Of a stretch of 64,000 bases of DNA, positions 1 through 64,000 are shown in pieces. This DNA comes from a virus. Location of the stretch: positions 62,001 to 126,000 of the IMG/VR virus record IMGVR_UViG_3300005096_000103; one strand, 5' to 3'. Under the pieces are notes generated by a model. It did not search any database. It was not told where the DNA came from and saw only the letters and a program-made list of their open reading frames with translations. A program made the translations under genes and the position numbers. The first letter of the stretch is position 1. Each line of letters opens with the position of its first letter.

Positions 1-440
1 CATTCTGGGTATTTGTGACACGACCTAGCGAAGCATTGACAGCTAAGGACCTGTACGAGGGCATCGGAGTTGTAGGTAACGATACCGGAGACAAGTTCGC
101 TAAGATCGTAGAAGAGAAGAAAGGGGCTACAGTAACAAACCTCCTCAAGGCTCTCGCCCTATATGTCCTCACTGGGGTGACCTGCAGCATGGAAGACTCT
201 GTAAAGTTCCATATTCGACTGTTCTTGGTGCTAACAGAGACACACTGGAGGACGTACATCGAGCATCTCAAGCACACCCTCTACATCTCAGGCAATACAA
301 TCACCGTCAATGGATCCTCATTCAACACGTGGCTGTATAATCTTGAGAGTCAGATCCAGGAAGATCCAGAAGTACACAAGCTGTCAATCAGGCGGCTAAG
401 AGTGTCGATGAAGCTTACTCTTGAGGAGGGGAAGGCCTAG
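1..440 (+). CDS. Hypothetical protein, possibly cut by the left window edge
   Basis: The reading frame is open back to base 1, so this may be the 3' end of a longer gene. If it starts inside the window, GTG at 15 gives 141 residues, but no Shine-Dalgarno site can be judged there. The product is mixed helical and charged with no recognised motif. Its TAG stop (438-440) is the first triplet of a 15-bp tandem repeat shared with the stop of the convergent minus-strand gene. Function unknown. Confidence 0.6.
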   Translation, partial: FWVFVTRPSEALTAKDLYEGIGVVGNDTGDKFAKIVEEKKGATVTNLLKALALYVLTGVTCSMEDSVKFHIRLFLVLTETHWRTYIEHLKHTLYISGNTITVNGSSFNTWLYNLESQIQEDPEVHKLSIRRLRVSMKLTLEEGKA

Positions 441-477
441 TCAAGCGAAATCTAGTCAAGCGAAATCTAGTCAAGCG
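438..477. repeat. 15-bp tandem repeat at convergent stop codons
   Basis: Unit TAGTCAAGCGAAATC occurs at 438-452 and 453-467, with a partial third copy at 468-477. The first copy begins with the plus-strand stop. The minus-strand gene stops at CTA 467-469, the junction of copies two and three. CTAG reads TAG on both strands, so the internal junctions offer a stop codon in both directions. Confidence 0.9.
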
Positions 478-1255
478 CCAGCGCTACTAGCTTCTCAAGC
501 CGTGTGACGTCTGCTGCGGATTTCTTAGCAGCGTATACCCTTGACGCGGATAGGCGTGCTAGCTGTACACCTATCCGCGTCTCAGGATATTCCATATCTT
601 CTAGGGTCTTGATATCCGTTGGCAGAACGCTAATCCTCGCGTCCACAGTCTCTGCTAGTTCCCTACCTTCTAAGGGTAGCATATTACTTAGCGTCTTTGA
701 GGCCCAACAGTGCTCGGGTAGAACACTAACACACCCGTGCATATAATGCATTAGTGCTACGTAATCTATAACCTCAGAGCCTAGTACATCTACTAGACAC
801 GAACTCCCTTTATCCGCGAACTGCTTACACATTGGCAGATTATCTAGGTATCCACCCGCCTCTGTGTTCTTTAGCAGACTGAGCATCGTGTTCAGGCCGT
901 AAAGTATCTGAGCAGGCAGTGCTTCTTCTAGGAGTTCAGGGTTGTTCTCCTGCCCATCGAAAGCTAGCACTGTCTTCTCAAATACTATCGCGTCCCAAAA
1001 CGCTGTCTGGCCGTTCATAAGCGCGATAATAGCGTTCATTTTATCTAAATTGCTCGCGGCGTAACTTATCTCGTAGTCCGAGAATATCTTACGACGCGTC
1101 TCCCCTAGTAGATCTGAGGCATTACCTCCTAAGATGAAACTAGTTGCGTGCCAGACTTCCTCAGCACTAGACATAGCGTCTCTGAGAATCTTCTTCGAAA
1201 GCTTAGTCACTCTAGCACTAGGCTTCTCGTATTTCTTAGTAAGGTCGTAGAGCAT
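467..1255 (-). CDS. Hypothetical protein (262 aa)
   Basis: Starts at ATG 1255 with AGGAG a few bases upstream, 8 nt after the stop of the preceding minus-strand gene, so the two form an operon. The N-terminus is basic (KKYEKPSARVTKLSKKILRD) and the rest is predicted mainly helical, with one central hydrophobic, Leu-rich stretch. No catalytic motif or membrane segment was recognised. Structural or virion-associated roles are possible given its neighbours, but nothing in the sequence fixes the function. Confidence 0.75.
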   Translation of the reverse strand: MLYDLTKKYEKPSARVTKLSKKILRDAMSSAEEVWHATSFILGGNASDLLGETRRKIFSDYEISYAASNLDKMNAIIALMNGQTAFWDAIVFEKTVLAFDGQENNPELLEEALPAQILYGLNTMLSLLKNTEAGGYLDNLPMCKQFADKGSSCLVDVLGSEVIDYVALMHYMHGCVSVLPEHCWASKTLSNMLPLEGRELAETVDARISVLPTDIKTLEDMEYPETRIGVQLARLSASRVYAAKKSAADVTRLEKLVALALD

Positions 1256-1263
1256 CTAGGCTC

Positions 1264-2340
1264 CTAAGCGTAAGCTTTAAGCTGTGTGGCCAATGCTTTC
1301 TTCTGAGGGAGTGGGAGTGTAGGTAAGACCTCTTTCAGTTTCTGAGGGTCAACCTCACCACTACTATCCGTGATATGCTCGACAAAAGATCCTCCCAGGA
1401 TGTCCTCGTAGAACCCTTTATCTAATGCATAGAGTTTTCTCCAAGGAATCAATAATCCTGCAACGTCTGCTGATTCTTCAGAAAGCTTATCAGAATTGAA
1501 TACCGCAAGTTGAGGAGATAGTATACCTTCGTATTCGCTAAGTGAGTGCGTCTCATCTGCAAGACCAATAGTCTCAACGATACTAGATAGCTTAGGTCTG
1601 CTACTAAAGTAGCCTGTAGTAGTCATGCTATTCTTAACTGCATTCGCCAGCTTCTCATATGTCCCCTCTCCCTCCTTATCTCCTTGGAGGTAGCAGGCCC
1701 CAATTCTAGCTTCAAGATGACCTACAAGGGTTTCAACATGGCACCGGGTAACCCCCGCGTGCTTATACACGTCTGTAGGGAGGTCATCAGTACTCATCTG
1801 GTATTCAGCAGCCCTCTTCACGATATTAACAGCCGCGAGTTTAACAGTAGCAGGGAACAATCTCGACTGGTTTTCCAATAGAACGTGCGCTGACTGTTTA
1901 ACAAGGTCAGGAGTGTCAATCCTAAGCCGCTGCATGTCGGGGATTGCGTAGAGGTATTCGTCAGAATTCTCTGCTGCAGACGCGACCTTAACTGCGTCTG
2001 CAAAGTCACGCATATTTCTACGGACTTCGACAGCTAGTTTATGTGCGTCGTATCCATAAGTAGACACGTTATCACATATAGTCCGCAGAACCTCTTTAGG
2101 GAGTTCACTCGCTTGTTTGACCGCGTACATCCACGACATGACCGCGTCGTCACAGGTGTGCACGGGGAACAGCTGCTTATCTGGCCAAGCGTATACAGGC
2201 TTAGCTCGTGACAATTTAGTTAAGGGATTCTTAGGATCAAATTGTCTAGCAAGATCAGCCCTAAAAGCCTGTGCGTTATCAGCTCCTGCTATCTCTGCCA
2301 GAGTGGCTAGATCCGGGTCACTAACGTGGTCATAGAACAT
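1264..2340 (-). CDS. Hypothetical protein (358 aa)
   Basis: First gene of a two-gene minus-strand unit. The ATG at 2340 is preceded by a GGAGA-type Shine-Dalgarno site. The protein is soluble-looking, acidic and mostly helical (for example the QSAHVLLENQSRLFPATVKL region) with no recognised domain. It is divergent from the metallopeptidase/VWA gene, with 76 bases between them holding no promoter I could identify with confidence. Function unknown. Confidence 0.78.
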   Translation of the reverse strand: MFYDHVSDPDLATLAEIAGADNAQAFRADLARQFDPKNPLTKLSRAKPVYAWPDKQLFPVHTCDDAVMSWMYAVKQASELPKEVLRTICDNVSTYGYDAHKLAVEVRRNMRDFADAVKVASAAENSDEYLYAIPDMQRLRIDTPDLVKQSAHVLLENQSRLFPATVKLAAVNIVKRAAEYQMSTDDLPTDVYKHAGVTRCHVETLVGHLEARIGACYLQGDKEGEGTYEKLANAVKNSMTTTGYFSSRPKLSSIVETIGLADETHSLSEYEGILSPQLAVFNSDKLSEESADVAGLLIPWRKLYALDKGFYEDILGGSFVEHITDSSGEVDPQKLKEVLPTLPLPQKKALATQLKAYA

Positions 2341-2416
2341 TCTCTGTCTCCGGGATTAGGTACTCAAGTATCTAAAAGACACAACAATGTAGAGTTTAAC
2401 ATATGAGAGGTACTAG

Positions 2417-4060
2417 GTGAATATATCAACTGAGGAAAAACTACATAGACTCTGGGGTACGATGGCGGATGCCCATCTGATCTACTCCGCGAATACCAAC
2501 TCTGCCCTACAGGTAGAGGTTGGACTCGCTTATGGTATCCTACGGCAGTGTACCCATGTTTACCGTAGAGGCTATCCTGCACCAATGTCAGTGGGTTTCC
2601 ACAATACCGGATACACGCTCACAGTGAACCTCGACTTTGTAGACGCAGTGACTGACTATAAGGACTTCTGGACTGTAGCAGTACACGAAGCACTCCACAT
2701 CCTGAAAGGCGATCTTAGCCGTATGGTGAAACTACGCAGGACCTTTAGTAAAGATGTCGAGGCCTATAATGCACTGAGTATGATCTCCGCTGACCTGGAT
2801 GTCAACTCAGTCTTGATAGGTATCCTCCCCACAAAGTTTCCTTCTAAATCGCTCGTCGTAAGTGTGGGCGGTGAGCCTGTCGTACCTGACGCTTACAGCG
2901 TACATCCTAACCTCGCATACGAGAAGTACTTTCACCAACTGGCTAGCGAGCTTACGGAGGAAGATATACGGAATCTAACCCGTAACTATAGAATGATGAC
3001 GGGATCAGCTAGCGGTGGAGGCGGTCCAGATGGTGAGACTGAGGATGGGGGAGAGGAGGGTACGAGTCCAAAGGGAGAGGGTACGAGTCCAGGTCCTGGA
3101 GAGGAAGGGGGTGGACAGGCTGTAGGATCTGGTAGTGATGATAAGAGATCAAAGAGCTATAATAAAGCCGATAAAATCTGGCATCAGTCTGCTAAAGATT
3201 TTGAAGACCTCCCACCTAAAGACAAGGATGTCATAGCTGATATACTAGATCAGAAGAGAAACGAGGTAGTGATAAACGCGATAGAGTCGACAAAAGGATC
3301 TCGTCAACGAGGGACTATGCCCTCACACTACAAAGTGTTCCTCGATTATATTAATAGTGACACTGGTACAAAATGGGACGAGCTACTCGCTAGGATAGTT
3401 ACAGGTACTCTAACTGCAACATCAAAGAAGGTATACTCTCGCCCAAAGCGTTCCCGCTACTTCTATACGTTTGACGATGACAACACCTCGACACATGACG
3501 ACGTGATACAGGAGATACATACGCGCTTCCCGGGGGTGAAGGCGAATAAAGACTTCTCTATACTCGTTGCTGTAGACACCTCTGGGTCTATGGATACAAA
3601 ATCGCTACGTGCAGCGTTAAACGCGGTAGGGAGTATCCGTAAATCCGTGAGTACCGACATCACAATAATACAGTGTGATACTAGCATCTCAGATGTGTAC
3701 AAGCTTACGAATGACGATACAGTCGAAAAGTACATAAAGAAAGTTAGCTTAACATCCAGAGGCGGTACAGACTTTCTTAGCCCAATTCAGATGGCTAAGC
3801 ATACTTTCACAAAGCGTACCGAAGACCTACCTAAGATGTCTGAGGAGAATAAGCGTAAGGCTATCGAGATCGTAAAAGCTGACATACTGATCTATATCAC
3901 AGATGGTTACGCCCCACTGCCTGCCCGTAGCGATAGCCCTCCTTGCCAGGTTCTCTGGCTACTTACCAAACTAGGCAAGAGCCCTGAGTTAATGGAGGAG
4001 CAGATAAACTTTGGACTCGTGATGGCTATGGGCGTTAACGGCCGCGTTGGGGGAACGTAG
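2417..4060 (+). CDS. Metallopeptidase-like / VWA domain protein
   Basis: A 547-residue protein starting at GTG 2417 with GAGAGG at 2405-2410. Residues 90-94 are HEALH, the HExxH zinc motif of the putative-metallopeptidase half of VWA-like (DUF2201-type) proteins. A Gly/Glu-rich low-complexity linker spans about residues 195-240. The C-terminal half holds a von Willebrand A fold with the MIDAS signature DTSGSM at about residue 387 and a later GGTDF motif. In bacteria such proteins usually work with a MoxR-type AAA ATPase acting as a chaperone-like partner; no such gene lies in this window. Assignment to the domain architecture is strong; the biological role in the phage is unknown. The gene ends in a tandem repeat shared with the convergent gene. 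Confidence 0.85.
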   Translation: MNISTEEKLHRLWGTMADAHLIYSANTNSALQVEVGLAYGILRQCTHVYRRGYPAPMSVGFHNTGYTLTVNLDFVDAVTDYKDFWTVAVHEALHILKGDLSRMVKLRRTFSKDVEAYNALSMISADLDVNSVLIGILPTKFPSKSLVVSVGGEPVVPDAYSVHPNLAYEKYFHQLASELTEEDIRNLTRNYRMMTGSASGGGGPDGETEDGGEEGTSPKGEGTSPGPGEEGGGQAVGSGSDDKRSKSYNKADKIWHQSAKDFEDLPPKDKDVIADILDQKRNEVVINAIESTKGSRQRGTMPSHYKVFLDYINSDTGTKWDELLARIVTGTLTATSKKVYSRPKRSRYFYTFDDDNTSTHDDVIQEIHTRFPGVKANKDFSILVAVDTSGSMDTKSLRAALNAVGSIRKSVSTDITIIQCDTSISDVYKLTNDDTVEKYIKKVSLTSRGGTDFLSPIQMAKHTFTKRTEDLPKMSEENKRKAIEIVKADILIYITDGYAPLPARSDSPPCQVLWLLTKLGKSPELMEEQINFGLVMAMGVNGRVGGT

Positions 4061-4106
4061 TATGCCTAAGCCGGGGAACGTAGTATGCCTAGGCTGGGGG
4101 AACGTA
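4050..4106. repeat. 23-bp tandem repeat at convergent stop codons
   Basis: A unit starting GGGGAACGTAGTATGCCTA occurs at 4050-4072 and 4073-4095 (last three bases differ), with a partial third copy at 4096-4106. The plus-strand stop TAG (4058-4060) is in copy one and the minus-strand stop (CTA, 4089-4091) is in copy two, the same arrangement as at 438-477. Confidence 0.9.
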
Positions 4107-5147
4107 ATCAGGGCAGAGCGATACAACTGCAGCTAGAGCAGCGTCTCTAAGTACAATCTGACCCGCCAAAGTCTGGTTGGCTGCACCTAATGACTCTTGG
4201 CAGTCAGACAGAGAGGTCACTGCGTTAGGAACGAGAGTACCAGTGAGCAAGTCTAGGCGTGTAGTAATCGTTAGTAACTGCGCGTCTAGGCGCCTAGACT
4301 TGTCTCGTAGCCCAGTCGTTGAGGCTTTGGCAGCCTGCTCCTTTATCGCAAAGTCTCTCAGTAACCCAGGGACTGTTCCTTCGTCTGCCTCCCCTGCAGC
4401 GGTAGGGTCAGGATCCCACATATACCCTAAGGTCGATGAAGCTGTAGACTTTATCTCACCAGCAATCTTATCACTTGTCACAGCTACAGTAGCCGCGTTA
4501 ACACTATCCGCGAATAGTTCTCCTGAACTGAAAAGGTCAGACCAAGTGCTAAGGCTCGCGGTTAACATCCCTGACAGGCCTGCTAGGGTATCAGACGTTA
4601 ACTGCAACGAGTCTCTTTCACTTGTCAAGTTATTGAGTACTACGGCTAGAGCGTCGCACTCCTTAACTTTAGCTGCGATGATAGCTTCTTGCGAAGTTAC
4701 AGTGTCTGCAGAAGTTAGATACTCTGCCTTAGACGCTTCGATTATAGAGTCAGCAAACAAGGGGAAAGCTGTGAGTTCAGTTCCCGTGAATCCAGATAAG
4801 TATAATGCATACTGCTCAACTAGAGAGTTGACGTAATCTTTGACTAGTTCTTTTGCAGTATTTGCTACACGTACGTTCGAGTATTCTTTAGTAAATGTTG
4901 CACTCCTGTAGAACCCAGAACCTTTAACAGTTGCTAATACTCTATCTCGCTCGATATCTACGTAGTCTGACACAGTAGAGACGCGGGAGTAAACATCTAA
5001 GGAGGGGTAAGCTTTGTTCACAATCTGGTAAACGAACACTCCGTCATCAGGTAAATCCCCTCTGTCCTGCACAGACGCAGTAATACGGTATAGCGCCTGA
5101 GCGTCTACACTGTAAACGTAGGGTGTGAAAAGCACATCTGTCGGCAT
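4089..5147 (-). CDS. Coiled-coil protein with N-terminal domain shared with the upstream gene
   Basis: 352 residues, ATG at 5147 preceded by CTGGAG. Residues about 30-130 align with most of the small protein encoded just upstream (5164-5526): both have VF at the start, a central R-S/N-TAT/TFTK region, a hydrophobic helix with VEQYALYLSGFTGTEL or VDYQAVLDSFNGTRL, and an FP/YP ending. The remaining residues are Ser/Thr/Leu-rich heptad-like sequence suggesting long coiled coils (for example NNLTSERDSLQLTSDTLAGL). This suggests a virion or scaffold-like structural protein, but the function is unproven. Confidence 0.75.
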   Translation of the reverse strand: MPTDVLFTPYVYSVDAQALYRITASVQDRGDLPDDGVFVYQIVNKAYPSLDVYSRVSTVSDYVDIERDRVLATVKGSGFYRSATFTKEYSNVRVANTAKELVKDYVNSLVEQYALYLSGFTGTELTAFPLFADSIIEASKAEYLTSADTVTSQEAIIAAKVKECDALAVVLNNLTSERDSLQLTSDTLAGLSGMLTASLSTWSDLFSSGELFADSVNAATVAVTSDKIAGEIKSTASSTLGYMWDPDPTAAGEADEGTVPGLLRDFAIKEQAAKASTTGLRDKSRRLDAQLLTITTRLDLLTGTLVPNAVTSLSDCQESLGAANQTLAGQIVLRDAALAAVVSLCPDYVPPA

Positions 5148-5163
5148 ACTAGACTCCAGAAGA

Positions 5164-5526
5164 TTAAGGGTACGTGTATAGTCTAGTCCCGTTGAAACTA
5201 TCTAGGACAGCTTGGTAATCCACGACCAACTTTGCGACTGCAGCTTCAACGAGTGCAATAGCTTGATTAGCTAGGTCTATAGATATATACTTAGCAGAGA
5301 TCGTGTTGACCCTATAGTGGGTAGCCGTATTGATACTCCGAGTCGTAGGGAACGTGAAATCAGCGACATTCACAATTCGAACGAATTTCTCCTTTGAAGC
5401 TAGCTTAAGAAATACCTGAGAGTCTATCTCGACATTCGCGGTTACCAACCAAGTCACCTGGTATTCTACGACACCGTCTACGAGAACAGGCAACTTAGTT
5501 TCACTTACTGTAAGGCTGACTGCCAT
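5164..5526 (-). CDS. Hypothetical protein, stand-alone copy of the N-terminal domain of the next gene
   Basis: 120 residues from ATG 5526; an in-frame GTG two codons upstream is possible but would overlap the start of the divergent gene more. The body aligns with residues about 30-130 of the 352-residue protein downstream, so the pair probably arose by duplication of one domain. Its start codon directly abuts the start codon of the divergent resolvase gene (CATATG, 5524-5529), with AGGA about 8 nt upstream lying inside that gene. Function unknown. Confidence 0.75.
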   Translation of the reverse strand: MAVSLTVSETKLPVLVDGVVEYQVTWLVTANVEIDSQVFLKLASKEKFVRIVNVADFTFPTTRSINTATHYRVNTISAKYISIDLANQAIALVEAAVAKLVVDYQAVLDSFNGTRLYTYP

Positions 5527-6114
5527 ATGCACTTCCTAGGAATAGACTCGTCAATCAACGGGACGGGCCTACATATAATAGACGTAAAGGGCAAGAGCGT
5601 CTACTTCAAATGCGTCCTAATCAAGTCTTCAAACCCTCTAAGGAAAAAAGGCTTCGGAGGTCAGAGGCTAAAGCTCATCTACGATAACGCCACAGCTACT
5701 ATTACTGATTACCTACCTGAATTCGCAGTCCTAGAGCAAGGTGCTTTCAGCGCAAATAGCCAGCACCATAAACTCGGTAAAGCTATGGGTGTATGTGAGC
5801 TAGCACTAGCTATAGAGTCAGTACCCTACGCTTACGTTGAGCCCTCTAGGCTTAAGAAAATGATCACAGGAAAAGGCCGCGCAGACAAGAAAGAACTCCT
5901 AGAGTATATGTACACGTTCTCCGGGATAGTCCGTGGAACTAAGGGTGTGACTCTAGATGTAAGTGACGCATACGCGCTAGCTCGCGTCGCAAGATTTGTG
6001 TACCTACATCACAACAATCCTACCCTACTCTACTCAAGACTCCCTAAAGGTAAGCGGGGACCTACAGCCTACCAACAAGGTGTCTTAGACACTATTGTCC
6101 TCAACAACCCATAA
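5527..6114 (+). CDS. RuvC-like Holliday junction resolvase
   Basis: 195 residues. The start LGIDSSINGTG carries the first acidic residue (D7) in the beta-strand motif typical of RuvC and RNase H fold nucleases. AVLEQGAFSAN supplies E70, and DVSDAYALA near the C-terminus supplies D144/D147 in the place of the usual HxADA/D motif. The length matches RuvC (about 170-190). It would cut Holliday junctions or branched DNA before packaging. AAGG at about 5511-5514, inside the divergent gene, is the likely Shine-Dalgarno site. The ribonucleotide reductase follows 16 nt downstream, so they are probably co-transcribed. Confidence 0.88.
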   Translation: MHFLGIDSSINGTGLHIIDVKGKSVYFKCVLIKSSNPLRKKGFGGQRLKLIYDNATATITDYLPEFAVLEQGAFSANSQHHKLGKAMGVCELALAIESVPYAYVEPSRLKKMITGKGRADKKELLEYMYTFSGIVRGTKGVTLDVSDAYALARVARFVYLHHNNPTLLYSRLPKGKRGPTAYQQGVLDTIVLNNP

Positions 6115-6130
6115 CCTAAGGATTCTATAA

Positions 6131-9100
6131 ATGATATCAAGACCTCTAGAGTATTTGCCTAGATTCGTTGATGAAGACCCTAAGAAATCAAAAAACTTTG
6201 ACTCAGAGCTCTTAGACGTAGATGGTAACACCCTCTTTAAGCAGGAGGGAATCATAGCTCCAGCTAATTGGAGTCAGCTCTCTGTAGACATTTTTGCACA
6301 AAAGTATTTTAGGCGCTCAGGTGTACCTCTAGAGACAACCGTAGTCACTAGCGAAGGATTACCGGTCTGGATATCTCGTAGGGTAGCAGCCCAGTATACT
6401 GCTTTTGGAGGTGAGAGTAGCGTATACAAGGTGGTCCGCCGGCTAGCAGGTGGTTGGGTAAATTATATCTACAAGCAGGCTTTACTGGCAGATACCAAGC
6501 TAAACAACCATCATGTGAATCTTGATAACCCTTATAAGCTACAGGAAGCCTTAACTATTCTAGATGAGTCTATGGAAAGCCTGTTCTGGGATATACAGAA
6601 CTCTATGCTACAGCAATGCTGGGCACCGAATTCTCCCCAGTGGTTTAATACAGGGCTCTACTGGGCGTACGGTATCACAGGTGAAGCTAGTGGACACTGG
6701 CATGAGGCACCTAAAGGTTCTAAAAGCGTAGTAGTCGAGAGTGTTGACAGCTACTCACGACCGCAGTGTCACGCATGTTTTATCCAGGAGGTCGAGGATA
6801 CTCTGCTCGGAGATCACGGGATCATGGACCTAGTTGTTAGAGAGGCACGTCTCTTTAAGCTAGGGAGTGGTAGTGGCGCAAACTACTCTAATATCCGAGA
6901 GAAGGGCGCGCCACTATCCGGCGGTGGAGTGTCTTCAGGGCTATCGTCGTTCCTTGAGATCCCTGACGTAGCTGCAGGTGCGATTAAATCCGGAGGGACT
7001 ACCCGACGTGCGGCTCGTATGGTCTCACTCGACTTAAATCACCCCGAGTCTCAACAATTCATCTCCTGGAAAGCTACTGAAGAAGATAAGGCGATGTGCC
7101 TCGCACTAGGATCTAAAGTCTACAGAGAATCCATACGCGCAGTCTACCGAGAGCATACGGATCTCGGGTTCTTAACAGCTAGAGAAAAACAAGTTCTAGC
7201 AGATATAGATCCTAAGGTCCTACATCGTGCTACCCAGGCGCTGAAAACAGGTATCCCACTGAGCAGCTTACTACCTCCTGCTATAGACCTTGGATGGGAA
7301 GGTACAGCGTACAAAACCATCTCAGGTCAAAATGCGAATAACTCGATCCGTATCACCGACGAGTTCATGGATACTCTTCTGGCAGACACTGAGAATCCTG
7401 CAGACTTTAAGTTCACCTCCAGAGTCGGAGGTCGGGAGGCTGTAGAGACAAAATCGCATAAAGCTATCTGGGACGACTTGGTAAAGTCGGCATGGCTTTG
7501 TGGAGACCCTGGTATCCAATTCCACGATACAACAAACCGTGCGAACACTTGTCTGCATAGCGGTACTATTCGCGCCAGCAATCCTTGTAGCGAGTACCTA
7601 TGGTTCGCCGACACCGCATGCAACCTAGCTAGTATAAACCTGATGAAATGCCTAGAGAAGGACCATACAGGAGTCTACTGTTTCTTTACGGAGAAACTAC
7701 AAAATCTTGTAAGGATGATTGTACGCGTCCTAGACGCTACAGTTTCATACGCTCAGTACCCCTATGAGAGTATGGCGTCCGAAAGTCTTAAGTATCGTAC
7801 GATAGGTATTGGAGTATCTAATCTCGGAGCACTCCTCATAACGCTCGGTATACCCTATGGGTCTAAGGAGGGTCGTGATCTAGCAGCAGCAATCATGTCT
7901 ATAATCCAGGGTACCGCGTGCCTTGAAAGTATGAGTCTCGCTGCGGAACTAGGTAGCTTCCCTGCATTCGAGTTTAATAAGGATGCGTACCTAGAAGTAC
8001 TTGAGCAAACCTACACAGACACGTTTAACCTAGTTGTTAATACGTCTATATTTCCAGGGTACTCATCACGGGACATCTACCTTAAAGCTAGAGAAGTGTG
8101 GACCGACGTACACACTGCAATGCATCGAGACGACTTTGCTATGCGCAACGCACAGCTAACAGCTATTGCGCCCACGGGGACTATATCTCTGATCATGGGT
8201 TGCTCGACAAGTTCTATCGAGCCTGGCTACAGCTTAGTCACAAGTAAGAAACTGGCAGGAGGCGGCGAGATCATAACAGAAGCTTCAGACGAAGTTAAAA
8301 ACTATATCTCTGACATTATGCTAGATACCCAAACGGCTGATGACATTATTGAGCAGATCAACGACGGTGTGCCTATCTGTGACGTCGTTGGGTTAGAAGG
8401 TCATAACTACGCCAACGACGTCTTAGCTTGCGCTCTAGACATAACACCAACTAACCATATCCTAATGTGCGCTGCAATTCAGCCATTCGTTAGTGGAGGT
8501 ATCTCAAAGACTATCAACATGCCAAGCAACGCTACGCTACGGCAGGTTGGGGAAGCATTCAAATTAGCGTATCGCGAGGGTCTTAAGAGTATTACAGTGT
8601 ATCGTGATGGTTCTAAGTTCTCTCAGCCCCTAACGTCGTTAGTTGAGACTGTAGTGCCTGCTACAAAGGGTGTTCCAGTTGTTACATCAGGAGTACCTGT
8701 TACAGAAGCTAGGCTCTCAGCGTTGTCTACATCAAAGGAGCCTGCACCTAAGATGCCTCTACCCGCAGTTCGAGTAAGGCTCCCAAATGTCAGAGAAGGT
8801 GTAACGCACAAAATTACAACAGGAGGTATGACATTCTATCTCAGGACAGGAGTCTATGAGGATGGCTCACTGGGGGAGATTTTCCTCTCTACTGCAAAGT
8901 CTGGGTCTACATTCCGCGGAATTCTAGATGCCTTTGCTTGGTCTATCAGCGTTGGACTCCAGTACGGTATACCGCTGTCAGTTTACGCTGCGTCTTTCAC
9001 TGGTACGCTATTTGAACCTAATGGTTTTATTGCAGATCACCCCGACGTTAAGATGTGTGGCTCAATACTCGACGCGATATTCAAGATACTGGTGAAGCAT

Positions 9101-9235
9101 TATGATGGTAGACATACTGAAACTCAAGATAAGTTCACTGGAGAGCCTTGTTCAACTTGTGGTCACTTTAAGCTCGTATCCAACGGATCCTGTAAGATCT
9201 GTAGGAACTGTGGGACAACGACAGGGTGTTCGTAG
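6131..9235 (+). CDS. nrdJ: Adenosylcobalamin-dependent (class II) ribonucleoside reductase
   Basis: 1034 residues, full length for class II NrdJ. It reduces ribonucleotides to deoxyribonucleotides using a cobalamin-generated thiyl radical. Visible features are the reducible cysteine region PQCHACFIQE (residues 211-220, C213/C216), NANNSIRITDEF (about 401-412), the active-site NPCSE (484-488, with N484, C486, E488), and GTISLIMGCSTSSIEP. A TSCPD-like domain (VTHKITTGGMTFYLR onward) follows, then a C-terminal Cys-rich tail with CSTCGH, CKICRNCG and terminal GCS that delivers electrons. No separate small subunit is needed in this class. It is oxygen-indifferent, but depends on host B12 supply. 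All key residues appear intact. Confidence 0.96.
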   Translation: MISRPLEYLPRFVDEDPKKSKNFDSELLDVDGNTLFKQEGIIAPANWSQLSVDIFAQKYFRRSGVPLETTVVTSEGLPVWISRRVAAQYTAFGGESSVYKVVRRLAGGWVNYIYKQALLADTKLNNHHVNLDNPYKLQEALTILDESMESLFWDIQNSMLQQCWAPNSPQWFNTGLYWAYGITGEASGHWHEAPKGSKSVVVESVDSYSRPQCHACFIQEVEDTLLGDHGIMDLVVREARLFKLGSGSGANYSNIREKGAPLSGGGVSSGLSSFLEIPDVAAGAIKSGGTTRRAARMVSLDLNHPESQQFISWKATEEDKAMCLALGSKVYRESIRAVYREHTDLGFLTAREKQVLADIDPKVLHRATQALKTGIPLSSLLPPAIDLGWEGTAYKTISGQNANNSIRITDEFMDTLLADTENPADFKFTSRVGGREAVETKSHKAIWDDLVKSAWLCGDPGIQFHDTTNRANTCLHSGTIRASNPCSEYLWFADTACNLASINLMKCLEKDHTGVYCFFTEKLQNLVRMIVRVLDATVSYAQYPYESMASESLKYRTIGIGVSNLGALLITLGIPYGSKEGRDLAAAIMSIIQGTACLESMSLAAELGSFPAFEFNKDAYLEVLEQTYTDTFNLVVNTSIFPGYSSRDIYLKAREVWTDVHTAMHRDDFAMRNAQLTAIAPTGTISLIMGCSTSSIEPGYSLVTSKKLAGGGEIITEASDEVKNYISDIMLDTQTADDIIEQINDGVPICDVVGLEGHNYANDVLACALDITPTNHILMCAAIQPFVSGGISKTINMPSNATLRQVGEAFKLAYREGLKSITVYRDGSKFSQPLTSLVETVVPATKGVPVVTSGVPVTEARLSALSTSKEPAPKMPLPAVRVRLPNVREGVTHKITTGGMTFYLRTGVYEDGSLGEIFLSTAKSGSTFRGILDAFAWSISVGLQYGIPLSVYAASFTGTLFEPNGFIADHPDVKMCGSILDAIFKILVKHYDGRHTETQDKFTGEPCSTCGHFKLVSNGSCKICRNCGTTTGCS

Positions 9236-9253
9236 AGCGTGGAGATAACTATT

Positions 9254-9481
9254 ATGCAGAGTAAACCAGATAAAGAAGGGCGTCGTGTTTATACTACTAC
9301 GGACGGTTGGGTCATAGGTGTCAGATGCCAGAAATACCATAGTCTAAGCCACAAATACTCTCGTCTACCTAAGCAGGGACTCTCCTGTATTGGATGTAGA
9401 AGCATGGCCCACGACCATATCGCTAGGTTTGAAAGCTTAGATGCTGCTAAAACTGCAGAAAACCAATTCGCTGACTCGTAG
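9254..9481 (+). CDS. Small hypothetical protein (75 aa)
   Basis: ATG 9254 has GGAG at 9241-9244 at good spacing; an upstream in-frame GTG at 9239 is an alternative start. The short basic protein contains an SCIGC pair and an N-terminal YTTTDGWVIGV strand pattern. It directly follows the reductase and is closed by a terminator 36 nt downstream, so it is the last gene of that operon. Function unknown. Confidence 0.65.
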   Translation: MQSKPDKEGRRVYTTTDGWVIGVRCQKYHSLSHKYSRLPKQGLSCIGCRSMAHDHIARFESLDAAKTAENQFADS

Positions 9482-9516
9482 AAACACGTACTCTAAGGTA
9501 TACTAGGTGAGACAAC

Positions 9517-9549
9517 GAGGGTGGTTTAGAATGCCACCCTCTTTTTCTT
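9517..9549 (+). terminator. Intrinsic terminator after the reductase operon
   Basis: GAGGGTGG (9517-9524) pairs with CCACCCTC (9534-9541), followed by TTTTTC and more T. It separates the reductase operon from the tail operon. A possible -10 (TATACT at about 9500) lies just before it but has no clear -35. Confidence 0.85.
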
Positions 9550-9572
9550 TAGCTTAGAGTGCGAGGCGACCT

Positions 9573-12500
9573 GTGGAAGACGACCTACTCCAGAGCATCA
9601 TACAAGGCGCCAATCAGGTATTCACCGGATACGCCCAAGGTACTGAAAACGCTAACGCTTTCTCTGCTGCTGCGAGCGCTGCGACACTCCCTGTGCCTCC
9701 ATTGCCGCCGCTGCCGATGCCTCCTCCACTGCCAGTACCTCCGCCTCTATCTCCACCTGGTTTCCTCCCGATGCAGCTACCTGCATTTGCAGGTCCACCC
9801 CCTTATCAGGGTGCTGCAGCACCGTTGCCTATGATGTTACCTCCACTTCCTCCACCTGCGCCGATTATGCCACCGTTGCCTCCCTTCAACCCTTTTGCAG
9901 GAGCGGGTGCTGCAATGCGGAGTGTAGGAGGTATACTACAGAGCGCACAGCGTAATTTAAATCCCACGCCTTACGTAGATTCTGCTATCTCAAGCACGCT
10001 TGAGATGTCTGCAGGTTACATCGTCGGTAATCAGAATCCCTTTATGCGGGAGATGAAGGCTTCTATGCGTCAGGCCGGAGATATTAGATCTTTGTACGGG
10101 ATGGTAGAAGAGGACGCACTCGGCTTAGGTGCACAGGGCCTAGCAACTGCGGGAGCCGCAGCATTTGGAGGTCTTGGAGGTGGGCTAGCTGGCGGAGCTA
10201 TTGGCGGTGCTATGACTGGTGGATCTGCTGGAGGTATCATTACTGGTTCGGATATTGGCGCAACTATCGGCGGTATAGCAGCTCCAATACTTGCACAGAA
10301 CAAATACGTAAGAGCTGTAACACAAGAGGTATTTCAGCCTGCTCTACGGCGCAACCTTGATATATCAAACACTCTAGGGATAAACCAAGGTGTAATGCAG
10401 GGTAGTTCGCTAGATATCTCCGGACGCGGATTAGATATCTACTCTGCAGGGTATGTCTCAGATTCATTAAGCGATCTATCTAACGTAAGACAAGGCGGTA
10501 AAGGTAGCGCTGCAGGTTCATTCACTAAACGTGATCTTATGGACATCATGTCTGTAAGTCGTGAACAAGGTCTGATGGAGTTCGCACAAAACAAAGATGA
10601 GATAGTCGGTGTTGTTAAGAACGTGTCTGGTATGTTGGCGACAGTGGCTAAGATTACAGGGGATCCTGATTTTAGGAACAACATAAAGCTTATCGGGAGC
10701 CTGCGACGTCAAGGTGGTGAGTTGAGTTCTATGTCACAGGATATTGCTGAGCTTCGTAGCGGGGCTGGGATATCTGGGATGTCGCTGCAAGACGCGTTGA
10801 ACTCACAAGGTGCACGAGGCGCTCAAGACTACAGCACTATGGGACTATCCAGATTCCAGGGTACCCGAATGGGGATCTTTGGAGCTGCGCTATCAAACCA
10901 AGCAGTGGCTGGCGGCGCGTACTCTGCTAGCGCTATAGACCGCTTCGGTGGTAAAGATCGGATGGCACAGCGTATTATGCAGATGACTGGGTCCTTCATC
11001 CAGAACTCTGATGCGCTGATCCCAGGTCTAACAAAGGTCGTAGATGGTAAAATCTCAATTGATAAAGAGAAACTCTCTGACTTAAACTCTAACAAGATAT
11101 CCCTGGACCAAGTACTCGCCGATAGCGCAAAGGCTAGCTCAGATCCAAAAGTACTTGAAGGCCTCATCAACTCGATGGACGATCTCAAAGAAGAGATGGC
11201 GAAAGGCTTAGGCCCCCAGGGCTCCTTCTCTATGATGGTTCGCCAGATAGACCGTGTCCAAGCCTCAATGGGGGGTAACGTCTCCTTCGAAGGCGCAGCT
11301 AATATGGTACTCGGGGATAAGACCTCAGCCCGCCAACTGTCAAAACTCTTGGCTAACGGAGGTTTGGATGGTGTAGTCCAAGGACTTGAGTCTGAGTCTA
11401 GACAGTCTCAGTTCTCTGCTGACAAAGCTGCCGCTAAGAACCGGGATGCGACAACAGGTCTCACTGGAGCTTGGAATCGTAGCGATATTGCTACAGGTTG
11501 GTTTAGGCGCGGGATAGGTGGTAGCTACGCTGATATGAACGAGAGTGTCAGCAACTGGACTCAGCGGCGTGACGAGACCGCTAGGATCAAAGCTGGTGGT
11601 GCAACCATGTATGAGAACAGTGGTCGAGCTTACTTGAGCAGCTTGAGCGATAAAGACGTTACAAGCGCTTTCCTCTCTAGAGAGGATACTAGTGGTATGT
11701 CTAAACGTCAGACCCTGTTTAGTCAAGGAGTCTTGGGATTCGCGAGCCAGGTAGGTGGTGGTATGTTCTCAACCGTAAAAGATACGACCCGAGGACTTAC
11801 CGGAGGGGTCCGTGGAATGTATGCTGCGTATAAAGGTGAGGGTAGCTACGCTGCAGCACTAGCACAAGGCAGCATCTATGGGACGGCATATGGCACTGTG
11901 TCTGGATTCGGATCAGCGTACTCAAGAGCCGCAGGCGGTGTAGTCCAGGCTGGATCAGATCTTGGCTACGAGTGGGACACTGCACTAGACGGGTCACGTG
12001 GTGGAGTAGGCGCAAACGAGGCTGCAGCTCTGAGAGACTACAGTCGAAACACCTCCGCGCTAAACCCCGTATCGTACCTAGGTGGTGTCGAAGACTTGGC
12101 AGGTGCTGCAGGTATAAACTCTTCGCTATTTGAACTAGGTAGTTCACTATATAGCCCGTTAACTGGTGGGACAGCGGGTCTACTATACAGGGATATATCC
12201 TCCCGAGGCTTAGTAGGTACCTATGACAAATATACTAGGCCTGCTGACCTAAAGAAAAAATATGCTGATGATAAGAAAGAGCTAGGCATCTACGTAGCGG
12301 CATCGAAAGCTGCGCTAGAAACTGACGGTGAAGGTGGGATGTCTCGACTTAGTGCTCGGGTTAAAAAACAACTCGAAAGTGCTAATGGAGGAAAGCCTGT
12401 ATCGTCTGATCAAGTTCAAGCTGCAGTTAGCGCTATGTTAGACGAGCAGGATACTAAGCGCGAGTATGCCGGTTACGGAGCATATAAAGCGACTAATGCT

Positions 12501-13604
12501 GGACAGGTAGGCGAAAGCATTAGAACTGGGATGGCTGCAAGTGGAATTGAGATGTCTACTACAGATATCTCAGATTTTGCAGACTCTGCAGCTATGGACG
12601 CTGGCTTTGCAAAAGACTTTGCGAGTGCTATCAGTGAACGCAACGGCGGAGTTAATGAAGCTGCAAAACGTACTATAGAAGCTGCTGGAGGTGTTAGTTC
12701 TGCTAGAGGGCGTGATACACTGTCGACTCAGATAGGTAACTCAAGTCAGGCTATTGAAGAGGCGTTCGGCTTAGACTTAGATAAGCGTTCAGATGCTGCA
12801 GCACTCAAAGTTATGGGTGAGCAGGATCCCGAAGTAGCCACGTTCTTGCTCCTCTCAGCATCTGGAGCAAGTAAATCAGAAATTACAGCGTATATTAACT
12901 CTAAGACTAAGGACAGTACAGAACGCAGCGCACTTTGGAAAAAGTATGCTGCAGCTAGTAAAGTTATGCGAGGTCTACCACCTAAGACTCTTGACGCCCT
13001 CAAGAAGATGGGTAGTAAACAAAATGTCATGACAAACGTTACTGAGAAGAAGTTCGAGGCAGTAGAGAAGAGTGCTACATCCGCGATATCAATAGGAAAT
13101 GCAATACCCAAACTCCAAGCACAAAGGTCTATTAAAGCAACAATGAGTCAGCTAGGAATCGGTATTGACCTCAAGGATCTTGGAGGTGAGGACGGACTCT
13201 CTGTTCTTAGAGGGAAACTACAGAAAAAGTTTACAACTCCTAAGTCATTAGAAGCTGCTCTCGCGAAAGCTAATCTAGACCCCTCAAAGTTAAGCGCCAT
13301 AAGGAGCCTTTACGAAGGTGGTGGGACTATGTCTGAGGAGGAGACAGGCAAGATCCTCAACCAGATGTTAGGCCCTGGTGGGCTAGAAACAAACTCTGTA
13401 AGAGATCCGACAGCTTACTCAGATGGGGACAAAGCGTCTAGAGCTAATCTAGAACAGTTAGACTCTCTACGTAAACTGTCAAATGATAACCAGCGTAGAT
13501 TCAGTGGTAGCATCACCTCTTTTAATAGAGGTGTTAACGCCCTTACGACTAACCTGAATAAGATCCCTGCGATGCTAGGTCACAAAGAGCTCGAAGAACC
13601 TTAA
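9573..13604 (+). CDS. Probable tail tape-measure or large virion protein
   Basis: 1343 residues from GTG 9573, with GAGG about 7 nt upstream. Residues about 30-115 are extremely proline-rich (runs such as PPLPPLPMPPPLPVPPP). Residues about 195-235 form a glycine-zipper-like hydrophobic stretch (GGLGGGLAGGAIGGAMTGG). The rest is Ala/Ser/Gly-rich and helical, with many KxxxxL repeats. Size, composition and position ahead of hub, gp25-like and J-like baseplate genes fit a tape-measure protein, which sets tail length and often inserts into the host membrane. No lytic domain was recognised. A different internal virion protein remains possible. Confidence 0.6.
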   Translation: MEDDLLQSIIQGANQVFTGYAQGTENANAFSAAASAATLPVPPLPPLPMPPPLPVPPPLSPPGFLPMQLPAFAGPPPYQGAAAPLPMMLPPLPPPAPIMPPLPPFNPFAGAGAAMRSVGGILQSAQRNLNPTPYVDSAISSTLEMSAGYIVGNQNPFMREMKASMRQAGDIRSLYGMVEEDALGLGAQGLATAGAAAFGGLGGGLAGGAIGGAMTGGSAGGIITGSDIGATIGGIAAPILAQNKYVRAVTQEVFQPALRRNLDISNTLGINQGVMQGSSLDISGRGLDIYSAGYVSDSLSDLSNVRQGGKGSAAGSFTKRDLMDIMSVSREQGLMEFAQNKDEIVGVVKNVSGMLATVAKITGDPDFRNNIKLIGSLRRQGGELSSMSQDIAELRSGAGISGMSLQDALNSQGARGAQDYSTMGLSRFQGTRMGIFGAALSNQAVAGGAYSASAIDRFGGKDRMAQRIMQMTGSFIQNSDALIPGLTKVVDGKISIDKEKLSDLNSNKISLDQVLADSAKASSDPKVLEGLINSMDDLKEEMAKGLGPQGSFSMMVRQIDRVQASMGGNVSFEGAANMVLGDKTSARQLSKLLANGGLDGVVQGLESESRQSQFSADKAAAKNRDATTGLTGAWNRSDIATGWFRRGIGGSYADMNESVSNWTQRRDETARIKAGGATMYENSGRAYLSSLSDKDVTSAFLSREDTSGMSKRQTLFSQGVLGFASQVGGGMFSTVKDTTRGLTGGVRGMYAAYKGEGSYAAALAQGSIYGTAYGTVSGFGSAYSRAAGGVVQAGSDLGYEWDTALDGSRGGVGANEAAALRDYSRNTSALNPVSYLGGVEDLAGAAGINSSLFELGSSLYSPLTGGTAGLLYRDISSRGLVGTYDKYTRPADLKKKYADDKKELGIYVAASKAALETDGEGGMSRLSARVKKQLESANGGKPVSSDQVQAAVSAMLDEQDTKREYAGYGAYKATNAGQVGESIRTGMAASGIEMSTTDISDFADSAAMDAGFAKDFASAISERNGGVNEAAKRTIEAAGGVSSARGRDTLSTQIGNSSQAIEEAFGLDLDKRSDAAALKVMGEQDPEVATFLLLSASGASKSEITAYINSKTKDSTERSALWKKYAAASKVMRGLPPKTLDALKKMGSKQNVMTNVTEKKFEAVEKSATSAISIGNAIPKLQAQRSIKATMSQLGIGIDLKDLGGEDGLSVLRGKLQKKFTTPKSLEAALAKANLDPSKLSAIRSLYEGGGTMSEEETGKILNQMLGPGGLETNSVRDPTAYSDGDKASRANLEQLDSLRKLSNDNQRRFSGSITSFNRGVNALTTNLNKIPAMLGHKELEEP

Positions 13605-13613
13605 GGATAGAAA

Positions 13614-13823
13614 ATGAAACCTAAGTATATATTCCCAGACGCGGGTGCTCAACTTCGTACCTTGGAAGATTACATCAGGCAACAGATGAACCTCACGGAT
13701 ACTATTACGTTTGAGTTCCCGTCTATACTTGAGTGCGCAGACCTCGCTCTAAAAGAAGATACCCTTATTCGTCTTGAGACGTCTGATACTCCTGTAGCTG
13801 TAGGTAAGCCAAGTGAGCAATAG
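13614..13823 (+). CDS. Small tail-operon protein (69 aa)
   Basis: ATG 13614 follows the large virion gene by 9 nt with AAGGA upstream. The end overlaps the next gene by 11 nt, so translation is probably coupled. The protein is short and acidic (TFEFPSILECADLALKEDT). No family recognised; its place suggests a tail assembly or baseplate role. Confidence 0.65.
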   Translation: MKPKYIFPDAGAQLRTLEDYIRQQMNLTDTITFEFPSILECADLALKEDTLIRLETSDTPVAVGKPSEQ

Positions 13824-14889
13824 TACTAAAGGCAACAGGGGCAAGATACTTGGTGGTCGTGAGTTCCGGTACCTTGATAAAAGTAAGAGTAGTCGGGAGC
13901 TAGCGGGAACCTACGCGGTAACACCTACGTTTTCACCAAAGTACCACACAGGTCACGGTCCTGACTCAGTACTAAAGCAAGCTAGGTTCATGATACCTCT
14001 ACCTAGCAAGCTCGTACTAGACCGGGTTATCAAAACCGCGAGTGGTTCAGCAATTGCGCGGAAGATCCTTAAGGTTCTTACAACGCGAGCCAATGACCCT
14101 ACAGGCGCTACTGCTAACTCTGGCCTAGAAAATAAAGAGGGTAGCTGGGGAGGATACGGTTACGTTGACTTCTGGCTCTCACAGATAAACCTGCAGTTTA
14201 GAGAGAAGAGACAGCTTGTCGAGCTTACCTCAGACGCTTATGCTGTGTACTATCACGGACTCGCTGCGCCAAACATTAGTCTTAGCGGTTCACTACTAAA
14301 CACTGTGCAGAATAACTGGTGGAGCAACTTCTTAGATCTATACATCTCAGCGATCCGAGGGACTAAAACTGCGATATTCAGCGCACCGCTGATACTGCTT
14401 CTAGACTCCAAGCGATACTCTATATCGATTGACAGTCTTACGCAGAGCCTTAGCGCAGATATGGAGATGCTAGGAAGCTTCAGCATGCAGGGTCTGGTCT
14501 CAAAAATAGAGGAAGTGGATACATTCACTTCTGGAGACCCTACAGCACTAGAAAATCTTGCAGGAGTTAGGACAGCACTAGATGCGAATACACGACCTAG
14601 CCTAGTTATCAACCCTTCAGCATCACCATTGGTAACTAATCAAGGTAAAGCCAGCGTAGCAAACCCCTGTGATCTACAATCAGCATTTAATGTCTCTGCG
14701 CTAGTATGTGGAGAGCGGTTTGCCTTACAAATGGACTCCCCTCCAGCAGCGGATGTTAGCCTAGACGTGGAGACTGCCGTGACTATCGCACAAGAGTCTT
14801 ACGTCCTGGAAGAAGCGGCCTCATTTGTTGCAGATCCTGTTGCTGTGAATGCTAGCTTCTCAGAGGCTCTATTCTCAGGAGTTGAGTAG
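13813..14889 (+). CDS. Tail or baseplate structural protein (358 aa)
   Basis: GTG start at 13813 within the end of the preceding gene. The central region contains YGYVDFWLSQINLQFREKRQ and NNWWSNFLDLYISAIRGTK, aromatic-rich segments that look like a packed beta-structured tail protein. The C-terminus is acidic. It sits between the tape-measure-like gene and the hub-like gene, where tail-tube, tail-tip or baseplate connector proteins are usually found. Exact identity not determined. Confidence 0.65.
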   Translation: MSNSTKGNRGKILGGREFRYLDKSKSSRELAGTYAVTPTFSPKYHTGHGPDSVLKQARFMIPLPSKLVLDRVIKTASGSAIARKILKVLTTRANDPTGATANSGLENKEGSWGGYGYVDFWLSQINLQFREKRQLVELTSDAYAVYYHGLAAPNISLSGSLLNTVQNNWWSNFLDLYISAIRGTKTAIFSAPLILLLDSKRYSISIDSLTQSLSADMEMLGSFSMQGLVSKIEEVDTFTSGDPTALENLAGVRTALDANTRPSLVINPSASPLVTNQGKASVANPCDLQSAFNVSALVCGERFALQMDSPPAADVSLDVETAVTIAQESYVLEEAASFVADPVAVNASFSEALFSGVE

Positions 14890-15318
14890 ATGTCTATTGA
14901 ATCAATCATCATGACCACCACACTCCCCTCAAACATAAACAACTACAGGTTGGCCTTAGCTTCCGCGTGTTCATCAACTAATGAGACTCTCGAAACTGGA
15001 AAATCAATAACCTACTTCCTTGCGGCAACCCCGCTGATTATACCTTTTGGCTGGTTTCTCCCACGTGACTTTTCTCTAGCGGCCTACGACTTAGATTCTC
15101 GCAGGTCTGTAGACAGCGCCTACGCTGATCTTAAGAGACTAAAGCCTATGCGGGATAGGGCATTGGGTGAACTAGTAAATCAAACTATAAGTCCAGACCT
15201 GTTAAGTCTACTAGACTCAGTAGATAGTCGACAACGCCGGTACTACATCGCAGCTTCATGTGCTATAGTGTTCCTCAGTGCTTTCAATCTAAGTGATAAA
15301 GTACAAACGGGAGCGTAA
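14890..15318 (+). CDS. Hypothetical tail-operon protein (142 aa)
   Basis: ATG 14890 directly follows the previous stop. It contains a moderately hydrophobic stretch (TYFLAATPLIIPFGWFLPRD) and a second one near the C-terminus (YIAASCAIVFLSAF), so membrane or core-packing contacts are possible. Its TAA stop lies in the first copy of a duplicated ribosome-binding/start region. Function unknown. Confidence 0.65.
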   Translation: MSIESIIMTTTLPSNINNYRLALASACSSTNETLETGKSITYFLAATPLIIPFGWFLPRDFSLAAYDLDSRRSVDSAYADLKRLKPMRDRALGELVNQTISPDLLSLLDSVDSRQRRYYIAASCAIVFLSAFNLSDKVQTGA

Positions 15319-15355
15319 GTTGACCTGTAGCATATGATCTGGAGCATAAGTTGAC
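15310..15355 (+). repeat. Duplicated Shine-Dalgarno plus TTG start context
   Basis: GGAGCGTAAGTTGAC (15310-15324) is repeated 31 nt later as GGAGCATAAGTTGAC (15341-15355). The second copy supplies the Shine-Dalgarno sequence and the TTG start (15351) of the hub-like gene. The first copy contains the stop codon of the previous gene and a non-productive look-alike TTG. Confidence 0.85.
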
Positions 15356-18221
15356 TACCTACGAGAATGTTAATACCCCTCAAGTTAATGATTACCTAGT
15401 CTATATCTGCGGTGTAGAGGTCCCTGTATCAGCAGTAAGCGTACGTGGAGCCGTCTGGGATATTCCTACAGCAACGATACAACTACCTGCTGACAAAAAT
15501 CTAAGGCGTATAGGTGCTGAAGATCGTATAAGGGTTACGATATTCTACTTAGACACTGTATATTACGACGGTGTCTACTGTCTTATGTTCGATGGAGAGG
15601 TGACATCTGTAGGGTACTCGTCTTCAGCTATGACAGCACTGCTCTCTCTGAATTGTAGAGGCTTCGCTGCAGCATTCGAGAGGCTTAAGCTCTTATTCTT
15701 AACAGCGATGCCTAATTTCGTTAAAGCGAGTACTGGTAATCCAGATGCGGATGCAGTTGTCGCAGGCGCAGCATACTCTAAGATCTTCCCAGCCTCACTG
15801 TTCTATAGTGGACTATCACCCTCCGCAAATGAGCCTCTTACCCGCCCTTTTGATATCGTGAATAACGTATTCAAAGTCGTTGCTGGTATAGAGATGTCAC
15901 CACCTGAGCTACTAGAGTCTCTGTCTAAGGACGACGACACTGCGACGCCGAATGATACTAAATCCGTTGTCGCTACACATTGGTTTAACAGGTGGCTACG
16001 ACGGACTAACTTTATCAACATGTGGAATCCTCTACCAGGCTACGAGACTTCGTTCACGGACACAGACTCTTTATTCCCTGTCTTGAGCGTCATACAGCAG
16101 AACGAGGCTATTAACGCCCTTATAAAGATGGCTTCAAATATCGGAGATAGTGGGAGTGTCTGGGAGCTTGTTAGAAAAGTATTCATGACACTATACTACG
16201 AAGTCAATATAATGCTCAGCCCACCAGCTGTAGCAGTCAAGTCTAGTAGCCTAAAAGTCCGGGGACCCTTTTCAACTAAGATAGGTAATGACCGTCTTAA
16301 GATCTTAAGTCACGTGACTAAACCTCAGATGCTATTTGGAGTTCCACCTGCGTGCAATATCCTCTGGAAAAGTCTGATAACTAACACCTCTTATAGTGAA
16401 GACTATGCAGGTCAGCCTACTCGACTCCGCGCCTCATTTGGCCAACACTCAAATATCTACGCACCGAACGGCGGCAATAAGAACCCTGGGTCTCAAGAAA
16501 TCTTGAACCAAGTTATGGCGGTTGCGTTCCCACCTATAGCACAGTATCAACTCGATCAACGCGTAGGACGTGCAGATAAGGAAGGTGACTTCTCTCGTAA
16601 CGCCCACAATTTTCTAGTCTGGCCTGAGGAGTTCTTCAAAGGTCCAGTCTCCTCCTACAGAGAGATACCCCAGTGGTTCCACTTTCTAGCTAACGCGCAG
16701 AAAGCTCCTGCAGTACTCGGTGTAGCAGCTGACTTTGCGTCTCCGAGGTCATACCTGCTAGGTCTCGGTACTCTACTAAACACCATATTAAGTACAAACT
16801 CCTCAATCTATAAGGATCAATTCCCTCTAGAGATGATTGAGGGTTTTATAGAAGCTGCTGAGGCTCTGCCTACTAAGGTTAGAGAGTATGGGACTAACGT
16901 ATCATCAGCTCGAACAGGAGGCTACGACGAAAGCCTTGCTACGCTTAAAGACTACTACATAGGCGTCCTAGAGCTAGCTAAGCAATTCAGCCCACAACTC
17001 TCTAGCATCTCTCAGATAGACAAGTTTATCAGCGCGATAGACGAGGCGACTGTATCAACGAGAGTTACAGTGTCAGAGCCTGGCATAGCTGAGCCTCCTG
17101 ACGCTGAAGCTACTCCTGATCTAGCTACCCCTACTGAAGCTTCAGTAGCCTCAACAGAAGGTGACGATGCGACCCGTGAAGTCTATAAGCTCTACGCAGC
17201 TTATGAGTACCATAGAGAACGCTACTCACGCCGGAACGGGTCAGTTAATATGGTGTTCAACCCCTACGTGGCTGCTGGATACCCTGGTGCAGTATTCGAT
17301 AAGGACGCCCTACAATACCACCAGTTCATGTACGTCGTCTCTGTAAACCATAGTATGTCGCCTAACGGATTCAGCACGTCAGTGTCTTATTCGTATGCGA
17401 GGACATTCAATGAGTTCTTTCAAGAGCTGTTAGAACTTAGAAATCCTGACTCTTTTGCGCGTGTTGATACGTCTACGGATCAGGTATCTGGAGCCAGGAT
17501 CGAAGATAAGCTTTCCGACCTAGCTAGTTCCGTGCCTGCTACTGACTTCTTAATAGAACCTGGATTTTCTGACGTACCAAAGAAAGTGTTCGACACTCGT
17601 AACATCAGCGACTTCTTACAGGACCCTAGTCTACTCAAAGAAGAACCTTTAGACGCGGGACCTGCTAACCCTATTGAGAGCTATCGGAACGGATTCCAGC
17701 GTAACTCAGGCGCGAGGGCAATCTACGACAGTCTGTTCTGGCAGAACCTCCCTAGAGACGCTGACAAAGATACGATATTCGACTGGGCTAAACTCCTGTC
17801 TGTATCTCCAGGAGGTATGAACCCACAGGATATCGCATTAACAACTGAGAGTGCACAAGACTATAAAAATCCATCAACAGAGTTCCACCCCACTAAGGAC
17901 GCTCAAATATTTAATAACTCAACGCGTGATGGACTTAAGTACTGTGCCCGCCCTGTATGCACTCTAGAGGAGTGGATGACACACAACGCGTCCATAGGGG
18001 TTGCTAAGGATAAACTTATCGTAGAGACGCAGGGACACTTAGTCTCGTACTATGTTATGGTACTAAACTTAGAGGCTGGACCAGGGAAAGAACCGGCACA
18101 GACTGAGTTAGGTAATAGGGTCGGGGAAGTTACAGCAGATACCCGACTCCCTTGGGTTTCGTATCTGCTCCGCTATAGAAACAGGATCTATAATAGAGAT
18201 TTCCCACTAACGACTACCTAG
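15351..18221 (+). CDS. Baseplate hub-like protein (late control D / gp27-like)
   Basis: 956 residues from TTG 15351, with GGAG at 15341-15344. The N-terminal ~130 residues have the layout of hub proteins: VSVRGAVWDIPTATIQLP, then RVTIFYLD, GVYCLMFDGEVTSV, and a strand ending LNCRGF. A second hub-like segment appears around VNMVFNPYVAAGYPGAVF and YQFMYVVSVNHSMSPNGFSTSVSYS, resembling the closing strands of hub domains. An acidic Ala/Thr/Pro linker separates them. It should form the central baseplate ring that meets the tail tube. The protein is longer than most gpD proteins, with a C-terminal extension of unknown role. Confidence 0.75.
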   Translation: MTTYENVNTPQVNDYLVYICGVEVPVSAVSVRGAVWDIPTATIQLPADKNLRRIGAEDRIRVTIFYLDTVYYDGVYCLMFDGEVTSVGYSSSAMTALLSLNCRGFAAAFERLKLLFLTAMPNFVKASTGNPDADAVVAGAAYSKIFPASLFYSGLSPSANEPLTRPFDIVNNVFKVVAGIEMSPPELLESLSKDDDTATPNDTKSVVATHWFNRWLRRTNFINMWNPLPGYETSFTDTDSLFPVLSVIQQNEAINALIKMASNIGDSGSVWELVRKVFMTLYYEVNIMLSPPAVAVKSSSLKVRGPFSTKIGNDRLKILSHVTKPQMLFGVPPACNILWKSLITNTSYSEDYAGQPTRLRASFGQHSNIYAPNGGNKNPGSQEILNQVMAVAFPPIAQYQLDQRVGRADKEGDFSRNAHNFLVWPEEFFKGPVSSYREIPQWFHFLANAQKAPAVLGVAADFASPRSYLLGLGTLLNTILSTNSSIYKDQFPLEMIEGFIEAAEALPTKVREYGTNVSSARTGGYDESLATLKDYYIGVLELAKQFSPQLSSISQIDKFISAIDEATVSTRVTVSEPGIAEPPDAEATPDLATPTEASVASTEGDDATREVYKLYAAYEYHRERYSRRNGSVNMVFNPYVAAGYPGAVFDKDALQYHQFMYVVSVNHSMSPNGFSTSVSYSYARTFNEFFQELLELRNPDSFARVDTSTDQVSGARIEDKLSDLASSVPATDFLIEPGFSDVPKKVFDTRNISDFLQDPSLLKEEPLDAGPANPIESYRNGFQRNSGARAIYDSLFWQNLPRDADKDTIFDWAKLLSVSPGGMNPQDIALTTESAQDYKNPSTEFHPTKDAQIFNNSTRDGLKYCARPVCTLEEWMTHNASIGVAKDKLIVETQGHLVSYYVMVLNLEAGPGKEPAQTELGNRVGEVTADTRLPWVSYLLRYRNRIYNRDFPLTTT

Positions 18222-18234
18222 CTTTGGAGCTACC

Positions 18235-19341
18235 ATGCTTACAGACGATCTCGTAGAAAAAATGGCTAAGCTAGGTAAACAACGTTCTACACCTGTACCC
18301 TCTGGCTACCCTGTCAATCTATCGTTCGAGCTGAAGATGGCTCGTATCGCTAACCTGTTGAAGATGCCCTCTATCCCTAAGATCCCTAACGTCGTAGGAT
18401 CTTCTACTAAGGGTCTCGGGGACTCGGTATCTGCTTCAGCAAAGTCATTCTCTGCAAGTTCATTATCTCCAAAGTCGTTATCACCTAAGACTAACTTTAA
18501 GCCTATTGCAGCTCCTAAGCCTAAGCTACCTGCTACAGCGTCTAGCATAGCACCGGCAAAGAAACTGCAAGGTGGTAGTGCAGACTGGACCGCATCGGTA
18601 AAGTCAGCAAAAGTTACAGAAGTAGATGTCTTTAAGCTCACTAGGAAGCAAAAGGATATACAGCTGTGGAAGGACTGGAAGCACAGTGGACATAAGCCTG
18701 GAGCATTAAAGCCGCTGATGTCTGCGCTAGCCCCTGTTATTTTTAGCCAGACTAAGATGTGGAAAGGTCAAGTTCCAGACTACGCCCTAGATCGTACAGC
18801 TCAAAGCCTGGCGCTCAAAGCATTGTATAGTTACGACCCTAATAAAGGCGCGGCGCTCAATACACACGTAACAAATGGTCTGCGTAAGATAAGCAGGACC
18901 GTCTACCAGAACCAAGATATTATAAGACTACCTGAAGATAAAAAGCTTGAGAGTCAAGCCATCTTCAAATCAACTCAGGCTCTAGAGGACGAGCTAGGAC
19001 GGACGCCTTCCGATATGGAACTAGCCGATGATCTAGGGTGGAATGTCAATAAAGTCCGAAAGTCACAGGGACTCGGGGTTAACGAGTTGGTATCTAGTCT
19101 CGATGCAGGTGGTTTGTCTTTAGGGGATAATGGCGACTCTGATCGTAAACTGCGTGATACGATACATTACGTATACGCGGGATTACCTCCTACTGACCAA
19201 GTCATCTTTGAGCATTCAACTGGGTTTAGCGGAAAGCCTCGCAAGACAGCACTGCAGATATCTAAGATGGTTAAGATGTCACCTGGGCAAGTTCACCAGC
19301 GTAAGAAATCAATAGCTGATATGCTAAAGAAGGTGATGTAA
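18235..19341 (+). CDS. Sigma-70-family-like protein encoded in the tail operon
   Basis: 368 residues. The first ~120 are Ser/Ala/Pro/Lys-rich and look disordered. Residues about 170-225 resemble sigma region 2: LALKALYSYDPNKGAALNTH, VTNGLRKISR, then DIIRLPEDK. Residues about 240-275 match region 3 (LGRTPSDMELADDLGWNVNK). Residues about 315-368 look like region 4 with a C-terminal helix-turn-helix (TALQISKMVKMSPGQVHQRK). It should bind core RNA polymerase or DNA. Its unusual place between hub and M15 peptidase genes suggests a late product, perhaps packaged, but that is inference. It is a candidate reader of the TGGTATAAG promoters in this window. Confidence 0.82.
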   Translation: MLTDDLVEKMAKLGKQRSTPVPSGYPVNLSFELKMARIANLLKMPSIPKIPNVVGSSTKGLGDSVSASAKSFSASSLSPKSLSPKTNFKPIAAPKPKLPATASSIAPAKKLQGGSADWTASVKSAKVTEVDVFKLTRKQKDIQLWKDWKHSGHKPGALKPLMSALAPVIFSQTKMWKGQVPDYALDRTAQSLALKALYSYDPNKGAALNTHVTNGLRKISRTVYQNQDIIRLPEDKKLESQAIFKSTQALEDELGRTPSDMELADDLGWNVNKVRKSQGLGVNELVSSLDAGGLSLGDNGDSDRKLRDTIHYVYAGLPPTDQVIFEHSTGFSGKPRKTALQISKMVKMSPGQVHQRKKSIADMLKKVM

Positions 19342-20127
19342 GTGCAACGTACAGTGTTTAAAGGTCCACCTGAGAAGAGGGTTAGGGTTAAAAACCTAGG
19401 GATCTTAACAAAGACGGATCCTAGAGCTGTACTACTAGACGCTAAGCTGCGCGGTGGTGGTAGACAGTGGCTCCACTGGAGAGCTGCGACTAAGTTAGCC
19501 CAGTTGCTACAAGCCGCGTGGTCTGTAACCCCTGATCTAAGGGCAGTGTCCTGTCTAAGAGACCCAAAGAAAGATACTAAGGAAGAGTGGATAGCTAAGA
19601 TCAAAGCCTTTGACATTACGCCATCAGCCAGAGCGCCTAACGGTCCTAGAAAATACTGGAAGGTGACAGATCAAACAGAAGATCAATCTAGGAAACGGTT
19701 ATTCAGATTCAGAGCGTATAACAGTGGTCACGAAACCGGGCTATCTGTTGACTTTGCGTCTAGGTCAGAGGGTCTAGGGACCAACAGTAAACGTATCCAC
19801 TTTTATAGGGGTACACAGGTTTACGCGTGGCTAGCTTCCAACGCTATTAACTACGGGTTCACACCTTATAATAACGAACCGTGGCATTGGGAGTTATTCC
19901 TAACTCGCAAAGAATGGTTAGAGCTGCCTGACGGCGGATTCGTGATGCCAGACGCTTATGCGGCTAGAGCTACAGGCTTTAGTAGCGTCACACGTTATGA
20001 CGCCTATCAAAGTGCAAAAGACCCTCTAGCTGCAGACGTTCCTCTCGATAAAAAAATAGTTTACAAGATAGACCACGTACGTAGTATCGGAAAACTCTTT
20101 GACTTTGACTTAAACGTCTGGAGATAG
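19342..20127 (+). CDS. M15-family (VanY/D-Ala-D-Ala carboxypeptidase-like) peptidase
   Basis: 261 residues from GTG 19342, 1 nt after the previous gene. It has the M15 zinc motif SGHETGLSVDFAS, giving ligands H130 and D137, and NNEPWHWE, giving catalytic E179 and ligand H182. The enzyme would cut peptidoglycan stem peptides. It lies inside the baseplate region rather than beside a holin, so it may be a tail-associated entry hydrolase; an endolysin role is also possible. The N-terminal ~100 residues are basic and may bind the virion or wall. No signal peptide. Confidence 0.88.
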   Translation: MQRTVFKGPPEKRVRVKNLGILTKTDPRAVLLDAKLRGGGRQWLHWRAATKLAQLLQAAWSVTPDLRAVSCLRDPKKDTKEEWIAKIKAFDITPSARAPNGPRKYWKVTDQTEDQSRKRLFRFRAYNSGHETGLSVDFASRSEGLGTNSKRIHFYRGTQVYAWLASNAINYGFTPYNNEPWHWELFLTRKEWLELPDGGFVMPDAYAARATGFSSVTRYDAYQSAKDPLAADVPLDKKIVYKIDHVRSIGKLFDFDLNVWR

Positions 20128-20168
20128 AATAGTGTATACTGGACTCCTTTTGAGGGGAGTGTGACACC

Positions 20169-20612
20169 TTGGCAAATACAAAAGACGACATTTGGGTTAA
20201 CCTATTTAGTGACGAACTCAATCAGGTGCAGTTCTCCTTTGGGTTAGGGGCGGGAGAGATACAGCGTGTATCAGGTAAGACACGCGTGCTTATGCAGTGG
20301 GTCAAAGTCCTTATGACCCGCCCAGGCTCTAATATCTTTGATCTTAACTACGGTACAGTGTTCAGCGAGCTTGTAAACTCTAATACTTCTGACGACGCAT
20401 ACGCTCGTGAAGTTGGAGCGGCTGGTATAGACCAGGCAACGGCAATTATAAAAAAGAATCAGTTAGGTAAGAGTTTCCCTGCAGGTGAGCGTCTAGAAAA
20501 CCACGAACTCCTCTCATTCGAAAAGTTGTCTGATACGAGCGTGTCCTTCATCGTGTCTCTCGTAAACGAACTCGGTGAGTCTATGTTGGTTGGCATTAGA
20601 ACAGGAAGTTGA
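20169..20612 (+). CDS. gp25/gpW-like baseplate wedge protein
   Basis: 147 residues from TTG 20169, with GAGGGGAGT at 20153-20161. The segment VLMTRPGSNIFDLNYGTVFSELV matches the core pattern of gp25-like baseplate proteins (a TRPG-x-D-x-x-G stretch), and the length fits. It is directly followed by the J-like gene, the usual order for contractile tails. In the baseplate these proteins link the sheath to the wedge. The 41-base gap before it has a small ACTCC/GGAGT hairpin that includes the Shine-Dalgarno site. Confidence 0.78.
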   Translation: MANTKDDIWVNLFSDELNQVQFSFGLGAGEIQRVSGKTRVLMQWVKVLMTRPGSNIFDLNYGTVFSELVNSNTSDDAYAREVGAAGIDQATAIIKKNQLGKSFPAGERLENHELLSFEKLSDTSVSFIVSLVNELGESMLVGIRTGS

Positions 20613-20615
20613 TAA

Positions 20616-23090
20616 ATGGCCACTGTAACGTTATCTGCGTCTGACATACAGAAAGCTGAAGAGTTTGTAGCTAGCTTCTTAGCAGCTGAAAACCCTGATG
20701 CTGACTACTCTAAAGGTTCAACCCTCCGAGATCTCGCGGTACGCGGTATCGCTATCTCATATGCGTACCTCACCTCACTATCTGATAAGGTACGCACGCT
20801 CTCAAGAATCAAAGAGATAGCTGTTATCACTGACGATGAAGAGCGTGCTGAGGCTATAATCAATTTCTCAGCTAACTTCTTTCTCACGCCACGAGCTGGT
20901 CGATACGCCCAGGGTTTAGTAGATATCTACTTTGATAAGCCCGTGTTTGGTGTTGTACCTAGCGCGTCTATATTCACGTTCAATTCTACGATTAACTACG
21001 TCCTTAACAACTTAGGTCAGCCACTAATCTTTGACACTGGAGATCTGACTACCGTATCCGTAGGTTTAGGGGGCAATACTCAGGTCCTGTATACGCTTCG
21101 TGTCCCTATCATAGCACTGAAAGTTGGAACTAGCTCACACATCGTTCCTCAAGTAGCTAGCAACTTTACTAGATTTCTCGCTGAAATAGTAAAAGTCGAA
21201 TCTATAGAGCCTATCACAAACGGTAGTGACGTTGAAGATGCTGATGTTTTCTTAGAGCGGATCCCTAACGCAATAACTGTAAGGAATCTACTGACTGAAC
21301 GTTCAATAACTACAGTTCTCACAGAAGGTTATCCACAGATAAGCTCACTCACTGTCATCGGCGCTGAAGACAGTGAGATGACTCGGGATATATCTCCCAT
21401 CTCCACAGAAGCTTTACCAATACACACAGGTGGTTCTGTAGACATTTTTGTTGATACTGGGATCATCACTACAGTATTCGAGGGTCTTATAGGTTCTCCA
21501 GCTACAGAGCGCTCCCCCTTGATTACAGTCTTCCGTGACTTACAGCTTATCGATATGGGAGTTGACTGGCGTGGTATGGTCGAACCAGGGGATACACTAC
21601 GAATCTACAATACTGAGGGGTCTGAGCCTAGCCTCTATCTAATACATAATGTTAGCGGTTACTTCCTCAGAGTCCAGGACCTCTTGCCGTTCAAGACGGC
21701 CAGGCCTGTAATCCTGCATAACGGAACCCGCTATGAGGAGTGTACACTCGTTGTTGCGACACTTATACTTACAGTCCCCTATACAAAGTTCACGAGTAGT
21801 GACATCGGTAACTTTGTATACCTCTGGGCTGCGGGTGATGCCTACTACAAAGAGATCAAATCCATCGTCAATCTGACCAGTCAAGGTTATGGGGACGTAG
21901 AACTAATTGACGTTGAAGGCGACCTCGCTACGTTTGCTACTAGTGGCATATCTGTGAGTGCATATGACTCTAAGGTCGAGTACTCTATTGGAGACGATGC
22001 TCCTACATACGCTAATAAGATGAGCAAGCGAGACTTTGGCCAGATAACTCGTAGTTACTTCTCGCCTGATGGAGTTATACTTACCGGGCTCCCAATATAC
22101 AAGATACACAGTGTAACACTCGTAGATACCACAAATCTTGCTGCATCTGCCGAAGTAGGTGGGGCGTCATTCGTAACTAGAGTTAATGTTCCACCAGAGA
22201 TGAAAGCAGATAAGACGCTCAACTATGAGTATCAAGCTATCAGCTTTGCCCCTAACTACCACCAGTCTACTAAAAGCTCGACACTAATACGTGTAGGCCC
22301 TGTGGACTCTAGAGGTGGCAACCAAGGCTCACTCGCTGTAACGAATGCTGCAACTCGGCAGGGCGTCTTTTCTAGTTTAGCTCCTGACTTTACTGTAGCA
22401 GACGTAGGCCTTGAGATCCTAGTGACCAAGGCGTTCAACCCTGGAAACGCAGGGCTTTATACGATTGATAGTGTCATAGACTCTAAGAACGTAAACGTAA
22501 CTAAAAACTCAAGGCACTATGATCCTGATGCTTTGGCTAATGAGATAAACTTAACCTGGGAAGTTATCGCGTCTAGTCGCGTTAGCGGATTACTACGTGT
22601 TACCTACGACACACTGAGTAACTTTAGTAGCCTGGCTGCATACGTTCAAGATTCTCCAGATCGTGTTGTAGCCTCAAGCCCGTTAGTTAAAGGCTACCAC
22701 CCTGTCTACCTTAGCATGAGCTTGAACTACACTGTTAAGACTGGTGAAGACCCGCCTGACGAAAATCAGATGAAAGCCAGTGTTGTAGACTTCGTAAACA
22801 ACTTCCTGGCTACTGACGTACTCAACGTAGGAGATATTACTAGCTACCTACGTCGGGCATTTACGAGCATAGGAAATATACTGCAACCTGTTAAAGTGGA
22901 CTACACGCTATACTCTCCCACAGGGGATGCTATCGTGTTCACTACCTACGACATAGTTGAAATATCCTCTACTAGTCTACTCTCTGCTTCGGACAGCGCA
23001 CTCTACTCCCTCGCTAAGAAATACGGGGTTAGTGATCGAACTGTGAGATATGTCTGTACCCGCAGTGACATCTCCCTCCTGAAGGTGTAA
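20616..23090 (+). CDS. Baseplate J-like wedge protein
   Basis: 824 residues. The N-terminus has the family hallmark: a helix, then ENPDADYSKGSTLRDLAVRG and a helix LSDKVRTLSRIKEI. The C-terminal region (VVDFVNNFLATDVLNVGDI, then YLRRAF) matches the end of J-like/gp47 wedge proteins. A central insertion carries beta-rich domains, one of which (FNPGNAGLYTIDSV) recurs in the next protein. It is longer than typical gpJ (about 300-400), as in large myoviruses. It starts 3 nt after the gp25-like gene and ends 2 nt before the next, so the three are translated as a unit. Confidence 0.82.
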   Translation: MATVTLSASDIQKAEEFVASFLAAENPDADYSKGSTLRDLAVRGIAISYAYLTSLSDKVRTLSRIKEIAVITDDEERAEAIINFSANFFLTPRAGRYAQGLVDIYFDKPVFGVVPSASIFTFNSTINYVLNNLGQPLIFDTGDLTTVSVGLGGNTQVLYTLRVPIIALKVGTSSHIVPQVASNFTRFLAEIVKVESIEPITNGSDVEDADVFLERIPNAITVRNLLTERSITTVLTEGYPQISSLTVIGAEDSEMTRDISPISTEALPIHTGGSVDIFVDTGIITTVFEGLIGSPATERSPLITVFRDLQLIDMGVDWRGMVEPGDTLRIYNTEGSEPSLYLIHNVSGYFLRVQDLLPFKTARPVILHNGTRYEECTLVVATLILTVPYTKFTSSDIGNFVYLWAAGDAYYKEIKSIVNLTSQGYGDVELIDVEGDLATFATSGISVSAYDSKVEYSIGDDAPTYANKMSKRDFGQITRSYFSPDGVILTGLPIYKIHSVTLVDTTNLAASAEVGGASFVTRVNVPPEMKADKTLNYEYQAISFAPNYHQSTKSSTLIRVGPVDSRGGNQGSLAVTNAATRQGVFSSLAPDFTVADVGLEILVTKAFNPGNAGLYTIDSVIDSKNVNVTKNSRHYDPDALANEINLTWEVIASSRVSGLLRVTYDTLSNFSSLAAYVQDSPDRVVASSPLVKGYHPVYLSMSLNYTVKTGEDPPDENQMKASVVDFVNNFLATDVLNVGDITSYLRRAFTSIGNILQPVKVDYTLYSPTGDAIVFTTYDIVEISSTSLLSASDSALYSLAKKYGVSDRTVRYVCTRSDISLLKV

Positions 23091-23092
23091 TT

Positions 23093-26000
23093 ATGAGCGA
23101 ATTCCCTGGAGACGAAGACACCTATCTTAAGAACCTCGATTCATTCTGGACAGAGCTATTCACTGATACACCTATCCTAAACTCTATGTACCGTGGAGCT
23201 GAGGCCTTAATGGCTGAGTCGTACTTCACTCTCCTCCGGGAAGCTGCGTCGACTACTCTACAAAATACCCCTATCTATGCCCGCGAGTACTTCTCCGTCA
23301 TCTCATTCGTTGAGAGTGATCTTAAACTCGTTACTAGCGCAGGTACAACGTTCTATACATTCCTTCTCCCTGTGGGGGTGCAGTCTGTAGCGTTTATCAA
23401 AGATAGACCTCTAGATGAGAATACCATTCTAGAGAACGACCGAGACTATACAGTTAGCGATGTCACAACTATTATCCTGCCTGGAGCGCCATTAGAAGCT
23501 ACACGACGATTAATTTCGTTTTCAGCAAATCCTTTTGATATTGAAGGTGTAGCTACGACAATAGAGACGTTAACGTCTAATACACTTAACGCAGCAACAG
23601 ATGGGTTTGTGTCGGGTGGTCGACCACCTACGCACATCACATCATCATCTCTAGACCAGAATACACTGCTGAATAGTCGTAACTCGACCCGTCGTACATT
23701 TACGACGCTAGGGATAGTAGCGTCTCGTAGAACCTCCACGTTCTACCAGGGAAACATCTCTTGGCTTGAAGCTCCGTCACCTGTTTTCAGTGTAGAGCAC
23801 GTCGGCCTAACAATCAGAGTCTATGACTCTGGTGGACTTATTGGAACTGGAAAGGTCACTGGCGTATTCTCATCTCGCGTAGTAACTACAGACACGAGCT
23901 ACGTTACTTTAGATCCTACCGTAAGCTTCGAGCTGGTTAACCCTGACTTACTCTCTAGTACAGTAGGCTACGAGATTGTAATACAGGATAGCTACAACCC
24001 CGCTAACTCGGGTATATACACTGTAAGTTCTGTGACTAACGGACTCTCTGTAGTTTTGGACAGGCCACTGAGCTATCTATCTACTGCTCTACAGACTCAA
24101 ACGCTATGTACGCGGGTTGGTAGTATAGTATCTATATTGACTGGACTAACACGGGTAACCCTTAATGACGTGGGAAATTATATTTTCCTTAGCGACCAGA
24201 TTGGCGCAACAGGCTGGTTCCAGATCGTAACGGTTACCAGCCCTAACGTTGATAACTTCATGCAGGTAATTACTGTAGCAGAGTCGTTAGCAGCCTTCGA
24301 CTTGTTTAATCTAGTACTGAGTATTCATAGGATTCCAGTACAGTCTGCGAATATAGGCTGGATACTTCGTACACCCGCTAATGCTCGTAAGATCTCGTTA
24401 GTAGGCGTCGACGTACTTTACGATGATCTATCTCTAGCGTCAAAATACGGTGTACTTCTTGGTAAAGAAGAGGTCTCTAGTCTCACGTACAAAACTCTTC
24501 TCGAAGGCGTGTCACAATACTACTGGAAGGGCCCGACGATAAAAACGCTTTACTCTGCACTTAACTCTATGGCCTCGCTCCCTATAGTTAAAGAAGATAA
24601 AGAGACGCTAGTGAGTCTTGTAGACAACTCCGGTGTTACGACAGTCACTACTTCACTAAATACTTACATACTACCTACAGCACTAGTAAGAGATGATCTA
24701 CTGCTACCTGAGAACTCGTCCTACAAATTCTACAAACTTGAGCATCTAAGTAAAGCTATCATACTTGAAGACGATTATATAGACGAGACATGGCTCTACG
24801 GTAAAAAGCTGCCGACTAAGACGCTACCTCTAGCTACAGAAGCTCAGCGTCGCGTAGATACACGCCAGTATGTGACTACGTTTAATGGTAGCTGGAACTA
24901 CGGGGACATCGGTGTAAACTTCGGCAAGTCTACTGCGGGCGCGATATACCCTAACACAATCCTTAACTATCAAGACGCGTTCTTAGTCGCAGGGTCAACT
25001 GATACGCTTTTTTTCTCACTAGGAGCGTCAAAGATAACTCCCTCGCTTATCGGTAAGACTGTCTATATAAATGGAGAGCAGAATAGTATTAAAGCGGTCC
25101 TTAGTGACACACAGCTAACACTCACAAACCCTCTAGATACTACATACATCGCTAGTCTTACAGGCGATGGTTTTATGTTTGGAAACCAGCTTATATTCCT
25201 CCCTGCTAATAAACTTATCCTGGATAAGAAATACATTGGTGGGATAGTTAGATGGGTCGAAGGTCTAGGAACCGGTCTAAATGTTATCGACTCCTTAATA
25301 TGGGATAGCACTAGTGGATTCTATGTTAGCAACGTAGATGGTACCGCGGCTAACCATCCTATTAGAATCGTAACGTTCGATATGTCTATACCTGTAGTAA
25401 TACTTAACAAACCCCCAACACACCTCACGCTAGGTACAACTACAGCTAGCCTAGTGTCTTCAAATATATTCGGGGTGAGCTACGACCTGACTGATCTGTC
25501 TATAGACTCTGTTAACCTACAAGCGGACATCTCAGATATAGTGGTTAAAGGTCGACCAGCACACACTCTACTCCTTAACCAACCCTTTGCGCTCCTTAGT
25601 GACCTAGCTAGTTTCTCTGATGATCTACGTAGCTTATCTGTATTACCTGAAGAACTATTCAGAGTCATGTCTAACCCATTGACTATGAATGGGGGCTGGG
25701 TGTACGGAGACTCATACACACTAGTTAATGGGTACATAACCTGGAACAAACGGTATTTTGGTCCTGAAGTGTTAAATACTGTAGCTCTTCCTACAAACCC
25801 TTTCGACGCTAATGGTCTGATTCTGCACAGAGCTTTCGACGCTACATATGCAACCGAAGTTTATGTCTCTGCATACCTAAAGTCTGGTGGTGTAGCAGGA
25901 GTATACACACTAGAAGTTATGCTGTGGGATTCAGGTGCAAACATCTGGCTAGCAACAGGTATCATAAAGAGCGTGTCTAACGCTGCTGGGAGTCCTATTA

Positions 26001-26515
26001 CGATGTTCAACACTGGCGGAGCCCCTATAGCGTTCAAGCTTACACCTGTAGGTGCTGCTGTAATCTCTGATGTCTGTCTTGCTGTTGGGGCGCGCCGTGC
26101 ATTAGGTATCTTCGTTACACATAGCGCCTACACTCTATCCGGTTCAGCGGGGTCTATAATCCTCGGTAACAATGTTATGACTGACGCAGCGTCAACGTTC
26201 TTTGATCTTGACGTAGGGCGTGAAATTTCGCTTACGTACCCTGGATCGCCAGAAGTGTACGATAGCTGTCGGATAGTCTCGATACCTTCTCCGACGTCTG
26301 TGCGTTTGGTCTTTTCTTCTAGTAACCTCGACTATACAGCTCCTATGACCTCTGGTATAATCTCATGGAAGTTTAGAGCCCAGAGACGCTGGGGTCAAAC
26401 ACCTGTTGAGATAGGCTACACACTAACACCTAGCGTCCATAATCCAACAGGGACTGTCGCTGGAGATAATTTTATCGAAGAACTTCCAGTAGAAGTGAGC
26501 CTATTTGACACCTAA
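23093..26515 (+). CDS. Large baseplate protein (1140 aa)
   Basis: Starts 2 nt after the J-like gene. The N-terminus (helical, YFTLLREAASTTLQNTPIYA) resembles a wedge protein. The body is beta-rich with repeated domains; SYNPANSGIYTVSSVTNG is a clear relative of a segment in the J-like protein, showing shared domains between neighbours. The C-terminal third (LEVMLWDSGANIWLATGIIK) looks like a carbohydrate- or fibre-attachment fold. Probably a baseplate component carrying or anchoring fibres. No enzymatic motif was seen. Confidence 0.7.
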   Translation: MSEFPGDEDTYLKNLDSFWTELFTDTPILNSMYRGAEALMAESYFTLLREAASTTLQNTPIYAREYFSVISFVESDLKLVTSAGTTFYTFLLPVGVQSVAFIKDRPLDENTILENDRDYTVSDVTTIILPGAPLEATRRLISFSANPFDIEGVATTIETLTSNTLNAATDGFVSGGRPPTHITSSSLDQNTLLNSRNSTRRTFTTLGIVASRRTSTFYQGNISWLEAPSPVFSVEHVGLTIRVYDSGGLIGTGKVTGVFSSRVVTTDTSYVTLDPTVSFELVNPDLLSSTVGYEIVIQDSYNPANSGIYTVSSVTNGLSVVLDRPLSYLSTALQTQTLCTRVGSIVSILTGLTRVTLNDVGNYIFLSDQIGATGWFQIVTVTSPNVDNFMQVITVAESLAAFDLFNLVLSIHRIPVQSANIGWILRTPANARKISLVGVDVLYDDLSLASKYGVLLGKEEVSSLTYKTLLEGVSQYYWKGPTIKTLYSALNSMASLPIVKEDKETLVSLVDNSGVTTVTTSLNTYILPTALVRDDLLLPENSSYKFYKLEHLSKAIILEDDYIDETWLYGKKLPTKTLPLATEAQRRVDTRQYVTTFNGSWNYGDIGVNFGKSTAGAIYPNTILNYQDAFLVAGSTDTLFFSLGASKITPSLIGKTVYINGEQNSIKAVLSDTQLTLTNPLDTTYIASLTGDGFMFGNQLIFLPANKLILDKKYIGGIVRWVEGLGTGLNVIDSLIWDSTSGFYVSNVDGTAANHPIRIVTFDMSIPVVILNKPPTHLTLGTTTASLVSSNIFGVSYDLTDLSIDSVNLQADISDIVVKGRPAHTLLLNQPFALLSDLASFSDDLRSLSVLPEELFRVMSNPLTMNGGWVYGDSYTLVNGYITWNKRYFGPEVLNTVALPTNPFDANGLILHRAFDATYATEVYVSAYLKSGGVAGVYTLEVMLWDSGANIWLATGIIKSVSNAAGSPITMFNTGGAPIAFKLTPVGAAVISDVCLAVGARRALGIFVTHSAYTLSGSAGSIILGNNVMTDAASTFFDLDVGREISLTYPGSPEVYDSCRIVSIPSPTSVRLVFSSSNLDYTAPMTSGIISWKFRAQRRWGQTPVEIGYTLTPSVHNPTGTVAGDNFIEELPVEVSLFDT

Positions 26516-26554
26516 GGCCCACGACTTATAAAACCACGTAAGGAGCTCAACCTG

Positions 26555-27106
26555 ATGGCCAACGGATTTATTAGTTACGGCCGGACACGTATATACCGAA
26601 TAACGGATGACGAGCGTGTATGTATTCTTGATAAGAGAAACCAGGTAACAACTGCGTTTCTTACAAATATTATGCGGCTTCTACTTCAGCGGGCCACAGA
26701 TCCTGCTGCAGTAGAGAACCAGTTGTTCTCTATATGGTTTGAAGCTAGTGCAGTCGCTCTTGCTAATCCCTCTATTACAGACACTGGGCCTGATGCAGCT
26801 TCCACAGTTGTAGCGCAGAAGATCGTGGCTGACGGTGACAAGATTGACAGCTCAGAAGGTTCAGACACTGTAGTAGCTGAGGTTAAAGCCTCCCTTGACA
26901 AACTAGAAGGAGTTGGGACAAGCATTGCGGGCTTTAGCTTATTTACAAAAGGTACACTAGCTGCGCCTCCAGCACCAGGAGGTTGGGTCCCAGGTACTGA
27001 TAACGTATGGTGTGTTGCACGCCAGGTCATAAGCCCCTTCGTTAAAACAGATAAATTCGCTCTTGAGATGAAGTGGGCGATAATCCTTAAAGCAGTAACC
27101 GTTTAA
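26555..27106 (+). CDS. Hypothetical virion protein (183 aa)
   Basis: ATG 26555 has AAGGAG upstream (about 26540). The N-terminus (YGRTRIYRITDDERVCILDK) is basic and the rest is Ala/Val-rich. It has the size of small baseplate or fibre-connector proteins and lies between the large baseplate protein and the fibre-like protein. No family recognised. Confidence 0.68.
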   Translation: MANGFISYGRTRIYRITDDERVCILDKRNQVTTAFLTNIMRLLLQRATDPAAVENQLFSIWFEASAVALANPSITDTGPDAASTVVAQKIVADGDKIDSSEGSDTVVAEVKASLDKLEGVGTSIAGFSLFTKGTLAAPPAPGGWVPGTDNVWCVARQVISPFVKTDKFALEMKWAIILKAVTV

Positions 27107-27121
27107 TCAAAGGCAACACTG

Positions 27122-29881
27122 ATGTCCAATAAGAATGTAGACTTAACGACTATAGTTGATGATGGTACTGACCAAGCTTCATCTATCCAGCCTATCGGCG
27201 CTGAAGCTGCAACTCCTACAGTCGCGAACCGTCCTCATGAGAATCTACGCGTACGCACTGAAACTCTTCGTCGTGTAGCTAACATAGCTTCGTTCATGTC
27301 TGACAGATTCAGTAACTGGATACTAGACACGACGTCTGGTAGTACGTTGATAACGTATGGGGATACGTATGGTGGAGGAGCCCCTGCTGGAAACGAAGGA
27401 CGCATAGTCATAGGAAACGGAACAACTGACACAATGTTCCTCTTTAACTTTATGTCTGCAGGCGAGCCTAGAGGCGGAGCATCTGGTGACGCTGCGACCC
27501 CCTATGAAAACCTCTTGTCGTGGGAGACTTTTACAGACGGTGCAGCTACTTTCACACTGACGTCAAATAGCCTAGCTTCAGAGGGCGGTCACTGGGTAAG
27601 TATTACAGTCGTAGCATCGTCACAGCTTGAACCTCTAGTAACACTTGAAATAAAAGGTAATGCAGCTACAGTAGCTAACAAGCCTTTCACTCCTGGTGTT
27701 ACTGAAATTGTAGCTACAGTCTCAGGTATCGCGCCATTTCATACTGTAGATGATATACGTGTCGCAATACTAGGAAACGCAACAGCTAATGCGCTTGTGA
27801 CGATGACAGTGTCCGCTGCCGGCACAGCGTTCATGATTCCAAAAACTCGTCTACGCCAGGGATTAGAGACAGTAATGTTCTCAGTCTCCGGGTCTGTTAT
27901 GGCCAGCTTCTTTGCTGCTACTAACGACAACCTGCTTCGCGACGGGGACACACTCGCAGTATACTTTGCGGACGAACAAGTTCTCCTGTCAAAAGTTACT
28001 ACAGGGGGTGGTATACCTGCGCTGCTGTCCTCTAACTTGAAGAATATCTCACGCTACATAGACGATAGTCTCGGTGGCGGAGTATTAATCCCAATTTGCA
28101 AAGCATTCAACAACAAAGTTGTGTTCGTTAACGGGACTACAATCTCGAATACAACTCCAGGTAAGCTGTCTCTCCATGCAACGTCTATCTTAGCAAACGC
28201 ATTAACAGGTCGGGTCGTTACTGGAGCATCACCTTCTATCCAGGACGACTTAAACGCTATAGCTCTAGCGTTCAATACGCTGACCGATGCTGCAAATGCT
28301 GGTATTGATGCACCGATACACTTAGGCGGCGTCGCAGCTGGAGGGCGCTATATCGGGCGTAATACTGACGTAGCTCTACCTGCTGACTCTGACCTCGCTG
28401 TAGTTGACGGGATTAGTAACCATGCTACTGCTAATTACGCAGGCATCCGCGCACAGATTAAGCTCAGGACGTCTACAGTAGTCGCTGATGGTGACCAAGG
28501 TGCTGGCTTACTAGAAGTCAGGATTGCACCCCTTAACTCAACAGTCAAAGCGACATTACTCTCGATAACTACTAAGGAGACCCAAGTCGCGTCTGTGTTA
28601 CTACGTATCCCTAAGACGCAACCTAGCGGAGATATCGACTTCTCCGTTGAAGGGTCTACGAGTAACACGGTGTACGGAGACTCTAGTAACACTACTGACT
28701 TAACTAAGACTCACAACGCCCACGAGTTAAAGACTTTCTCAGCTGGCGGCGGTGCTTACACTACTGGGACCCACGCCCAACTCCAGTACCGTCTCGCAGG
28801 TGGCGGAGATCCTGAAGTACGCCTCTCACTGCAGATAAGCGATCAAGACGCTAGTACTGCAAGTTTAACCGACGAGGCGTTCTCCGTAACCAGCGATAAG
28901 GTTGGAATTAACCTCAGAGGCGACGCACACTCTAGCGCGCCACTCACCATAAGAAAGACCAGCGCTGCAGCTAACACAGTTAACCCTAGCGTACGACATA
29001 CTCTAGATGTCACGGGTGGAGGTGTTGGACTCCAGGATCTCGGTGCATCACAAGACATATACCTCGCTAATAGTGTAGGAACACAGTCTAAGGCCGGGGA
29101 CACACGGATCGTATGGCGCGATCCGGCTAACGCGGCAGAGTTATCAGAATTCCATGTAGCTCTTAAACAGTCTGGGACGTTAAACACTCAAGCTCTACAA
29201 ATAAGCGCAGACGGTCGTATAGGGATTAACGCTCCTATCGTAAGTGGCGCTAGTCTTAATAGAGGTCTAGATACTAATCTCACAGACGCTATGATGACGG
29301 ATCGTACCTATGTTAACACGACCGCAACCCCCATTATTGGGTACGGATTCGAAAATAGAGTTTACCTAGACAATAGTGGGAACACTTCGAAGTTAGCTTC
29401 TATAATCACAACCAAGTGGATCAAAACGCCTACAGGTGCTGGCGAAGCGGTCCTAAGACTGAATGCGTATAACGAGGCAGGGACATCACACAACGTAGAC
29501 ATAGACTACTTAGGAAACATTACCGCGCATAACACCGTTGTGGCCTGGGCTAAGATAGTCTCAGCAGGAGGTGTGGATGTTCTAACACCTTTTACATACG
29601 AGTCTAATGCGGCGTGGTCTGGAAATTTCACAGTAAAATCTGGTGGTGCAACTAATGAGATAGTTGTACTCTTCGGCAGCTTCTCTATGAAGAATACCAG
29701 CTATCACGTTGATATCCAACCAGATGATCCGTCAGGTGCTGTTGGTACAATATTCTACGCTTTTATGCTGAAAAGTGGATCTAAAACGACCCTAGGTTTC
29801 TCTGTCTACTGTCGCGATCTAATCTCGGATACCAATACGTATAGACCGTTCACCTTCAAGATTACTGGAGAGAGGGCCTAA
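27122..29881 (+). CDS. Tail-fibre-like structural protein (919 aa)
   Basis: Beta-rich, Thr/Ala/Gly/Asn-rich sequence with no hydrophobic membrane segment. The N-terminus (TTIVDDGTDQASSIQPIGAE, ANRPHENLRVRTETLRR) resembles a virion-attachment part. The middle has segments such as SNTVYGDSSNT and LYLANSVGT-like turns typical of fibre shafts. The final ~110 residues (TPFTYESNAAWSGNFTVKSG onward) look like a compact receptor-binding or C-terminal domain. Its place after the baseplate genes fits a fibre. Receptor unknown. Confidence 0.65.
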   Translation: MSNKNVDLTTIVDDGTDQASSIQPIGAEAATPTVANRPHENLRVRTETLRRVANIASFMSDRFSNWILDTTSGSTLITYGDTYGGGAPAGNEGRIVIGNGTTDTMFLFNFMSAGEPRGGASGDAATPYENLLSWETFTDGAATFTLTSNSLASEGGHWVSITVVASSQLEPLVTLEIKGNAATVANKPFTPGVTEIVATVSGIAPFHTVDDIRVAILGNATANALVTMTVSAAGTAFMIPKTRLRQGLETVMFSVSGSVMASFFAATNDNLLRDGDTLAVYFADEQVLLSKVTTGGGIPALLSSNLKNISRYIDDSLGGGVLIPICKAFNNKVVFVNGTTISNTTPGKLSLHATSILANALTGRVVTGASPSIQDDLNAIALAFNTLTDAANAGIDAPIHLGGVAAGGRYIGRNTDVALPADSDLAVVDGISNHATANYAGIRAQIKLRTSTVVADGDQGAGLLEVRIAPLNSTVKATLLSITTKETQVASVLLRIPKTQPSGDIDFSVEGSTSNTVYGDSSNTTDLTKTHNAHELKTFSAGGGAYTTGTHAQLQYRLAGGGDPEVRLSLQISDQDASTASLTDEAFSVTSDKVGINLRGDAHSSAPLTIRKTSAAANTVNPSVRHTLDVTGGGVGLQDLGASQDIYLANSVGTQSKAGDTRIVWRDPANAAELSEFHVALKQSGTLNTQALQISADGRIGINAPIVSGASLNRGLDTNLTDAMMTDRTYVNTTATPIIGYGFENRVYLDNSGNTSKLASIITTKWIKTPTGAGEAVLRLNAYNEAGTSHNVDIDYLGNITAHNTVVAWAKIVSAGGVDVLTPFTYESNAAWSGNFTVKSGGATNEIVVLFGSFSMKNTSYHVDIQPDDPSGAVGTIFYAFMLKSGSKTTLGFSVYCRDLISDTNTYRPFTFKITGERA

Positions 29882-29885
29882 CTAG

Positions 29886-30233
29886 ATGGACTCTATAGCT
29901 GTTTACGTATTAGGTGTCGTAGTCGTTCTTATTGGCGTCGTCTACGCTGTATCACGCTCTGGTAACTATGATAGGCTTAATCGATTACTCAAGATTTCAG
30001 AAGCGGATAAACGTGTTAAGGATAAGAGTAGTCAGATACTAAAGAAAAACTTAGACACGCAGCTGGAATCCTTAGACGTGAGTATTACACGCGCTAAAGA
30101 AGAGTCTATACGCGCTCGGGACACTGCACGTGAACAGCGTATCAAGATAGACACTGCTTCATCCTGGCAAGCTCTAGACGATATTCTCGCTACACTACCT
30201 AACGATGATAAGGGAGAGAAAGATGGAGAGTAG
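29886..30233 (+). CDS. Membrane-anchored coiled-coil protein, possibly Rz-like
   Basis: 115 residues with one N-terminal membrane segment (IAVYVLGVVVVLIGVVYAV, about residues 4-22) and a long charged helix after it (KKNLDTQLESLDVSITRAKE). This is the layout of inner-membrane spanins, but no partner lipoprotein is seen next to it. Other membrane coiled-coil roles are equally possible. It overlaps the next gene by 11 nt. Confidence 0.6.
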   Translation: MDSIAVYVLGVVVVLIGVVYAVSRSGNYDRLNRLLKISEADKRVKDKSSQILKKNLDTQLESLDVSITRAKEESIRARDTAREQRIKIDTASSWQALDDILATLPNDDKGEKDGE

Positions 30234-31230
30234 TAGAGACATCCGTGCTGCTAAGTACTCAGGAATAGAGTCTAAGCCGCTAGCTGATCCCCTTGCTGTT
30301 GGCCGAGACGCTGGATTACAGAGTGCAACAGCGTTGTCCTCAGGTCACGGGACTGTCGGCCACCGCATCACTGACGCTGCTTCAGCACAGATATCTAGGA
30401 AGTCACACCCCGGCGGTACAATAGGTGGTATAGCTGGGATGCTGGCGAGTGCACCGATAGCCACACTCGGAGGTCAATACGTACGTGGTCTTACTCGCGG
30501 AGCATTAGCTACCTACGCACCCAACCTCACTGTTAATAACCCACGTGCCGTAGATCTAATATCTCAAAGTGCACAGGGCCTTGCAACAGGTGGAATCGTC
30601 GGAACCGCCACTGCAGCTGGCGCAGCTACTGAAGTAGCACTCCGCAACGCTTACCGAAGACGATCGGAGCGCAAAGCACGCGAATCAGCAGCCGCTGAGT
30701 CAGTTAGACAACGTGCGAGACAAGAGAGCATTGCTAATCCTGGAGCTGCTAATCCTGGAGCTGCTAATCCGAGCATTGCTAATCCCCCGCAGGTCAACAC
30801 AAAGCTAAGCCGTATCAAGGTCGAGGATCTAGATATCTTAGAGTTTGCTAAGGACGTCGTACCTGCGTCAGCTATAGCAGTTGCAGGTGGTGTCTATGGT
30901 TTGGGTGAACTTAAGGAAACTATCAAAGAGGAAGGTCCATCAGGTATCCCGATGATGTTAAGTGGCGGTGCAATCGGCGGTGGTATTGGCAGTGCGTTAG
31001 CTCCGTATGTCGGTGGCGCCACCGGAGCACTTACCGAAGGCGCCGCTATGCTAATAGCTCCACGCTACGCACGTAAAGTCAAAGACACTATCGGAGATGT
31101 TGGTAGTGCTATCGGTGGATACGCTACAACAGGTCTACTCGGCTACATAGGCTACGAAGCTGGCAGATCCTTACGTGATGAGTACGACCCACCTACGTTG
31201 AGAGAACGTATCTTGGATAAGCTGTACTAG
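30223..31230 (+). CDS. Glycine-rich protein with hydrophobic segments (335 aa)
   Basis: ATG 30223, with AGGGAGAG upstream, gives 335 residues starting MESSRDIRAAKYSG. Three Gly/Ala-rich hydrophobic regions (about GGIAGMLASAPIATLGG; GLATGGIVGTATAAGAA; MLSGGAIGGGIGSALAPYVG) resemble glycine zippers. A basic Arg/Ala stretch and a repeat IANPGAANPGAANPSIANP (15-bp DNA unit at 30733-30762) lie between. It is the last gene of the tail operon. The composition resembles the tagged glycine-zipper proteins at 57373-59901, suggesting membrane-active or packaged proteins; function unproven. Confidence 0.65.
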   Translation: MESSRDIRAAKYSGIESKPLADPLAVGRDAGLQSATALSSGHGTVGHRITDAASAQISRKSHPGGTIGGIAGMLASAPIATLGGQYVRGLTRGALATYAPNLTVNNPRAVDLISQSAQGLATGGIVGTATAAGAATEVALRNAYRRRSERKARESAAAESVRQRARQESIANPGAANPGAANPSIANPPQVNTKLSRIKVEDLDILEFAKDVVPASAIAVAGGVYGLGELKETIKEEGPSGIPMMLSGGAIGGGIGSALAPYVGGATGALTEGAAMLIAPRYARKVKDTIGDVGSAIGGYATTGLLGYIGYEAGRSLRDEYDPPTLRERILDKLY

Positions 31231-31232
31231 TA

Positions 31233-31583
31233 CTAAACAGTCAATGTCGAAACTCTCTGGAGCCTCTTAGAGTCCCTATCCTCTGCTTCAAGCTCAATGA
31301 CTCTCTTTTTATACCTAGCAATCTTATACTTAGTCGTATGTACACTTTCGTCAACATGTGCAATAACCGACTCTTCTGCGCGGCCTATGTACTCTTGGAT
31401 GATCTCGGGCTTAGCCCCTGTATACTGTGTACAAAGCATCAAAACTTTCATGTAAAATTGTAGCTCTTCTGCATCCCGATCCCTCTCCCGTAGATACATC
31501 TCTTTGAAGAGGATGCTCTGATATGTATACCTCTCTGGTAGCGGGAGTCCATGCCACACCCTATGTGCTCGGGCTCTGTTCAT
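31233..31583 (-). CDS. Hypothetical protein (116 aa)
   Basis: Small basic helical protein (N-terminus MNRARAHRVWHGLPLPERY, later KYKIARYKKRVIELEAEDRD). It follows the 330-residue gene on the minus strand by 8 nt and so is in the same transcription unit. Convergent with the tail operon; stop codons are 2 nt apart. No recognised domain. Confidence 0.7.
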   Translation of the reverse strand: MNRARAHRVWHGLPLPERYTYQSILFKEMYLRERDRDAEELQFYMKVLMLCTQYTGAKPEIIQEYIGRAEESVIAHVDESVHTTKYKIARYKKRVIELEAEDRDSKRLQRVSTLTV

Positions 31584-31591
31584 AGGGCTTT

Positions 31592-32584
31592 CTAAAAATT
31601 TGACATGAAGTCCTTTGAAAACACTGCTGCCACTAGTTGATCGAGTTCCCTAAGCTTATCAAGTAATAGAGTGTATACGGCCTCTTGCAGGTTACACGCC
31701 CATTCAATCCTAGCTTCAACAGTCCAGTCATCCATACGAGTGTCCCCGTACCTACATATTGACGCAGCTAAGTTCTGTCGCCAAGTTAAATATGATAACG
31801 TGATCCCTGACATCGCCGATTCTTCTGCGGACTGTTCAAGCTTCTCATTGATGCTTGCGATGTCTCCACCGTCGCGAGTCTTTAACTCAACAGAGAAGTT
31901 TCCTAGGATCTGATAGACGCGTCTATAAGGCTTATTCTGGAGCATCATAGTATCAATGATCTCCCAAGCCTCTTCCTTTGTTACACCTGCTAACTCTAGC
32001 TTTGCTTCAAATATCTCCTTCTTACTCTTCTCTACCTTGATCTGTTCTCCAATGATACTCTGTGGAGTGATGGAAACTTCTTCTTCGAGCTCTTTGGTGT
32101 CTAACGAATCTACCTTTTCTAGGACAGAGTCTGGCATCGCTGCGGAGAGTTCACCACCTTTAGGTGCGTCCTTAGACACGAGAGTTCTAGTCATCTGCCC
32201 TTCCTCGTCTTCCTCATATTTCTCTACTTTAATATTCCCTCCACGAACAGCTTTCCAGCGGTCTCTTACTTCTTTAGCTATACGTTCGTGAAACTCTTTA
32301 CCTACTAACTCTTCGTCTGTAGACGTTTCTAGGTTAGACGTTTCTAAGTTAGACATAACCATCTCACCCTCTACAACGACCGGAACAACTACTGAGCCCT
32401 CTTCTATAGCTTTAGACATTGCTTCGCCATCAGGGTCATAGTACCCTTCCTCTATCTTATTCATAAAGTCTTTAGAGCTTTCATAGATATCATCGCCATT
32501 ATAATGGGCGTTGAGCGTAACAGAAGCTAGAGCTTTAATCTTGAGATCGTCTCTATACTCGCTGCGTTCTTTGTCTGTTAGCAT
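31592..32584 (-). CDS. Hypothetical acidic protein (330 aa)
   Basis: 330 residues, very acidic in the middle (KVEKYEEDEEGQMTRTLVSK). It has a tandem SNLETSNLETS from a 15-bp DNA repeat at 32320-32349. The C-terminal 120 residues are helical with conserved-looking aromatics (LSYLTWRQNLAASICRYGDT). The size and pairing with a small downstream gene fit an assembly or chaperone role, but this is a guess. The first gene of a two-gene minus-strand operon, divergent from 32693. Confidence 0.72.
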   Translation of the reverse strand: MLTDKERSEYRDDLKIKALASVTLNAHYNGDDIYESSKDFMNKIEEGYYDPDGEAMSKAIEEGSVVVPVVVEGEMVMSNLETSNLETSTDEELVGKEFHERIAKEVRDRWKAVRGGNIKVEKYEEDEEGQMTRTLVSKDAPKGGELSAAMPDSVLEKVDSLDTKELEEEVSITPQSIIGEQIKVEKSKKEIFEAKLELAGVTKEEAWEIIDTMMLQNKPYRRVYQILGNFSVELKTRDGGDIASINEKLEQSAEESAMSGITLSYLTWRQNLAASICRYGDTRMDDWTVEARIEWACNLQEAVYTLLLDKLRELDQLVAAVFSKDFMSNF

Positions 32585-32633
32585 GTCAGCTCCCTAGTTG
32601 CGTTATGTCTGGTTGTGGTGTAGCCTGTTTATC

Positions 32634-32642
32634 TGGTATAAG
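32634..32642 (+). promoter_or_regulatory. TGGTATAAG extended -10 promoter candidate
   Basis: In the 108-base divergent gap, TGGTATAAG at 32634-32642 has a weak -35 (TTGTGG, 32613-32618) 18 bp upstream. It would drive the plus-strand genes from 32693. The same 9-mer recurs at five other positions in this window. Confidence 0.6.
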
Positions 32643-32692
32643 GTATTGGAACCTTAGCTACATTAGACTATAACTCGGATAAGGAAATGTCA

Positions 32693-32992
32693 ATGTCTAT
32701 CAGTGGCACTATTTCTTTAGATCACTGGAACTACCTATGGGACGCCTCTGAAGAGATAAACACAGATTCTGATGGTAGTTACATCAACCTGATAAGGTCT
32801 GATAAGAATGGTAAGCGGAGCATAACCTACCATCACGGGCCAGAGTCTATACCTCCAAGGGCTATAATAACTTTTAATACAGAGTCCAGCCGACTGATAC
32901 TCACAGGTCTTGGACACTACGCCGAAGAAGATGAACAGGGATATGCTAATTTCCTCGATGCCGTGTACGGCGGCTTCTTTCCAAAAGACTAA
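32693..32992 (+). CDS. Small hypothetical protein (99 aa)
   Basis: ATG 32693 is chosen because AAGGA (32681-32685) is well spaced; the ATG at 32687 lies too close. Short acidic protein with an SDGSYINLIRSDKNGKRSIT strand pattern. First gene after the promoter and directly upstream of the helicase. No family recognised. Confidence 0.68.
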   Translation: MSISGTISLDHWNYLWDASEEINTDSDGSYINLIRSDKNGKRSITYHHGPESIPPRAIITFNTESSRLILTGLGHYAEEDEQGYANFLDAVYGGFFPKD

Positions 32993-33015
32993 CATCCCTC
33001 CCTGAAGAGACCCAA

Positions 33016-35250
33016 ATGTACTGTTTCTCATGTAAGAGAGCCGTCCCTGTTGACGTATCAAATCCTGGACGGAAATGCCCATGCTCAGGGGCTTTGTACC
33101 TGACACCTCAAGACCTCCTTAGTTCTATGTACACTAAAATAGTTCCTCAGGTTAGAGAACCACAGGTTCAGATGGCCTCTATCATCGACGAGGCTATACG
33201 CGACAGTGTATTATCCCCTAAGTCAAGTGTCATAGCTATAGAAGCACCGACTGGTACAGGGAAAACGTTAGCTTACCTAGCTGCAGCTCTTGAGAAGCCA
33301 GACGCTTACGTCGTGATCTCTGTATCGACGAAGAACCTACAAGACCAAGTAAGCAATGACATTGGTAGACTCTGCGCAGATATCTTAAGGCTCACAGGTA
33401 GCGTGCCTACCAATCTTAGTAAGACCTATGCGCTGCGAGGGGCAAGCAACTATTTCTGCCGTTCTAAGTGCGCAACCTTAGTGGCGTCGGGTGGTCTTAC
33501 TGAGGCAGATGCGACTAACCTAGAGTCTATCAACGACTCGGTATATAGTGACTGCTCCTTATCATTAGCAGAGATAACCACAGCTAATCCACACCTCACT
33601 AAGTATCTCCGTAAGTGTGGCGTATACGGTAACAAGACCTGCACTAAGTGTGAGTTCAGGGATGAGTGCAACTTCATCGATCATAAGATCAAGATGTGTC
33701 AGCAGGGCAGCCGGATAGTGGTTGTAAACCACGCTATGGTAGCTGCTCAGATTAAGCTGAAGTCCAAAGCGCGTATAGACATTGAGCAACGTGTACCTGT
33801 TACGCCTGTAGAAATAAGCTCAATGGCTTTTAAGACGATCCTCAGCCGGTCTACAACTATTATATTCGACGAAGCTCATCAGTTTGTTGACTACTTAGAG
33901 AGCGCCTTCACTGATGATGTGTCGCTACCCACAGTACTTCGTAACTGTGGGTTGATTATAAGTAAAGTCCTACCAGGTCTGGCAGCGAGGTCAGGGTCTG
34001 GGATGCTAGCAGACAACACGACTAAGTACATCAGTCGTCTAACATCTGCTGTGCTAGAACTAGACATCGCATTCAAAAACCTCCTTAAGGATAGTAGAGG
34101 CGGTACCCATGTCATAACCTCTGGAGACTTTTCAGCGTTGTCGCAGGCTGCACTCGAAGCGCTGAGATTCCCAGAGACGCAGCCTATAGGCACTCACCTA
34201 GGCCCTTTGATTGATCTTAGGACCTACGAGTCACTAATCGAGGATGTAAAAAGTTTAAGAGCAATGTTTGACTGTGGTTTAAACTTCAGCTGTATAAACC
34301 TAACTCCAAAAGGTGAAGTTACTCTAACCATTAAATATCATATCCCTAAAGCCGCGATACAAAATATAGTAGCATTGAAGACTGTAGTCCTAACTAGCGG
34401 GACACTCGTTAAGGAGAGGAATGACGAGCTACATTGTAACCACATCCTAGGCCCTATGGGATTACAAAATGGAGCGTTTATACATCGGGTCAACACTGTA
34501 TTTAACTACGACAAGCAATGTGTGTTCTATATTCCTAGACGTAATGTTATAGACCCTTCAAACTATAGAAAGGGTGGTAGTGCGCAAGAAAAGTATCTTG
34601 ACGAGTTCATCAAGCATGCTGCCGAGCTTATACGTATCACAGACGGCGGGACTGTCATACTATTCAGTGCACGTAGGGAGATGGATTCCGTCTACGATAG
34701 ACTACGTGACCACGAGTCATGTACCAGTCGCGAGATACTTATTCAATCACTGAGAGTAAACACCGGAGACCTAACAAAAGACTTCGAAGAGCAAAGCATT
34801 GATGCTTACTTAGCAGAAGATCCTGGCCCTATTCTCCTAGGTCTTAATTCTTTCTGGGAAGGATTCTCCGTAGAGGGTCCAGCTCTCCGTAGCGTCATCG
34901 TAGCTAAACTACGATTTCCTCGCCCTCAAGACCCACAACTATTGTATCTAAAAGATCGTGGTGTTTCTGACACGTTTAATCAGTATTCAATCCCCTTTGC
35001 AACGCAACATCTCCGACAAGCTGAGGGGAGGCTCCTCCGTACACAACACGACTACGGTATTGTATCGCTGTTTGATACCCGGGTATCAACTAAAGCATAT
35101 GGTCGTAGGATACTAAAGCATATGAGTACCTGCACCGAGTCTACGAAAACACATAACCTTAAAGAAGTTGCAACACGGTATAACGAACTTAACGCCAAAC
35201 ACTCAGAGTACTGGGATGAAGAATATGTCAAACGACGAGAAAGTGAATAA
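33016..35250 (+). CDS. DinG/XPD-like superfamily 2 DNA helicase
   Basis: 744 residues. An N-terminal Cys pair (C3, C6) and CPC (C21, C23) form a probable zinc ribbon. Walker A is EAPTGTGKT (residues 76-84) and the DEAH box is D285-H288. Between them, YFCRSKCATL and CGVYGNKTCTKCEFRDEC fit the cysteines of the XPD/DinG iron-sulfur cluster. The C-terminal half carries GGTVILFSARREMDSV, then GPILLGLNSFWEGFSVEG and QAEGRLLRT, the helicase motifs IV-VI. It unwinds DNA 5'-3' with ATP and probably acts in phage replication or recombination. Confidence 0.92.
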   Translation: MYCFSCKRAVPVDVSNPGRKCPCSGALYLTPQDLLSSMYTKIVPQVREPQVQMASIIDEAIRDSVLSPKSSVIAIEAPTGTGKTLAYLAAALEKPDAYVVISVSTKNLQDQVSNDIGRLCADILRLTGSVPTNLSKTYALRGASNYFCRSKCATLVASGGLTEADATNLESINDSVYSDCSLSLAEITTANPHLTKYLRKCGVYGNKTCTKCEFRDECNFIDHKIKMCQQGSRIVVVNHAMVAAQIKLKSKARIDIEQRVPVTPVEISSMAFKTILSRSTTIIFDEAHQFVDYLESAFTDDVSLPTVLRNCGLIISKVLPGLAARSGSGMLADNTTKYISRLTSAVLELDIAFKNLLKDSRGGTHVITSGDFSALSQAALEALRFPETQPIGTHLGPLIDLRTYESLIEDVKSLRAMFDCGLNFSCINLTPKGEVTLTIKYHIPKAAIQNIVALKTVVLTSGTLVKERNDELHCNHILGPMGLQNGAFIHRVNTVFNYDKQCVFYIPRRNVIDPSNYRKGGSAQEKYLDEFIKHAAELIRITDGGTVILFSARREMDSVYDRLRDHESCTSREILIQSLRVNTGDLTKDFEEQSIDAYLAEDPGPILLGLNSFWEGFSVEGPALRSVIVAKLRFPRPQDPQLLYLKDRGVSDTFNQYSIPFATQHLRQAEGRLLRTQHDYGIVSLFDTRVSTKAYGRRILKHMSTCTESTKTHNLKEVATRYNELNAKHSEYWDEEYVKRRESE

Positions 35251-35476
35251 AGGTAAAAAATCTGGATTCCTTCTGCTAGACAAGATTACAGTTTACCTTA
35301 ACTATAGCCCTTACGCTGACTCAGGTGTCTACTGGGCACCCGTAGGCGCTATCTCTATTGATGAGGGCATATACTGGGATACTTCTACGAAGCTGTACGT
35401 CCAAACTAAAACAGAAAAGACATGGTACCTTAACGATGACTTACTCCCAATCCTTAATGCATGGACAGGTGTATAA
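35225..35476 (+). CDS. Small hypothetical protein (83 aa)
   Basis: The likely start is ATG 35225 inside the end of the helicase gene; ATG 35216 is another option. The Shine-Dalgarno site is weak, so coupling to helicase translation is likely. The body is aromatic-rich (SPYADSGVYWAPVGAISI) and predicted beta. The TAA stop lies in copy one of a 27-bp tandem repeat. Unknown. Confidence 0.55.
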   Translation: MSNDEKVNKGKKSGFLLLDKITVYLNYSPYADSGVYWAPVGAISIDEGIYWDTSTKLYVQTKTEKTWYLNDDLLPILNAWTGV

Positions 35477-35528
35477 GGGATAGCTCAATAGACAGGTGTA
35501 TAAGGGAAAGCTCAATAGACAGGTATAC
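35464..35528 (+). repeat. 27-bp tandem repeat at gene junction
   Basis: A 27-bp unit beginning GACAGGTGTATAAGGGA is present at 35464-35490 and 35491-35517 with one mismatch, plus 11 bp of a third copy. The previous gene's stop (TAA 35474-35476) lies in copy one. If the repeat is translated in the following frame it encodes a doubled DRCIR-x-SSI peptide. Confidence 0.9.
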
Positions 35529-35529
35529 G

Positions 35530-36471
35530 ATGGAAAACCCTACAGACTACGTAGCTATGCGAAACGTGAAAAAGAGTCTAGTTATAAACTCTGACTTTGA
35601 ACCTGAATTATACTATTTCGTTGACACGCCAGAGATGCTATTTAAGATCCTACCGCCAACAGGTAGAAAGAGCGGGGTAATTAAGAAAACTGCAGGGCGG
35701 CTGATGTCTATGATCCGCCTTAAGTACCCGTCACAGTCAATAAACGCTGTCAGGATCGGACGCGTGGACCTTATGTCGTTCAGGCGCTTCTTTAGATACT
35801 ACGCAAAACGCAACAAGATAGACAGTGAGAAATCTGAAGAGGAGCTAGCTATCAAGCTCAGCAAATCCTTCTCTAAGATAATATCAAGAGTACAGGCGCC
35901 TCGGGATATTCTACAAATAAACCCTCGCGAGATGCTTGACTTCTTCAGGTTACATAGAGTTGGTGGATTCTACCACCCGCCAGAGTCTATCCGCCGTCTA
36001 TTGACAAGCACACAGGCTCTCTACCTGTTCAGCATTATCACAAACTACAGTATGCGGTTCATGCTGTCTAATAGGCGGGGTTCAGAGCGAAATACACTCT
36101 ACATCACTGCTAGAGTAGACCCGAATGCTATCCCGTATAATCTCCCTCTAAACACTATATTCCCTAGTAGATACCTGGTCTTATGCAAGAGTCGTATGCA
36201 GGCAGAACTCGCCCTATACACACTGCTAATCCGTGAGATAAACAAGAATAAGATCTATAATGTCGGTGGAGCTATGTACGATAATGTTGCCAAAAACTTG
36301 AACAAATATTCTAAGGCCCTGTTCAAGGGTAACGCTATCGATCCTCCTACATGCTTTGCACCTTGGAAACTTGAGAGCATCAACGCCCTCAACATTCCGA
36401 CCTATCAAACGCATCTATTACAAAACAGGAAATCAGCCTACGACTACCGTAAAGTAGTCGTACTCAGTTAA
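35530..36471 (+). CDS. Hypothetical protein (313 aa)
   Basis: ATG 35530 (MENPTD) is preferred. An in-frame ATG at 35461 would add 23 residues of pure repeat and has no ribosome site. A basic, helical protein (for example RRFFRYYAKRNKIDSEKSEE) without recognised motifs. The NYSMRFMLSNRRGSERNTLY region and the high Arg/Lys content could fit nucleic-acid binding, as a guess. Confidence 0.7.
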   Translation: MENPTDYVAMRNVKKSLVINSDFEPELYYFVDTPEMLFKILPPTGRKSGVIKKTAGRLMSMIRLKYPSQSINAVRIGRVDLMSFRRFFRYYAKRNKIDSEKSEEELAIKLSKSFSKIISRVQAPRDILQINPREMLDFFRLHRVGGFYHPPESIRRLLTSTQALYLFSIITNYSMRFMLSNRRGSERNTLYITARVDPNAIPYNLPLNTIFPSRYLVLCKSRMQAELALYTLLIREINKNKIYNVGGAMYDNVAKNLNKYSKALFKGNAIDPPTCFAPWKLESINALNIPTYQTHLLQNRKSAYDYRKVVVLS

Positions 36472-36492
36472 ATAAAAACTCAGGGAGCTGTA

Positions 36493-37038
36493 ATGAAATG
36501 GTCGCTAACTGAAGAAATTAACAACCCTGATCAGTCTGCTGCGGAACTAGCACAGGAACGGGCGCCAGTAAGTTACACTCCGTTAACAGTAACGTACGAC
36601 GGTCCAGCCTACGTGTGGAATCTGACTTTCAGAGCTCCAAAATACACAAAAGATCAACTTGTTGAATTCTACAGAGACCTCTGTTCTTTAGACCCTAGCC
36701 CTACTGGGTGTGTCACACTAAAGAGTTCGCTACACCGTGTTCTGGGTATCTCTGACTTTGTGTTCAATAAGACACACCGTGCTACCTACTGTACTGTGTA
36801 CACAACCCCAGTAGACGAGCCGACATTCTACCCCGCGTCTATAACCTTATCTACCTGGACTTCACCTAAATTCACAAGAGGTTTACAGATATTACACCCT
36901 CCTATATTAATAAAATCTAATAGAGGAAACTCTACTAACACATCTCCGGCTCTTGAGGTCCGTCCGGAGATCCAAGAGGTCCCTGTCTACATTGAGGGGT
37001 TCTTGAGAAATATCATTATAACTGTTGACGGGACCTGA
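36493..37038 (+). CDS. Hypothetical protein (181 aa)
   Basis: ATG 36493 has AGGGAG upstream. Mixed alpha/beta protein with an N-terminal acidic part and a C-terminal strand region (EVPVYIEGFLRNIIITVDGT). The promoter for the next gene overlaps its last codons. No family recognised. Confidence 0.7.
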   Translation: MKWSLTEEINNPDQSAAELAQERAPVSYTPLTVTYDGPAYVWNLTFRAPKYTKDQLVEFYRDLCSLDPSPTGCVTLKSSLHRVLGISDFVFNKTHRATYCTVYTTPVDEPTFYPASITLSTWTSPKFTRGLQILHPPILIKSNRGNSTNTSPALEVRPEIQEVPVYIEGFLRNIIITVDGT

Positions 37039-37052
37039 GAGGGCTGTATAAT
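37025..37052 (+). promoter_or_regulatory. Sigma-70-type promoter TTGACG-16-TATAAT
   Basis: TTGACG (37025-37030) and a perfect TATAAT (37047-37052) with a 16-bp spacer. It overlaps the end of the preceding gene and would transcribe from about 37059 into the 37089 gene and onward toward the transglycosylase and tRNA. It is nearly consensus and has no TGGTATAAG motif, so it is likely read by the host sigma factor. Confidence 0.75.
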
Positions 37053-37088
37053 ATGCTATAGAGGTTACCTACCTAGGAGGGCTAGTAC

Positions 37089-37487
37089 ATGGCAGCCGAT
37101 AGAAAGACGCAGATACACCTCAAGGTATTCCAGATACCTGTACGTAGCCACAGCGAACACGTGGCTAAAATTATAGAGGCTAATAGGTGCCTACGAGATC
37201 GTCTACCCTGCATCTCACCCACCCGACCTCTCCTACACTTGTCTACCCATAACATTGAAGACAACTATTATGAATGGGAAGGTGTCTGGACATGTAGGGG
37301 ATTCAAGAGTAAACTTAAGCACCCTAGGATCGCGCGTAGAGTTGCGAGCATTATATGGGACGTATTTCAGCAGTATGTATGGCTTGAAGTCGTTCTTATA
37401 GAGTGCTTCCCTGATAAAATGGGGACTGTGTTTAAGACTTGCTTCGAGTTCAGTGACTCAGAAGATTATGATGCATTACACGGGTAG
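37089..37487 (+). CDS. Hypothetical protein (132 aa)
   Basis: ATG 37089 with AGGAGG upstream, first gene after the strong promoter. An alpha/beta protein (N-terminal IHLKVFQIPV strand; later IIWDVFQQYVWLEVVLIECF). The next gene has a similar layout (W near the middle, then helix and YIEVTSKY strand), so the two may be distant paralogs, but identity is low. Unknown. Confidence 0.68.
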   Translation: MAADRKTQIHLKVFQIPVRSHSEHVAKIIEANRCLRDRLPCISPTRPLLHLSTHNIEDNYYEWEGVWTCRGFKSKLKHPRIARRVASIIWDVFQQYVWLEVVLIECFPDKMGTVFKTCFEFSDSEDYDALHG

Positions 37488-37511
37488 TATTGTTGAGAGG
37501 GAGTCTTTCAT

Positions 37512-37919
37512 ATGTCAGTAGATCCTTGGTCTCTCTGCATTACGCTAAGCGCTCGGATACCCGACGAAACTCTAAGTCTTATTGACTCTGAGCTAGACGA
37601 CTTCTTCACCGACGTAGCGTGGAACACCTTCTCAGCTAGCCGAGAGTCTGAGGTTTTTTATACCTTTGGTTCCAAAGGGGACGCCACTCGGCTTGACCTA
37701 GAAGAACTCATAAAAGTCCTAGTGTGGACCTGCACTAACCAATTTACCTACATCGAAGTCACTTCAAAGTATAAGAATGTAGACCACCGTAGGCGGATAT
37801 TTACACGTCGAGATTTCACAATGTTCCAACGTCACAGGTACCAACTCCACGATCTATCTAAGCTTGGTCCGTTAGACCGAAGCATGCGGAGATGGCTGCC
37901 TGTATTTACCCTAGAATAA
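37512..37919 (+). CDS. Hypothetical protein (135 aa)
   Basis: ATG 37512 has GAGGGAG upstream. Acidic N-terminal half (SLIDSELDDFFTDVAWNTFS) and basic C-terminal half (NVDHRRRIFTRRDFTMFQRH). Possibly a distant relative of the preceding gene. No known domain. Confidence 0.68.
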   Translation: MSVDPWSLCITLSARIPDETLSLIDSELDDFFTDVAWNTFSASRESEVFYTFGSKGDATRLDLEELIKVLVWTCTNQFTYIEVTSKYKNVDHRRRIFTRRDFTMFQRHRYQLHDLSKLGPLDRSMRRWLPVFTLE

Positions 37920-37930
37920 AGGTATGTTAT

Positions 37931-38623
37931 ATGTATAAGTTTTCCGTCGTGCTACTTTTTAGCGCGTTAAGTTTATTAGCCGCGTTAAGTTTATTAGCCT
38001 CAGATGTTAGTGCCGAAATGCGAAAGACAAACGTACACTCTAGCGAAGGGTTAGAGGCTCTTAGCTCCAAAACCACAGTGTATAATACAGCAAATTCGTC
38101 TCCTGAGACTCTGGCGCTCATAAATGCTGTCTATGGTGCACTTAGACTCGACTCCTCTCGACTTACGAAGGCAGAGATCACACCATGGGTTACTGCTGTC
38201 GCTAAGGAGAGCCGCGCTGCAGGAGTCGACCCCCTCGACGCTGTCACAATCATCTTTCTTGAATCTAGGTGGATGCCACGAGCGCTAGGAGATGGAGGTC
38301 GAGCTTGTGGTCTAGCACAGCAACATGCTCGATTCTCATCGAAGTGGGCTGTGTCGCCCTACTCCAAGATCAAAAACTCAAAGTCCCGGATAGAAAAGGA
38401 GTGCAATCTTCTAAAAACTCCTGAGTACTCAGCTAAAATACTCGCTTACCACCTAGCCTACTTGGCTGTCAAGGCTCGGAAGTCTGGTATCCCTCCCTCA
38501 GAGGTTATCTGGTGGTACAACGGCCGACGGCGTTATCAGGATAAGTTTGATAGATGGCGTGCAGCTATTAAAGACGCTTACATCCGCAGCCTAGCACGCG
38601 GTGCGTCTACCAACAAAACTTAG
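37931..38623 (+). CDS. Secreted lytic transglycosylase-like protein
   Basis: 230 residues from ATG 37931 (AAAGG upstream); a longer start would put 13 residues ahead of the signal peptide. Residues 1-28 are a signal sequence: short basic start, hydrophobic core LLFSALSLLAALSLLA, then DVSA-E as a likely cleavage site. The SLT-like core has IIFLESRW with catalytic E111, followed by GLAQQH (127-132), the place of the usual GLMQ motif, and a late YNGRRRY segment. It would cleave glycan strands in the periplasm for lysis. An 18-bp tandem duplication (37963-37998) lengthens the hydrophobic core. Confidence 0.82.
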   Translation: MYKFSVVLLFSALSLLAALSLLASDVSAEMRKTNVHSSEGLEALSSKTTVYNTANSSPETLALINAVYGALRLDSSRLTKAEITPWVTAVAKESRAAGVDPLDAVTIIFLESRWMPRALGDGGRACGLAQQHARFSSKWAVSPYSKIKNSKSRIEKECNLLKTPEYSAKILAYHLAYLAVKARKSGIPPSEVIWWYNGRRRYQDKFDRWRAAIKDAYIRSLARGASTNKT

Positions 38624-38649
38624 CACATCCGCGGTGTACTACACCGTGT

Positions 38650-38723
38650 GGGACTGTAACCCAATTGGTAGAGGTAAGGGACTTAAAATCCCTCAAGTGT
38701 GGGTTCGAGTCCCACCAGTCCTA
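38650..38723 (+). tRNA. tRNA-Leu (anticodon UAA) with a short variable loop
   Basis: 74 nt cloverleaf: acceptor GGGACTG/CAGTCCT (last pair G-U), D stem ACC/GGT with GG in the loop, anticodon stem AGGGA/TCCCT with loop CTTAAAA (anticodon TAA, 38684-38686), a variable region of only about 5 nt, and T arm GTGGG-TTCGAGT-CCCAC. Discriminator A at 38723; no encoded CCA. The anticodon arm matches bacterial tRNA-Leu(UAA), but bacterial leucine tRNAs normally have a long variable arm. It may help read UUA codons or replace a cleaved host tRNA. Confidence 0.9.
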
Positions 38724-38790
38724 TAGATACTAATCATACCTGAACTGTCCTACTCGCACTGTCCCTATAATAAAGTAGGAGATACTTCAA

Positions 38791-39114
38791 ATGCCACCCG
38801 ACATCCCAGACATCAGCCCTGGGGGGCTAGGTCCTGTCATACATCACACTGATAGTGGTATTGCTTATATATACGAAGGCCCAGGGGGCGACTTGCTCCC
38901 ATTATACGTAGGCGCTGGTAAGTTCCTGGAAACACTATACAACACTCCTAGAGGTATGTGGGTCCATCCCCCAACACAGCGAAACGGTCCTTACTTAGTA
39001 ACTGTACGACTCGCTCGCGTTAGAGTATGTTCCAGCACATTTGAACTTGTCTACCAGGCTACAAAGCGTGGTCGCGCATACGTAAGATACACCTGGCGGA
39101 ATGCTAGCCGCTAG
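38791..39114 (+). CDS. Hypothetical protein (107 aa)
   Basis: ATG 38791 has AGGAG about 10 nt upstream. Basic beta-rich protein (C-terminus TKRGRAYVRYTWRNASR) with a Gly/Pro-rich N-terminus (PDISPGGLGPVIHH). Follows the tRNA. Unknown. Confidence 0.65.
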   Translation: MPPDIPDISPGGLGPVIHHTDSGIAYIYEGPGGDLLPLYVGAGKFLETLYNTPRGMWVHPPTQRNGPYLVTVRLARVRVCSSTFELVYQATKRGRAYVRYTWRNASR

Positions 39115-39126
39115 CGAGAGAGACAT

Positions 39127-39480
39127 ATGGCTACAAGAGAGTATGCACATCTCCTCCGTGGAGAATATTTCGTTGACCGTTGTTCCGTGAAGAAAGGGAG
39201 AGCACACGGCTACAAAAACCAGCCTTACTCACCTAGCCTATCTATCAAACGTATTTCCGACGGAGTAACGATTGCTCGCATAACACAGGTCAATACAGTA
39301 GACTACACAGCTGAGTACGTAGTATGCGTACTAGACGATAAGACGCGCATTAAACACATCGAAAGATTCAGAAAACCCCAGGACGCTGTATCCTGCGCTA
39401 TGAACAACATTGACAAAGACTATGACCCTGATGGCGTCGCAATCTTAATCCCTACCTTAGACGAGGAAACTTATGAGTAA
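39127..39480 (+). CDS. Hypothetical protein (117 aa)
   Basis: ATG 39127 with GAGAG upstream. Small alpha/beta basic protein (KRISDGVTIARITQVNTVDY) ending DEETYE. Its stop codon (TAA 39478-39480) is inside the first copy of the repeat that forms the start of the next gene, which overlaps it by 8 nt. Unknown. Confidence 0.65.
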   Translation: MATREYAHLLRGEYFVDRCSVKKGRAHGYKNQPYSPSLSIKRISDGVTIARITQVNTVDYTAEYVVCVLDDKTRIKHIERFRKPQDAVSCAMNNIDKDYDPDGVAILIPTLDEETYE

Positions 39481-39709
39481 CACTTTACTAGAAGAGAGTA
39501 ACACTTTACTAGAAGAGAGTAACACTTTACTAGAGAGTAACACTTTACTAGAGAGTAACACTATGCTTCGAAATCTTAAAGTAGCAGACATCGAAAGCTG
39601 GACTGCATCTTCCCTACGTAAAGCACTGGCAGGTGGTAGGCTGTCTAGCTGTGTAAAAACCTTTATCAAGTTTAGACTGCTCAAGATCTATGGAGGTGAC
39701 CTAGCATGA
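39473..39709 (+). CDS. Small protein with five SNTLLE repeats (78 aa)
   Basis: ATG 39473 overlaps the previous stop. The first ~33 residues are SNTLLEE, SNTLLEE, SNTLLE, SNTLLE, SNTML, from in-frame DNA repeats of 21, 21, 18 and 18 bp (39476-39553). The rest (NLKVADIESWTASSLRKALA) looks like a folded helical part. The gene ends ATGA into the MazG-like gene, so the two are coupled. Repeat number probably varies between relatives. Function unknown. Confidence 0.6.
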   Translation: MSNTLLEESNTLLEESNTLLESNTLLESNTMLRNLKVADIESWTASSLRKALAGGRLSSCVKTFIKFRLLKIYGGDLA

Positions 39710-40134
39710 CATTCTCAGAGTTCCAAAAGGACTGCCTGCGTACAGCAAATCCTGCGTTGAGTAATGACGATAAGATACTCAATGCTGCTCTAGGCATCGG
39801 CGGGGAGTCCGGGGAGATACTGGACCTGGTAAAGAAGTTCAGGTACCAAGGCCACAGGCTCAACATAGTCAAAGTCATTGAAGAGGTAGGGGATACGCTC
39901 TACTACCTCGCGAGCCTTTGCGACGCTCTAGGTATGCAACTTGGGATGTGTGCTAACTATAATACTTCAAAGCTCAAGATTCGCTACCCTGATGGCTTTA
40001 CTGTAAAAGATAGTGTTGAGCGGCGGGATAAGGATCTTGCCTCCACTGAGATATCTGCCTCGTCATCTAAGATATCTGCCGAATCTAAGGTAGCTACCTC
40101 GCCTAAAAAAGGTTTACCCTGGGAGAATCGCTAG
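39706..40134 (+). CDS. MazG-like nucleotide pyrophosphohydrolase
   Basis: 142 residues. The core GIGGESGEILDLVKKFRYQG and EEVGDTLYYLASLCDALG match the MazG EExxE ... ExxD metal motifs, and KLKIRYPDGF matches the family end. It hydrolyses nucleoside triphosphates or a signalling nucleotide to monophosphates; in phages it may clean the nucleotide pool or lower ppGpp. The last ~35 residues (SSKISAESKVATSPKK) look disordered. The stop codon is inside the left arm of the terminator hairpin. Confidence 0.87.
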   Translation: MTFSEFQKDCLRTANPALSNDDKILNAALGIGGESGEILDLVKKFRYQGHRLNIVKVIEEVGDTLYYLASLCDALGMQLGMCANYNTSKLKIRYPDGFTVKDSVERRDKDLASTEISASSSKISAESKVATSPKKGLPWENR

Positions 40135-40166
40135 AGTCTACTTCGCTGTTCACTCTAGCGATTCTC
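40123..40166 (+). terminator. 15-bp hairpin overlapping the MazG-like stop codon
   Basis: GAGAATCGCTAGAGT (40123-40137) pairs perfectly with ACTCTAGCGATTCTC (40152-40166). Only a weak U tract follows (TCTGTTT), so it may be a terminator for either strand or a transcript-stabilising hairpin. Confidence 0.75.
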
Positions 40167-40208
40167 TCTGTTTCGATAGCATAGCACGAGCTATCAGACA
40201 CAAACACT

Positions 40209-40265
40209 GGTACCCGTACAACCATTAACTGGTATTTACCGTGGAGTGTACGGGTACCCTCTTTT
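40209..40265 (+). terminator. Strong intrinsic terminator
   Basis: GGTACCCGTACA (40209-40220) pairs with TGTACGGGTACC (40247-40258), then CTCTTTTTAATT. The 26-nt loop could fold further. This closes the operon that includes the helicase, tRNA and MazG-like genes. Confidence 0.85.
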
Positions 40266-40305
40266 TAATTAAGACCTCAGACGACTCTAAACATCTATAC
40301 TAAAC

Positions 40306-40314
40306 TGGTATAAG
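40306..40314 (+). promoter_or_regulatory. TGGTATAAG promoter candidate and structured leader
   Basis: TGGTATAAG lies 40 bases after the terminator and 105 bases before the kinase start. The leader contains GTGTCAGGT (40351-40359) paired with ACCTGGCAC (40366-40374), and then TCAAG/CTTGA (40375-40379/40384-40388) followed by CTCTCTTTT, a possible leader terminator. No clear -35. Confidence 0.6.
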
Positions 40315-40418
40315 AGTGTAAGAGTATTTCTAGACGAGGGTTGGATTGTTGTGTCAGGTAATTAGACCTGGCACTCAAGCAGTCTTGACTCTCTTTTAGC
40401 AACTAGGAGCTTATCGTC

Positions 40419-40916
40419 ATGGAACTCATTATTATGCGTGGGCTATCTGGGTCAGGTAAAAGTACCTTGGCTCACCAACTCGCAGGAGACGACGGCGTTG
40501 TCGTCTCGGCAGACGACTTCTTCACTGACAGTGAGGGAGTCTATAACTTTTCACCTTGGCAACGAGGGGAGGCGCATTCACATTGTATGCGCAAATTTAT
40601 AGAGACCGTTGACGCGGGCGCAACAGCTAGAGTCATCCTGGATAACACAAACTCCCGTCTGTGGGAGTACATCAATTACGCAAACGTGTTTACGCTGGCG
40701 TACACACCTGGCGTAGTGACCATACACGAGATCAAGTGCTCAGACGCAGATCAAGCTGCGGATTTTAATAAGCGCAACACTCACGGAGTCCCACTCGACG
40801 TTTCCCTTCGGATGCTTGAGCGGTGGGAGGAATACAACAGCCCTAAAGACCTGTTCACGTCTCGTAACCCTGGATGGAGCGTCAAGCATATATTACATAA
40901 TGCGGGGGGTCTATGA
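40419..40916 (+). CDS. P-loop kinase, N4BP2/polynucleotide-kinase-like
   Basis: 165 residues starting with a Walker A motif, GLSGSGKST (residues 8-16), then VVSADDFF and VILDNTNSRLWEY, the typical D-x-N-T pattern of N4BP2-like and PNK-type kinases. It probably phosphorylates the 5' end of DNA or RNA, or a small molecule. Such kinases in phages often serve RNA or tRNA repair, but no ligase was recognised nearby. It overlaps the next gene by 4 nt (ATGA). Confidence 0.82.
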   Translation: MELIIMRGLSGSGKSTLAHQLAGDDGVVVSADDFFTDSEGVYNFSPWQRGEAHSHCMRKFIETVDAGATARVILDNTNSRLWEYINYANVFTLAYTPGVVTIHEIKCSDADQAADFNKRNTHGVPLDVSLRMLERWEEYNSPKDLFTSRNPGWSVKHILHNAGGL

Positions 40917-41569
40917 GTATTAAGAAGACCGCGGAGGCTAGATCCACGTCAGAGGGATTACTAAACACTCCTTTTGACTCTATGCGGGTATCACGACGTC
41001 CCAGTGAGTGGCGGGCACTAAACTACATAATTGAGAAGTCACTACCCTCAGATCCGCTTAGGTTCCCTGTACTGTTGACCGCGATACTAGGAGACAAGTG
41101 GTCACTAGACTCGTGGGCGTCTCTAGATCAGCTCGACCTCACTGGAGGTGTCGCATCAAACGGGTTTTGGGAACAGGATGGTGACGACTTCACCTACTCA
41201 ACAGGGCGATTCGCTATCCGTGTTCCCTCAGAAGGTGCTGTAACCGTTGCACTATGGAGGTACGTAGGCCTCGTACCTCTTGGAGGGAGTAAACCCTCTA
41301 CAAGCAATTTTAAGAGTATGTGTTACTTCACAATGGGTGTATCCACGGAGGGCGATGTAGCTAGTCTTAAGGGCTGTGTTGAACTCTGGACTCCCGACTT
41401 CTTAAGTCACATAACCTCCTATTTGCTACCTGCCTGGGTTGCGAGCGGTGGGGATCCTAAGCTAATCGTATCTCCTATGCGATGTCAAACAGGTCGTGCA
41501 CTAGATGAGATTGATGAATTCCTCAGCGAATTCGTTGATGATGACCTACTTCCTTGGTACTGGGTCTAG
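40913..41569 (+). CDS. Unknown paralogous family member A (218 aa)
   Basis: Shares with the 41619, 46148 and 53165 genes a core RFPVLLTAILGDKWSLDSW and a C-terminal LWTPDFLSHITSYLLPAWVA. A middle beta region (GRFAIRVPSEGAVTVALWRY) is also common. It lacks the N-terminal helical domain of the others. No outside family recognised. Translationally coupled to the kinase. The DNA for its last codons and stop (41558-41575) is repeated just downstream. Confidence 0.7.
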   Translation: MSIKKTAEARSTSEGLLNTPFDSMRVSRRPSEWRALNYIIEKSLPSDPLRFPVLLTAILGDKWSLDSWASLDQLDLTGGVASNGFWEQDGDDFTYSTGRFAIRVPSEGAVTVALWRYVGLVPLGGSKPSTSNFKSMCYFTMGVSTEGDVASLKGCVELWTPDFLSHITSYLLPAWVASGGDPKLIVSPMRCQTGRALDEIDEFLSEFVDDDLLPWYWV

Positions 41570-41601
41570 AAACTACACAACGATACTGGGTCTAGAAACT
41601 A
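41558..41601 (+). repeat. 18-bp direct repeat including the stop codon
   Basis: TACTGGGTCTAGAAACTA occurs at 41558-41575 and 41584-41601 (period 26). Copy one holds the last codons and the TAG stop (41567-41569). Copy two lies in the leader of the next gene. Confidence 0.9.
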
Positions 41602-41618
41602 AATACAGGAGGTCTAGT

Positions 41619-42446
41619 ATGACAGACATGCCATCACTTAAACACCTCGAATCCTTACAAGACGCCTACTACGAGGCTAGTAAGGTCTGTGAGCTAGTTG
41701 AAAATAATTGGAACGAGGGGCTAGTCCCTCATGCCGACGTCCAACTAGAGATGGACGTCGTAGATGCCGCTCGGCAGCGTCTATACGAAGCTAGGGATGC
41801 ACGTCTCTGCTCTGGTGAGGCGATATCACTCGCGGAGATTCGAGGTATGCCGACTATACTCATCCCTCGTAAGTCCCGCCCAGGTTCATGGTCTCAGATA
41901 GGCAAGACAATTGACGCGTCACTCGATAAACTCGGGTATAAAACAAAAGGAATTGGAAGGTTCCCTGTAACACTGTCCTGGCTCCTATGGGACGAGTGGT
42001 CTCACTACAGCTGGTTAACCTACCAGGACTGGCTGGGAGATGGTACTCCGTTAGCGCTACTAGGAGGTAGCGAATGGTACCTATCTCAAGATGAGGAGGA
42101 ACCTACGTGTAAGTACACAAAAGGGAACTTGACTATCCTGGTCAATGACTCTAAAGGGACCCGCGTATCGCTAACAGCCCAAGTTGACGGAGGGGATCCC
42201 GTGGACTACTTTACAATATACTCAAGCCTAGAAGGTGGTTATCACGTCAGAATAGACACTGATCTAATTACTGACAGGAGACTTCATCACGTTTATGACT
42301 ACATACTTCCTGCGCTGTGTTTGTCTGGTGGGGACCCTACCGACGTACTCACATCCCTCGACCCTGAGAACTTGAAACGTCGTTCAGGTGGGAAATTGCC
42401 GGACATGCCTTTTCTCCGCAAAGGTCTTGAGTTCTTTGAGACTTAG
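41619..42446 (+). CDS. Unknown paralogous family member B (275 aa)
   Basis: ATG 41619 has AGGAGG upstream. The N-terminal ~75 residues are a helical region (LESLQDAYYEASKVCELVEN; RQRLYEARDARLCSGEAISL), shared in outline with members 46148 and 53165. Then comes the family core (GRFPVTLSWLLWDEWSHYSW) and the C-terminal RRLHHVYDYILPALCLSGGD. Unknown function; probably cytosolic. An 18-bp hairpin follows its stop. Confidence 0.72.
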   Translation: MTDMPSLKHLESLQDAYYEASKVCELVENNWNEGLVPHADVQLEMDVVDAARQRLYEARDARLCSGEAISLAEIRGMPTILIPRKSRPGSWSQIGKTIDASLDKLGYKTKGIGRFPVTLSWLLWDEWSHYSWLTYQDWLGDGTPLALLGGSEWYLSQDEEEPTCKYTKGNLTILVNDSKGTRVSLTAQVDGGDPVDYFTIYSSLEGGYHVRIDTDLITDRRLHHVYDYILPALCLSGGDPTDVLTSLDPENLKRRSGGKLPDMPFLRKGLEFFET

Positions 42447-42464
42447 GCCACTCAATGCACTTGA

Positions 42465-42511
42465 CGTCCTACAACCTACAGACTATACTCACGTCTGTAG
42501 GTTGTAGGACG
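42465..42511 (+). terminator. 19-bp perfect hairpin, probable terminator
   Basis: CGTCCTACAACCTACAGAC (42465-42483) pairs fully with GTCTGTAGGTTGTAGGACG (42493-42511) around a 9-nt loop, followed by CTTTACTTT. It is the longest perfect hairpin seen here and lies between member B and the HExxH gene. Confidence 0.82.
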
Positions 42512-42538
42512 CTTTACTTTAGATTTTACAGGAGACGC

Positions 42539-43147
42539 ATGCAAATCACGAAGGACGCTGTCCTAAAGGTCTGGGACAACTTGTCCGCGAGATACAACAC
42601 GAAAGTCTTCGCTAAGGAAGGTAGTCTGCTGATGTGGTTTATCGGCTTGTTTTTGGATACTATTGGTATCCTTGACAAAGAGGTGTTTCGTAGCCGGTTC
42701 ACTACAACTATTGGTCGGCGTATTTATGTTCCCGCTGTGATTGGGGAGGGTGATACGAATACACTGTGGTTCCAGATTAAGCTTGCTGTGCACGAGCATA
42801 CACACGCAGTACAGCTAATCGATATAGGGAGCGTCCCTTTCACCTTTGGCTACCTGCTCTCAAGTCGTAAGCGTGCCCTCTATGAGTCTGAGGCTTATGT
42901 CACTGGAATCGAACTCGAACTGTGGCGTACGAGTGGTACAGCGTATATCAATACGCAAGAGATCGCTAACCGACTTAAGAACTACGGCTGTACTCCACAA
43001 GACATCGCTGCAGCTAAGAAAGTCTACGACAATAAGGTTAAGGCCTTGAAGGGTGGTGGACCTTGGGAAGATATGGCTGTAGCATTTCCCGTAGGCCTCA
43101 GTCCTATCACTATGCGTGTCATAGATATCTTAAATGAGGGAGACTAA
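42539..43147 (+). CDS. HExxH metallopeptidase-like protein (202 aa)
   Basis: ATG 42539 has AGGAG at good spacing; a longer frame upstream would translate through the hairpin. Residues 85-89 are HEHTH with AVQLID after it, and YESEAY (E116/E118) could give a third zinc ligand, as in small gluzincin/minigluzincin-like proteases. Two hydrophobic stretches (LLMWFIGLFLDTIGIL; VPFTFGYLLSS) may contact membrane. Substrate unknown. It overlaps the next gene by one base (TAATG). Confidence 0.72.
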   Translation: MQITKDAVLKVWDNLSARYNTKVFAKEGSLLMWFIGLFLDTIGILDKEVFRSRFTTTIGRRIYVPAVIGEGDTNTLWFQIKLAVHEHTHAVQLIDIGSVPFTFGYLLSSRKRALYESEAYVTGIELELWRTSGTAYINTQEIANRLKNYGCTPQDIAAAKKVYDNKVKALKGGGPWEDMAVAFPVGLSPITMRVIDILNEGD

Positions 43148-43434
43148 TGAGTTCACCAAAGTTCACAAAAACTGCGTATCAAGCAACTAACGTTAGTACT
43201 ACAGCTTTAGCTGCTACACCTGGTGGTCGTTCCTACCTCAGTATCCACAACGCAGATACCCAGCTTGTCCGCTACACCATTGAAGGCAGCGCTGCTACGA
43301 TGACTACGGGTACCACACCTCTCTACCCTGGTGAAACTGACATCTGGGATGAGGCCGTCCCTGCTGACACCATCAAAGTCATTGTAGCCGCAGGAACCGC
43401 TGACCTCGTCATCCGGAGCGCTGACAGTGTCTAG
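43147..43434 (+). CDS. Small beta-rich virion-like protein (95 aa)
   Basis: 95 residues, Thr/Ala/Gly-rich, with the pattern GGRSYLSIHNADTQLVRYTI and LYPGETDIWDEAVPADTIKV seen in small phage virion decoration or head-fibre domains. Codon use turns GC-richer here and stays so to about 45500. It overlaps the next gene by 8 nt. Role inferred only from composition and neighbours. Confidence 0.62.
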   Translation: MSSPKFTKTAYQATNVSTTALAATPGGRSYLSIHNADTQLVRYTIEGSAATMTTGTTPLYPGETDIWDEAVPADTIKVIVAAGTADLVIRSADSV

Positions 43435-44230
43435 GAAGAAGAACGGCTTAATAATCTCACACGACTCTGTAATCCCTACGGTTCCCACACGTCTGCCTTG
43501 GGCCATGCACAACGCAGACGGAAGCGTCTCACAGGTGGGATTCGAGGGCACGACTCAAAAACATCCAAAACCCTACGCCGGAGGCTATAAAATCGACCTC
43601 GGCTTAAACGGCCCGTTTCGCGAAGACCCTGCAGACGGTTACATCCAGACGCTTGGCAACACGTCACAGACGGCAGCTGGTCTAGTGCAGACGCTGAATG
43701 CGGGGCAGACGAATACTACGATTGATTTGCCGGGGATGGGTCCGGTGTTTGCGTTTTCTAAGATTCTGTTGGGTCTTGGCATTGTTAATGCCGCACCTGC
43801 GCCAGGTAACAATAGGGTAGGTCTGCAGCTCAGCAATAACCGTGTTGCCTACACAGTTGACACCGCGGTGTTCCGCTCTGGAGATTGGAAAGCCGGTCAG
43901 TCCATAAACGGAGGTGGGTGGACTGCCGCTGGCTCTGCGGGTGGTGTTGCAATTGCAGACGTGGGTGATATTGACTATATCGTGCTAGACCTCACCTCTG
44001 GATTGTCTAGTGCGTTCGCGCAATCCTACTCAATCTCAATCGGCGAAGAAGGCAACCTCGTGCCGTTTCAAGCCTATGGCAGCACATTTTCAACGCTGTT
44101 TATCCGCAACGACATCCCCGACACATATGATCTTACACTTAGGGCTTTCTTCGCTGGTGGTAGTGACTTCATCGTCACCTACAAATACCTGATGATCTTC
44201 CCGCAACCCACACTGTCAGTGGCGGACTAA
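43427..44230 (+). CDS. Tandem-duplicated virion-like protein, copy 1 (267 aa)
   Basis: GTG start at 43427 inside the previous gene. It is a clear paralog of the next gene: HNADGSVSQVGFEGTTQKHP, LGLNGPFREDPADGYIQT and LVQTLNAGQTNTTIDLPGMG all have counterparts. C-terminal strand pattern GGSDFIVTYKYLMIFPQ. Looks like a jelly-roll or lectin-like receptor or decoration protein. Function not established; codons are GC-richer than the surroundings. Confidence 0.68.
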   Translation: MSRKKNGLIISHDSVIPTVPTRLPWAMHNADGSVSQVGFEGTTQKHPKPYAGGYKIDLGLNGPFREDPADGYIQTLGNTSQTAAGLVQTLNAGQTNTTIDLPGMGPVFAFSKILLGLGIVNAAPAPGNNRVGLQLSNNRVAYTVDTAVFRSGDWKAGQSINGGGWTAAGSAGGVAIADVGDIDYIVLDLTSGLSSAFAQSYSISIGEEGNLVPFQAYGSTFSTLFIRNDIPDTYDLTLRAFFAGGSDFIVTYKYLMIFPQPTLSVAD

Positions 44231-44234
44231 ACTG

Positions 44235-45047
44235 ATGAGCATTATCCAAAAGCCATTTGTCCGCTCTCAAGGCGCCGCGATTCCAGACGCCCCCAACGGT
44301 GCGCCGTTTGTCATGCTGGACCGTGCTGGCAAAGTCTACAACGCCGGGATCCAAAAGCTTGTGAACAAGCATCCGGGCATCAATCCAATGGCCTCGGGCC
44401 TCCCGATCCATTTAGGGACAAATGGACCATTTTCGGAAGACCCTGCAGACGGCTACATCAAAACGACCGGGACCAGCGCACAAACGGCTGACGGCCTCGT
44501 CTCGACGCTAAACGCGGGCAACATCCTAACTGAGATTGATTTACCAGGCATCGGACCATTCACGCCAGGGATGATCCACGTTGAGATGGGTATCTCGGGT
44601 GCGTCGCCAGTGGTAGATAACGCTGCAGGGTTCAGGATCGACAACAACCTTATTGCTTTCAACTATAATATCATGTGCATCGCCAACGCGACTGAATGGC
44701 GTGTAGGTGATCGATTCAATGGTATCGGCACAGGGAGCTACACTCTAGGGACTCTTGGCCTTATCGCTTTTAGCAACGAGGCGAATCTTGGTTATATTGA
44801 GCTTGGTTTCGTCAACAACTGGTCCATCACTACAGGGCAAAACTACTCGGCGTCGATGGGGACTACTGGGATTATTAACAAGCTGGACGGGCGAGGTGGA
44901 GGTTTCAGTTCAACGGGATATCCAAACCTCAACCCGCCAACGTTTGACTTGATTCTACGCGCTCAGTGGCTAGGTGGGTCAGACCTCGTCGTAACCTGGA
45001 AGTCTGTGACGATACTACCTAAACTTCAACAGACATCGGTGGGCTAG
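44235..45047 (+). CDS. Tandem-duplicated virion-like protein, copy 2 (270 aa)
   Basis: Paralog of the preceding gene, 4 nt downstream. Shared features are LGTNGPFSEDPADGYIKT, LVSTLNAGNILTEIDLPGIG and a C-terminal GGSDLVVTWKSVTILPK. Two adjacent copies suggest a recent duplication of a surface protein, perhaps to widen host range. The last strand motif reappears in the next small gene. Confidence 0.68.
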   Translation: MSIIQKPFVRSQGAAIPDAPNGAPFVMLDRAGKVYNAGIQKLVNKHPGINPMASGLPIHLGTNGPFSEDPADGYIKTTGTSAQTADGLVSTLNAGNILTEIDLPGIGPFTPGMIHVEMGISGASPVVDNAAGFRIDNNLIAFNYNIMCIANATEWRVGDRFNGIGTGSYTLGTLGLIAFSNEANLGYIELGFVNNWSITTGQNYSASMGTTGIINKLDGRGGGFSSTGYPNLNPPTFDLILRAQWLGGSDLVVTWKSVTILPKLQQTSVG

Positions 45048-45072
45048 CTCTACAAGCTAACCAAGGACTAAG

Positions 45073-45273
45073 ATGCCTAACAACAAACGGAAAGTCCCAC
45101 GCTTACCAAAGACGATGGACGAGATAGACTACATGGGGTTTGAAATGCTAGATGCCATGGCTCGCGGTGAAGATGGCTACGAAGCATCCCGCATACGTGG
45201 GCAAGACCTAGTCGTGAACTGGAAGTCCATCACGCTGGAGTCGCTGCCTAAGGAGCCAGAAGATGCCACGTAA
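45073..45273 (+). CDS. Small hypothetical protein (66 aa) with borrowed C-terminus
   Basis: The N-terminal ~40 residues are unrelated to the neighbours, but the end GQDLVVNWKSITLESLPK resembles the last strand GSDLVVTWKSVTILPK of the preceding protein at both protein and DNA level. It may be a chimera made by partial duplication. It overlaps the next gene by 11 nt. Unknown. Confidence 0.55.
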   Translation: MPNNKRKVPRLPKTMDEIDYMGFEMLDAMARGEDGYEASRIRGQDLVVNWKSITLESLPKEPEDAT

Positions 45274-45559
45274 CCCAAGACTCTCACAAGACGCACAAGG
45301 CAAGTGGAAGCGTCAAAAGATGCCCGAGGCCCCTAAGTGGACCGTCACATATCCAGGACAGTCTAAACCTATGGCCGTTCGCGCTGCTAAGCGGCGGGAT
45401 GCTACGGAAGAGGCTGCACAGCGTATCTTTCGCCGTGAGGGCATTGACGTGTTCCCCCTGGACGTGACGGTACAGCGTACAGACAAGTCTAAGTCTTGGA
45501 CTTTTAACGTTAGGGCTGTTGTTCAGATGGTAGACTTTCGGTTGGTTAAGCAGTTCTAG
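45263..45559 (+). CDS. Small basic hypothetical protein (98 aa)
   Basis: ATG 45263 with AAGGAG upstream, inside the previous gene. Very basic N-terminal half (NPRLSQDAQGKWKRQKMPEA; AAKRRDATEEAAQRIFRR), so DNA or RNA binding is possible. Ends in a strand region WTFNVRAVVQMVDFRLV. Last gene before a strong terminator. Confidence 0.65.
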   Translation: MPRNPRLSQDAQGKWKRQKMPEAPKWTVTYPGQSKPMAVRAAKRRDATEEAAQRIFRREGIDVFPLDVTVQRTDKSKSWTFNVRAVVQMVDFRLVKQF

Positions 45560-45584
45560 CGCTTAATACACCGTAGTACTGTTA

Positions 45585-45624
45585 GGCATCTTGAGACTTT
45601 GGTCTTGAGGTGTCTTTTTTTTTT
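45585..45624 (+). terminator. Intrinsic terminator with a 10-T run
   Basis: GGCATCTTGAGAC (45585-45597) pairs with GTCTTGAGGTGTC (45602-45614) with some G-U pairs, then ten T (45615-45624). It ends the virion-like block. GTATACT directly after the T run could be a -10 for the next gene. Confidence 0.9.
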
Positions 45625-45680
45625 GTATACTACCTAGTAGTCTACACCTAACAAGCTACACCTTATAGGAGCAAAGACTT

Positions 45681-46004
45681 ATGGACACTGATCCAGATCT
45701 CGTAAACGCACTGTCAAGTATGTGTTACCGTAGACAAGGAACCACTAACGTCTGGGCTAAACCTGTGGCTCACCACTTGTTTGTCCTCGACGTAGAGACT
45801 ATGGAGTGGTCAAACTGGTTTATTGGCCGTGAAGAGGAGGAGAAGTGTATTTGGGAGACAAAAGTTCTTAGCTTGCCCGAGGGTGATAGCGACGCAACGT
45901 ACCTATCCTGTTTGAAGGAGATTGAACGGTATACACGACTTTGGATGGGTAGCTCAGGTCCTAAAGGCTTACACCTTAAATCTGAATACGAATTCGACTT
46001 GTGA
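45681..46004 (+). CDS. Hypothetical protein (107 aa)
   Basis: ATG 45681 with AGGAG upstream. Acidic, Trp-rich (VETMEWSNWFIGREEEEKCI). A single gene between a terminator and a TGGTATAAG promoter. No family recognised. Confidence 0.68.
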   Translation: MDTDPDLVNALSSMCYRRQGTTNVWAKPVAHHLFVLDVETMEWSNWFIGREEEEKCIWETKVLSLPEGDSDATYLSCLKEIERYTRLWMGSSGPKGLHLKSEYEFDL

Positions 46005-46027
46005 GGGAGATAAGCCCTACCTTTAAT

Positions 46028-46036
46028 TGGTATAAG
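46028..46036 (+). promoter_or_regulatory. TGGTATAAG promoter candidate
   Basis: TGGTATAAG begins 24 bases after the previous stop and 112 bases before family member C. The leader has repeated TACGTA motifs and a possible pseudoknot next to the Shine-Dalgarno site. Confidence 0.6.
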
Positions 46037-46084
46037 ATAGTGTACGTATCATCTACGTATAACTACGCGACACTCTAACGTCTT

Positions 46085-46133
46085 ACTTGCCCAATAAGGG
46101 GTTTAAAAGTTGAGACTATGTCGCAAGTCCCTT
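46085..46133 (+). promoter_or_regulatory. Possible H-type pseudoknot beside the ribosome-binding site
   Basis: ACTTGC (46085-46090) can pair with GCAAGT (46123-46128), and AAGGG (46097-46101 region) in its loop can pair with CCCTT (46129-46133). Together these give pseudoknot topology directly before the Shine-Dalgarno GGAGGG (46135-46140). This is a pattern read by eye and not energy-tested. Confidence 0.35.
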
Positions 46134-46147
46134 AGGAGGGATATACT

Positions 46148-47062
46148 ATGGACAACACTCAAACTGAGACAACTATCGCCGTAAGTAACAACAACGCCAC
46201 TTCGGTGGCACTGAGCCAGCTCCGGGAGGAGGAGAGAGCCGCCCACGCGGCTTACGTGGATACCCCGTCGCCCCCGGCGTTTACGCCGCTGGGGGATCCG
46301 AGGGTCGTAGCATTCGAGGACGCTCGGATCAATTTCGACGCGGCGAGGGACGAGCTCCAGGAGGGGTTGTACACCGCTGTCACTTCCGGCGTCGCCATCT
46401 CACCCTCCGTTCTGGAGGAGTGCCCGTGGCATCTCGTCCGGGGGAGGGGTAGTTGGGGCGCGGTGGGGAGGACTGTGACTGCGTCCGTGGCGGAGGGGGT
46501 CTTCCCTCTAGTCCTGACCGCCCTCCTGGGCGATCACTGGTCGTTAGAGTCCTGGCCGTACGGGTTCGGAGGGGCGTCCTCGCCTCCTGAGGAGTCGTAC
46601 TGGTACAGTGCAACCCGTCATGTCGGCGAGGACATAGAGATGTCCGAGTCCCTCAAGACGAGGGTGTACATAACCACGTCGGGAAGAATGAGAGTCACCG
46701 TCGAGCCCGATGGCTCGGTGACCATCGGCCTCCATACGTCGGTGGGGATGGACGATCTCCTCGACGCCACGTCGAATTCGACGCCACGTAAAGATGTATG
46801 CTACTTCGCCGTGGAGTTCTCCCCATCTGGGGGGATCACCGCCCTCTGGGGAGACAGGGGCCTGTGGACGAGCAGCCGCCTGTCCCACCTGGTCCAGTAC
46901 ATCCTGCCGGCCATGTCCGTCGCAGGGTTTGCGAGCACTCCCCTCGTGGAGGCGCTCGTTGCCTCCACCAATTACTCACTCCCACGTGGGAGTGAGGACT
47001 TCTTCGCTCGGCTTGAGGAGTGGGGGGCTCAGCCCCTCACTCGCCTCGACTACACAAAGTAG
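46148..47062 (+). CDS. Unknown paralogous family member C (304 aa), GC-rich codons
   Basis: Same family as 40913, 41619 and 53165: core GVFPLVLTALLGDHWSLESW, a middle region KTRVYITTSGRMRVTVEPDG, and C-terminal LWTSSRLSHLVQYILPAMSV. Unlike every neighbour, its third positions are overwhelmingly G/C, and GC content is far higher than the ~45-50% around it. Codons at the first ~20 residues look like the rest of the phage. This suggests recent acquisition from a GC-rich relative or strong selection. A 12-bp direct repeat around palindrome CGTCGAATTCGACG lies at 46761-46789. Function unknown. Confidence 0.72.
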   Translation: MDNTQTETTIAVSNNNATSVALSQLREEERAAHAAYVDTPSPPAFTPLGDPRVVAFEDARINFDAARDELQEGLYTAVTSGVAISPSVLEECPWHLVRGRGSWGAVGRTVTASVAEGVFPLVLTALLGDHWSLESWPYGFGGASSPPEESYWYSATRHVGEDIEMSESLKTRVYITTSGRMRVTVEPDGSVTIGLHTSVGMDDLLDATSNSTPRKDVCYFAVEFSPSGGITALWGDRGLWTSSRLSHLVQYILPAMSVAGFASTPLVEALVASTNYSLPRGSEDFFARLEEWGAQPLTRLDYTK

Positions 47063-47088
47063 TCTCCTGCCTTTCTTCTCGCCTTCTC

Positions 47089-47135
47089 GGCGTCTACAGT
47101 TTTCAAAAACTGTGGGCGCCTTCCTCTCTTTTTAG
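47089..47135 (+). terminator. Intrinsic terminator after member C
   Basis: GGCGTCTACAGTTTT pairs with AAAACTGTGGGCGCC (ending 47120) with two G-U pairs, then TTCCTCTCTTTTT. It separates member C from the next TGGTATAAG promoter. Confidence 0.85.
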
Positions 47136-47158
47136 CTGTGCTAGCCTAGCTAAATACC

Positions 47159-47167
47159 TGGTATAAG
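47159..47167 (+). promoter_or_regulatory. TGGTATAAG promoter candidate
   Basis: Lies 24 bases after the terminator and 49 bases before a small GTG gene with six TDVA repeats. No clear -35. Confidence 0.6.
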
Positions 47168-47215
47168 AAGGCAATTGGAACCTATGTATATTATACCTCT
47201 ATAGGGTGCTTAATT

Positions 47216-47335
47216 GTGGCTTCCGCGAAACCTACCGATGTCGCTACCGATGTCGCTACCGATGTCGCTACCGATGTCGCTACCGATGTCGCTACCGATG
47301 TCGTAGGTGCTACGCCAGGTAGACTCTTTACGTAG
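47216..47335 (+). CDS. Small TDVA-repeat peptide (39 aa) over a 12-bp repeat array
   Basis: GTG 47216 opens a 39-residue frame MASAKP followed by six TDV(A/V) repeats and GATPGRLFT. The DNA is six units of ACCGATGTCGCT (47234-47305; the last ends GTA). A weak Shine-Dalgarno (TAGGG) precedes it. It may be a real small protein, or the array may act as DNA (binding sites with partial dyad ACCGA-TG-TCGCT), with the frame kept by the 12-bp period. The 55 bases after it hold an 11-bp repeat TTATATTAACC (twice) and AGGAG for the next gene. Confidence 0.45.
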   Translation: MASAKPTDVATDVATDVATDVATDVATDVVGATPGRLFT

Positions 47336-47390
47336 TAATAGAGGCACCTTATATTAACCTTATATTAACCTTAACTTAGGAGACAAAACA

Positions 47391-47810
47391 ATGGGAAACT
47401 CAGCTAACGCAACACTATGTTACGGGATACGAATTGATGTCGGTGCTATTGAATCGTGTTTCTATGAACCTAGCGACATTGGGCACATTAGTCATGATGG
47501 CGCAGGTCTCCATGGATTTTCCGTAGAAAGACTGTGTGAGTGGATTGACGATAACTTAACCTCTAAATTAAAGACTATCGAGTTTCGTATGGTCTCAGGG
47601 GATCCAGATGGTAATAACAAAGATAATTCCTGGCTGCTCGTAGTGTCAGACACTATCGTTACAGCTGACTGGGAGGGTCTTGAGTCTCTTGACACTACAG
47701 ATTTTGCGTCAGTGCCTCTCCGCGACGTTGTACTTGCTCAAATAACTTTAGCTTTGGACCTTCCTACTGTGGGTGTCGCAGGATGGAAGCTAGGCGCTAC
47801 TACTACTTAA
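47391..47810 (+). CDS. Hypothetical protein (139 aa)
   Basis: ATG 47391 with AGGAG upstream. Acidic alpha/beta protein (GFSVERLCEWIDDNLTSKLK; NSWLLVVSDTIVTADWEGLE). No recognised domain. First larger gene after the 47159 promoter. Confidence 0.7.
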   Translation: MGNSANATLCYGIRIDVGAIESCFYEPSDIGHISHDGAGLHGFSVERLCEWIDDNLTSKLKTIEFRMVSGDPDGNNKDNSWLLVVSDTIVTADWEGLESLDTTDFASVPLRDVVLAQITLALDLPTVGVAGWKLGATTT

Positions 47811-47826
47811 CTAGAGGGGATACACT

Positions 47827-48195
47827 GTGAAACACTTCACTAAAGATCAAATATTAGATATAGTCTCACCTAAAGACCTCGAAGGTCTAAATCGTGAGGA
47901 AATCTACAACCTGTCACTCCAGTGGTTTGCTGCGATGAGTGACTATTGCACTGAACGTGCTGGAGAAGCTATGAAATTTTATAACCGTTTAGACGAAGGT
48001 ATCAAAGGTAAGAAGTTTAGAGACGAAGGGGACTTACTCTTTAAACGCTCTCTTCTAGAGGTTTTGGAATATGATATCATACACATCTGTATGAATAATA
48101 TGCTCACATATGGTAAGTCTATCAAGATTACTGAGACGTTTAGGGAAGAACACGGTGGATTCTTATCCAGGGAGAAATTCAATGCCAATTCTTAA
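47827..48195 (+). CDS. Hypothetical helical protein (122 aa)
   Basis: GTG 47827 with GAGGGG upstream. Mostly helical, charged protein (YNRLDEGIKGKKFRDEGDLL). Overlaps the next gene by 14 nt. Unknown. Confidence 0.66.
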   Translation: MKHFTKDQILDIVSPKDLEGLNREEIYNLSLQWFAAMSDYCTERAGEAMKFYNRLDEGIKGKKFRDEGDLLFKRSLLEVLEYDIIHICMNNMLTYGKSIKITETFREEHGGFLSREKFNANS

Positions 48196-48487
48196 CACAG
48201 AGTCTGAGGTTAATGCGCCTGCTAAGCGTGGATCAATTCCTGAAGCCACTATCATGGCTATATCATCGCTGTTACTCTCCTTCGTTACAGTCCCATCAAT
48301 ATTCTGTTTGATTGGTTACGGATCTGGCATTGTGTCAGTGATGCTGACTGTACTCGTCTACGTTAAGTACCGTAAAGGTTCAGCGACTCTATCTGATGTC
48401 ATCGTAGCATTGACTGGAGCTATCGTGTCCATATTCGTCATGGTAGCTTATACTATGCTGTTCATCTCTAACATGCCCGCGCCTTAA
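48182..48487 (+). CDS. Small two-segment membrane protein (101 aa)
   Basis: ATG 48182 has GGGAG upstream inside the previous gene. A soluble N-terminus, then strongly hydrophobic stretches (MAISSLLLSFVTVPSIFCLI; IVSVMLTVLVYV; VALTGAIVSIFVMVAYTMLF), so 3 membrane passes are likely, with a short basic loop KYRKGS. Inner-membrane phage protein of unknown role (holin-like or superinfection functions possible). Confidence 0.68.
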   Translation: MPILNTESEVNAPAKRGSIPEATIMAISSLLLSFVTVPSIFCLIGYGSGIVSVMLTVLVYVKYRKGSATLSDVIVALTGAIVSIFVMVAYTMLFISNMPAP

Positions 48488-48499
48488 GAAGGTTGTAAT

Positions 48500-48763
48500 A
48501 TGTCTAGTGAGAAGAAGTCACCGTCTGAAAAACTTAACATGCATATGTACTACCGCATCGCAAGTAAAGACCTAACAATGATCTACTCGAACCAGGATCA
48601 CCCTACGCTAGCGCGGAGAGTAGTCAAGTTACTACCGCATCCGTATCCCTGGGTTGTAGATGAAGAGATAGTCTACACGTATATACCTGGTAGTTCGTTA
48701 GACTTGGAACGTATGCGTACTAAGCTTGCTGAAGCAGGGTTTACACTAGAAGAGGAGGTTTAA
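48500..48763 (+). CDS. Small hypothetical protein (87 aa)
   Basis: ATG 48500 with AAGG upstream. Soluble, mixed charge (MYYRIASKDLTMIYSNQDHP). Stop TAA lies in a 10-bp repeat GGAGGTTTAA/GGAGGTTTAG that also makes the next Shine-Dalgarno site. Confidence 0.65.
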   Translation: MSSEKKSPSEKLNMHMYYRIASKDLTMIYSNQDHPTLARRVVKLLPHPYPWVVDEEIVYTYIPGSSLDLERMRTKLAEAGFTLEEEV

Positions 48764-48777
48764 GGAGGTTTAGTTCT

Positions 48778-48948
48778 ATGAGATATTTACGCTGTAGGAT
48801 TCGTGGTGCTGTAAAGAAGGTACGTATAAATGCGACTAACTGGTTTATGGATGTTAGTGATGATCTTAGCTTGTCGGTTAGATTGTTCTTACTGTTACTC
48901 ACGGCTGTGTCCTTCGTTGTATTCCTCTATGCACTCATAATGTACTAA
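48778..48948 (+). CDS. Small single-pass membrane protein (56 aa)
   Basis: ATG 48778 with a perfect AAGGAGG upstream encodes MRYLRCRIRGAVKKVRINAT, then an acidic turn, then a C-terminal membrane segment (LFLLLLTAVSFVVFLYALIM). Basic N-terminus inside, so C-terminus out. Short length hides it from most searches. Unknown role. Confidence 0.65.
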   Translation: MRYLRCRIRGAVKKVRINATNWFMDVSDDLSLSVRLFLLLLTAVSFVVFLYALIMY

Positions 48949-48960
48949 CGGAGATCAAAA

Positions 48961-49593
48961 ATGACTAAGACGACTAACAAACAAAACCAGGTATTCCTTG
49001 GCGACCTACCTGATCACCTATTCGACTTCGTAAAAGAGGCAGGTACCGTTGCTGTTGACATCGAGACAACAGGTCTTAATTGGCGTAGCGAGATCATTTG
49101 TACTTGCCAGTTGAGAATACCACAGCATCCAGGTTGGATCGTGAAGATGAGTCGAGACATCAAACCCTTAAACCTCGCTGTCATCATCGAGTCGAAACAC
49201 ATAACAAAAATCTTCCACCATGCTATGTTCGACCTATGCTTCATGGCGCATTGTTGGAGTGTGGTTCCTAATAATATCCAGTGTACGAAAATCATGGCAA
49301 AGATTACCAGGATTATCTCAACTAGTCTTAAAGACCTACTAAAAGGCCTACTTGGCGTCTCCCTGATTAAAGACCCTAACATCCGCTGTGGTGACTGGCG
49401 GGCTGAGGTTCTTAGTCCTGAGCAGATTAAGTACGCTTTACACGACGTAAAGTATCTCATAGAATTACGGGATGTCCTACGTAGACCTCTTATAGAAAGC
49501 TCAAAGCTTGAATTAGCTGAGAGCTGTTTCAACTTTATCCCCTCAAGGGTTGTATTAGAGATACAGGGCTATGGCGACGTCTTCAAGTACTGA
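48961..49593 (+). CDS. DEDDy 3'-5' exonuclease (PolA/RNase D exo-domain type)
   Basis: 210 residues. VDIETTGL gives D33 and E35, HHAMFDL gives D91, and YALHDVKYL gives Y158 and D162, a full DEDDy set. The order and size (~200) match a stand-alone proofreading domain of family A DNA polymerase or RNase D. It trims 3' ends of DNA or RNA. A polymerase was not found in this window. Overlaps the next gene by 23 nt. Confidence 0.88.
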   Translation: MTKTTNKQNQVFLGDLPDHLFDFVKEAGTVAVDIETTGLNWRSEIICTCQLRIPQHPGWIVKMSRDIKPLNLAVIIESKHITKIFHHAMFDLCFMAHCWSVVPNNIQCTKIMAKITRIISTSLKDLLKGLLGVSLIKDPNIRCGDWRAEVLSPEQIKYALHDVKYLIELRDVLRRPLIESSKLELAESCFNFIPSRVVLEIQGYGDVFKY

Positions 49594-49969
49594 TATTAAG
49601 AATCCTGATATTAAGAATCCAATAGTCCCCCTACGTCCACGAGGTCTTGGACTTGGACTCGAAACGATGCCAGGATGTTTTGTCTGTGGTGGCTGCACAG
49701 ATATGTATAATAACCTGTCAGCCTTTGTCGAAACTAAAGAAGAGGGGGAGAGAGCTGTAGCGATGTTCACTCAGGGAGCTAAGCTTGACTACCGACCTCA
49801 GGAGCCTAACTGGATACAAGTTAAGGTAGGCGCGTGTGACACACATCTGGAGAATCTAGTGTGGCTCCTAGACATGATCGAGGAGTCTAAAGGAATCTGT
49901 GCTGAGACAGTTTACATCTGTTCGGACGAGACAATTCATCTCTGCTCTAGAGTAGACAGCGAGGAGTAA
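49571..49969 (+). CDS. Hypothetical protein with CxxC pair (132 aa)
   Basis: ATG 49571 inside the exonuclease gene. Residues about 7-17 are a doubled DIKNP from a 15-bp DNA repeat (49591-49620) whose first three bases are the exonuclease stop codon. Then GCFVCGGCTD (CxxC-like) and an acidic C-terminal half. Metal binding possible. The repeat has lengthened the N-terminus. Confidence 0.62.
   Translation: MATSSSTDIKNPDIKNPIVPLRPRGLGLGLETMPGCFVCGGCTDMYNNLSAFVETKEEGERAVAMFTQGAKLDYRPQEPNWIQVKVGACDTHLENLVWLLDMIEESKGICAETVYICSDETIHLCSRVDSEE
49591..49620 (+). repeat. 15-bp tandem repeat starting with a stop codon
   Basis: TGATATTAAGAATCC twice (49591-49605, 49606-49620). The first TGA ends the exonuclease; in the overlapping gene the repeat codes DIKNP twice. 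Confidence 0.92.
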
Positions 49970-49970
49970 T

Positions 49971-50537
49971 ATGACACCTTATGAAGAATACGGACCGAAC
50001 TCAGATCGTGACATCACCATTGACGAAGTAGGTCATATAAGGTGGGAAGTCTATAGAGGTACAGATAAATTAATAACATACTGGTCTATCGGAGACGATA
50101 CCTCTCCAGGCACCTGGACTATTATCTGTACAGGTAAGGTTGTCGGGGAACGTCTAAGTGCTAGCGACGTAGTACTAGTTGACGCTATCCTAGCGTGCAT
50201 CAAACGCTCAGAAGGTATTACATCCTCCTTAAAGTCTCACCTAGCGGTGACCTCTCCAAGCAAGTCAACATGTTCCATCACCCGTGAACGCTTAGCTAGT
50301 GCACTCGCAGACATCCCGAACCCTGCACGAACTCCAAAGGTTACAGCTATGACTATACACTGGCTTGGGGATGTTGACGTGCACTACTCCTGTGTGTTTC
50401 CTGAGGACAGGTGGCGTTTTAAGTATGGAAACGTTACAGGGTACGGGGATACACTCCGTAAATCTATAGCTGACTACGACGCTAAGCTTTCAAGGGCACT
50501 AAAAGTGTTTGAGGTGCAGTTAGTGGAAAAAGCGTGA
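49971..50537 (+). CDS. TPYxEYG family protein, copy 1 (188 aa)
   Basis: Paralog of the 53965 gene: both start TPY(E/A)EYG, then a W-rich strand region (TPGTWTIICTGKVV), a helical middle, and a matching end YSCVFPEDRWRFKYGNVTGY, then GYGDTLRKSI. No outside family recognised. Begins 1 nt after the previous stop and overlaps the next start by 4 nt (GTGA). Confidence 0.7.
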   Translation: MTPYEEYGPNSDRDITIDEVGHIRWEVYRGTDKLITYWSIGDDTSPGTWTIICTGKVVGERLSASDVVLVDAILACIKRSEGITSSLKSHLAVTSPSKSTCSITRERLASALADIPNPARTPKVTAMTIHWLGDVDVHYSCVFPEDRWRFKYGNVTGYGDTLRKSIADYDAKLSRALKVFEVQLVEKA

Positions 50538-50857
50538 GCGGAGATAGCGTGAACGAAGACATGAACCCACGACGCAAGCCAATGACGTCCCTCACACTCT
50601 TTGGGCGTCGTTGGTTTAGTAAGACCTATGGTAACTCGTACTGTAGCGTCTCAATCATTGTTAACGGTGTGCACATCACTAGAACGGACTATACAAGCGG
50701 TTACGGTGACTACTACGTACAATACGCACGCGAGTGGCTTGTAAAACTGGGTTACATCCACGAGAGCGAGAAAGACCTTCTATGGAAATACTGCCAAAAT
50801 TATGGGATAGCATACCATTATGAGGTGTGTGATGTTAGTAGGGAGAAGGACCTATAG
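50534..50857 (+). CDS. Conserved-looking phage hypothetical (107 aa)
   Basis: GTG 50534 overlaps the previous stop. Core LTLFGRRWFSKTYGNSYCSV, then TSGYGDYYVQYAREWLVKLG, a pattern I recall from small hypothetical proteins of many phages. It probably folds as a compact alpha/beta unit. Stop TAG is in copy one of a 16-bp repeat. Function unknown. Confidence 0.7.
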   Translation: MSGDSVNEDMNPRRKPMTSLTLFGRRWFSKTYGNSYCSVSIIVNGVHITRTDYTSGYGDYYVQYAREWLVKLGYIHESEKDLLWKYCQNYGIAYHYEVCDVSREKDL

Positions 50858-50890
50858 GTAGTTTGACCTGTAGGTAGTTTGACCTGTAGG
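50849..50890 (+). repeat. 16-bp tandem repeat in the gene junction
   Basis: GACCT(A/G)TAGGTAGTTT occurs at 50849-50864 and 50865-50880, with a partial third copy at 50881-50890. The previous stop is TAG 50855-50857. Each copy holds an in-place TAG. Confidence 0.9.
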
Positions 50891-50902
50891 GAGAAAGCCA
50901 AC

Positions 50903-51583
50903 ATGATGAAGCTACTTAAAGCACTAAAGAAACTAGATACTAAAATTAGCGCAGCCCTGGATGACGGCAAACCTTTCTGTGTCTCTGACAGCGATAGACA
51001 TAGAAGTAAGACACTGCCTCTACTTCATAAACTCGGATTTATAGAATATACCTACGGGCCTCTATCGATCCCTAGGACGTCCTGGTCTAAGAATATAGTC
51101 ACTCAAATTACATATGAGGGTATGGAGGCTCTAGACCTGTACGATAAGTCACAGAAAAGAAAAGCGGCGGAGAGACTAGCTAGGACAGCTACGGGTAGTA
51201 CAACTACAGCTAAACCTACACAAGTTAAACCCGTCCAAGCTGTCAAGACGCCTCGCTCCCTCGACCTACAGCTCATTACGCATAACGAGTGGCAGAATAT
51301 GTTGGGCGTAGTCGTCTACGCATTCGGCAGGGCGTTAGCCTACAGCAGAGACGAAGCAAGAGACATAGACGGACACCACACTGATTTTACTCTGAGCGAA
51401 TATACTAGCTACCTGTGTGCTATTGAGGACCTGGTTATTACCGCTCTTATGTTAGCCTCGGGTGTTGAGAGCAAGGATCTTACTCGGGCTATTACATATT
51501 TGAGGGATCGAATGTCTTCTGAACTGCTTGAGGAGGGAATGCAACGTACGGTAACGAAAGCAACCTGGGACTTTACAAAGTAA
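50903..51583 (+). CDS. Hypothetical protein (226 aa)
   Basis: ATG 50903 has AGGGAG upstream; the longer frame would start in the repeat. The N-terminal ~80 residues (LLKALKKLDTKISAALDDGK; THEGMEAL-like helix) look like a winged-helix fold. A basic linker (QKRKAAERLARTATGSTTTA) leads to a helical C-terminal domain. DNA binding is possible but unproven. Confidence 0.66.
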   Translation: MMKLLKALKKLDTKISAALDDGKPFCVSDSDRHRSKTLPLLHKLGFIEYTYGPLSIPRTSWSKNIVTQITYEGMEALDLYDKSQKRKAAERLARTATGSTTTAKPTQVKPVQAVKTPRSLDLQLITHNEWQNMLGVVVYAFGRALAYSRDEARDIDGHHTDFTLSEYTSYLCAIEDLVITALMLASGVESKDLTRAITYLRDRMSSELLEEGMQRTVTKATWDFTK

Positions 51584-51604
51584 GGGACAAAGTGGGAGAC
51601 TCTT

Positions 51605-51926
51605 ATGTCTAAAAAAAAAAGAGAAAGAGAATAAACCCAAACTTGTGATCTATACGTCGATTAAAGCTGTTGAATCTACATTGGTGATGTTCAAGGGAAA
51701 GGTCTTCTCAGTCTGTATCGGGCTGTCCACAGCCTGCGGGCTTATCGTTGGGATACTAAGCTACGACCTGACACTGTCTAAGGGACTTAACTCTATTACG
51801 CTTGGCGTAGATAATACTCTTTCAGAGTTTATACTCAAGTTAGGTTTTATGGGGATGGGTCAAGGAGTATTGCTGGGCATCATCGCGATGAGTATAATTA
51901 ATAGACTCGTAAAAGCGCGAAGTTAG
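51605..51926 (+). CDS. Membrane protein interrupted by a 10-A run (about 106 aa if slipped)
   Basis: ATG 51605 has GGGAG upstream, then TCT and ten A (51611-51620). Read as written, it stops after MSKKKRERE (TAA 51632). With one A fewer (or equivalent slippage) it runs on as MSKKKEKENKPKLVIYTSIK into the downstream frame, 106 residues in all. The downstream frame alone could start at GTG 51645 but has no ribosome site. Two membrane segments follow (VFSVCIGLSTACGLIVGIL; MGQGVLLGIIAMSIINRL). Either transcriptional slippage or a sequencing indel. Confidence 0.6.
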
Positions 51927-51954
51927 TAGCGAGACTACTAGGAGAGGGTATGTT

Positions 51955-52116
51955 ATGGCGACACAAAGCGCGCTCTACAAAGAAAAACTTGAAGAAGCCC
52001 TTGAGGCTATTGAAGCCGGCGAACCAGCTTGGCGTGTGTCAGGCTGGTTTGAAGGCAAACACTACAACTGCTTTGGTCGCGGATCTACTGCACTTAAGGC
52101 TCTGAGAGACATGTAG
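51955..52116 (+). CDS. Small hypothetical protein (53 aa)
   Basis: ATG 51955 with GGAGAGGG upstream encodes MATQSALYKEKLEEALEAIE, then EPAWRVSGWFEGKHYNCFGR and ALKALRDM. Soluble and well composed, so probably real. Unknown function. The leader TAGCGAGACTACTAGGAG is nearly repeated before the 52298 gene. Confidence 0.62.
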   Translation: MATQSALYKEKLEEALEAIEAGEPAWRVSGWFEGKHYNCFGRGSTALKALRDM

Positions 52117-52187
52117 TCTTCAGTGGTAGCTCTGAGAGATCACTGAGTTCGTGGAGTCTGTTAGAGTGGGATTCTAAAGCATAAACT

Positions 52188-52269
52188 TGGTATAAGCGGG
52201 TAGTGAAAACTTTACAAGCAGGCATATCTTCTATCTAATGTGGATAGTTGTTGTGCTTGCTTATTTTTT
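52188..52269 (+). promoter_or_regulatory. TGGTATAAG promoter followed by a leader terminator
   Basis: TGGTATAAG is at 52188-52196. Just downstream, AAGCAGGCA (52216-52224) pairs with TGCTTGCTT (52254-52262), with CTATC/GATAG nested inside (52231-52235, 52243-52247), followed by ATTTTTT (52263-52269). A transcript started here meets a terminator-like hairpin before the next gene at 52298, so attenuation or a short RNA is possible. The rest of the 181-base gap has no other gene. Confidence 0.5.
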
Positions 52270-52297
52270 AGTAGCGAGACCTACTAGGAGGGAACCA

Positions 52298-52825
52298 ATG
52301 AGACTAGTCATAGAACTACTGCAAAAACTCAGGGGCGCTACATCTGAGATAGGGGTAACCCCTCTAAACCTAAAAGATGTAAACAAGGAGGCTGCTAGGG
52401 TCTTAGTAAGTCTAGGGTTTGTTACAGTAAGCTCGTCACTCAACTACGATCTGGAATCTGAAATCTGGATCGCAAAGACTGGTCTTAGTTTCTTGGACTT
52501 TATTGAAGCGTCTGGGACCGAGTTAGTCTACACAGAGCCTGAGCCAGAAGTCGAAGCTGAGCCTGAGAAAGAATACACACTCGTGTTCACTCCTGAGGAT
52601 GTAGCTACTTGTAGATTCGTAGGCAACAGGTATTGTTGGAGTAGTGTTCTAAAGAACCTAGATGCGGATACGCATACCTTCGGAGAATCTGAGGCTCGGG
52701 GGATGCTCAAAGAGTTCGAGAAGGATACTGAAGGGGGTCACACGATGTTCCCGATGCTTGATATGCGAAGTAGCTTAGCAAATGAGCTTACTGAGTTCGT
52801 GTATACTATTAAGGAGGGTTACTGA
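52298..52825 (+). CDS. Hypothetical protein (175 aa)
   Basis: ATG 52298 with AGGAGG upstream is preferred over a leader ATG at 52238, which lies in the terminator hairpin. N-terminal helical region (LVIELLQKLRGATSEIGVTP), an acidic E/P-rich linker (EPEPEVEAEPEKEYTLVF), and a C-terminal part with aromatic residues. Unknown. Confidence 0.66.
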   Translation: MRLVIELLQKLRGATSEIGVTPLNLKDVNKEAARVLVSLGFVTVSSSLNYDLESEIWIAKTGLSFLDFIEASGTELVYTEPEPEVEAEPEKEYTLVFTPEDVATCRFVGNRYCWSSVLKNLDADTHTFGESEARGMLKEFEKDTEGGHTMFPMLDMRSSLANELTEFVYTIKEGY

Positions 52826-52827
52826 CT

Positions 52828-53139
52828 ATGGATATTTCTAGAGAGACACAGCGGTGGATAAACCTACTCTGCATGACTGCTTACGCAGGTAATACCACCC
52901 TAAACTACCTAAGTAATCACATAGCTTGTGACCCTAGTGATTATAGTATTGAAGAGTACGAGGGGTACATAGCGGTCTACACAGACGAAGCATTAAAGGA
53001 GCTGTTTAAGGCATCTGGACTAGAAGACAAAGGTTACACACTGCACAAAGCTCTTGAAATCGGTTGTTCAGAACATATTGAAGAAGGTATAAAATCTCTT
53101 ATTTCTGAGGGTAAATGGGCCTTAAAGAAAACTACCTAG
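52828..53139 (+). CDS. Hypothetical protein (103 aa)
   Basis: Begins 2 nt after the previous stop with GGAGG upstream. Helical, acidic (EALKELFKASGLEDKGYTLH). Probably in one operon with its neighbours. Unknown. Confidence 0.66.
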   Translation: MDISRETQRWINLLCMTAYAGNTTLNYLSNHIACDPSDYSIEEYEGYIAVYTDEALKELFKASGLEDKGYTLHKALEIGCSEHIEEGIKSLISEGKWALKKTT

Positions 53140-53164
53140 ATCTTAGTATAGAGGAGGGGTACTG

Positions 53165-53938
53165 ATGGAACATAGTGATCTTGACATCCTCAAGGCAGAC
53201 TTATCTGCTGCTGAGGCTACCTTAGATGCCTTCGTTGATGAGGTGGGAGCCGTCTATAGCCTTGTGGAACTCAGGTCTAAAGGTAGCCTCGCCTTTACAG
53301 CGTATACGAGTGCGTTACAGGCTTTTAGGAAGGCTAAGCTTCGTCAAGCTCTCGGAGGTAAAGCTATCAGCGTTGAGGACCTGCTTGAGTTTCCACATTC
53401 TGAAATACGAACGGCTGATGACTGGGCAAAGTTTAGCAAGACAGTGTGTGCATCACTCCCCTCGGACCCTCGGCGGTTCGCGGTGTTCATTGCCTGTTTA
53501 ATCGGAGATGTCTGGGCTGGAGATGCTTGGGCGGCTGAGTCTATTGAGTTTGATGATACTAATGGTCCATGGACGTTTATATGCATCCCGTCTACCTACC
53601 CTGAATCTACTGACGATCCATCGCTAGGTGTGTCTGTAGATGTCAGAGGTAACACAACGCTTAAACTCTGCGATGCAAAGGGTATACCTTTCATAAACAT
53701 TTGTATTGACCCTGAGGGTGTAGTCGAACACTTCTATGGTGACGTGAGTCAGTGGACGACTACTAGGCTGGGCAGTGTCCTACGTACTATACTTCCAGCC
53801 TGGGTCGCTATGGGTCATGATCCTTTAGATATCACAAGTCACTTCTGGGAGAAGACTAAGCACCGTGTCCCAGAGGAATGTAGGTTGTTCTACAAAAAGC
53901 TGACTGACTGGTCGCCTGATCCTGCGTTTCGCTTCTGA
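53165..53938 (+). CDS. Unknown paralogous family member D (257 aa)
   Basis: ATG 53165 with GAGGAGG upstream. N-terminal helical domain (LKADLSAAEATLDAFVDEVG), core RRFAVFIACLIGDVWAGDAW, and C-terminal WTTTRLGSVLRTILPAWVAM then CRLFYKKLTDW. It matches members A-C. Its codon use is like the phage, unlike member C. It is followed by a TPYxEYG family gene. Unknown function. Confidence 0.72.
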   Translation: MEHSDLDILKADLSAAEATLDAFVDEVGAVYSLVELRSKGSLAFTAYTSALQAFRKAKLRQALGGKAISVEDLLEFPHSEIRTADDWAKFSKTVCASLPSDPRRFAVFIACLIGDVWAGDAWAAESIEFDDTNGPWTFICIPSTYPESTDDPSLGVSVDVRGNTTLKLCDAKGIPFINICIDPEGVVEHFYGDVSQWTTTRLGSVLRTILPAWVAMGHDPLDITSHFWEKTKHRVPEECRLFYKKLTDWSPDPAFRF

Positions 53939-53964
53939 TACACTGTCTGATAGGAGAATAACAT

Positions 53965-54528
53965 ATGAAAGACGAAACAAGCACCACACTTACCCCCTAT
54001 GCCGAATACGGTATCCACTCTGATGATGAACTGTTTATGGACGAGCGTTGGGAGAAGCGCTGGCGTACTCCTGCAGGTATCATAACCGCATGGGAGCCAG
54101 ACCTTGACACTAACAAACCTTGGACTGTGGTATATGGTGATATCAGCACTAGGGGCGGTAAGCTGTTAGACGCGCTTATAGACGCTAGGGATCTCGCTAC
54201 TGACCTACAGACAGTGTTTAGCGACGCTGTAACTCGGCGGCGAGCACAGACTAAACATAGGTCTGCGCGTATGACTGCAGCAAGGAATAAGATGTCAGAC
54301 CGCTACATAATAATAACCTTAGATTACGAGATCCAGTGGACCTTCGAGGGAATTGGGATCACATATTCCTGCGAAGGGGATGAGGACCTGTGGATCTACA
54401 ATTATAAAGGGGTGCCTGCAGGCTACGGGTCGACACTAGAAAAGTCGATGCGTAGCTATAGTGCTACGGTCTCCGCCCTCTTGAATAAACTTGAGAGGCT
54501 CATCCCATCACCCTTAGGAGGCTACTAG
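53965..54528 (+). CDS. TPYxEYG family protein, copy 2 (187 aa)
   Basis: ATG 53965 with AGGAG upstream. Paralog of 49971: TPYAEYGIHSDDELFMDERW at the start and ITYSCEGDEDLWIYNYKG, then GYGSTLEKSM at the end. The middle is less alike. Ends exactly where the next gene begins. Function unknown. Confidence 0.7.
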   Translation: MKDETSTTLTPYAEYGIHSDDELFMDERWEKRWRTPAGIITAWEPDLDTNKPWTVVYGDISTRGGKLLDALIDARDLATDLQTVFSDAVTRRRAQTKHRSARMTAARNKMSDRYIIITLDYEIQWTFEGIGITYSCEGDEDLWIYNYKGVPAGYGSTLEKSMRSYSATVSALLNKLERLIPSPLGGY

Positions 54529-54828
54529 ATGTCTAAAATGGTAAATATACGGTGTCTAACTCGTAGAAAGGCTAATGACTTAATAGATCAGGTCAATAAA
54601 GCTGAGGCTGAACTTGAAGCTGCCGTAAAGATTGCTAAGGCGGAGCATGAATTAGCTGATGAAGCGCGGCAAAATGCTGACGAAATATCAGAGCTGTGGA
54701 GATCAGCGATGCGCAGAAGTGACAAGGCTATGGAGGTGTTGAGGTTACGTAATGTATACACAATCGCTATGGCTGTGACGGCTATAGGCGTCTCCGTAAT
54801 TGTTATGATTATCAGTATGAATACTTGA
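54529..54828 (+). CDS. Coiled-coil, C-tail-anchored membrane protein (99 aa)
   Basis: A long charged helix with heptad pattern (NKAEAELEAAVKIAKAEHEL) and a C-terminal hydrophobic anchor (IAMAVTAIGVSVIVMIISM). Likely membrane-tethered with the coiled coil in the cytosol. Unknown role. Confidence 0.68.
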   Translation: MSKMVNIRCLTRRKANDLIDQVNKAEAELEAAVKIAKAEHELADEARQNADEISELWRSAMRRSDKAMEVLRLRNVYTIAMAVTAIGVSVIVMIISMNT

Positions 54829-54844
54829 TAAGAGGCTTGCGTCT

Positions 54845-55120
54845 ATGGCGAATACTATAACCTTCACTGCAACTCGTGAGATTAATATCAATGGGTTTTC
54901 CCACTTCACAATTGAATGTGAAAGGGCGTGTACGTGTAGGGCGATTACATGTCCTGTATGCGAGATCTACGAATTCTTTGAGGGTAAAGAGTGGGGCGAG
55001 ACTCTGAAGGAGCTGAAACTTAGAGTGAGTACATGTCGCAAACTACGCATTACAGGGTATATGAACGATACACCTGGCGTGAAAGATGAGTTCGTTGTTA
55101 CTGACACAAAGAGCCTCTAG
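54845..55120 (+). CDS. Cys-rich small protein (91 aa)
   Basis: Contains ECERACTCRAITCPVCE (six Cys including CPVC), a likely zinc-binding knuckle, then acidic helices. First of several consecutive Cys-rich small genes (to 56879). DNA, RNA or protein binding possible; unknown. Confidence 0.64.
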   Translation: MANTITFTATREININGFSHFTIECERACTCRAITCPVCEIYEFFEGKEWGETLKELKLRVSTCRKLRITGYMNDTPGVKDEFVVTDTKSL

Positions 55121-55124
55121 GATT

Positions 55125-55190
55125 CTTCGTCCTGGTAGGTCTGACGCTTTCTAGAGGTTGATAGAATGGACATAGACCTACCAGACGAAG
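55125..55190 (+). promoter_or_regulatory. Hairpin that encloses the start of the 55166 gene
   Basis: Bases 55125-55142 pair with 55174-55190 (17 bp with one bulged C at 55132; arms around CTTCGTC-TGGTAGGTCT and AGACCTACCAGACGAAG). The loop holds the Shine-Dalgarno GAGG and the start codon ATG 55166. CTCTAG (55114-55120 region) and CTAGAG (55151-55156) could form an alternative pairing. Likely translational control; not energy-tested. Confidence 0.5.
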
Positions 55191-55435
55191 TCACAGCTAG
55201 GCTAGAGAAGAACCAAGGTAAGCCTTATAGTAATGCAAACAGGTGCTCAGGGCAATGTGTTTTACCAGAACGGGAATGCACGAGGTGTGAGCAGTACGTC
55301 TGTATAGCCTGTAACCTCGTACATCCTTGGGAATTTGGTGCAACAGACAGCCCTGTTTGTGATGATTGCTGGAGTATAAGAGTAAAGGCTGGTCTACCGT
55401 TATTAAAATGGCCATCACTATATAAGGCAACATAA
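55166..55435 (+). CDS. Zinc-finger-like protein (89 aa)
   Basis: ATG 55166 sits in a hairpin loop with GAGG upstream. Cysteines: CSGQC, CTRCEQYVCIAC, CDDC (C-x2-3-C pairs), suggesting one or two zinc sites. The C-terminal tail is Lys/Leu/Pro-rich. Neighbour of two other Cys-rich genes. Function unknown. Confidence 0.68.
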   Translation: MDIDLPDEVTARLEKNQGKPYSNANRCSGQCVLPERECTRCEQYVCIACNLVHPWEFGATDSPVCDDCWSIRVKAGLPLLKWPSLYKAT

Positions 55436-55484
55436 CTATGACTGTTAATACAACGATAGAAAAGCTACGTAGAGGAGACGAACG

Positions 55485-55688
55485 ATGCCTAAAAACTGTG
55501 AATGCTGCGGTGACCCCGGGGTAGATCTTATCTGCGTCAAAGACGACGTCAACGACTTAGAGTTGTTTGTATGTCAGGAGTGCATTGAGTATGCGTTCCT
55601 ACATATTAAACATGTTAAGTCTCCTGAGGAGGATCTGGTGAGCACGCTGCGGGACATAGAGGGTACTAAACGTGGTATAAGCACGTAG
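55485..55688 (+). CDS. Zinc-ribbon-like protein (67 aa)
   Basis: ATG 55485 with GAGGAG upstream. CECCGD and CQEC give a CxxC-CxxC zinc ribbon, with an acidic loop between (KDDVNDLELF). The end of the gene contains a TGGTATAAG. Unknown. Confidence 0.68.
   Translation: MPKNCECCGDPGVDLICVKDDVNDLELFVCQECIEYAFLHIKHVKSPEEDLVSTLRDIEGTKRGIST
55673..55681 (+). promoter_or_regulatory. TGGTATAAG promoter candidate at a gene end
   Basis: TGGTATAAG lies inside the last codons of the zinc-ribbon gene, 42 bases before the pentapeptide-repeat gene. It is the only copy overlapping a gene, so evidence is weaker than for the intergenic ones. Confidence 0.45.
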
Positions 55689-55722
55689 ACACTGTAACAT
55701 GTAACTCTAATGAGAGAGGCCT

Positions 55723-56349
55723 ATGAAAATCTCGGTAGAAACCTTATACAAGCTCAACATTCAAAATGGTCTTATTTACGTCGACTTATTCAAGGATCAC
55801 TTCCCTGAGGGGTGGGATGGTGAATGGACGGCAATGTGTCAAGCTGTTTTCCTAATGAATCCTGATCTCGCAACTACCTGGAGCCGGCTTTGCAATCTTG
55901 GACTCCTACCCCGTTATAGTATGGCGGGTTGGAACCTCCAAAACGTTAACCTCAGCCACGTTGACCTACGCGGCGCAAATCTAAAAGGGGCAGACCTTCG
56001 TGAAGCTAATTTCAGCTACGCAAATCTCGACTACGTTGACCTGAGTGGTGCTGACCTGCGAGGCGCTAGATTCATCGGAGCCACTCTACGTAGGACTAAC
56101 CTCCATAGCGCTAACCTCAGTGTTAACCCTGCAGGTGTAGGAGCTGACATGACCGGAGCAGATCTTAGCCATACAGACCTCGCGTGGGCAGATCTACGAG
56201 GAACACGATTCCGTGGCGCTAACCTGAGCTACGCTGACCTAAATAATGCAGATCTAAGAGGTGCTAACCTCACAGCTGCCAACCTTACATGCGCTAACCT
56301 TAATGATGCGCTCCTTGCTTCAAGCAGAGGAATAGATGGAAACTTTTAA
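55723..56349 (+). CDS. Pentapeptide-repeat protein (208 aa)
   Basis: From about residue 65 to 205, an unbroken series of A(D/N)LxG-type pentapeptides (for example ADLREANFSYANLDYVDLSG) that folds into a right-handed square beta-helix. Such proteins can mimic DNA and inhibit DNA gyrase (as MfpA/Qnr), but many have other roles. The N-terminal ~60 residues are a small alpha/beta cap. Role in the phage unproven. Confidence 0.88.
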   Translation: MKISVETLYKLNIQNGLIYVDLFKDHFPEGWDGEWTAMCQAVFLMNPDLATTWSRLCNLGLLPRYSMAGWNLQNVNLSHVDLRGANLKGADLREANFSYANLDYVDLSGADLRGARFIGATLRRTNLHSANLSVNPAGVGADMTGADLSHTDLAWADLRGTRFRGANLSYADLNNADLRGANLTAANLTCANLNDALLASSRGIDGNF

Positions 56350-56557
56350 AATTCTTAAGAGTCTTAAGAGTCTTAAGACTCTAGTCACCCCCCTCTTTAG
56401 CGCGATGAGTGGGCTCCTAATCTGGTATGTTATAGGCGGCATAGGTATTGTAGGTATGGGTAGCGGCGTAGGGTGTGGACCAGGGTCATTCATGCTGGGC
56501 GCTGCTATTGCCGGAGTCGTTGTCACGTCAATATGGAAAAGTCGTAAGGAGTCCTAA
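56336..56557 (+). CDS. Small membrane protein (73 aa)
   Basis: ATG 56336 overlaps the previous gene by 14 nt. An N-terminal Lys/Leu repeat KSLKSLKTL (from a 9-bp DNA repeat, 56350-56376) and two Gly-rich membrane segments (MSGLLIWYVIGGIGIVGMG; FMLGAAIAGVVVTSIW). Unknown; perhaps membrane-active. Confidence 0.66.
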   Translation: METFKILKSLKSLKTLVTPLFSAMSGLLIWYVIGGIGIVGMGSGVGCGPGSFMLGAAIAGVVVTSIWKSRKES

Positions 56558-56558
56558 C

Positions 56559-56879
56559 ATGGAAAAGATATGCACAGCATGCGGGTCAATCGGAAGGTCT
56601 AAGACACTAACAAAAGGTAGCTTCATTCTAGAGCTAATTCTGTGGGCTATGATGATACTGCCGGGTATGTGCTACACCGTATGGCGTCTTACAACGAGAG
56701 GTCCGGTATGCTCTAAGTGTCTCAGCCCTAATTTAGTACCTCTATCGAGTCCGATGGGTCGGAAACTTCAAGCTGACTTTCTAGAAATGGAGTCTGCGGT
56801 GAAGAAGGTAGAAGATACGATCGCAGAAGATAAAGAAGCCCTTGAAGATGGGATGAATAAGCTAGGAACTAAAGAGTAG
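56559..56879 (+). CDS. Zinc-ribbon membrane protein (106 aa)
   Basis: ATG 56559 follows the previous stop by 1 nt with AAGGAG upstream. CTACGS and CSKCLS flank a hydrophobic segment (FILELILWAMMILPGMCYTV), as in zinc-ribbon plus membrane-helix proteins. Charged C-terminal helix (ESAVKKVEDTIAEDKEALED). Unknown. Confidence 0.68.
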   Translation: MEKICTACGSIGRSKTLTKGSFILELILWAMMILPGMCYTVWRLTTRGPVCSKCLSPNLVPLSSPMGRKLQADFLEMESAVKKVEDTIAEDKEALEDGMNKLGTKE

Positions 56880-56921
56880 GATATATAGTGGGAGTAAAGC
56901 CCTCAAAAGGGAGTACAGACT

Positions 56922-57335
56922 ATGTCTGAGACAGACTACATCGACTCTGATATACTATGCTCTAACGTTGAGGCGGATGAGCTATACATATTCAATGACA
57001 AACAAGGGTTCAACGTGCCAAATCAAAGACTAGATACCGACAGTGAGAACCTCTGGCCTCACTACGCCATACGAACTGTAGATAACTTGGGTACAAACAC
57101 CATAGAGACGTATGACAGCTTGCGGGCTGCAGAGGATGCTTACGCTGAGAAAATGGAACAGCTCAAAGAGGAGGTGGCTGTTAGACGTAGAGCTGAAGCG
57201 GATTTAGGAGAGCAAAGGTTCTCGTTTGTTGCACTGAGGGGATACTCAGAGCCTTTGAACAAGGATGTTACATCAGGGGAGCTTGACGACTGGTCAGGGA
57301 TGACTACTGCAGTGATCAAATCTGAGGTGGTTTAG
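56922..57335 (+). CDS. Hypothetical protein (137 aa)
   Basis: Acidic protein with a helical middle (AYAEKMEQLKEEVAVRRRAE). No known domain. Stop TAG is in a 21-bp repeat shared with the end of the convergent minus-strand cluster. Confidence 0.68.
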   Translation: MSETDYIDSDILCSNVEADELYIFNDKQGFNVPNQRLDTDSENLWPHYAIRTVDNLGTNTIETYDSLRAAEDAYAEKMEQLKEEVAVRRRAEADLGEQRFSFVALRGYSEPLNKDVTSGELDDWSGMTTAVIKSEVV

Positions 57336-57367
57336 AGGGCTAGAGAGGTGGTTTAGAGGGCTAGAGA
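57326..57367. repeat. 21-bp tandem repeat between convergent genes
   Basis: The 21-bp unit beginning GGTGGTTTAGAGGGCTAGA is at 57326-57346 and 57347-57367 without mismatch. The plus-strand stop (TAG 57333-57335) lies in copy one. The minus-strand stop is 6 bases past copy two. Confidence 0.92.
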
Positions 57368-57372
57368 GGTGC

Positions 57373-57633
57373 TCAACTCACCGCCTTAGCGTAAGATACC
57401 ATCCTCCTTAAAAAAGATCCTGTATTTCTTGCGGCTCTAACACCTCTTGCGCCTACAATACCAAGGCTAGTCAAGCCAACTAGACCTCCCCCGCCTATTA
57501 TGAGCTTCTGAGTTGTAGACACACCATTTCTGCCCTTAGAGTCTTGATGGCTCATTGCAACTTTTAGGCTGGAGGTTTCAGCGTTGTAAGCGTTTTGATA
57601 GGCTAGCTTGACTAAGCTTTGTAGGTTGTACAT
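57373..57633 (-). CDS. N-tagged glycine-zipper protein 1 (86 aa)
   Basis: ATG 57633 with AGGAGA upstream. Residues 1-19, MYNLQSLVKLAYQNAYNAE, are the tag shared with its neighbours. After a basic linker, IIGGGGLVGLTSLGIVGARG is a Gly-rich hydrophobic segment, then basic residues (RAARNTGSFLRRM). The tag DNA (57594-57633) is nearly identical to that of the next gene, so they are recent duplicates. Possible capsid-targeted or membrane-inserting protein. Confidence 0.68.
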   Translation of the reverse strand: MYNLQSLVKLAYQNAYNAETSSLKVAMSHQDSKGRNGVSTTQKLIIGGGGLVGLTSLGIVGARGVRAARNTGSFLRRMVSYAKAVS

Positions 57634-57642
57634 GATGGTCTC

Positions 57643-57924
57643 CTAGACTGCCTTCTTAATAACTTTAGCAGCTGCTGCTGCTGCTGCACCCATAGCAGAC
57701 TTAGACTTGAGTAACTTTTTTGCGGATCGTCGTGCTGCTAATGTTGCAATCCCAATACCGGCTGTAGTCCCTACGACTCCTTGGCCAATGGTTTTAAAGA
57801 GGCTATCTGATTTAGTTACGAGTCCGTCGATTCCGCGGTGCTTAAGTGCAATCTTTACACTGTCAACGTAGTCGTCGTAGGCGTTTTGATAGGCTAGCTT
57901 GACTAAGCTCTGGAGGTTGTACAT
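57643..57924 (-). CDS. N-tagged glycine-zipper protein 2 (93 aa)
   Basis: ATG 57924; GGGAG lies upstream, separated by a run of nine A on the minus strand. Tag MYNLQSLVKLAYQNAYDDY, then Gly/Ala hydrophobic segment (GQGVVGTTAGIGIATLAARR) and an Ala/Lys-rich C-terminus (GAAAAAAAKVIKKAV). Closest relative of protein 1 at DNA level. Function unknown. Confidence 0.68.
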   Translation of the reverse strand: MYNLQSLVKLAYQNAYDDYVDSVKIALKHRGIDGLVTKSDSLFKTIGQGVVGTTAGIGIATLAARRSAKKLLKSKSAMGAAAAAAAKVIKKAV

Positions 57925-57951
57925 CTTTTTTTTTAGCTCCCAAGAATGTTG

Positions 57952-58545
57952 TTATAGTACTTTGGCTACGTTCTTAGCAACACTTGCTAGAACCTTCTCA
58001 GCTTTTAGAGCTGCTGTACCCTTAGCTGCAATGTTAACCGTTTTGTTTACTGTACTAGGGACTGCTTTTGCTGCGGCGTTAGCTGCTACGTTAAGTGTCT
58101 TAGCTTCGCTCCTAATACCCGCTTTGGCTGCTGCGGCGCTAGTAGCTCGCTGCTTACTTACTGTCTTGTATAAGTCCTTACCTAAATCTCTCACAGTGTC
58201 CACGCCGTAGCCTAAGCCCTCACGCGCCATAGTTGGTATAGCTGAGAGACCTTTAGCCTTCCCTAGTCGTGAGTATCTCTTAGCTAAATTCGTCTTTGCA
58301 GATGTACCACCTAGAAACTTCTGAGCTATTGCACCAGTTCCTACTAATCCAGTTCCTGCAACTAGGCCTCCCCCTCCTGCAGCTAGTCCTGCTGCTGCAA
58401 TTCCAGCACCTGAACTTCCTTTACGGCGAGGTACAGGCAAATGTGCTGCGATTTTATTTAGCTGGGAGGCTAGCGCACCATATTCCTCGTTATACGCAAT
58501 TGTGTATACACTAGCTAGGCATTTCTTATGTGTGTCTGTGTACAT
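57952..58545 (-). CDS. N-tagged glycine-zipper protein 3, larger and divergent (197 aa)
   Basis: ATG 58545. The tag is weaker (MYTDTHKKCLASVYTIAYNEE) but keeps the Y-x-x-A-Y-N-E-E end. Middle Gly/Ala segment (GIAAAGLAAGGGGLVAGTGL), and a long Ala/Lys-rich helical C-terminus with repeated KAV/KTVN elements. About twice the size of the others. Unknown. Confidence 0.66.
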   Translation of the reverse strand: MYTDTHKKCLASVYTIAYNEEYGALASQLNKIAAHLPVPRRKGSSGAGIAAAGLAAGGGGLVAGTGLVGTGAIAQKFLGGTSAKTNLAKRYSRLGKAKGLSAIPTMAREGLGYGVDTVRDLGKDLYKTVSKQRATSAAAAKAGIRSEAKTLNVAANAAAKAVPSTVNKTVNIAAKGTAALKAEKVLASVAKNVAKVL

Positions 58546-58569
58546 CTATCTTCCCTAAGTAAGTCGCCA

Positions 58570-58989
58570 TTACATCTGAGCTAAAGCAGCGCGGAGATTA
58601 CGTCCCCTCTCAAAAGATATATCCCCCTGGAGCTCTGAGACTGTATCTCTAACCACAGACTTATTAGCGCCTCTAGCAGCGCGTAATCCTGCACCAGCCC
58701 AGTCGTCTACGACGTTGAACGCTTTGCGCATCCCACGACCTACCCCGTAAGTCAGACCTATTGTCGCTGCTGTTCCTGCCGCCGCGATTCCTAAGCCTTT
58801 TGCGACGCCACCCATAGTAACAGGTCCAGTCTGTGTGGGTATTGGTGGTCGCATGGGTGGCATCAGCGCCTGTGCCTGGCTGTGCATAGCGACTTTAGGG
58901 CTCGACGGGCTAGCTAGTCGAATCCGTCGGACCTCTTCAGCGTATGAACGTTGATACGCCAGTTTTACTATGTAATCTAGGTCATTCAT
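58570..58989 (-). CDS. N-tagged glycine-zipper protein 4 (139 aa)
   Basis: ATG 58989. Tag MNDLDYIVKLAYQRSYAEE, a Pro/Met-rich linker (ALMPPMRPPIPTQTG), then AKGLGIAAAGTAATIGLTYG. C-terminal basic, amphipathic helix (GRGMRKAFNVVDDWAG). Gene order and composition match the family. Unknown. Confidence 0.68.
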   Translation of the reverse strand: MNDLDYIVKLAYQRSYAEEVRRIRLASPSSPKVAMHSQAQALMPPMRPPIPTQTGPVTMGGVAKGLGIAAAGTAATIGLTYGVGRGMRKAFNVVDDWAGAGLRAARGANKSVVRDTVSELQGDISFERGRNLRAALAQM

Positions 58990-59008
58990 TCATATACCCA
59001 TAGGTACG

Positions 59009-59410
59009 CTAAGTTACAGCCTTAACTACAGTCTTAGCAGTATCAGCAGCAGCAGCTAGAGCTTTGCGTTTCTTTAGTGCGTTCATGATAGTATAACCTG
59101 TAGACGCTAAGAGTCCGCCACTTAAACCATCTACAATGCGGTTATCAAGAGTACCTTTACGTCTACTCACGTACTCTGTTACCTTTTCACCAGGGAGCAT
59201 CTTAGCACGTATATGCCTGGCTTGCTTCCCTCTATCACCAATCATATGCTTTAAGTTGTAGATTTCCTTCGCCGTCAGCTTAGACGACACGCGTTTAAGC
59301 GACTCGCGAATCGTAGCGTCTCGTTTACGCGGATCAGCGTTCTTAATCGCTGCCATCTCTTTGTTGTACGCTTCGGAGTAGGCGAGCTTTACTAGGTGCT
59401 GTAAATTCAT
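59009..59410 (-). CDS. N-tagged protein 5, basic (133 aa)
   Basis: ATG 59410. Tag MNLQHLVKLAYSEAYNKE, then a very basic helical middle (DPRKRDATIRESLKRVSSKL; ARHIRAKMLPGEKV), and a weakly hydrophobic C-terminal region (GGLLASTGYTIMNALKKRKA). The glycine zipper is less clear here. A nucleic-acid-binding internal protein is plausible. Confidence 0.67.
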   Translation of the reverse strand: MNLQHLVKLAYSEAYNKEMAAIKNADPRKRDATIRESLKRVSSKLTAKEIYNLKHMIGDRGKQARHIRAKMLPGEKVTEYVSRRKGTLDNRIVDGLSGGLLASTGYTIMNALKKRKALAAAADTAKTVVKAVT

Positions 59411-59451
59411 CTTTTAACCCTTTATAGCCTTGAAACTAAATTCACACCCTT

Positions 59452-59480
59452 ACGAAGTAGGTTCTAGTGGCCTACTTCGT
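59452..59480 (-). terminator. 10-bp hairpin between tagged genes
   Basis: ACGAAGTAGG (59452-59461) pairs with CCTACTTCGT (59471-59480), in the 128-base gap between proteins 5 and 6. No clear U tract on the minus strand, so it may pause transcription or protect RNA rather than terminate. Confidence 0.5.
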
Positions 59481-59538
59481 TTAGACGTTGAGGAGACTCT
59501 ATTAATCTATATACCCGTCTGACGCCGGGACCAGTCGT

Positions 59539-59901
59539 CTATGCGTTCCTTAAGAGGGGTACACCTATAGCTGCAAATTCGTCCAGTCGACGCTGCGTCC
59601 GTGAAGGCGCTGACGCTGCGTCGACTACTTCCCCCGCGACATCCCCTACAGCGTCGACTGCAGCTCCACCAGCTTGACGGAGCCCTCTGCCTTTAAGGTA
59701 GCGACCTCCTAAGTATAGCGCACCTGCGCCCATAGCTAGACCGCCTAGACCTGCACCAACCTGCGCTCCTAACCCAACTTTAGCTGGAGTGCTTAGGCCT
59801 TTGTCTTGTCCTTCCTGACTGAAGAATCCTGCAAGTTTAGCAGACTCTTCGTTATAGGCTTGCTGGTATGCTAGCTTCATGTGGTATTGCAGGTTGTTCA
59901 T
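59539..59901 (-). CDS. N-tagged glycine-zipper protein 6 (120 aa)
   Basis: ATG 59901, the first gene of the minus-strand cluster. Tag MNNLQYHMKLAYQQAYNEE, then QVGAGLGGLAMGAGALYLGG, a classic glycine zipper, and an Ala/Val/Asp C-terminus. Probably begins the operon; the 201 bases upstream are intergenic. Function unknown. Confidence 0.68.
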   Translation of the reverse strand: MNNLQYHMKLAYQQAYNEESAKLAGFFSQEGQDKGLSTPAKVGLGAQVGAGLGGLAMGAGALYLGGRYLKGRGLRQAGGAAVDAVGDVAGEVVDAASAPSRTQRRLDEFAAIGVPLLRNA

Positions 59902-60008
59902 CCAATTCCTCAGTTCTAAACCACTCTAAGATCAGACTCTATAGACTCTAGATCCACCTCAAAGACTAACAGCCTCACAACCCTTCGTCAATGTCGCCTC
60001 CCGCCCTT

Positions 60009-60037
60009 TTGACGTCACCGGCATCAGGGTGTAAGAT
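60009..60037 (+). promoter_or_regulatory. Possible promoter in the 59902-60102 divergent gap
   Basis: TTGACG (60009-60014) and TAAGAT (60032-60037) with 17 bp between. It would drive the glycine-zipper gene at 60103. The rest of the gap (59902-60102) holds no gene; a minus-strand promoter for protein 6 was not found with confidence. A second TTGACG at 60041 has no partner. Confidence 0.45.
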
Positions 60038-60102
60038 GTCTTGACGATGTAGAGCTTCTATAAACTACAAGATTCTAGAACTTTAACACAGGGGAAATAA
60101 TT

Positions 60103-61332
60103 ATGGGACTTAGGGAAACTGCTAGAAACAATACTATCGCAGGTGGAATTGCGGGTGCGGGGTTTGGCGGCCTTGGTGGTGGACTCAAAGCTTTCCGACG
60201 TGGAGGGGGTCTCGCTGGAGCGGGCCTCGGTGTCTTAGGTGGAGGTCTACTAGGTGGTATCGGAGGTGGTATCGGAGGTGGCATCACTGCAGGTGTCTCA
60301 CACGCAGTAGGTAACGGCAACCTCGGATATGCACAACAGGCTGGTGGTGACGCAATTCTTGGAGGCATCCTCTCTGCGCCCCTTGGCGCAAAGGGTGCAC
60401 TACTAGGAAGTGCACTAGGTGGTGGGCAAGGTGCTGCTAGGGAGTATATTAGGCAGAAGATCTCGGCTAGTCAGGGGCTTGGAGAGGCTATTGGTGAGAA
60501 CGCTATTGCAGGAGGTCTTGTAGGCGCTGGAATTGGAGGTCTCGCTGGTGGGGCTCGGGCCATACGGGCTGGTGGTGGATTAGCTGGTGTAGGTCTAGGC
60601 GCCTTAACCGGCGTTTTAGGTGGTGGGATTGCAGGTGGAATCGGTGGAGGCATAGTCGGTGGAGGGCTGAACGCTGTTGGGAAAGAGGAGGGTTATAGAG
60701 GTCAAGTTGCAGGTGGTGCACTACTCGGTGGACTCTTAGCAGCGCCTTTTGGCCCGCAAGCTGCACTAGCAGGTGGCGCACTAGGTGGTGGGCAAGGCGC
60801 TGCTAGGGAGTACGTCAGGCAGAAGATCTCGGCTAGTCAGGGGCTTGGAGAGGCTGTAGTGGAGAACGCTGTTGCAGGCGGTGTGGGCAATGGTGTAGTC
60901 GGAGGTTTAACAGGCGGAGCACTTGGCGCACTAGGTGGTGGTCTTGGGGGTTACTTCGTGGGCAGAGAGGAGAAAAAAGTAGGCCCTGTGCTAGGGGCCC
61001 TATTAGGCGCAGGTCTCGGCGCGGGAGCCGGCGCACTAGGCGGGACGGCGTTAGCTTCAGGTCTAGGTGCACTTGAAGGCGCTGGTGCTGGTGCAATGAT
61101 GCACGCTGCAGGTGTAAAGCCTAACTACAAAAACCAGATGCTTGCGAGTGCAGGTATCGGTGGTCTTTTAGGCTTGTCGGGTGGAGCTTTAGCACCCATT
61201 ACCGTTCCAGTATCTGCGGCTACAGGTTCTCTAAATGGGATACCTCGCGAGTATGCACGTCGAGTACTCTACAAAGAGTCGTCTTATAGATCTGAGGGTC
61301 TTAGTGCTGCAGAGATGTGTGGATTCCGCTAG
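60103..61332 (+). CDS. Repetitive glycine-zipper protein (409 aa)
   Basis: ATG 60103 with AGGGGA upstream. Built from about 2.6 repeats of ~122 residues: an acidic start (ETARNNTIAGG, then GLGEAIGENAIAGG and GLGEAVVENAVAGG), a long GxxxG stretch, and AREYIRQKISASQ. The DNA of 60412-60510 and 60778-60876 is nearly identical (offset 366 bp), so the duplication is recent. Probably forms a helical hairpin bundle in membrane, or a packaged ejection protein. No tag like that of the minus-strand cluster. Confidence 0.68.
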   Translation: MGLRETARNNTIAGGIAGAGFGGLGGGLKAFRRGGGLAGAGLGVLGGGLLGGIGGGIGGGITAGVSHAVGNGNLGYAQQAGGDAILGGILSAPLGAKGALLGSALGGGQGAAREYIRQKISASQGLGEAIGENAIAGGLVGAGIGGLAGGARAIRAGGGLAGVGLGALTGVLGGGIAGGIGGGIVGGGLNAVGKEEGYRGQVAGGALLGGLLAAPFGPQAALAGGALGGGQGAAREYVRQKISASQGLGEAVVENAVAGGVGNGVVGGLTGGALGALGGGLGGYFVGREEKKVGPVLGALLGAGLGAGAGALGGTALASGLGALEGAGAGAMMHAAGVKPNYKNQMLASAGIGGLLGLSGGALAPITVPVSAATGSLNGIPREYARRVLYKESSYRSEGLSAAEMCGFR

Positions 61333-61336
61333 GCAA

Positions 61337-61374
61337 CCTACTACAGCTTAACACTCCTACTACAGCTTAACACT
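61337..61374 (+). repeat. 19-bp tandem repeat after a stop codon
   Basis: CCTACTACAGCTTAACACT at 61337-61355 and 61356-61374, with a partial third copy. It begins 4 bases after the stop of the glycine-zipper gene (61332). Confidence 0.92.
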
Positions 61375-61400
61375 CCTACTCTACTAAGTGGTGTAATCCA

Positions 61401-61973
61401 ATGATGCTGAATGAATTTCTCGATCTATACAGTGTTAATACGTTGGTAAGGATACCACTGGCTGAGTATCTCGTACTGAGTGTTAAAGCTGATAGGGCTT
61501 TTAACGTTCTAGTCGACGAAACTCGTATCATCTCTAATGGTAGGGACACGTGGTATACTGCTATGGATGCTCATGCGGCGTTGAAGCGTTGGTTGTCTAC
61601 ACTTAGTGACTCTACAGTTGGTAAAAACTGTAGCACCTTTGCGCCTGCTTCCATTGGTCCGGGTATCACGAATAGCGACTTAGACAACGCTGAGGCGTTT
61701 AGTGGTGATAAGCTGGCTAAAGGTGAAAGGTCGTGGGTTATCCGAGAGTCTCAGACTAATCCTACGACGAAGTTCACTATAGGTTCTGTAGACTATAGCT
61801 ATACCCTAGACAGCGAATCCTGGGACGTCCTGAGCCCCTGGTTCAGCGAGATAGGTCGGGAGTACACACCCTTGATTGTACTAATCTATAGCGCACTACG
61901 ACGGACAAAGATTGGTCGAACAGTCCATAGGGACCTTATTAGGAGAGAAAATGAACAAGTTCGTCTGGGTTGA
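61401..61973 (+). CDS. Hypothetical protein (190 aa)
   Basis: ATG 61401. Acidic, alpha/beta (LNEFLDLYSVNTLVRIPLAE; ESWDVLSPWFSEIGREYTPL). Overlaps the next gene's start by 23 nt, so translation may be coupled. No family recognised. Confidence 0.68.
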   Translation: MMLNEFLDLYSVNTLVRIPLAEYLVLSVKADRAFNVLVDETRIISNGRDTWYTAMDAHAALKRWLSTLSDSTVGKNCSTFAPASIGPGITNSDLDNAEAFSGDKLAKGERSWVIRESQTNPTTKFTIGSVDYSYTLDSESWDVLSPWFSEIGREYTPLIVLIYSALRRTKIGRTVHRDLIRRENEQVRLG

Positions 61974-62829
61974 TGGCCCACGCCCTAAACTAGCATCTGA
62001 GATTGCTAGGTATGTAGAACTTCTTGAAACGATTGAAGTCGATGAGTATATCATCCAGCTCCAGTCCCCTAGAGTTAGGAGACGTTGGAAGGTTGACCGA
62101 CTCGTCGAGGTGACTAAGCTACTCCAGTCCCACGGGAAATCTGTTAGTTGGCTCGTTTGGGGCTACGCTGACGACGTGAAGATTGACGATCAGTTTGAGT
62201 ATCTCATGGAACTCCTCCCCCTAGCTCAACCCCGTAGTATCCAGTGGGACTGTGAGGAGCAGTGGGACGATAAGAAGCTAAGCGACTCAGATGTTAAAAA
62301 GTCTGCAAAGCATCTAGAGGCTGCAATGGGCAACCTACTCGCCCTCTGGCCTGAGCTCGTCTTCGGCATCTCCGCGATAACCCAGTGGCCTAAGGCGAAG
62401 TTCACCAAGAAGGTAGCTTACGCCCTCGCTATCAAGTACGTCACCGAGGGCTACGCACAAATCTACGCCTTTTACAACAAGCGCATCAATAGTCGTGGAA
62501 AACGCCACTGGTCTACAAAGATGCCTGTTGAGCGCCGCCTCGCTGACCCAATCCTAGCCGCCTGGAAGACGCTGAATAACGTCACAATAAGCGTTGGACT
62601 TGCAGCCTACATGCAGACCTGGCCCTCGCCTCGCATCTACCCTGGCTGGAACGGTCCTACCCCTAAACCTGTTGAAGCAATGCGGCGTAATTACATTGCG
62701 ATCCGCGACGCAGTCCTACTTATTAACCCAACGGCACGAATTGGCTGGTGGGCTGCAAAACATCTGGTAGACTTAGAGGAGTTTACAGACAAGTCGAGTA
62801 GGGCAAAGACGCTTATTAACGCTCTCTGA
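61951..62829 (+). CDS. TIM-barrel glycosidase-like protein (292 aa)
   Basis: ATG 61951 has AGGAG upstream. The start FVWVDGPRPKLASEIARYVE and later SIQWDCEEQWD with KSVSWLVWGYADD and VFGISAITQWP fit strands of a TIM barrel, with D and E at a strand end as in GH25-like or related lysozymes. The Trp-rich C-terminus (YMQTWPSPRIYPGWNGPTPK) suits sugar binding. A peptidoglycan hydrolase is the best guess, at moderate confidence. No signal peptide. Confidence 0.6.
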   Translation: MNKFVWVDGPRPKLASEIARYVELLETIEVDEYIIQLQSPRVRRRWKVDRLVEVTKLLQSHGKSVSWLVWGYADDVKIDDQFEYLMELLPLAQPRSIQWDCEEQWDDKKLSDSDVKKSAKHLEAAMGNLLALWPELVFGISAITQWPKAKFTKKVAYALAIKYVTEGYAQIYAFYNKRINSRGKRHWSTKMPVERRLADPILAAWKTLNNVTISVGLAAYMQTWPSPRIYPGWNGPTPKPVEAMRRNYIAIRDAVLLINPTARIGWWAAKHLVDLEEFTDKSSRAKTLINAL

Positions 62830-62880
62830 TGAGTATTTAGTACCTCATAGAGTATTAGGAGCTAAAGTAAGAGGTGTGCG

Positions 62881-63153
62881 ATGGTTGACTCTGTGAGTAC
62901 TGACAAACATGCTGACGACTCTACATCTTTAGATGCTGATACATCTTTAGATGCTGATACATCTTTAGATGTTACACCCACTGATGCTGTAGACACTGTC
63001 GCAAAGCTACGACTTGAGCTAGCCTACGCGATGTCATTAGCTCACTCACACGCTCTCGAAACTGAGGAGGTAATTGCAGAGCTCCAGGGTGAGATACGTG
63101 AGCTTCGTGAGGAGTTGCGTACGTACAAGCGTAGACGCGGAAGGCGTCAGTAA
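62881..63153 (+). CDS. Small coiled-coil protein with DTSLDA repeats (90 aa)
   Basis: ATG 62881 has AAGAGG upstream. N-terminal (SLDAD-T)x3 repeats from an 18-bp DNA repeat (about 62920-62970), then a coiled coil (EEVIAELQGEIRELREELRT) and a basic tail YKRRRGRRQ. It overlaps the convergent gene by 182 bases. Unknown. Confidence 0.55.
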   Translation: MVDSVSTDKHADDSTSLDADTSLDADTSLDVTPTDAVDTVAKLRLELAYAMSLAHSHALETEEVIAELQGEIRELREELRTYKRRRGRRQ

Positions 63154-63475
63154 CTCCCTGGTCTACTCCCTGTGTAAGCGTCTCCTTCAACTCCCCTGTG
63201 CACCGCTCATCCCTCAACGCGAAATAATACGGCTCAATAAGGGCTACGTTTAACATCGCTTCTGCGATGTTAGAGGGTAGTGTGCTGTCGTAGAGTAACT
63301 CGTCTAAATCACTGAAATACTCTGTATAATGGAACTTGGAGTCAGCGTGGAGGATCTCGTACGCAGCTCGGTAGCCTACAGTGCTAGAGATGTAATCTGC
63401 TGCGGCTCGTAGGTCTGCTGCAGACCCTAAGGCTCCGCTAAGTTCTTCGTAGCATAAGTTGACTAGATGTTGCAT
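62972..63475 (-). CDS. Hypothetical protein (167 aa), tag-like start
   Basis: ATG 63475. The start MQHLVNLCYEELSGALG resembles a worn form of the N-tag of the 57373-59901 proteins. The middle (TVGYRAAYEILHADSKFHY) is a soluble helical region. The C-terminal ~60 residues are read from the strand opposite a coiled-coil gene; one of the two frames may be shorter in reality. Unknown. Confidence 0.6.
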   Translation of the reverse strand: MQHLVNLCYEELSGALGSAADLRAAADYISSTVGYRAAYEILHADSKFHYTEYFSDLDELLYDSTLPSNIAEAMLNVALIEPYYFALRDERCTGELKETLTQGVDQGVTDAFRVYACTYATPHEAHVSHPGALQLPPQFRERVSELMTSRRLAQVVALRQCLQHQWV

Positions 63476-63485
63476 GGCTCGACTC

Positions 63486-63980
63486 CTAGTGATCTGCTCC
63501 CTCCCCTCCTAGCAGCGGCTTAATCTTCACCCTCGACCTGACCCCGGTTGATACGAATACCGACTTCCCCGCGTACTCAAAGCTGAACGTCGCGTCTCCC
63601 CCTGTTATAGGACCTATTGTATACCCTACGAGTCGTCTAACCTTCGTAGGGTGCGTACGTAGCTCGGCTGCTAACTCGAATACGTTATCTAAAACCCAAC
63701 CCTCAAACCTCGTCTTAAACCTGTCACGTAGATATGCTCGTATTAGCTCCCTATGGAACTTACGAGCGTCATCTACAGTGTATTCGACACCTTTAAAGTC
63801 TATAAGTTCCCCTGAGTCGTCACAGGAGGCTTTGTGGCTGGGTTGCCTGACTCTCGCAGCTGCTGTAAATACGTACGGACCACACAACAACGTCAAGACT
63901 TTTGTATAAGGTGACACTTCAAGTGTTTGTGCAGATAAGGCAAGCTCGTTGTCTATAGTCTTCAGGTCTAGCTCTAGCAT
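63486..63980 (-). CDS. Hypothetical protein, possibly cut by the right window edge
   Basis: 164 residues from ATG 63980, 10 nt before the 63475 gene. The frame stays open upstream to the window end (codons ... VEFYRW before the ATG), so a longer N-terminus is possible. Mixed alpha/beta (TKVLTLLCGPYVFTAAARVR; YAGKSVFVSTGVRSRVKIKP). No recognised domain. Confidence 0.62.
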   Translation of the reverse strand: MLELDLKTIDNELALSAQTLEVSPYTKVLTLLCGPYVFTAAARVRQPSHKASCDDSGELIDFKGVEYTVDDARKFHRELIRAYLRDRFKTRFEGWVLDNVFELAAELRTHPTKVRRLVGYTIGPITGGDATFSFEYAGKSVFVSTGVRSRVKIKPLLGGEGADH

Positions 63981-64000
63981 CCACCTGTAGAACTCTACGT

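What the first reader, a model, noticed from the sequence alone, without database searches (positions are those of the whole stretch)
57373..59901. A cluster of six small proteins sharing an N-terminal tag and Gly-rich hydrophobic segments
Five of six minus-strand genes begin with versions of M-x-L-x-x-(L/I)-V-K-L-A-Y-x-x-(A/S)-Y-x-x-E, and the sixth keeps the AYNEE end. After the tag, sequences diverge into glycine-zipper membrane-like segments with basic Ala-rich tails. A shared tag with diverse cargo is the pattern of capsid-targeting sequences on packaged internal proteins (as in T4), or of a common export/assembly signal. The tag differs from T4's. This is the best candidate here for an undescribed system: a set of packaged, membrane-inserting ejection proteins or packaged effectors.
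Basis: partly seen in the sequence, partly recalled or inferred. Interest (0 to 1): 0.78.

Follow-up and report, generated by a model that had tools for sequence, protein, structure and literature searches.

The report
Shared packaging tag on phage head proteins
A large uncultured bacterial virus puts the same short address label on several otherwise unrelated small proteins, and comparison with about 80 related viruses suggests the label sends proteins into the forming virus head, where the virus's own protease probably trims it off, so that the cargo can later be injected into the host.

Summary
Six adjacent minus-strand genes (57373-59901) exist. Five share an N-terminal tag that each leave-one-out profile recovers (E 1e-6 to 1e-13). 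The sixth keeps only a weak version (E~1). A seventh copy sits in the tail/head region outside the window. Glycine-zipper and membrane claims are only partly true.

The window belongs to a 138-kb phage record distantly related to Salmonella phage Arash and Vibrio phage D69. Across ~80 related phages the head modules are enriched twofold in K-x-A (3727 observed, 1858 expected; control pairs flat), with consensus [LMF]-[EV]-K-x-A-[SA]. 68 of 70 distinct major capsid proteins carry K-x-A near residue 22-30. I infer it is the head-maturation protease's cleavage motif; the same statistic recovers T4's known [LI]-x-E. The tags contain K-L-A, and a second K-x-A follows in all six genes.

Several relatives have their own N-terminal tags in front of Gly/Ala-rich proteins, a DNA ligase and (untested) ADP-ribosyltransferase-like proteins. 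Best reading: a capsid-targeting propeptide working like T4's CTS, but with different sequences. No virion data exist for this phage, so packaging and cleavage are inferred.

The parts
59539..59901 (-). Tagged protein 1, 120 aa, MNNLQYHMKLAYQQAYNEE; Gly/Ala-rich segment; net charge +2
59009..59410 (-). Tagged protein 2, 133 aa, MNLQHLVKLAYSEAYNKE; basic (+16), no convincing membrane segment
58570..58989 (-). Tagged protein 3, 139 aa, MNDLDYIVKLAYQRSYAEE; Gly/Ala-rich segment
57952..58545 (-). Protein 4, 197 aa, weak tag (VYTIAYNEEYGAL, then NKIA); very basic (+20)
   Evidence: (tag profile not significant, E about 1)
57643..57924 (-). Tagged protein 5, 93 aa, MYNLQSLVKLAYQNAYDDY
   Evidence: near-identical tag to protein 6 also at the DNA level
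57373..57633 (-). Tagged protein 6, 86 aa, MYNLQSLVKLAYQNAYNAE; one membrane-like Gly-rich segment (hydropathy 1.82)
59845..59901 (-). N-terminal tag of protein 1 (residues 1-19)
59357..59410 (-). N-terminal tag of protein 2 (residues 1-18)
58933..58989 (-). N-terminal tag of protein 3 (residues 1-19)
57868..57924 (-). N-terminal tag of protein 5 (residues 1-19)
57577..57633 (-). N-terminal tag of protein 6 (residues 1-19)
59830..59838 (-). Candidate processing site KLA (residues 22-24), cut predicted before G25
   Evidence: motif; inferred
59336..59344 (-). Candidate processing site KNA (residues 23-25)
   Evidence: inferred
58888..58896 (-). Candidate processing site KVA (residues 32-34); RLA-S at residues 24-27 is an alternative
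   Evidence: inferred
58447..58455 (-). Candidate processing site KIA (residues 31-33)
   Evidence: inferred
57847..57855 (-). Candidate processing site KIA (residues 24-26)
   Evidence: inferred
57556..57564 (-). Candidate processing site KVA (residues 24-26)
   Evidence: inferred

Best explanation
The shared N-terminus is a capsid-targeting propeptide. During head assembly it docks the small proteins into the core of the prohead. The phage's head-maturation protease then cuts after a K-x-A motif: most likely the one at residues 22-34, possibly also the K-L-A inside the tag. This frees the basic cargo inside the head, from where it is ejected with the DNA. Shown by sequence: the tag, its spread over unlike proteins, K-x-A in all six genes, a homologue of head-maturation protease in the same phage, a family-wide K-x-A signature confined to head modules and placed at one spot near the N-terminus of the major capsid protein, and analogous tags in several relatives. 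Inferred: that K-x-A is the cut site, that the tag binds the core, and that the cargo is ejected. What each cargo does is unknown; DNA condensation, protection from host nucleases or action at the membrane are all possible.
For: Tag statistics and the seventh copy. Head protease homologue (phrog_18299 E 7.6e-6; D69 and Arash homologues E 8e-31 and 2e-27). In this phage K-x-A is enriched in the head module (65 seen, 29.7 expected, z 7.9), not in the tail module (z 0.7) or the rest (z -1.5), and KA, KxxA, AxK and RxA are not enriched. The consensus [LMI]-x-K-x-A-[S/A/G] is the same in Arash and D69. In ~80 related loci: 3727 seen, 1858 expected, ratio above 1.3 in 73 of 76, all controls flat, S after the A at z 40. 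68 of 70 distinct capsid proteins carry K-x-A near residue 22-30. The same statistic recovers T4's known [LI]-x-E (46 vs 22.7, z 5.9). K-x-A at residues 18-40 in 6 of 6 cluster proteins, chance 1.2e-4. Relatives carry other tags on many proteins: G001 and G002 (S/F)YxxGYNxxxKxAGL, G005 and G009 FYxxGxxxALxxLG(F)xKxA. One G009 cargo is a LigD-type DNA ligase (Pfam LigD_N above cut-off). Most Arash proteins rich in the motif, and its two Gly-rich head-module proteins gp213 and gp224, were detected in virions by mass spectrometry (PMC10585845).
Against: No virion proteomics or cleavage data for this phage; it is a metagenomic record. Over their whole length the six proteins are not enriched in K-x-A (14 vs 10.9, z 1.0). 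The residue after the putative cut is M, L, A, M, D or G rather than the preferred S. The tag itself is not found by profile in 52 related records, so its link to the other tags rests on design, not on significant homology. The cluster lies about 75 kb from the head module and shares no promoter word with it. N-terminal tag families were not found in all relatives examined (none in Arash, G003, G004, G007). Arash peptide coverage of 80-100% for K-x-A-rich proteins means those proteins are not simply degraded and lost.
Confidence: 0.66

Rival explanations
1. The tag targets proteins into the head, but K-x-A is a docking motif for the prohead core or another head component rather than a cut site, and nothing is cleaved.
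For: K-x-A is abundant inside proteins that stay in the Arash virion with 80-100% peptide coverage. A docking motif would also be conserved in the capsid protein N-terminus and in tags.
Against: Ser is strongly preferred right after the A (z 40) and one hydrophobic position sits two before K, which looks like a protease subsite pattern. A head protease homologue is present, and the T4 cleavage motif shows the same enrichment pattern.
Confidence: 0.18
2. The six genes are a recently duplicated paralogue family whose N-terminus is a leftover of common ancestry; the shared part has no targeting role and the proteins act in the infected cell, for example as small membrane-active or host-takeover proteins.
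For: 57373 and 57643 are clearly recent duplicates. Genes around the cluster on the plus strand look like accessory genes. No virion evidence exists.
Against: The tag is kept at protein level despite many synonymous changes, while the rest is unalignable. It occurs on a seventh protein in the structural region, between sheath-like and tube-like genes. Relatives show the same tag-plus-varied-cargo design, with cargo as different as a DNA ligase.
Confidence: 0.12
3. The tagged proteins are tail- or portal-associated ejection (pore) proteins that build a channel, and the tag is an assembly signal for the tail or portal rather than for the head core.
For: The seventh tagged gene lies between the sheath-like and tube-like genes, and G005 has a tagged gene at the same place. 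Some cluster proteins have Gly-rich membrane-like segments.
Against: K-x-A is enriched in the head module, not the tail module. In G005 and G009 tagged genes sit among the head-module RNA polymerase genes.
Confidence: 0.08

Closest known systems
T4 internal proteins IPI, IPII, IPIII and Alt with the capsid-targeting sequence (CTS) and gp21 protease
   Same: Small, mostly basic proteins with a shared short N-terminal sequence and unlike mature parts; the shared part ends near a motif of the head-maturation protease; enzyme cargo in relatives.
   Different: Tag sequence is unrelated, motif is [LMF]-x-K-x-A-[S/A] instead of [LI]-x-E, tag plus site is about 24-34 residues rather than 10-19, and there are no experimental data (T4 facts from PMC9026906).
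P1 DarB N-terminal capsid localisation signal
   Same: A short N-terminal stretch (30 residues sufficient) targets a protein, and a reporter, into the head (PMC9024508).
   Different: P1 Dar proteins are anti-restriction factors; no K-x-A link was tested; sequences were not compared here.
SPN3US / phiKZ giant-phage head proteins with propeptides cut by gp245 at A-x-E
   Same: Large heads with many internal proteins and a virion RNA polymerase; short (20-24) to long propeptides removed by the head protease; Ser preferred after the cut (PMC10052503).
   Different: Motif differs (A-x-E versus K-x-A), and this phage belongs to the Arash/D69-related group and encodes a sigma-like factor.
Salmonella phage Arash structural module (gp204-gp226)
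   Same: Same gene order (portal, RNA polymerase parts, gp218, gp220, protease, capsid) and the same K-x-A motif.
   Different: Arash shows no family of shared N-terminal tags in this analysis.

Membership tests
Capsid-targeting sequence / internal-protein system (T4-like in function) | One N-terminal sequence shared by several proteins whose mature parts are unrelated | tested here: met
   five strong tags plus one outside the window; the rest of the proteins do not align.
Capsid-targeting sequence / internal-protein system (T4-like in function) | The same phage encodes a head-maturation protease | tested here: met
   (phrog_18299), (alignment with Arash and D69 homologues).
Capsid-targeting sequence / internal-protein system (T4-like in function) | The tag ends at, or contains, that protease's cleavage motif | tested here: inconclusive
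   K-x-A present in all six after the tag and K-x-A is a family-wide head-module signature, but cleavage at K-x-A has never been measured.
Capsid-targeting sequence / internal-protein system (T4-like in function) | Proteins are inside the virion and ejected into the host | not testable with these tools
   Metagenomic record; no virion data. Arash counterparts in the head module are in virions.
T4 CTS by sequence | T4 gp21 motif [LI]-x-E at the cut and T4-type CTS sequence | tested here: not met
   The tag has K-L-A-Y; the most enriched pair of this phage's head module is K-x-A.
Glycine-zipper membrane proteins | Repeated G-x3-G beyond composition in a membrane-like segment | tested here: inconclusive
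   G-x3-G near expectation; one of six segments above the usual hydropathy threshold of 1.6.

The most novel reading that the evidence does not exclude
A large, mostly uncultured group of phages with virion-type RNA polymerases uses a head-protease code not described in the papers I could search ([LMF]-x-K-x-A before S/A). Individual lineages have evolved their own N-terminal packaging tags that carry varied cargo, including DNA ligase, candidate ADP-ribosyltransferases and basic Gly/Ala-rich proteins, into the head for injection.
Probability: 0.55. Interest if true: 0.8.

Novelty: new variant of a known kind. Interest (0 to 1): 0.66.

Why it matters
If right, it gives a sequence rule for reading head maturation and for spotting packaged, injected proteins in a big group of uncultured phages whose genes are mostly unknown. 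It would also show that T4's way of labelling cargo for the head is a general, repeatedly reinvented strategy, and offer new short tags for loading proteins into phage heads.

Tried and rejected
Direct relatives of the cluster proteins: none in the phage collection or by close-relative search; one cluster protein has a weak match to an 85-aa ORF (E 8.8e-5), not pursued. Pfam and PHROGs give no convincing family for the six proteins. DNA-pattern scan for the tag in IMG/VR gave 10 chance-like hits (L021 the only one of some interest). Tag profile against 52 related records: no hit. Idea that the tag repeats inside the scaffold-like protein: 7 seen, 3.1 expected, dropped. Shared late promoter between cluster and head genes: none found. 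ADP-ribosyltransferase reading of several tagged proteins in relatives: no Pfam hit, no PDB sequence hit, AlphaFold2 on a single sequence failed (pLDDT 32); only a sub-threshold DUF6886 hit in G005. It remains a reading by eye. Simple generic tag regex: too loose. Literature searches found no report of a K-x-A head-protease motif; the library lacks most subscription journals.

Full report
WHAT IS THERE. Six consecutive minus-strand ORFs fill 57373-59901 exactly as reported. The window is record positions 62001-126000 of a 138,359-base virus record. Five of the six share an N-terminal tag M-x-(x)-L-x-x-[LIH]-[VM]-K-L-A-Y-x-x-[AS]-Y. Profiles built without the tested member still find it at E 1.3e-6 to 8.8e-13. 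The sixth gene, 57952-58545, is not significant (E about 1), though it keeps IAYNEEY. A seventh tagged protein, 213 aa, MDTASLIKLAYANAFVDTLNSVGIGQDEFMEKAASS, lies outside the window at 9750-10391 of the record (leave-one-out E 0.003). Codons of the tag differ at many synonymous positions between genes, so the amino-acid sequence is under constraint. The rest of the proteins do not align. Hydrophobic Gly/Ala-rich segments are present in five but reach membrane-helix hydropathy only in 57373-57633, and G-x3-G is not above composition.

WHICH PHAGE. The record's head module lies on the minus strand at about 20-44 kb, outside the window. Gene by gene it follows Salmonella phage Arash and Vibrio phage D69: portal, RNA polymerase beta part, RNA polymerase beta' part, gp218-, gp220- and protease-like genes, capsid. 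The 679-aa protein at 23458-25497 matches a head-maturation protease family and the Arash and D69 homologues.

THE K-x-A MOTIF. In the head module K-x-A is the most enriched gapped pair: 65 against 29.7 expected (z 7.9), while KA, KxxA, AxK and RxA are not enriched, and neither the tail module (z 0.7) nor the rest of the genome (z -1.5) shows it (first seen). Arash and D69 show the same, with the same surroundings: L/M/I two before K and S one after A. Searches with alignments of the RNA polymerase and the protease gave two sets of 80 related IMG/VR loci. Around the protease, K-x-A is seen 3727 times against 1858 expected, with a ratio above 1.3 in 73 of 76 loci; control pairs are flat (0.89-1.02). 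The consensus is [LMF]-[EVT]-K-[QEVT]-A-[SA]. In the major capsid protein, 68 of 70 distinct homologues have K-x-A near residue 22-30, with very different neighbours; the two exceptions look like a truncated ORF and a wrong start. As a positive control, the same count on T4 core and head proteins puts the known gp21 motif [LI]-x-E on top (46 against 22.7, z 5.9). I therefore infer that K-x-A, with S or A preferred next, is the maturation cleavage motif of this group. That is an inference: no cut has been measured. The alternative, a docking motif, is kept as a rival.

THE TAG AND THE MOTIF. The tag contains K-L-A, and a second K-x-A follows at residues 22-34 in all six cluster genes; by shuffling the chance is about 1.2e-4. 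The seventh protein has a textbook site, F-M-E-K-A-A-S. Over their whole length the six proteins are not enriched in K-x-A (z 1.0), which fits one or two sites near the N-terminus rather than degradation.

RELATIVES REPEAT THE DESIGN. In the two closest relatives, G001 and G002, at least 14 proteins carry another N-terminal tag, x-(S)-[YF]-x-x-G-Y-N-x-x-[LM]-K-x-A-G-L-(x-K-x-A). In G005 and G009 the tag is F-Y-x-x-G-x-x-x-A-L-x-x-L-G-[LF]-x-K-x-A, on genes inside the head module and beside it. The cargo is varied: Gly/Ala-rich proteins, a DNA ligase with LigD phosphoesterase domain (Pfam LigD_N above cut-off), an ATP-grasp-like protein below cut-off, and several that look to me like ADP-ribosyltransferases, which could not be confirmed. 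A sigma factor in G001 starts with GMEKTA rather than the full tag. Between sheath-like and tube-like genes, this phage and G005 each carry a protein with the local tag, and G006 has MLDTKDLIKIA at the same place. The tags of different lineages are not significantly similar, so they may be related by rapid divergence or by reinvention. Not every relative has such a family.

VIRION EVIDENCE FROM ARASH. Arash is the only member with published virion proteomics among those used here. Its motif-rich proteins gp218, gp220-gp226 and gp242, and the Gly-rich gp213 and gp224, are all in the virion list (PMC10585845). That list is long (116 proteins), so presence alone is modest evidence.

MECHANISM AND STANDING. 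The best reading is a capsid-targeting propeptide: the tag brings the proteins into the prohead core, the protease cuts after K-x-A, and the cargo stays in the head and is ejected with DNA. It works like T4's CTS on IPI-III and Alt (PMC9026906) and P1's DarB signal (PMC9024508), but it is not a T4 CTS by sequence or by motif. Confidence is about 0.66 for packaging plus cleavage; the role of each cargo is open.

Noticed in passing
window 18235-19341, + strand: Sigma-70-like factor (Pfam Sigma70_r3 above cut-off); its C-terminal part is 44% identical to a sigma-like protein of G001. Arash has a sigma factor in its virion, so this phage may package its own sigma factor with its RNA polymerase.
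   Followed up: partly
window 1264-2340, - strand: 358-aa protein with six K-x-A sites (1.35 expected), conserved in G001, G002, G003, G005 and others but away from the head module; a candidate head or core protein.
   Followed up: partly
window 60103-61332, + strand: 409-aa protein of repeated Gly-rich units, divergently transcribed next to the cluster; no relatives found.
   Followed up: no
window 6131-9235, + strand: Ribonucleotide reductase of the B12-dependent class II type, 1034 aa.
   Followed up: no
L191 3127-3666 (G001 100627-101166), - strand: A protein with the G001-type tag in its middle (KESSYSDGYNTIMKVARL) after an N-terminal Gly-rich part; could be a fusion or an internal signal.
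   Followed up: no
L230 16942-18417 (G009), - strand: Tagged LigD-type DNA ligase in the head module; suggests repair of injected DNA by a packaged enzyme.
   Followed up: partly
record position 19889-20806 (- strand; joins L005/L006): Major capsid protein of this phage, missed by piecewise ORF calling because it crosses the 20-kb cut.
   Followed up: yes
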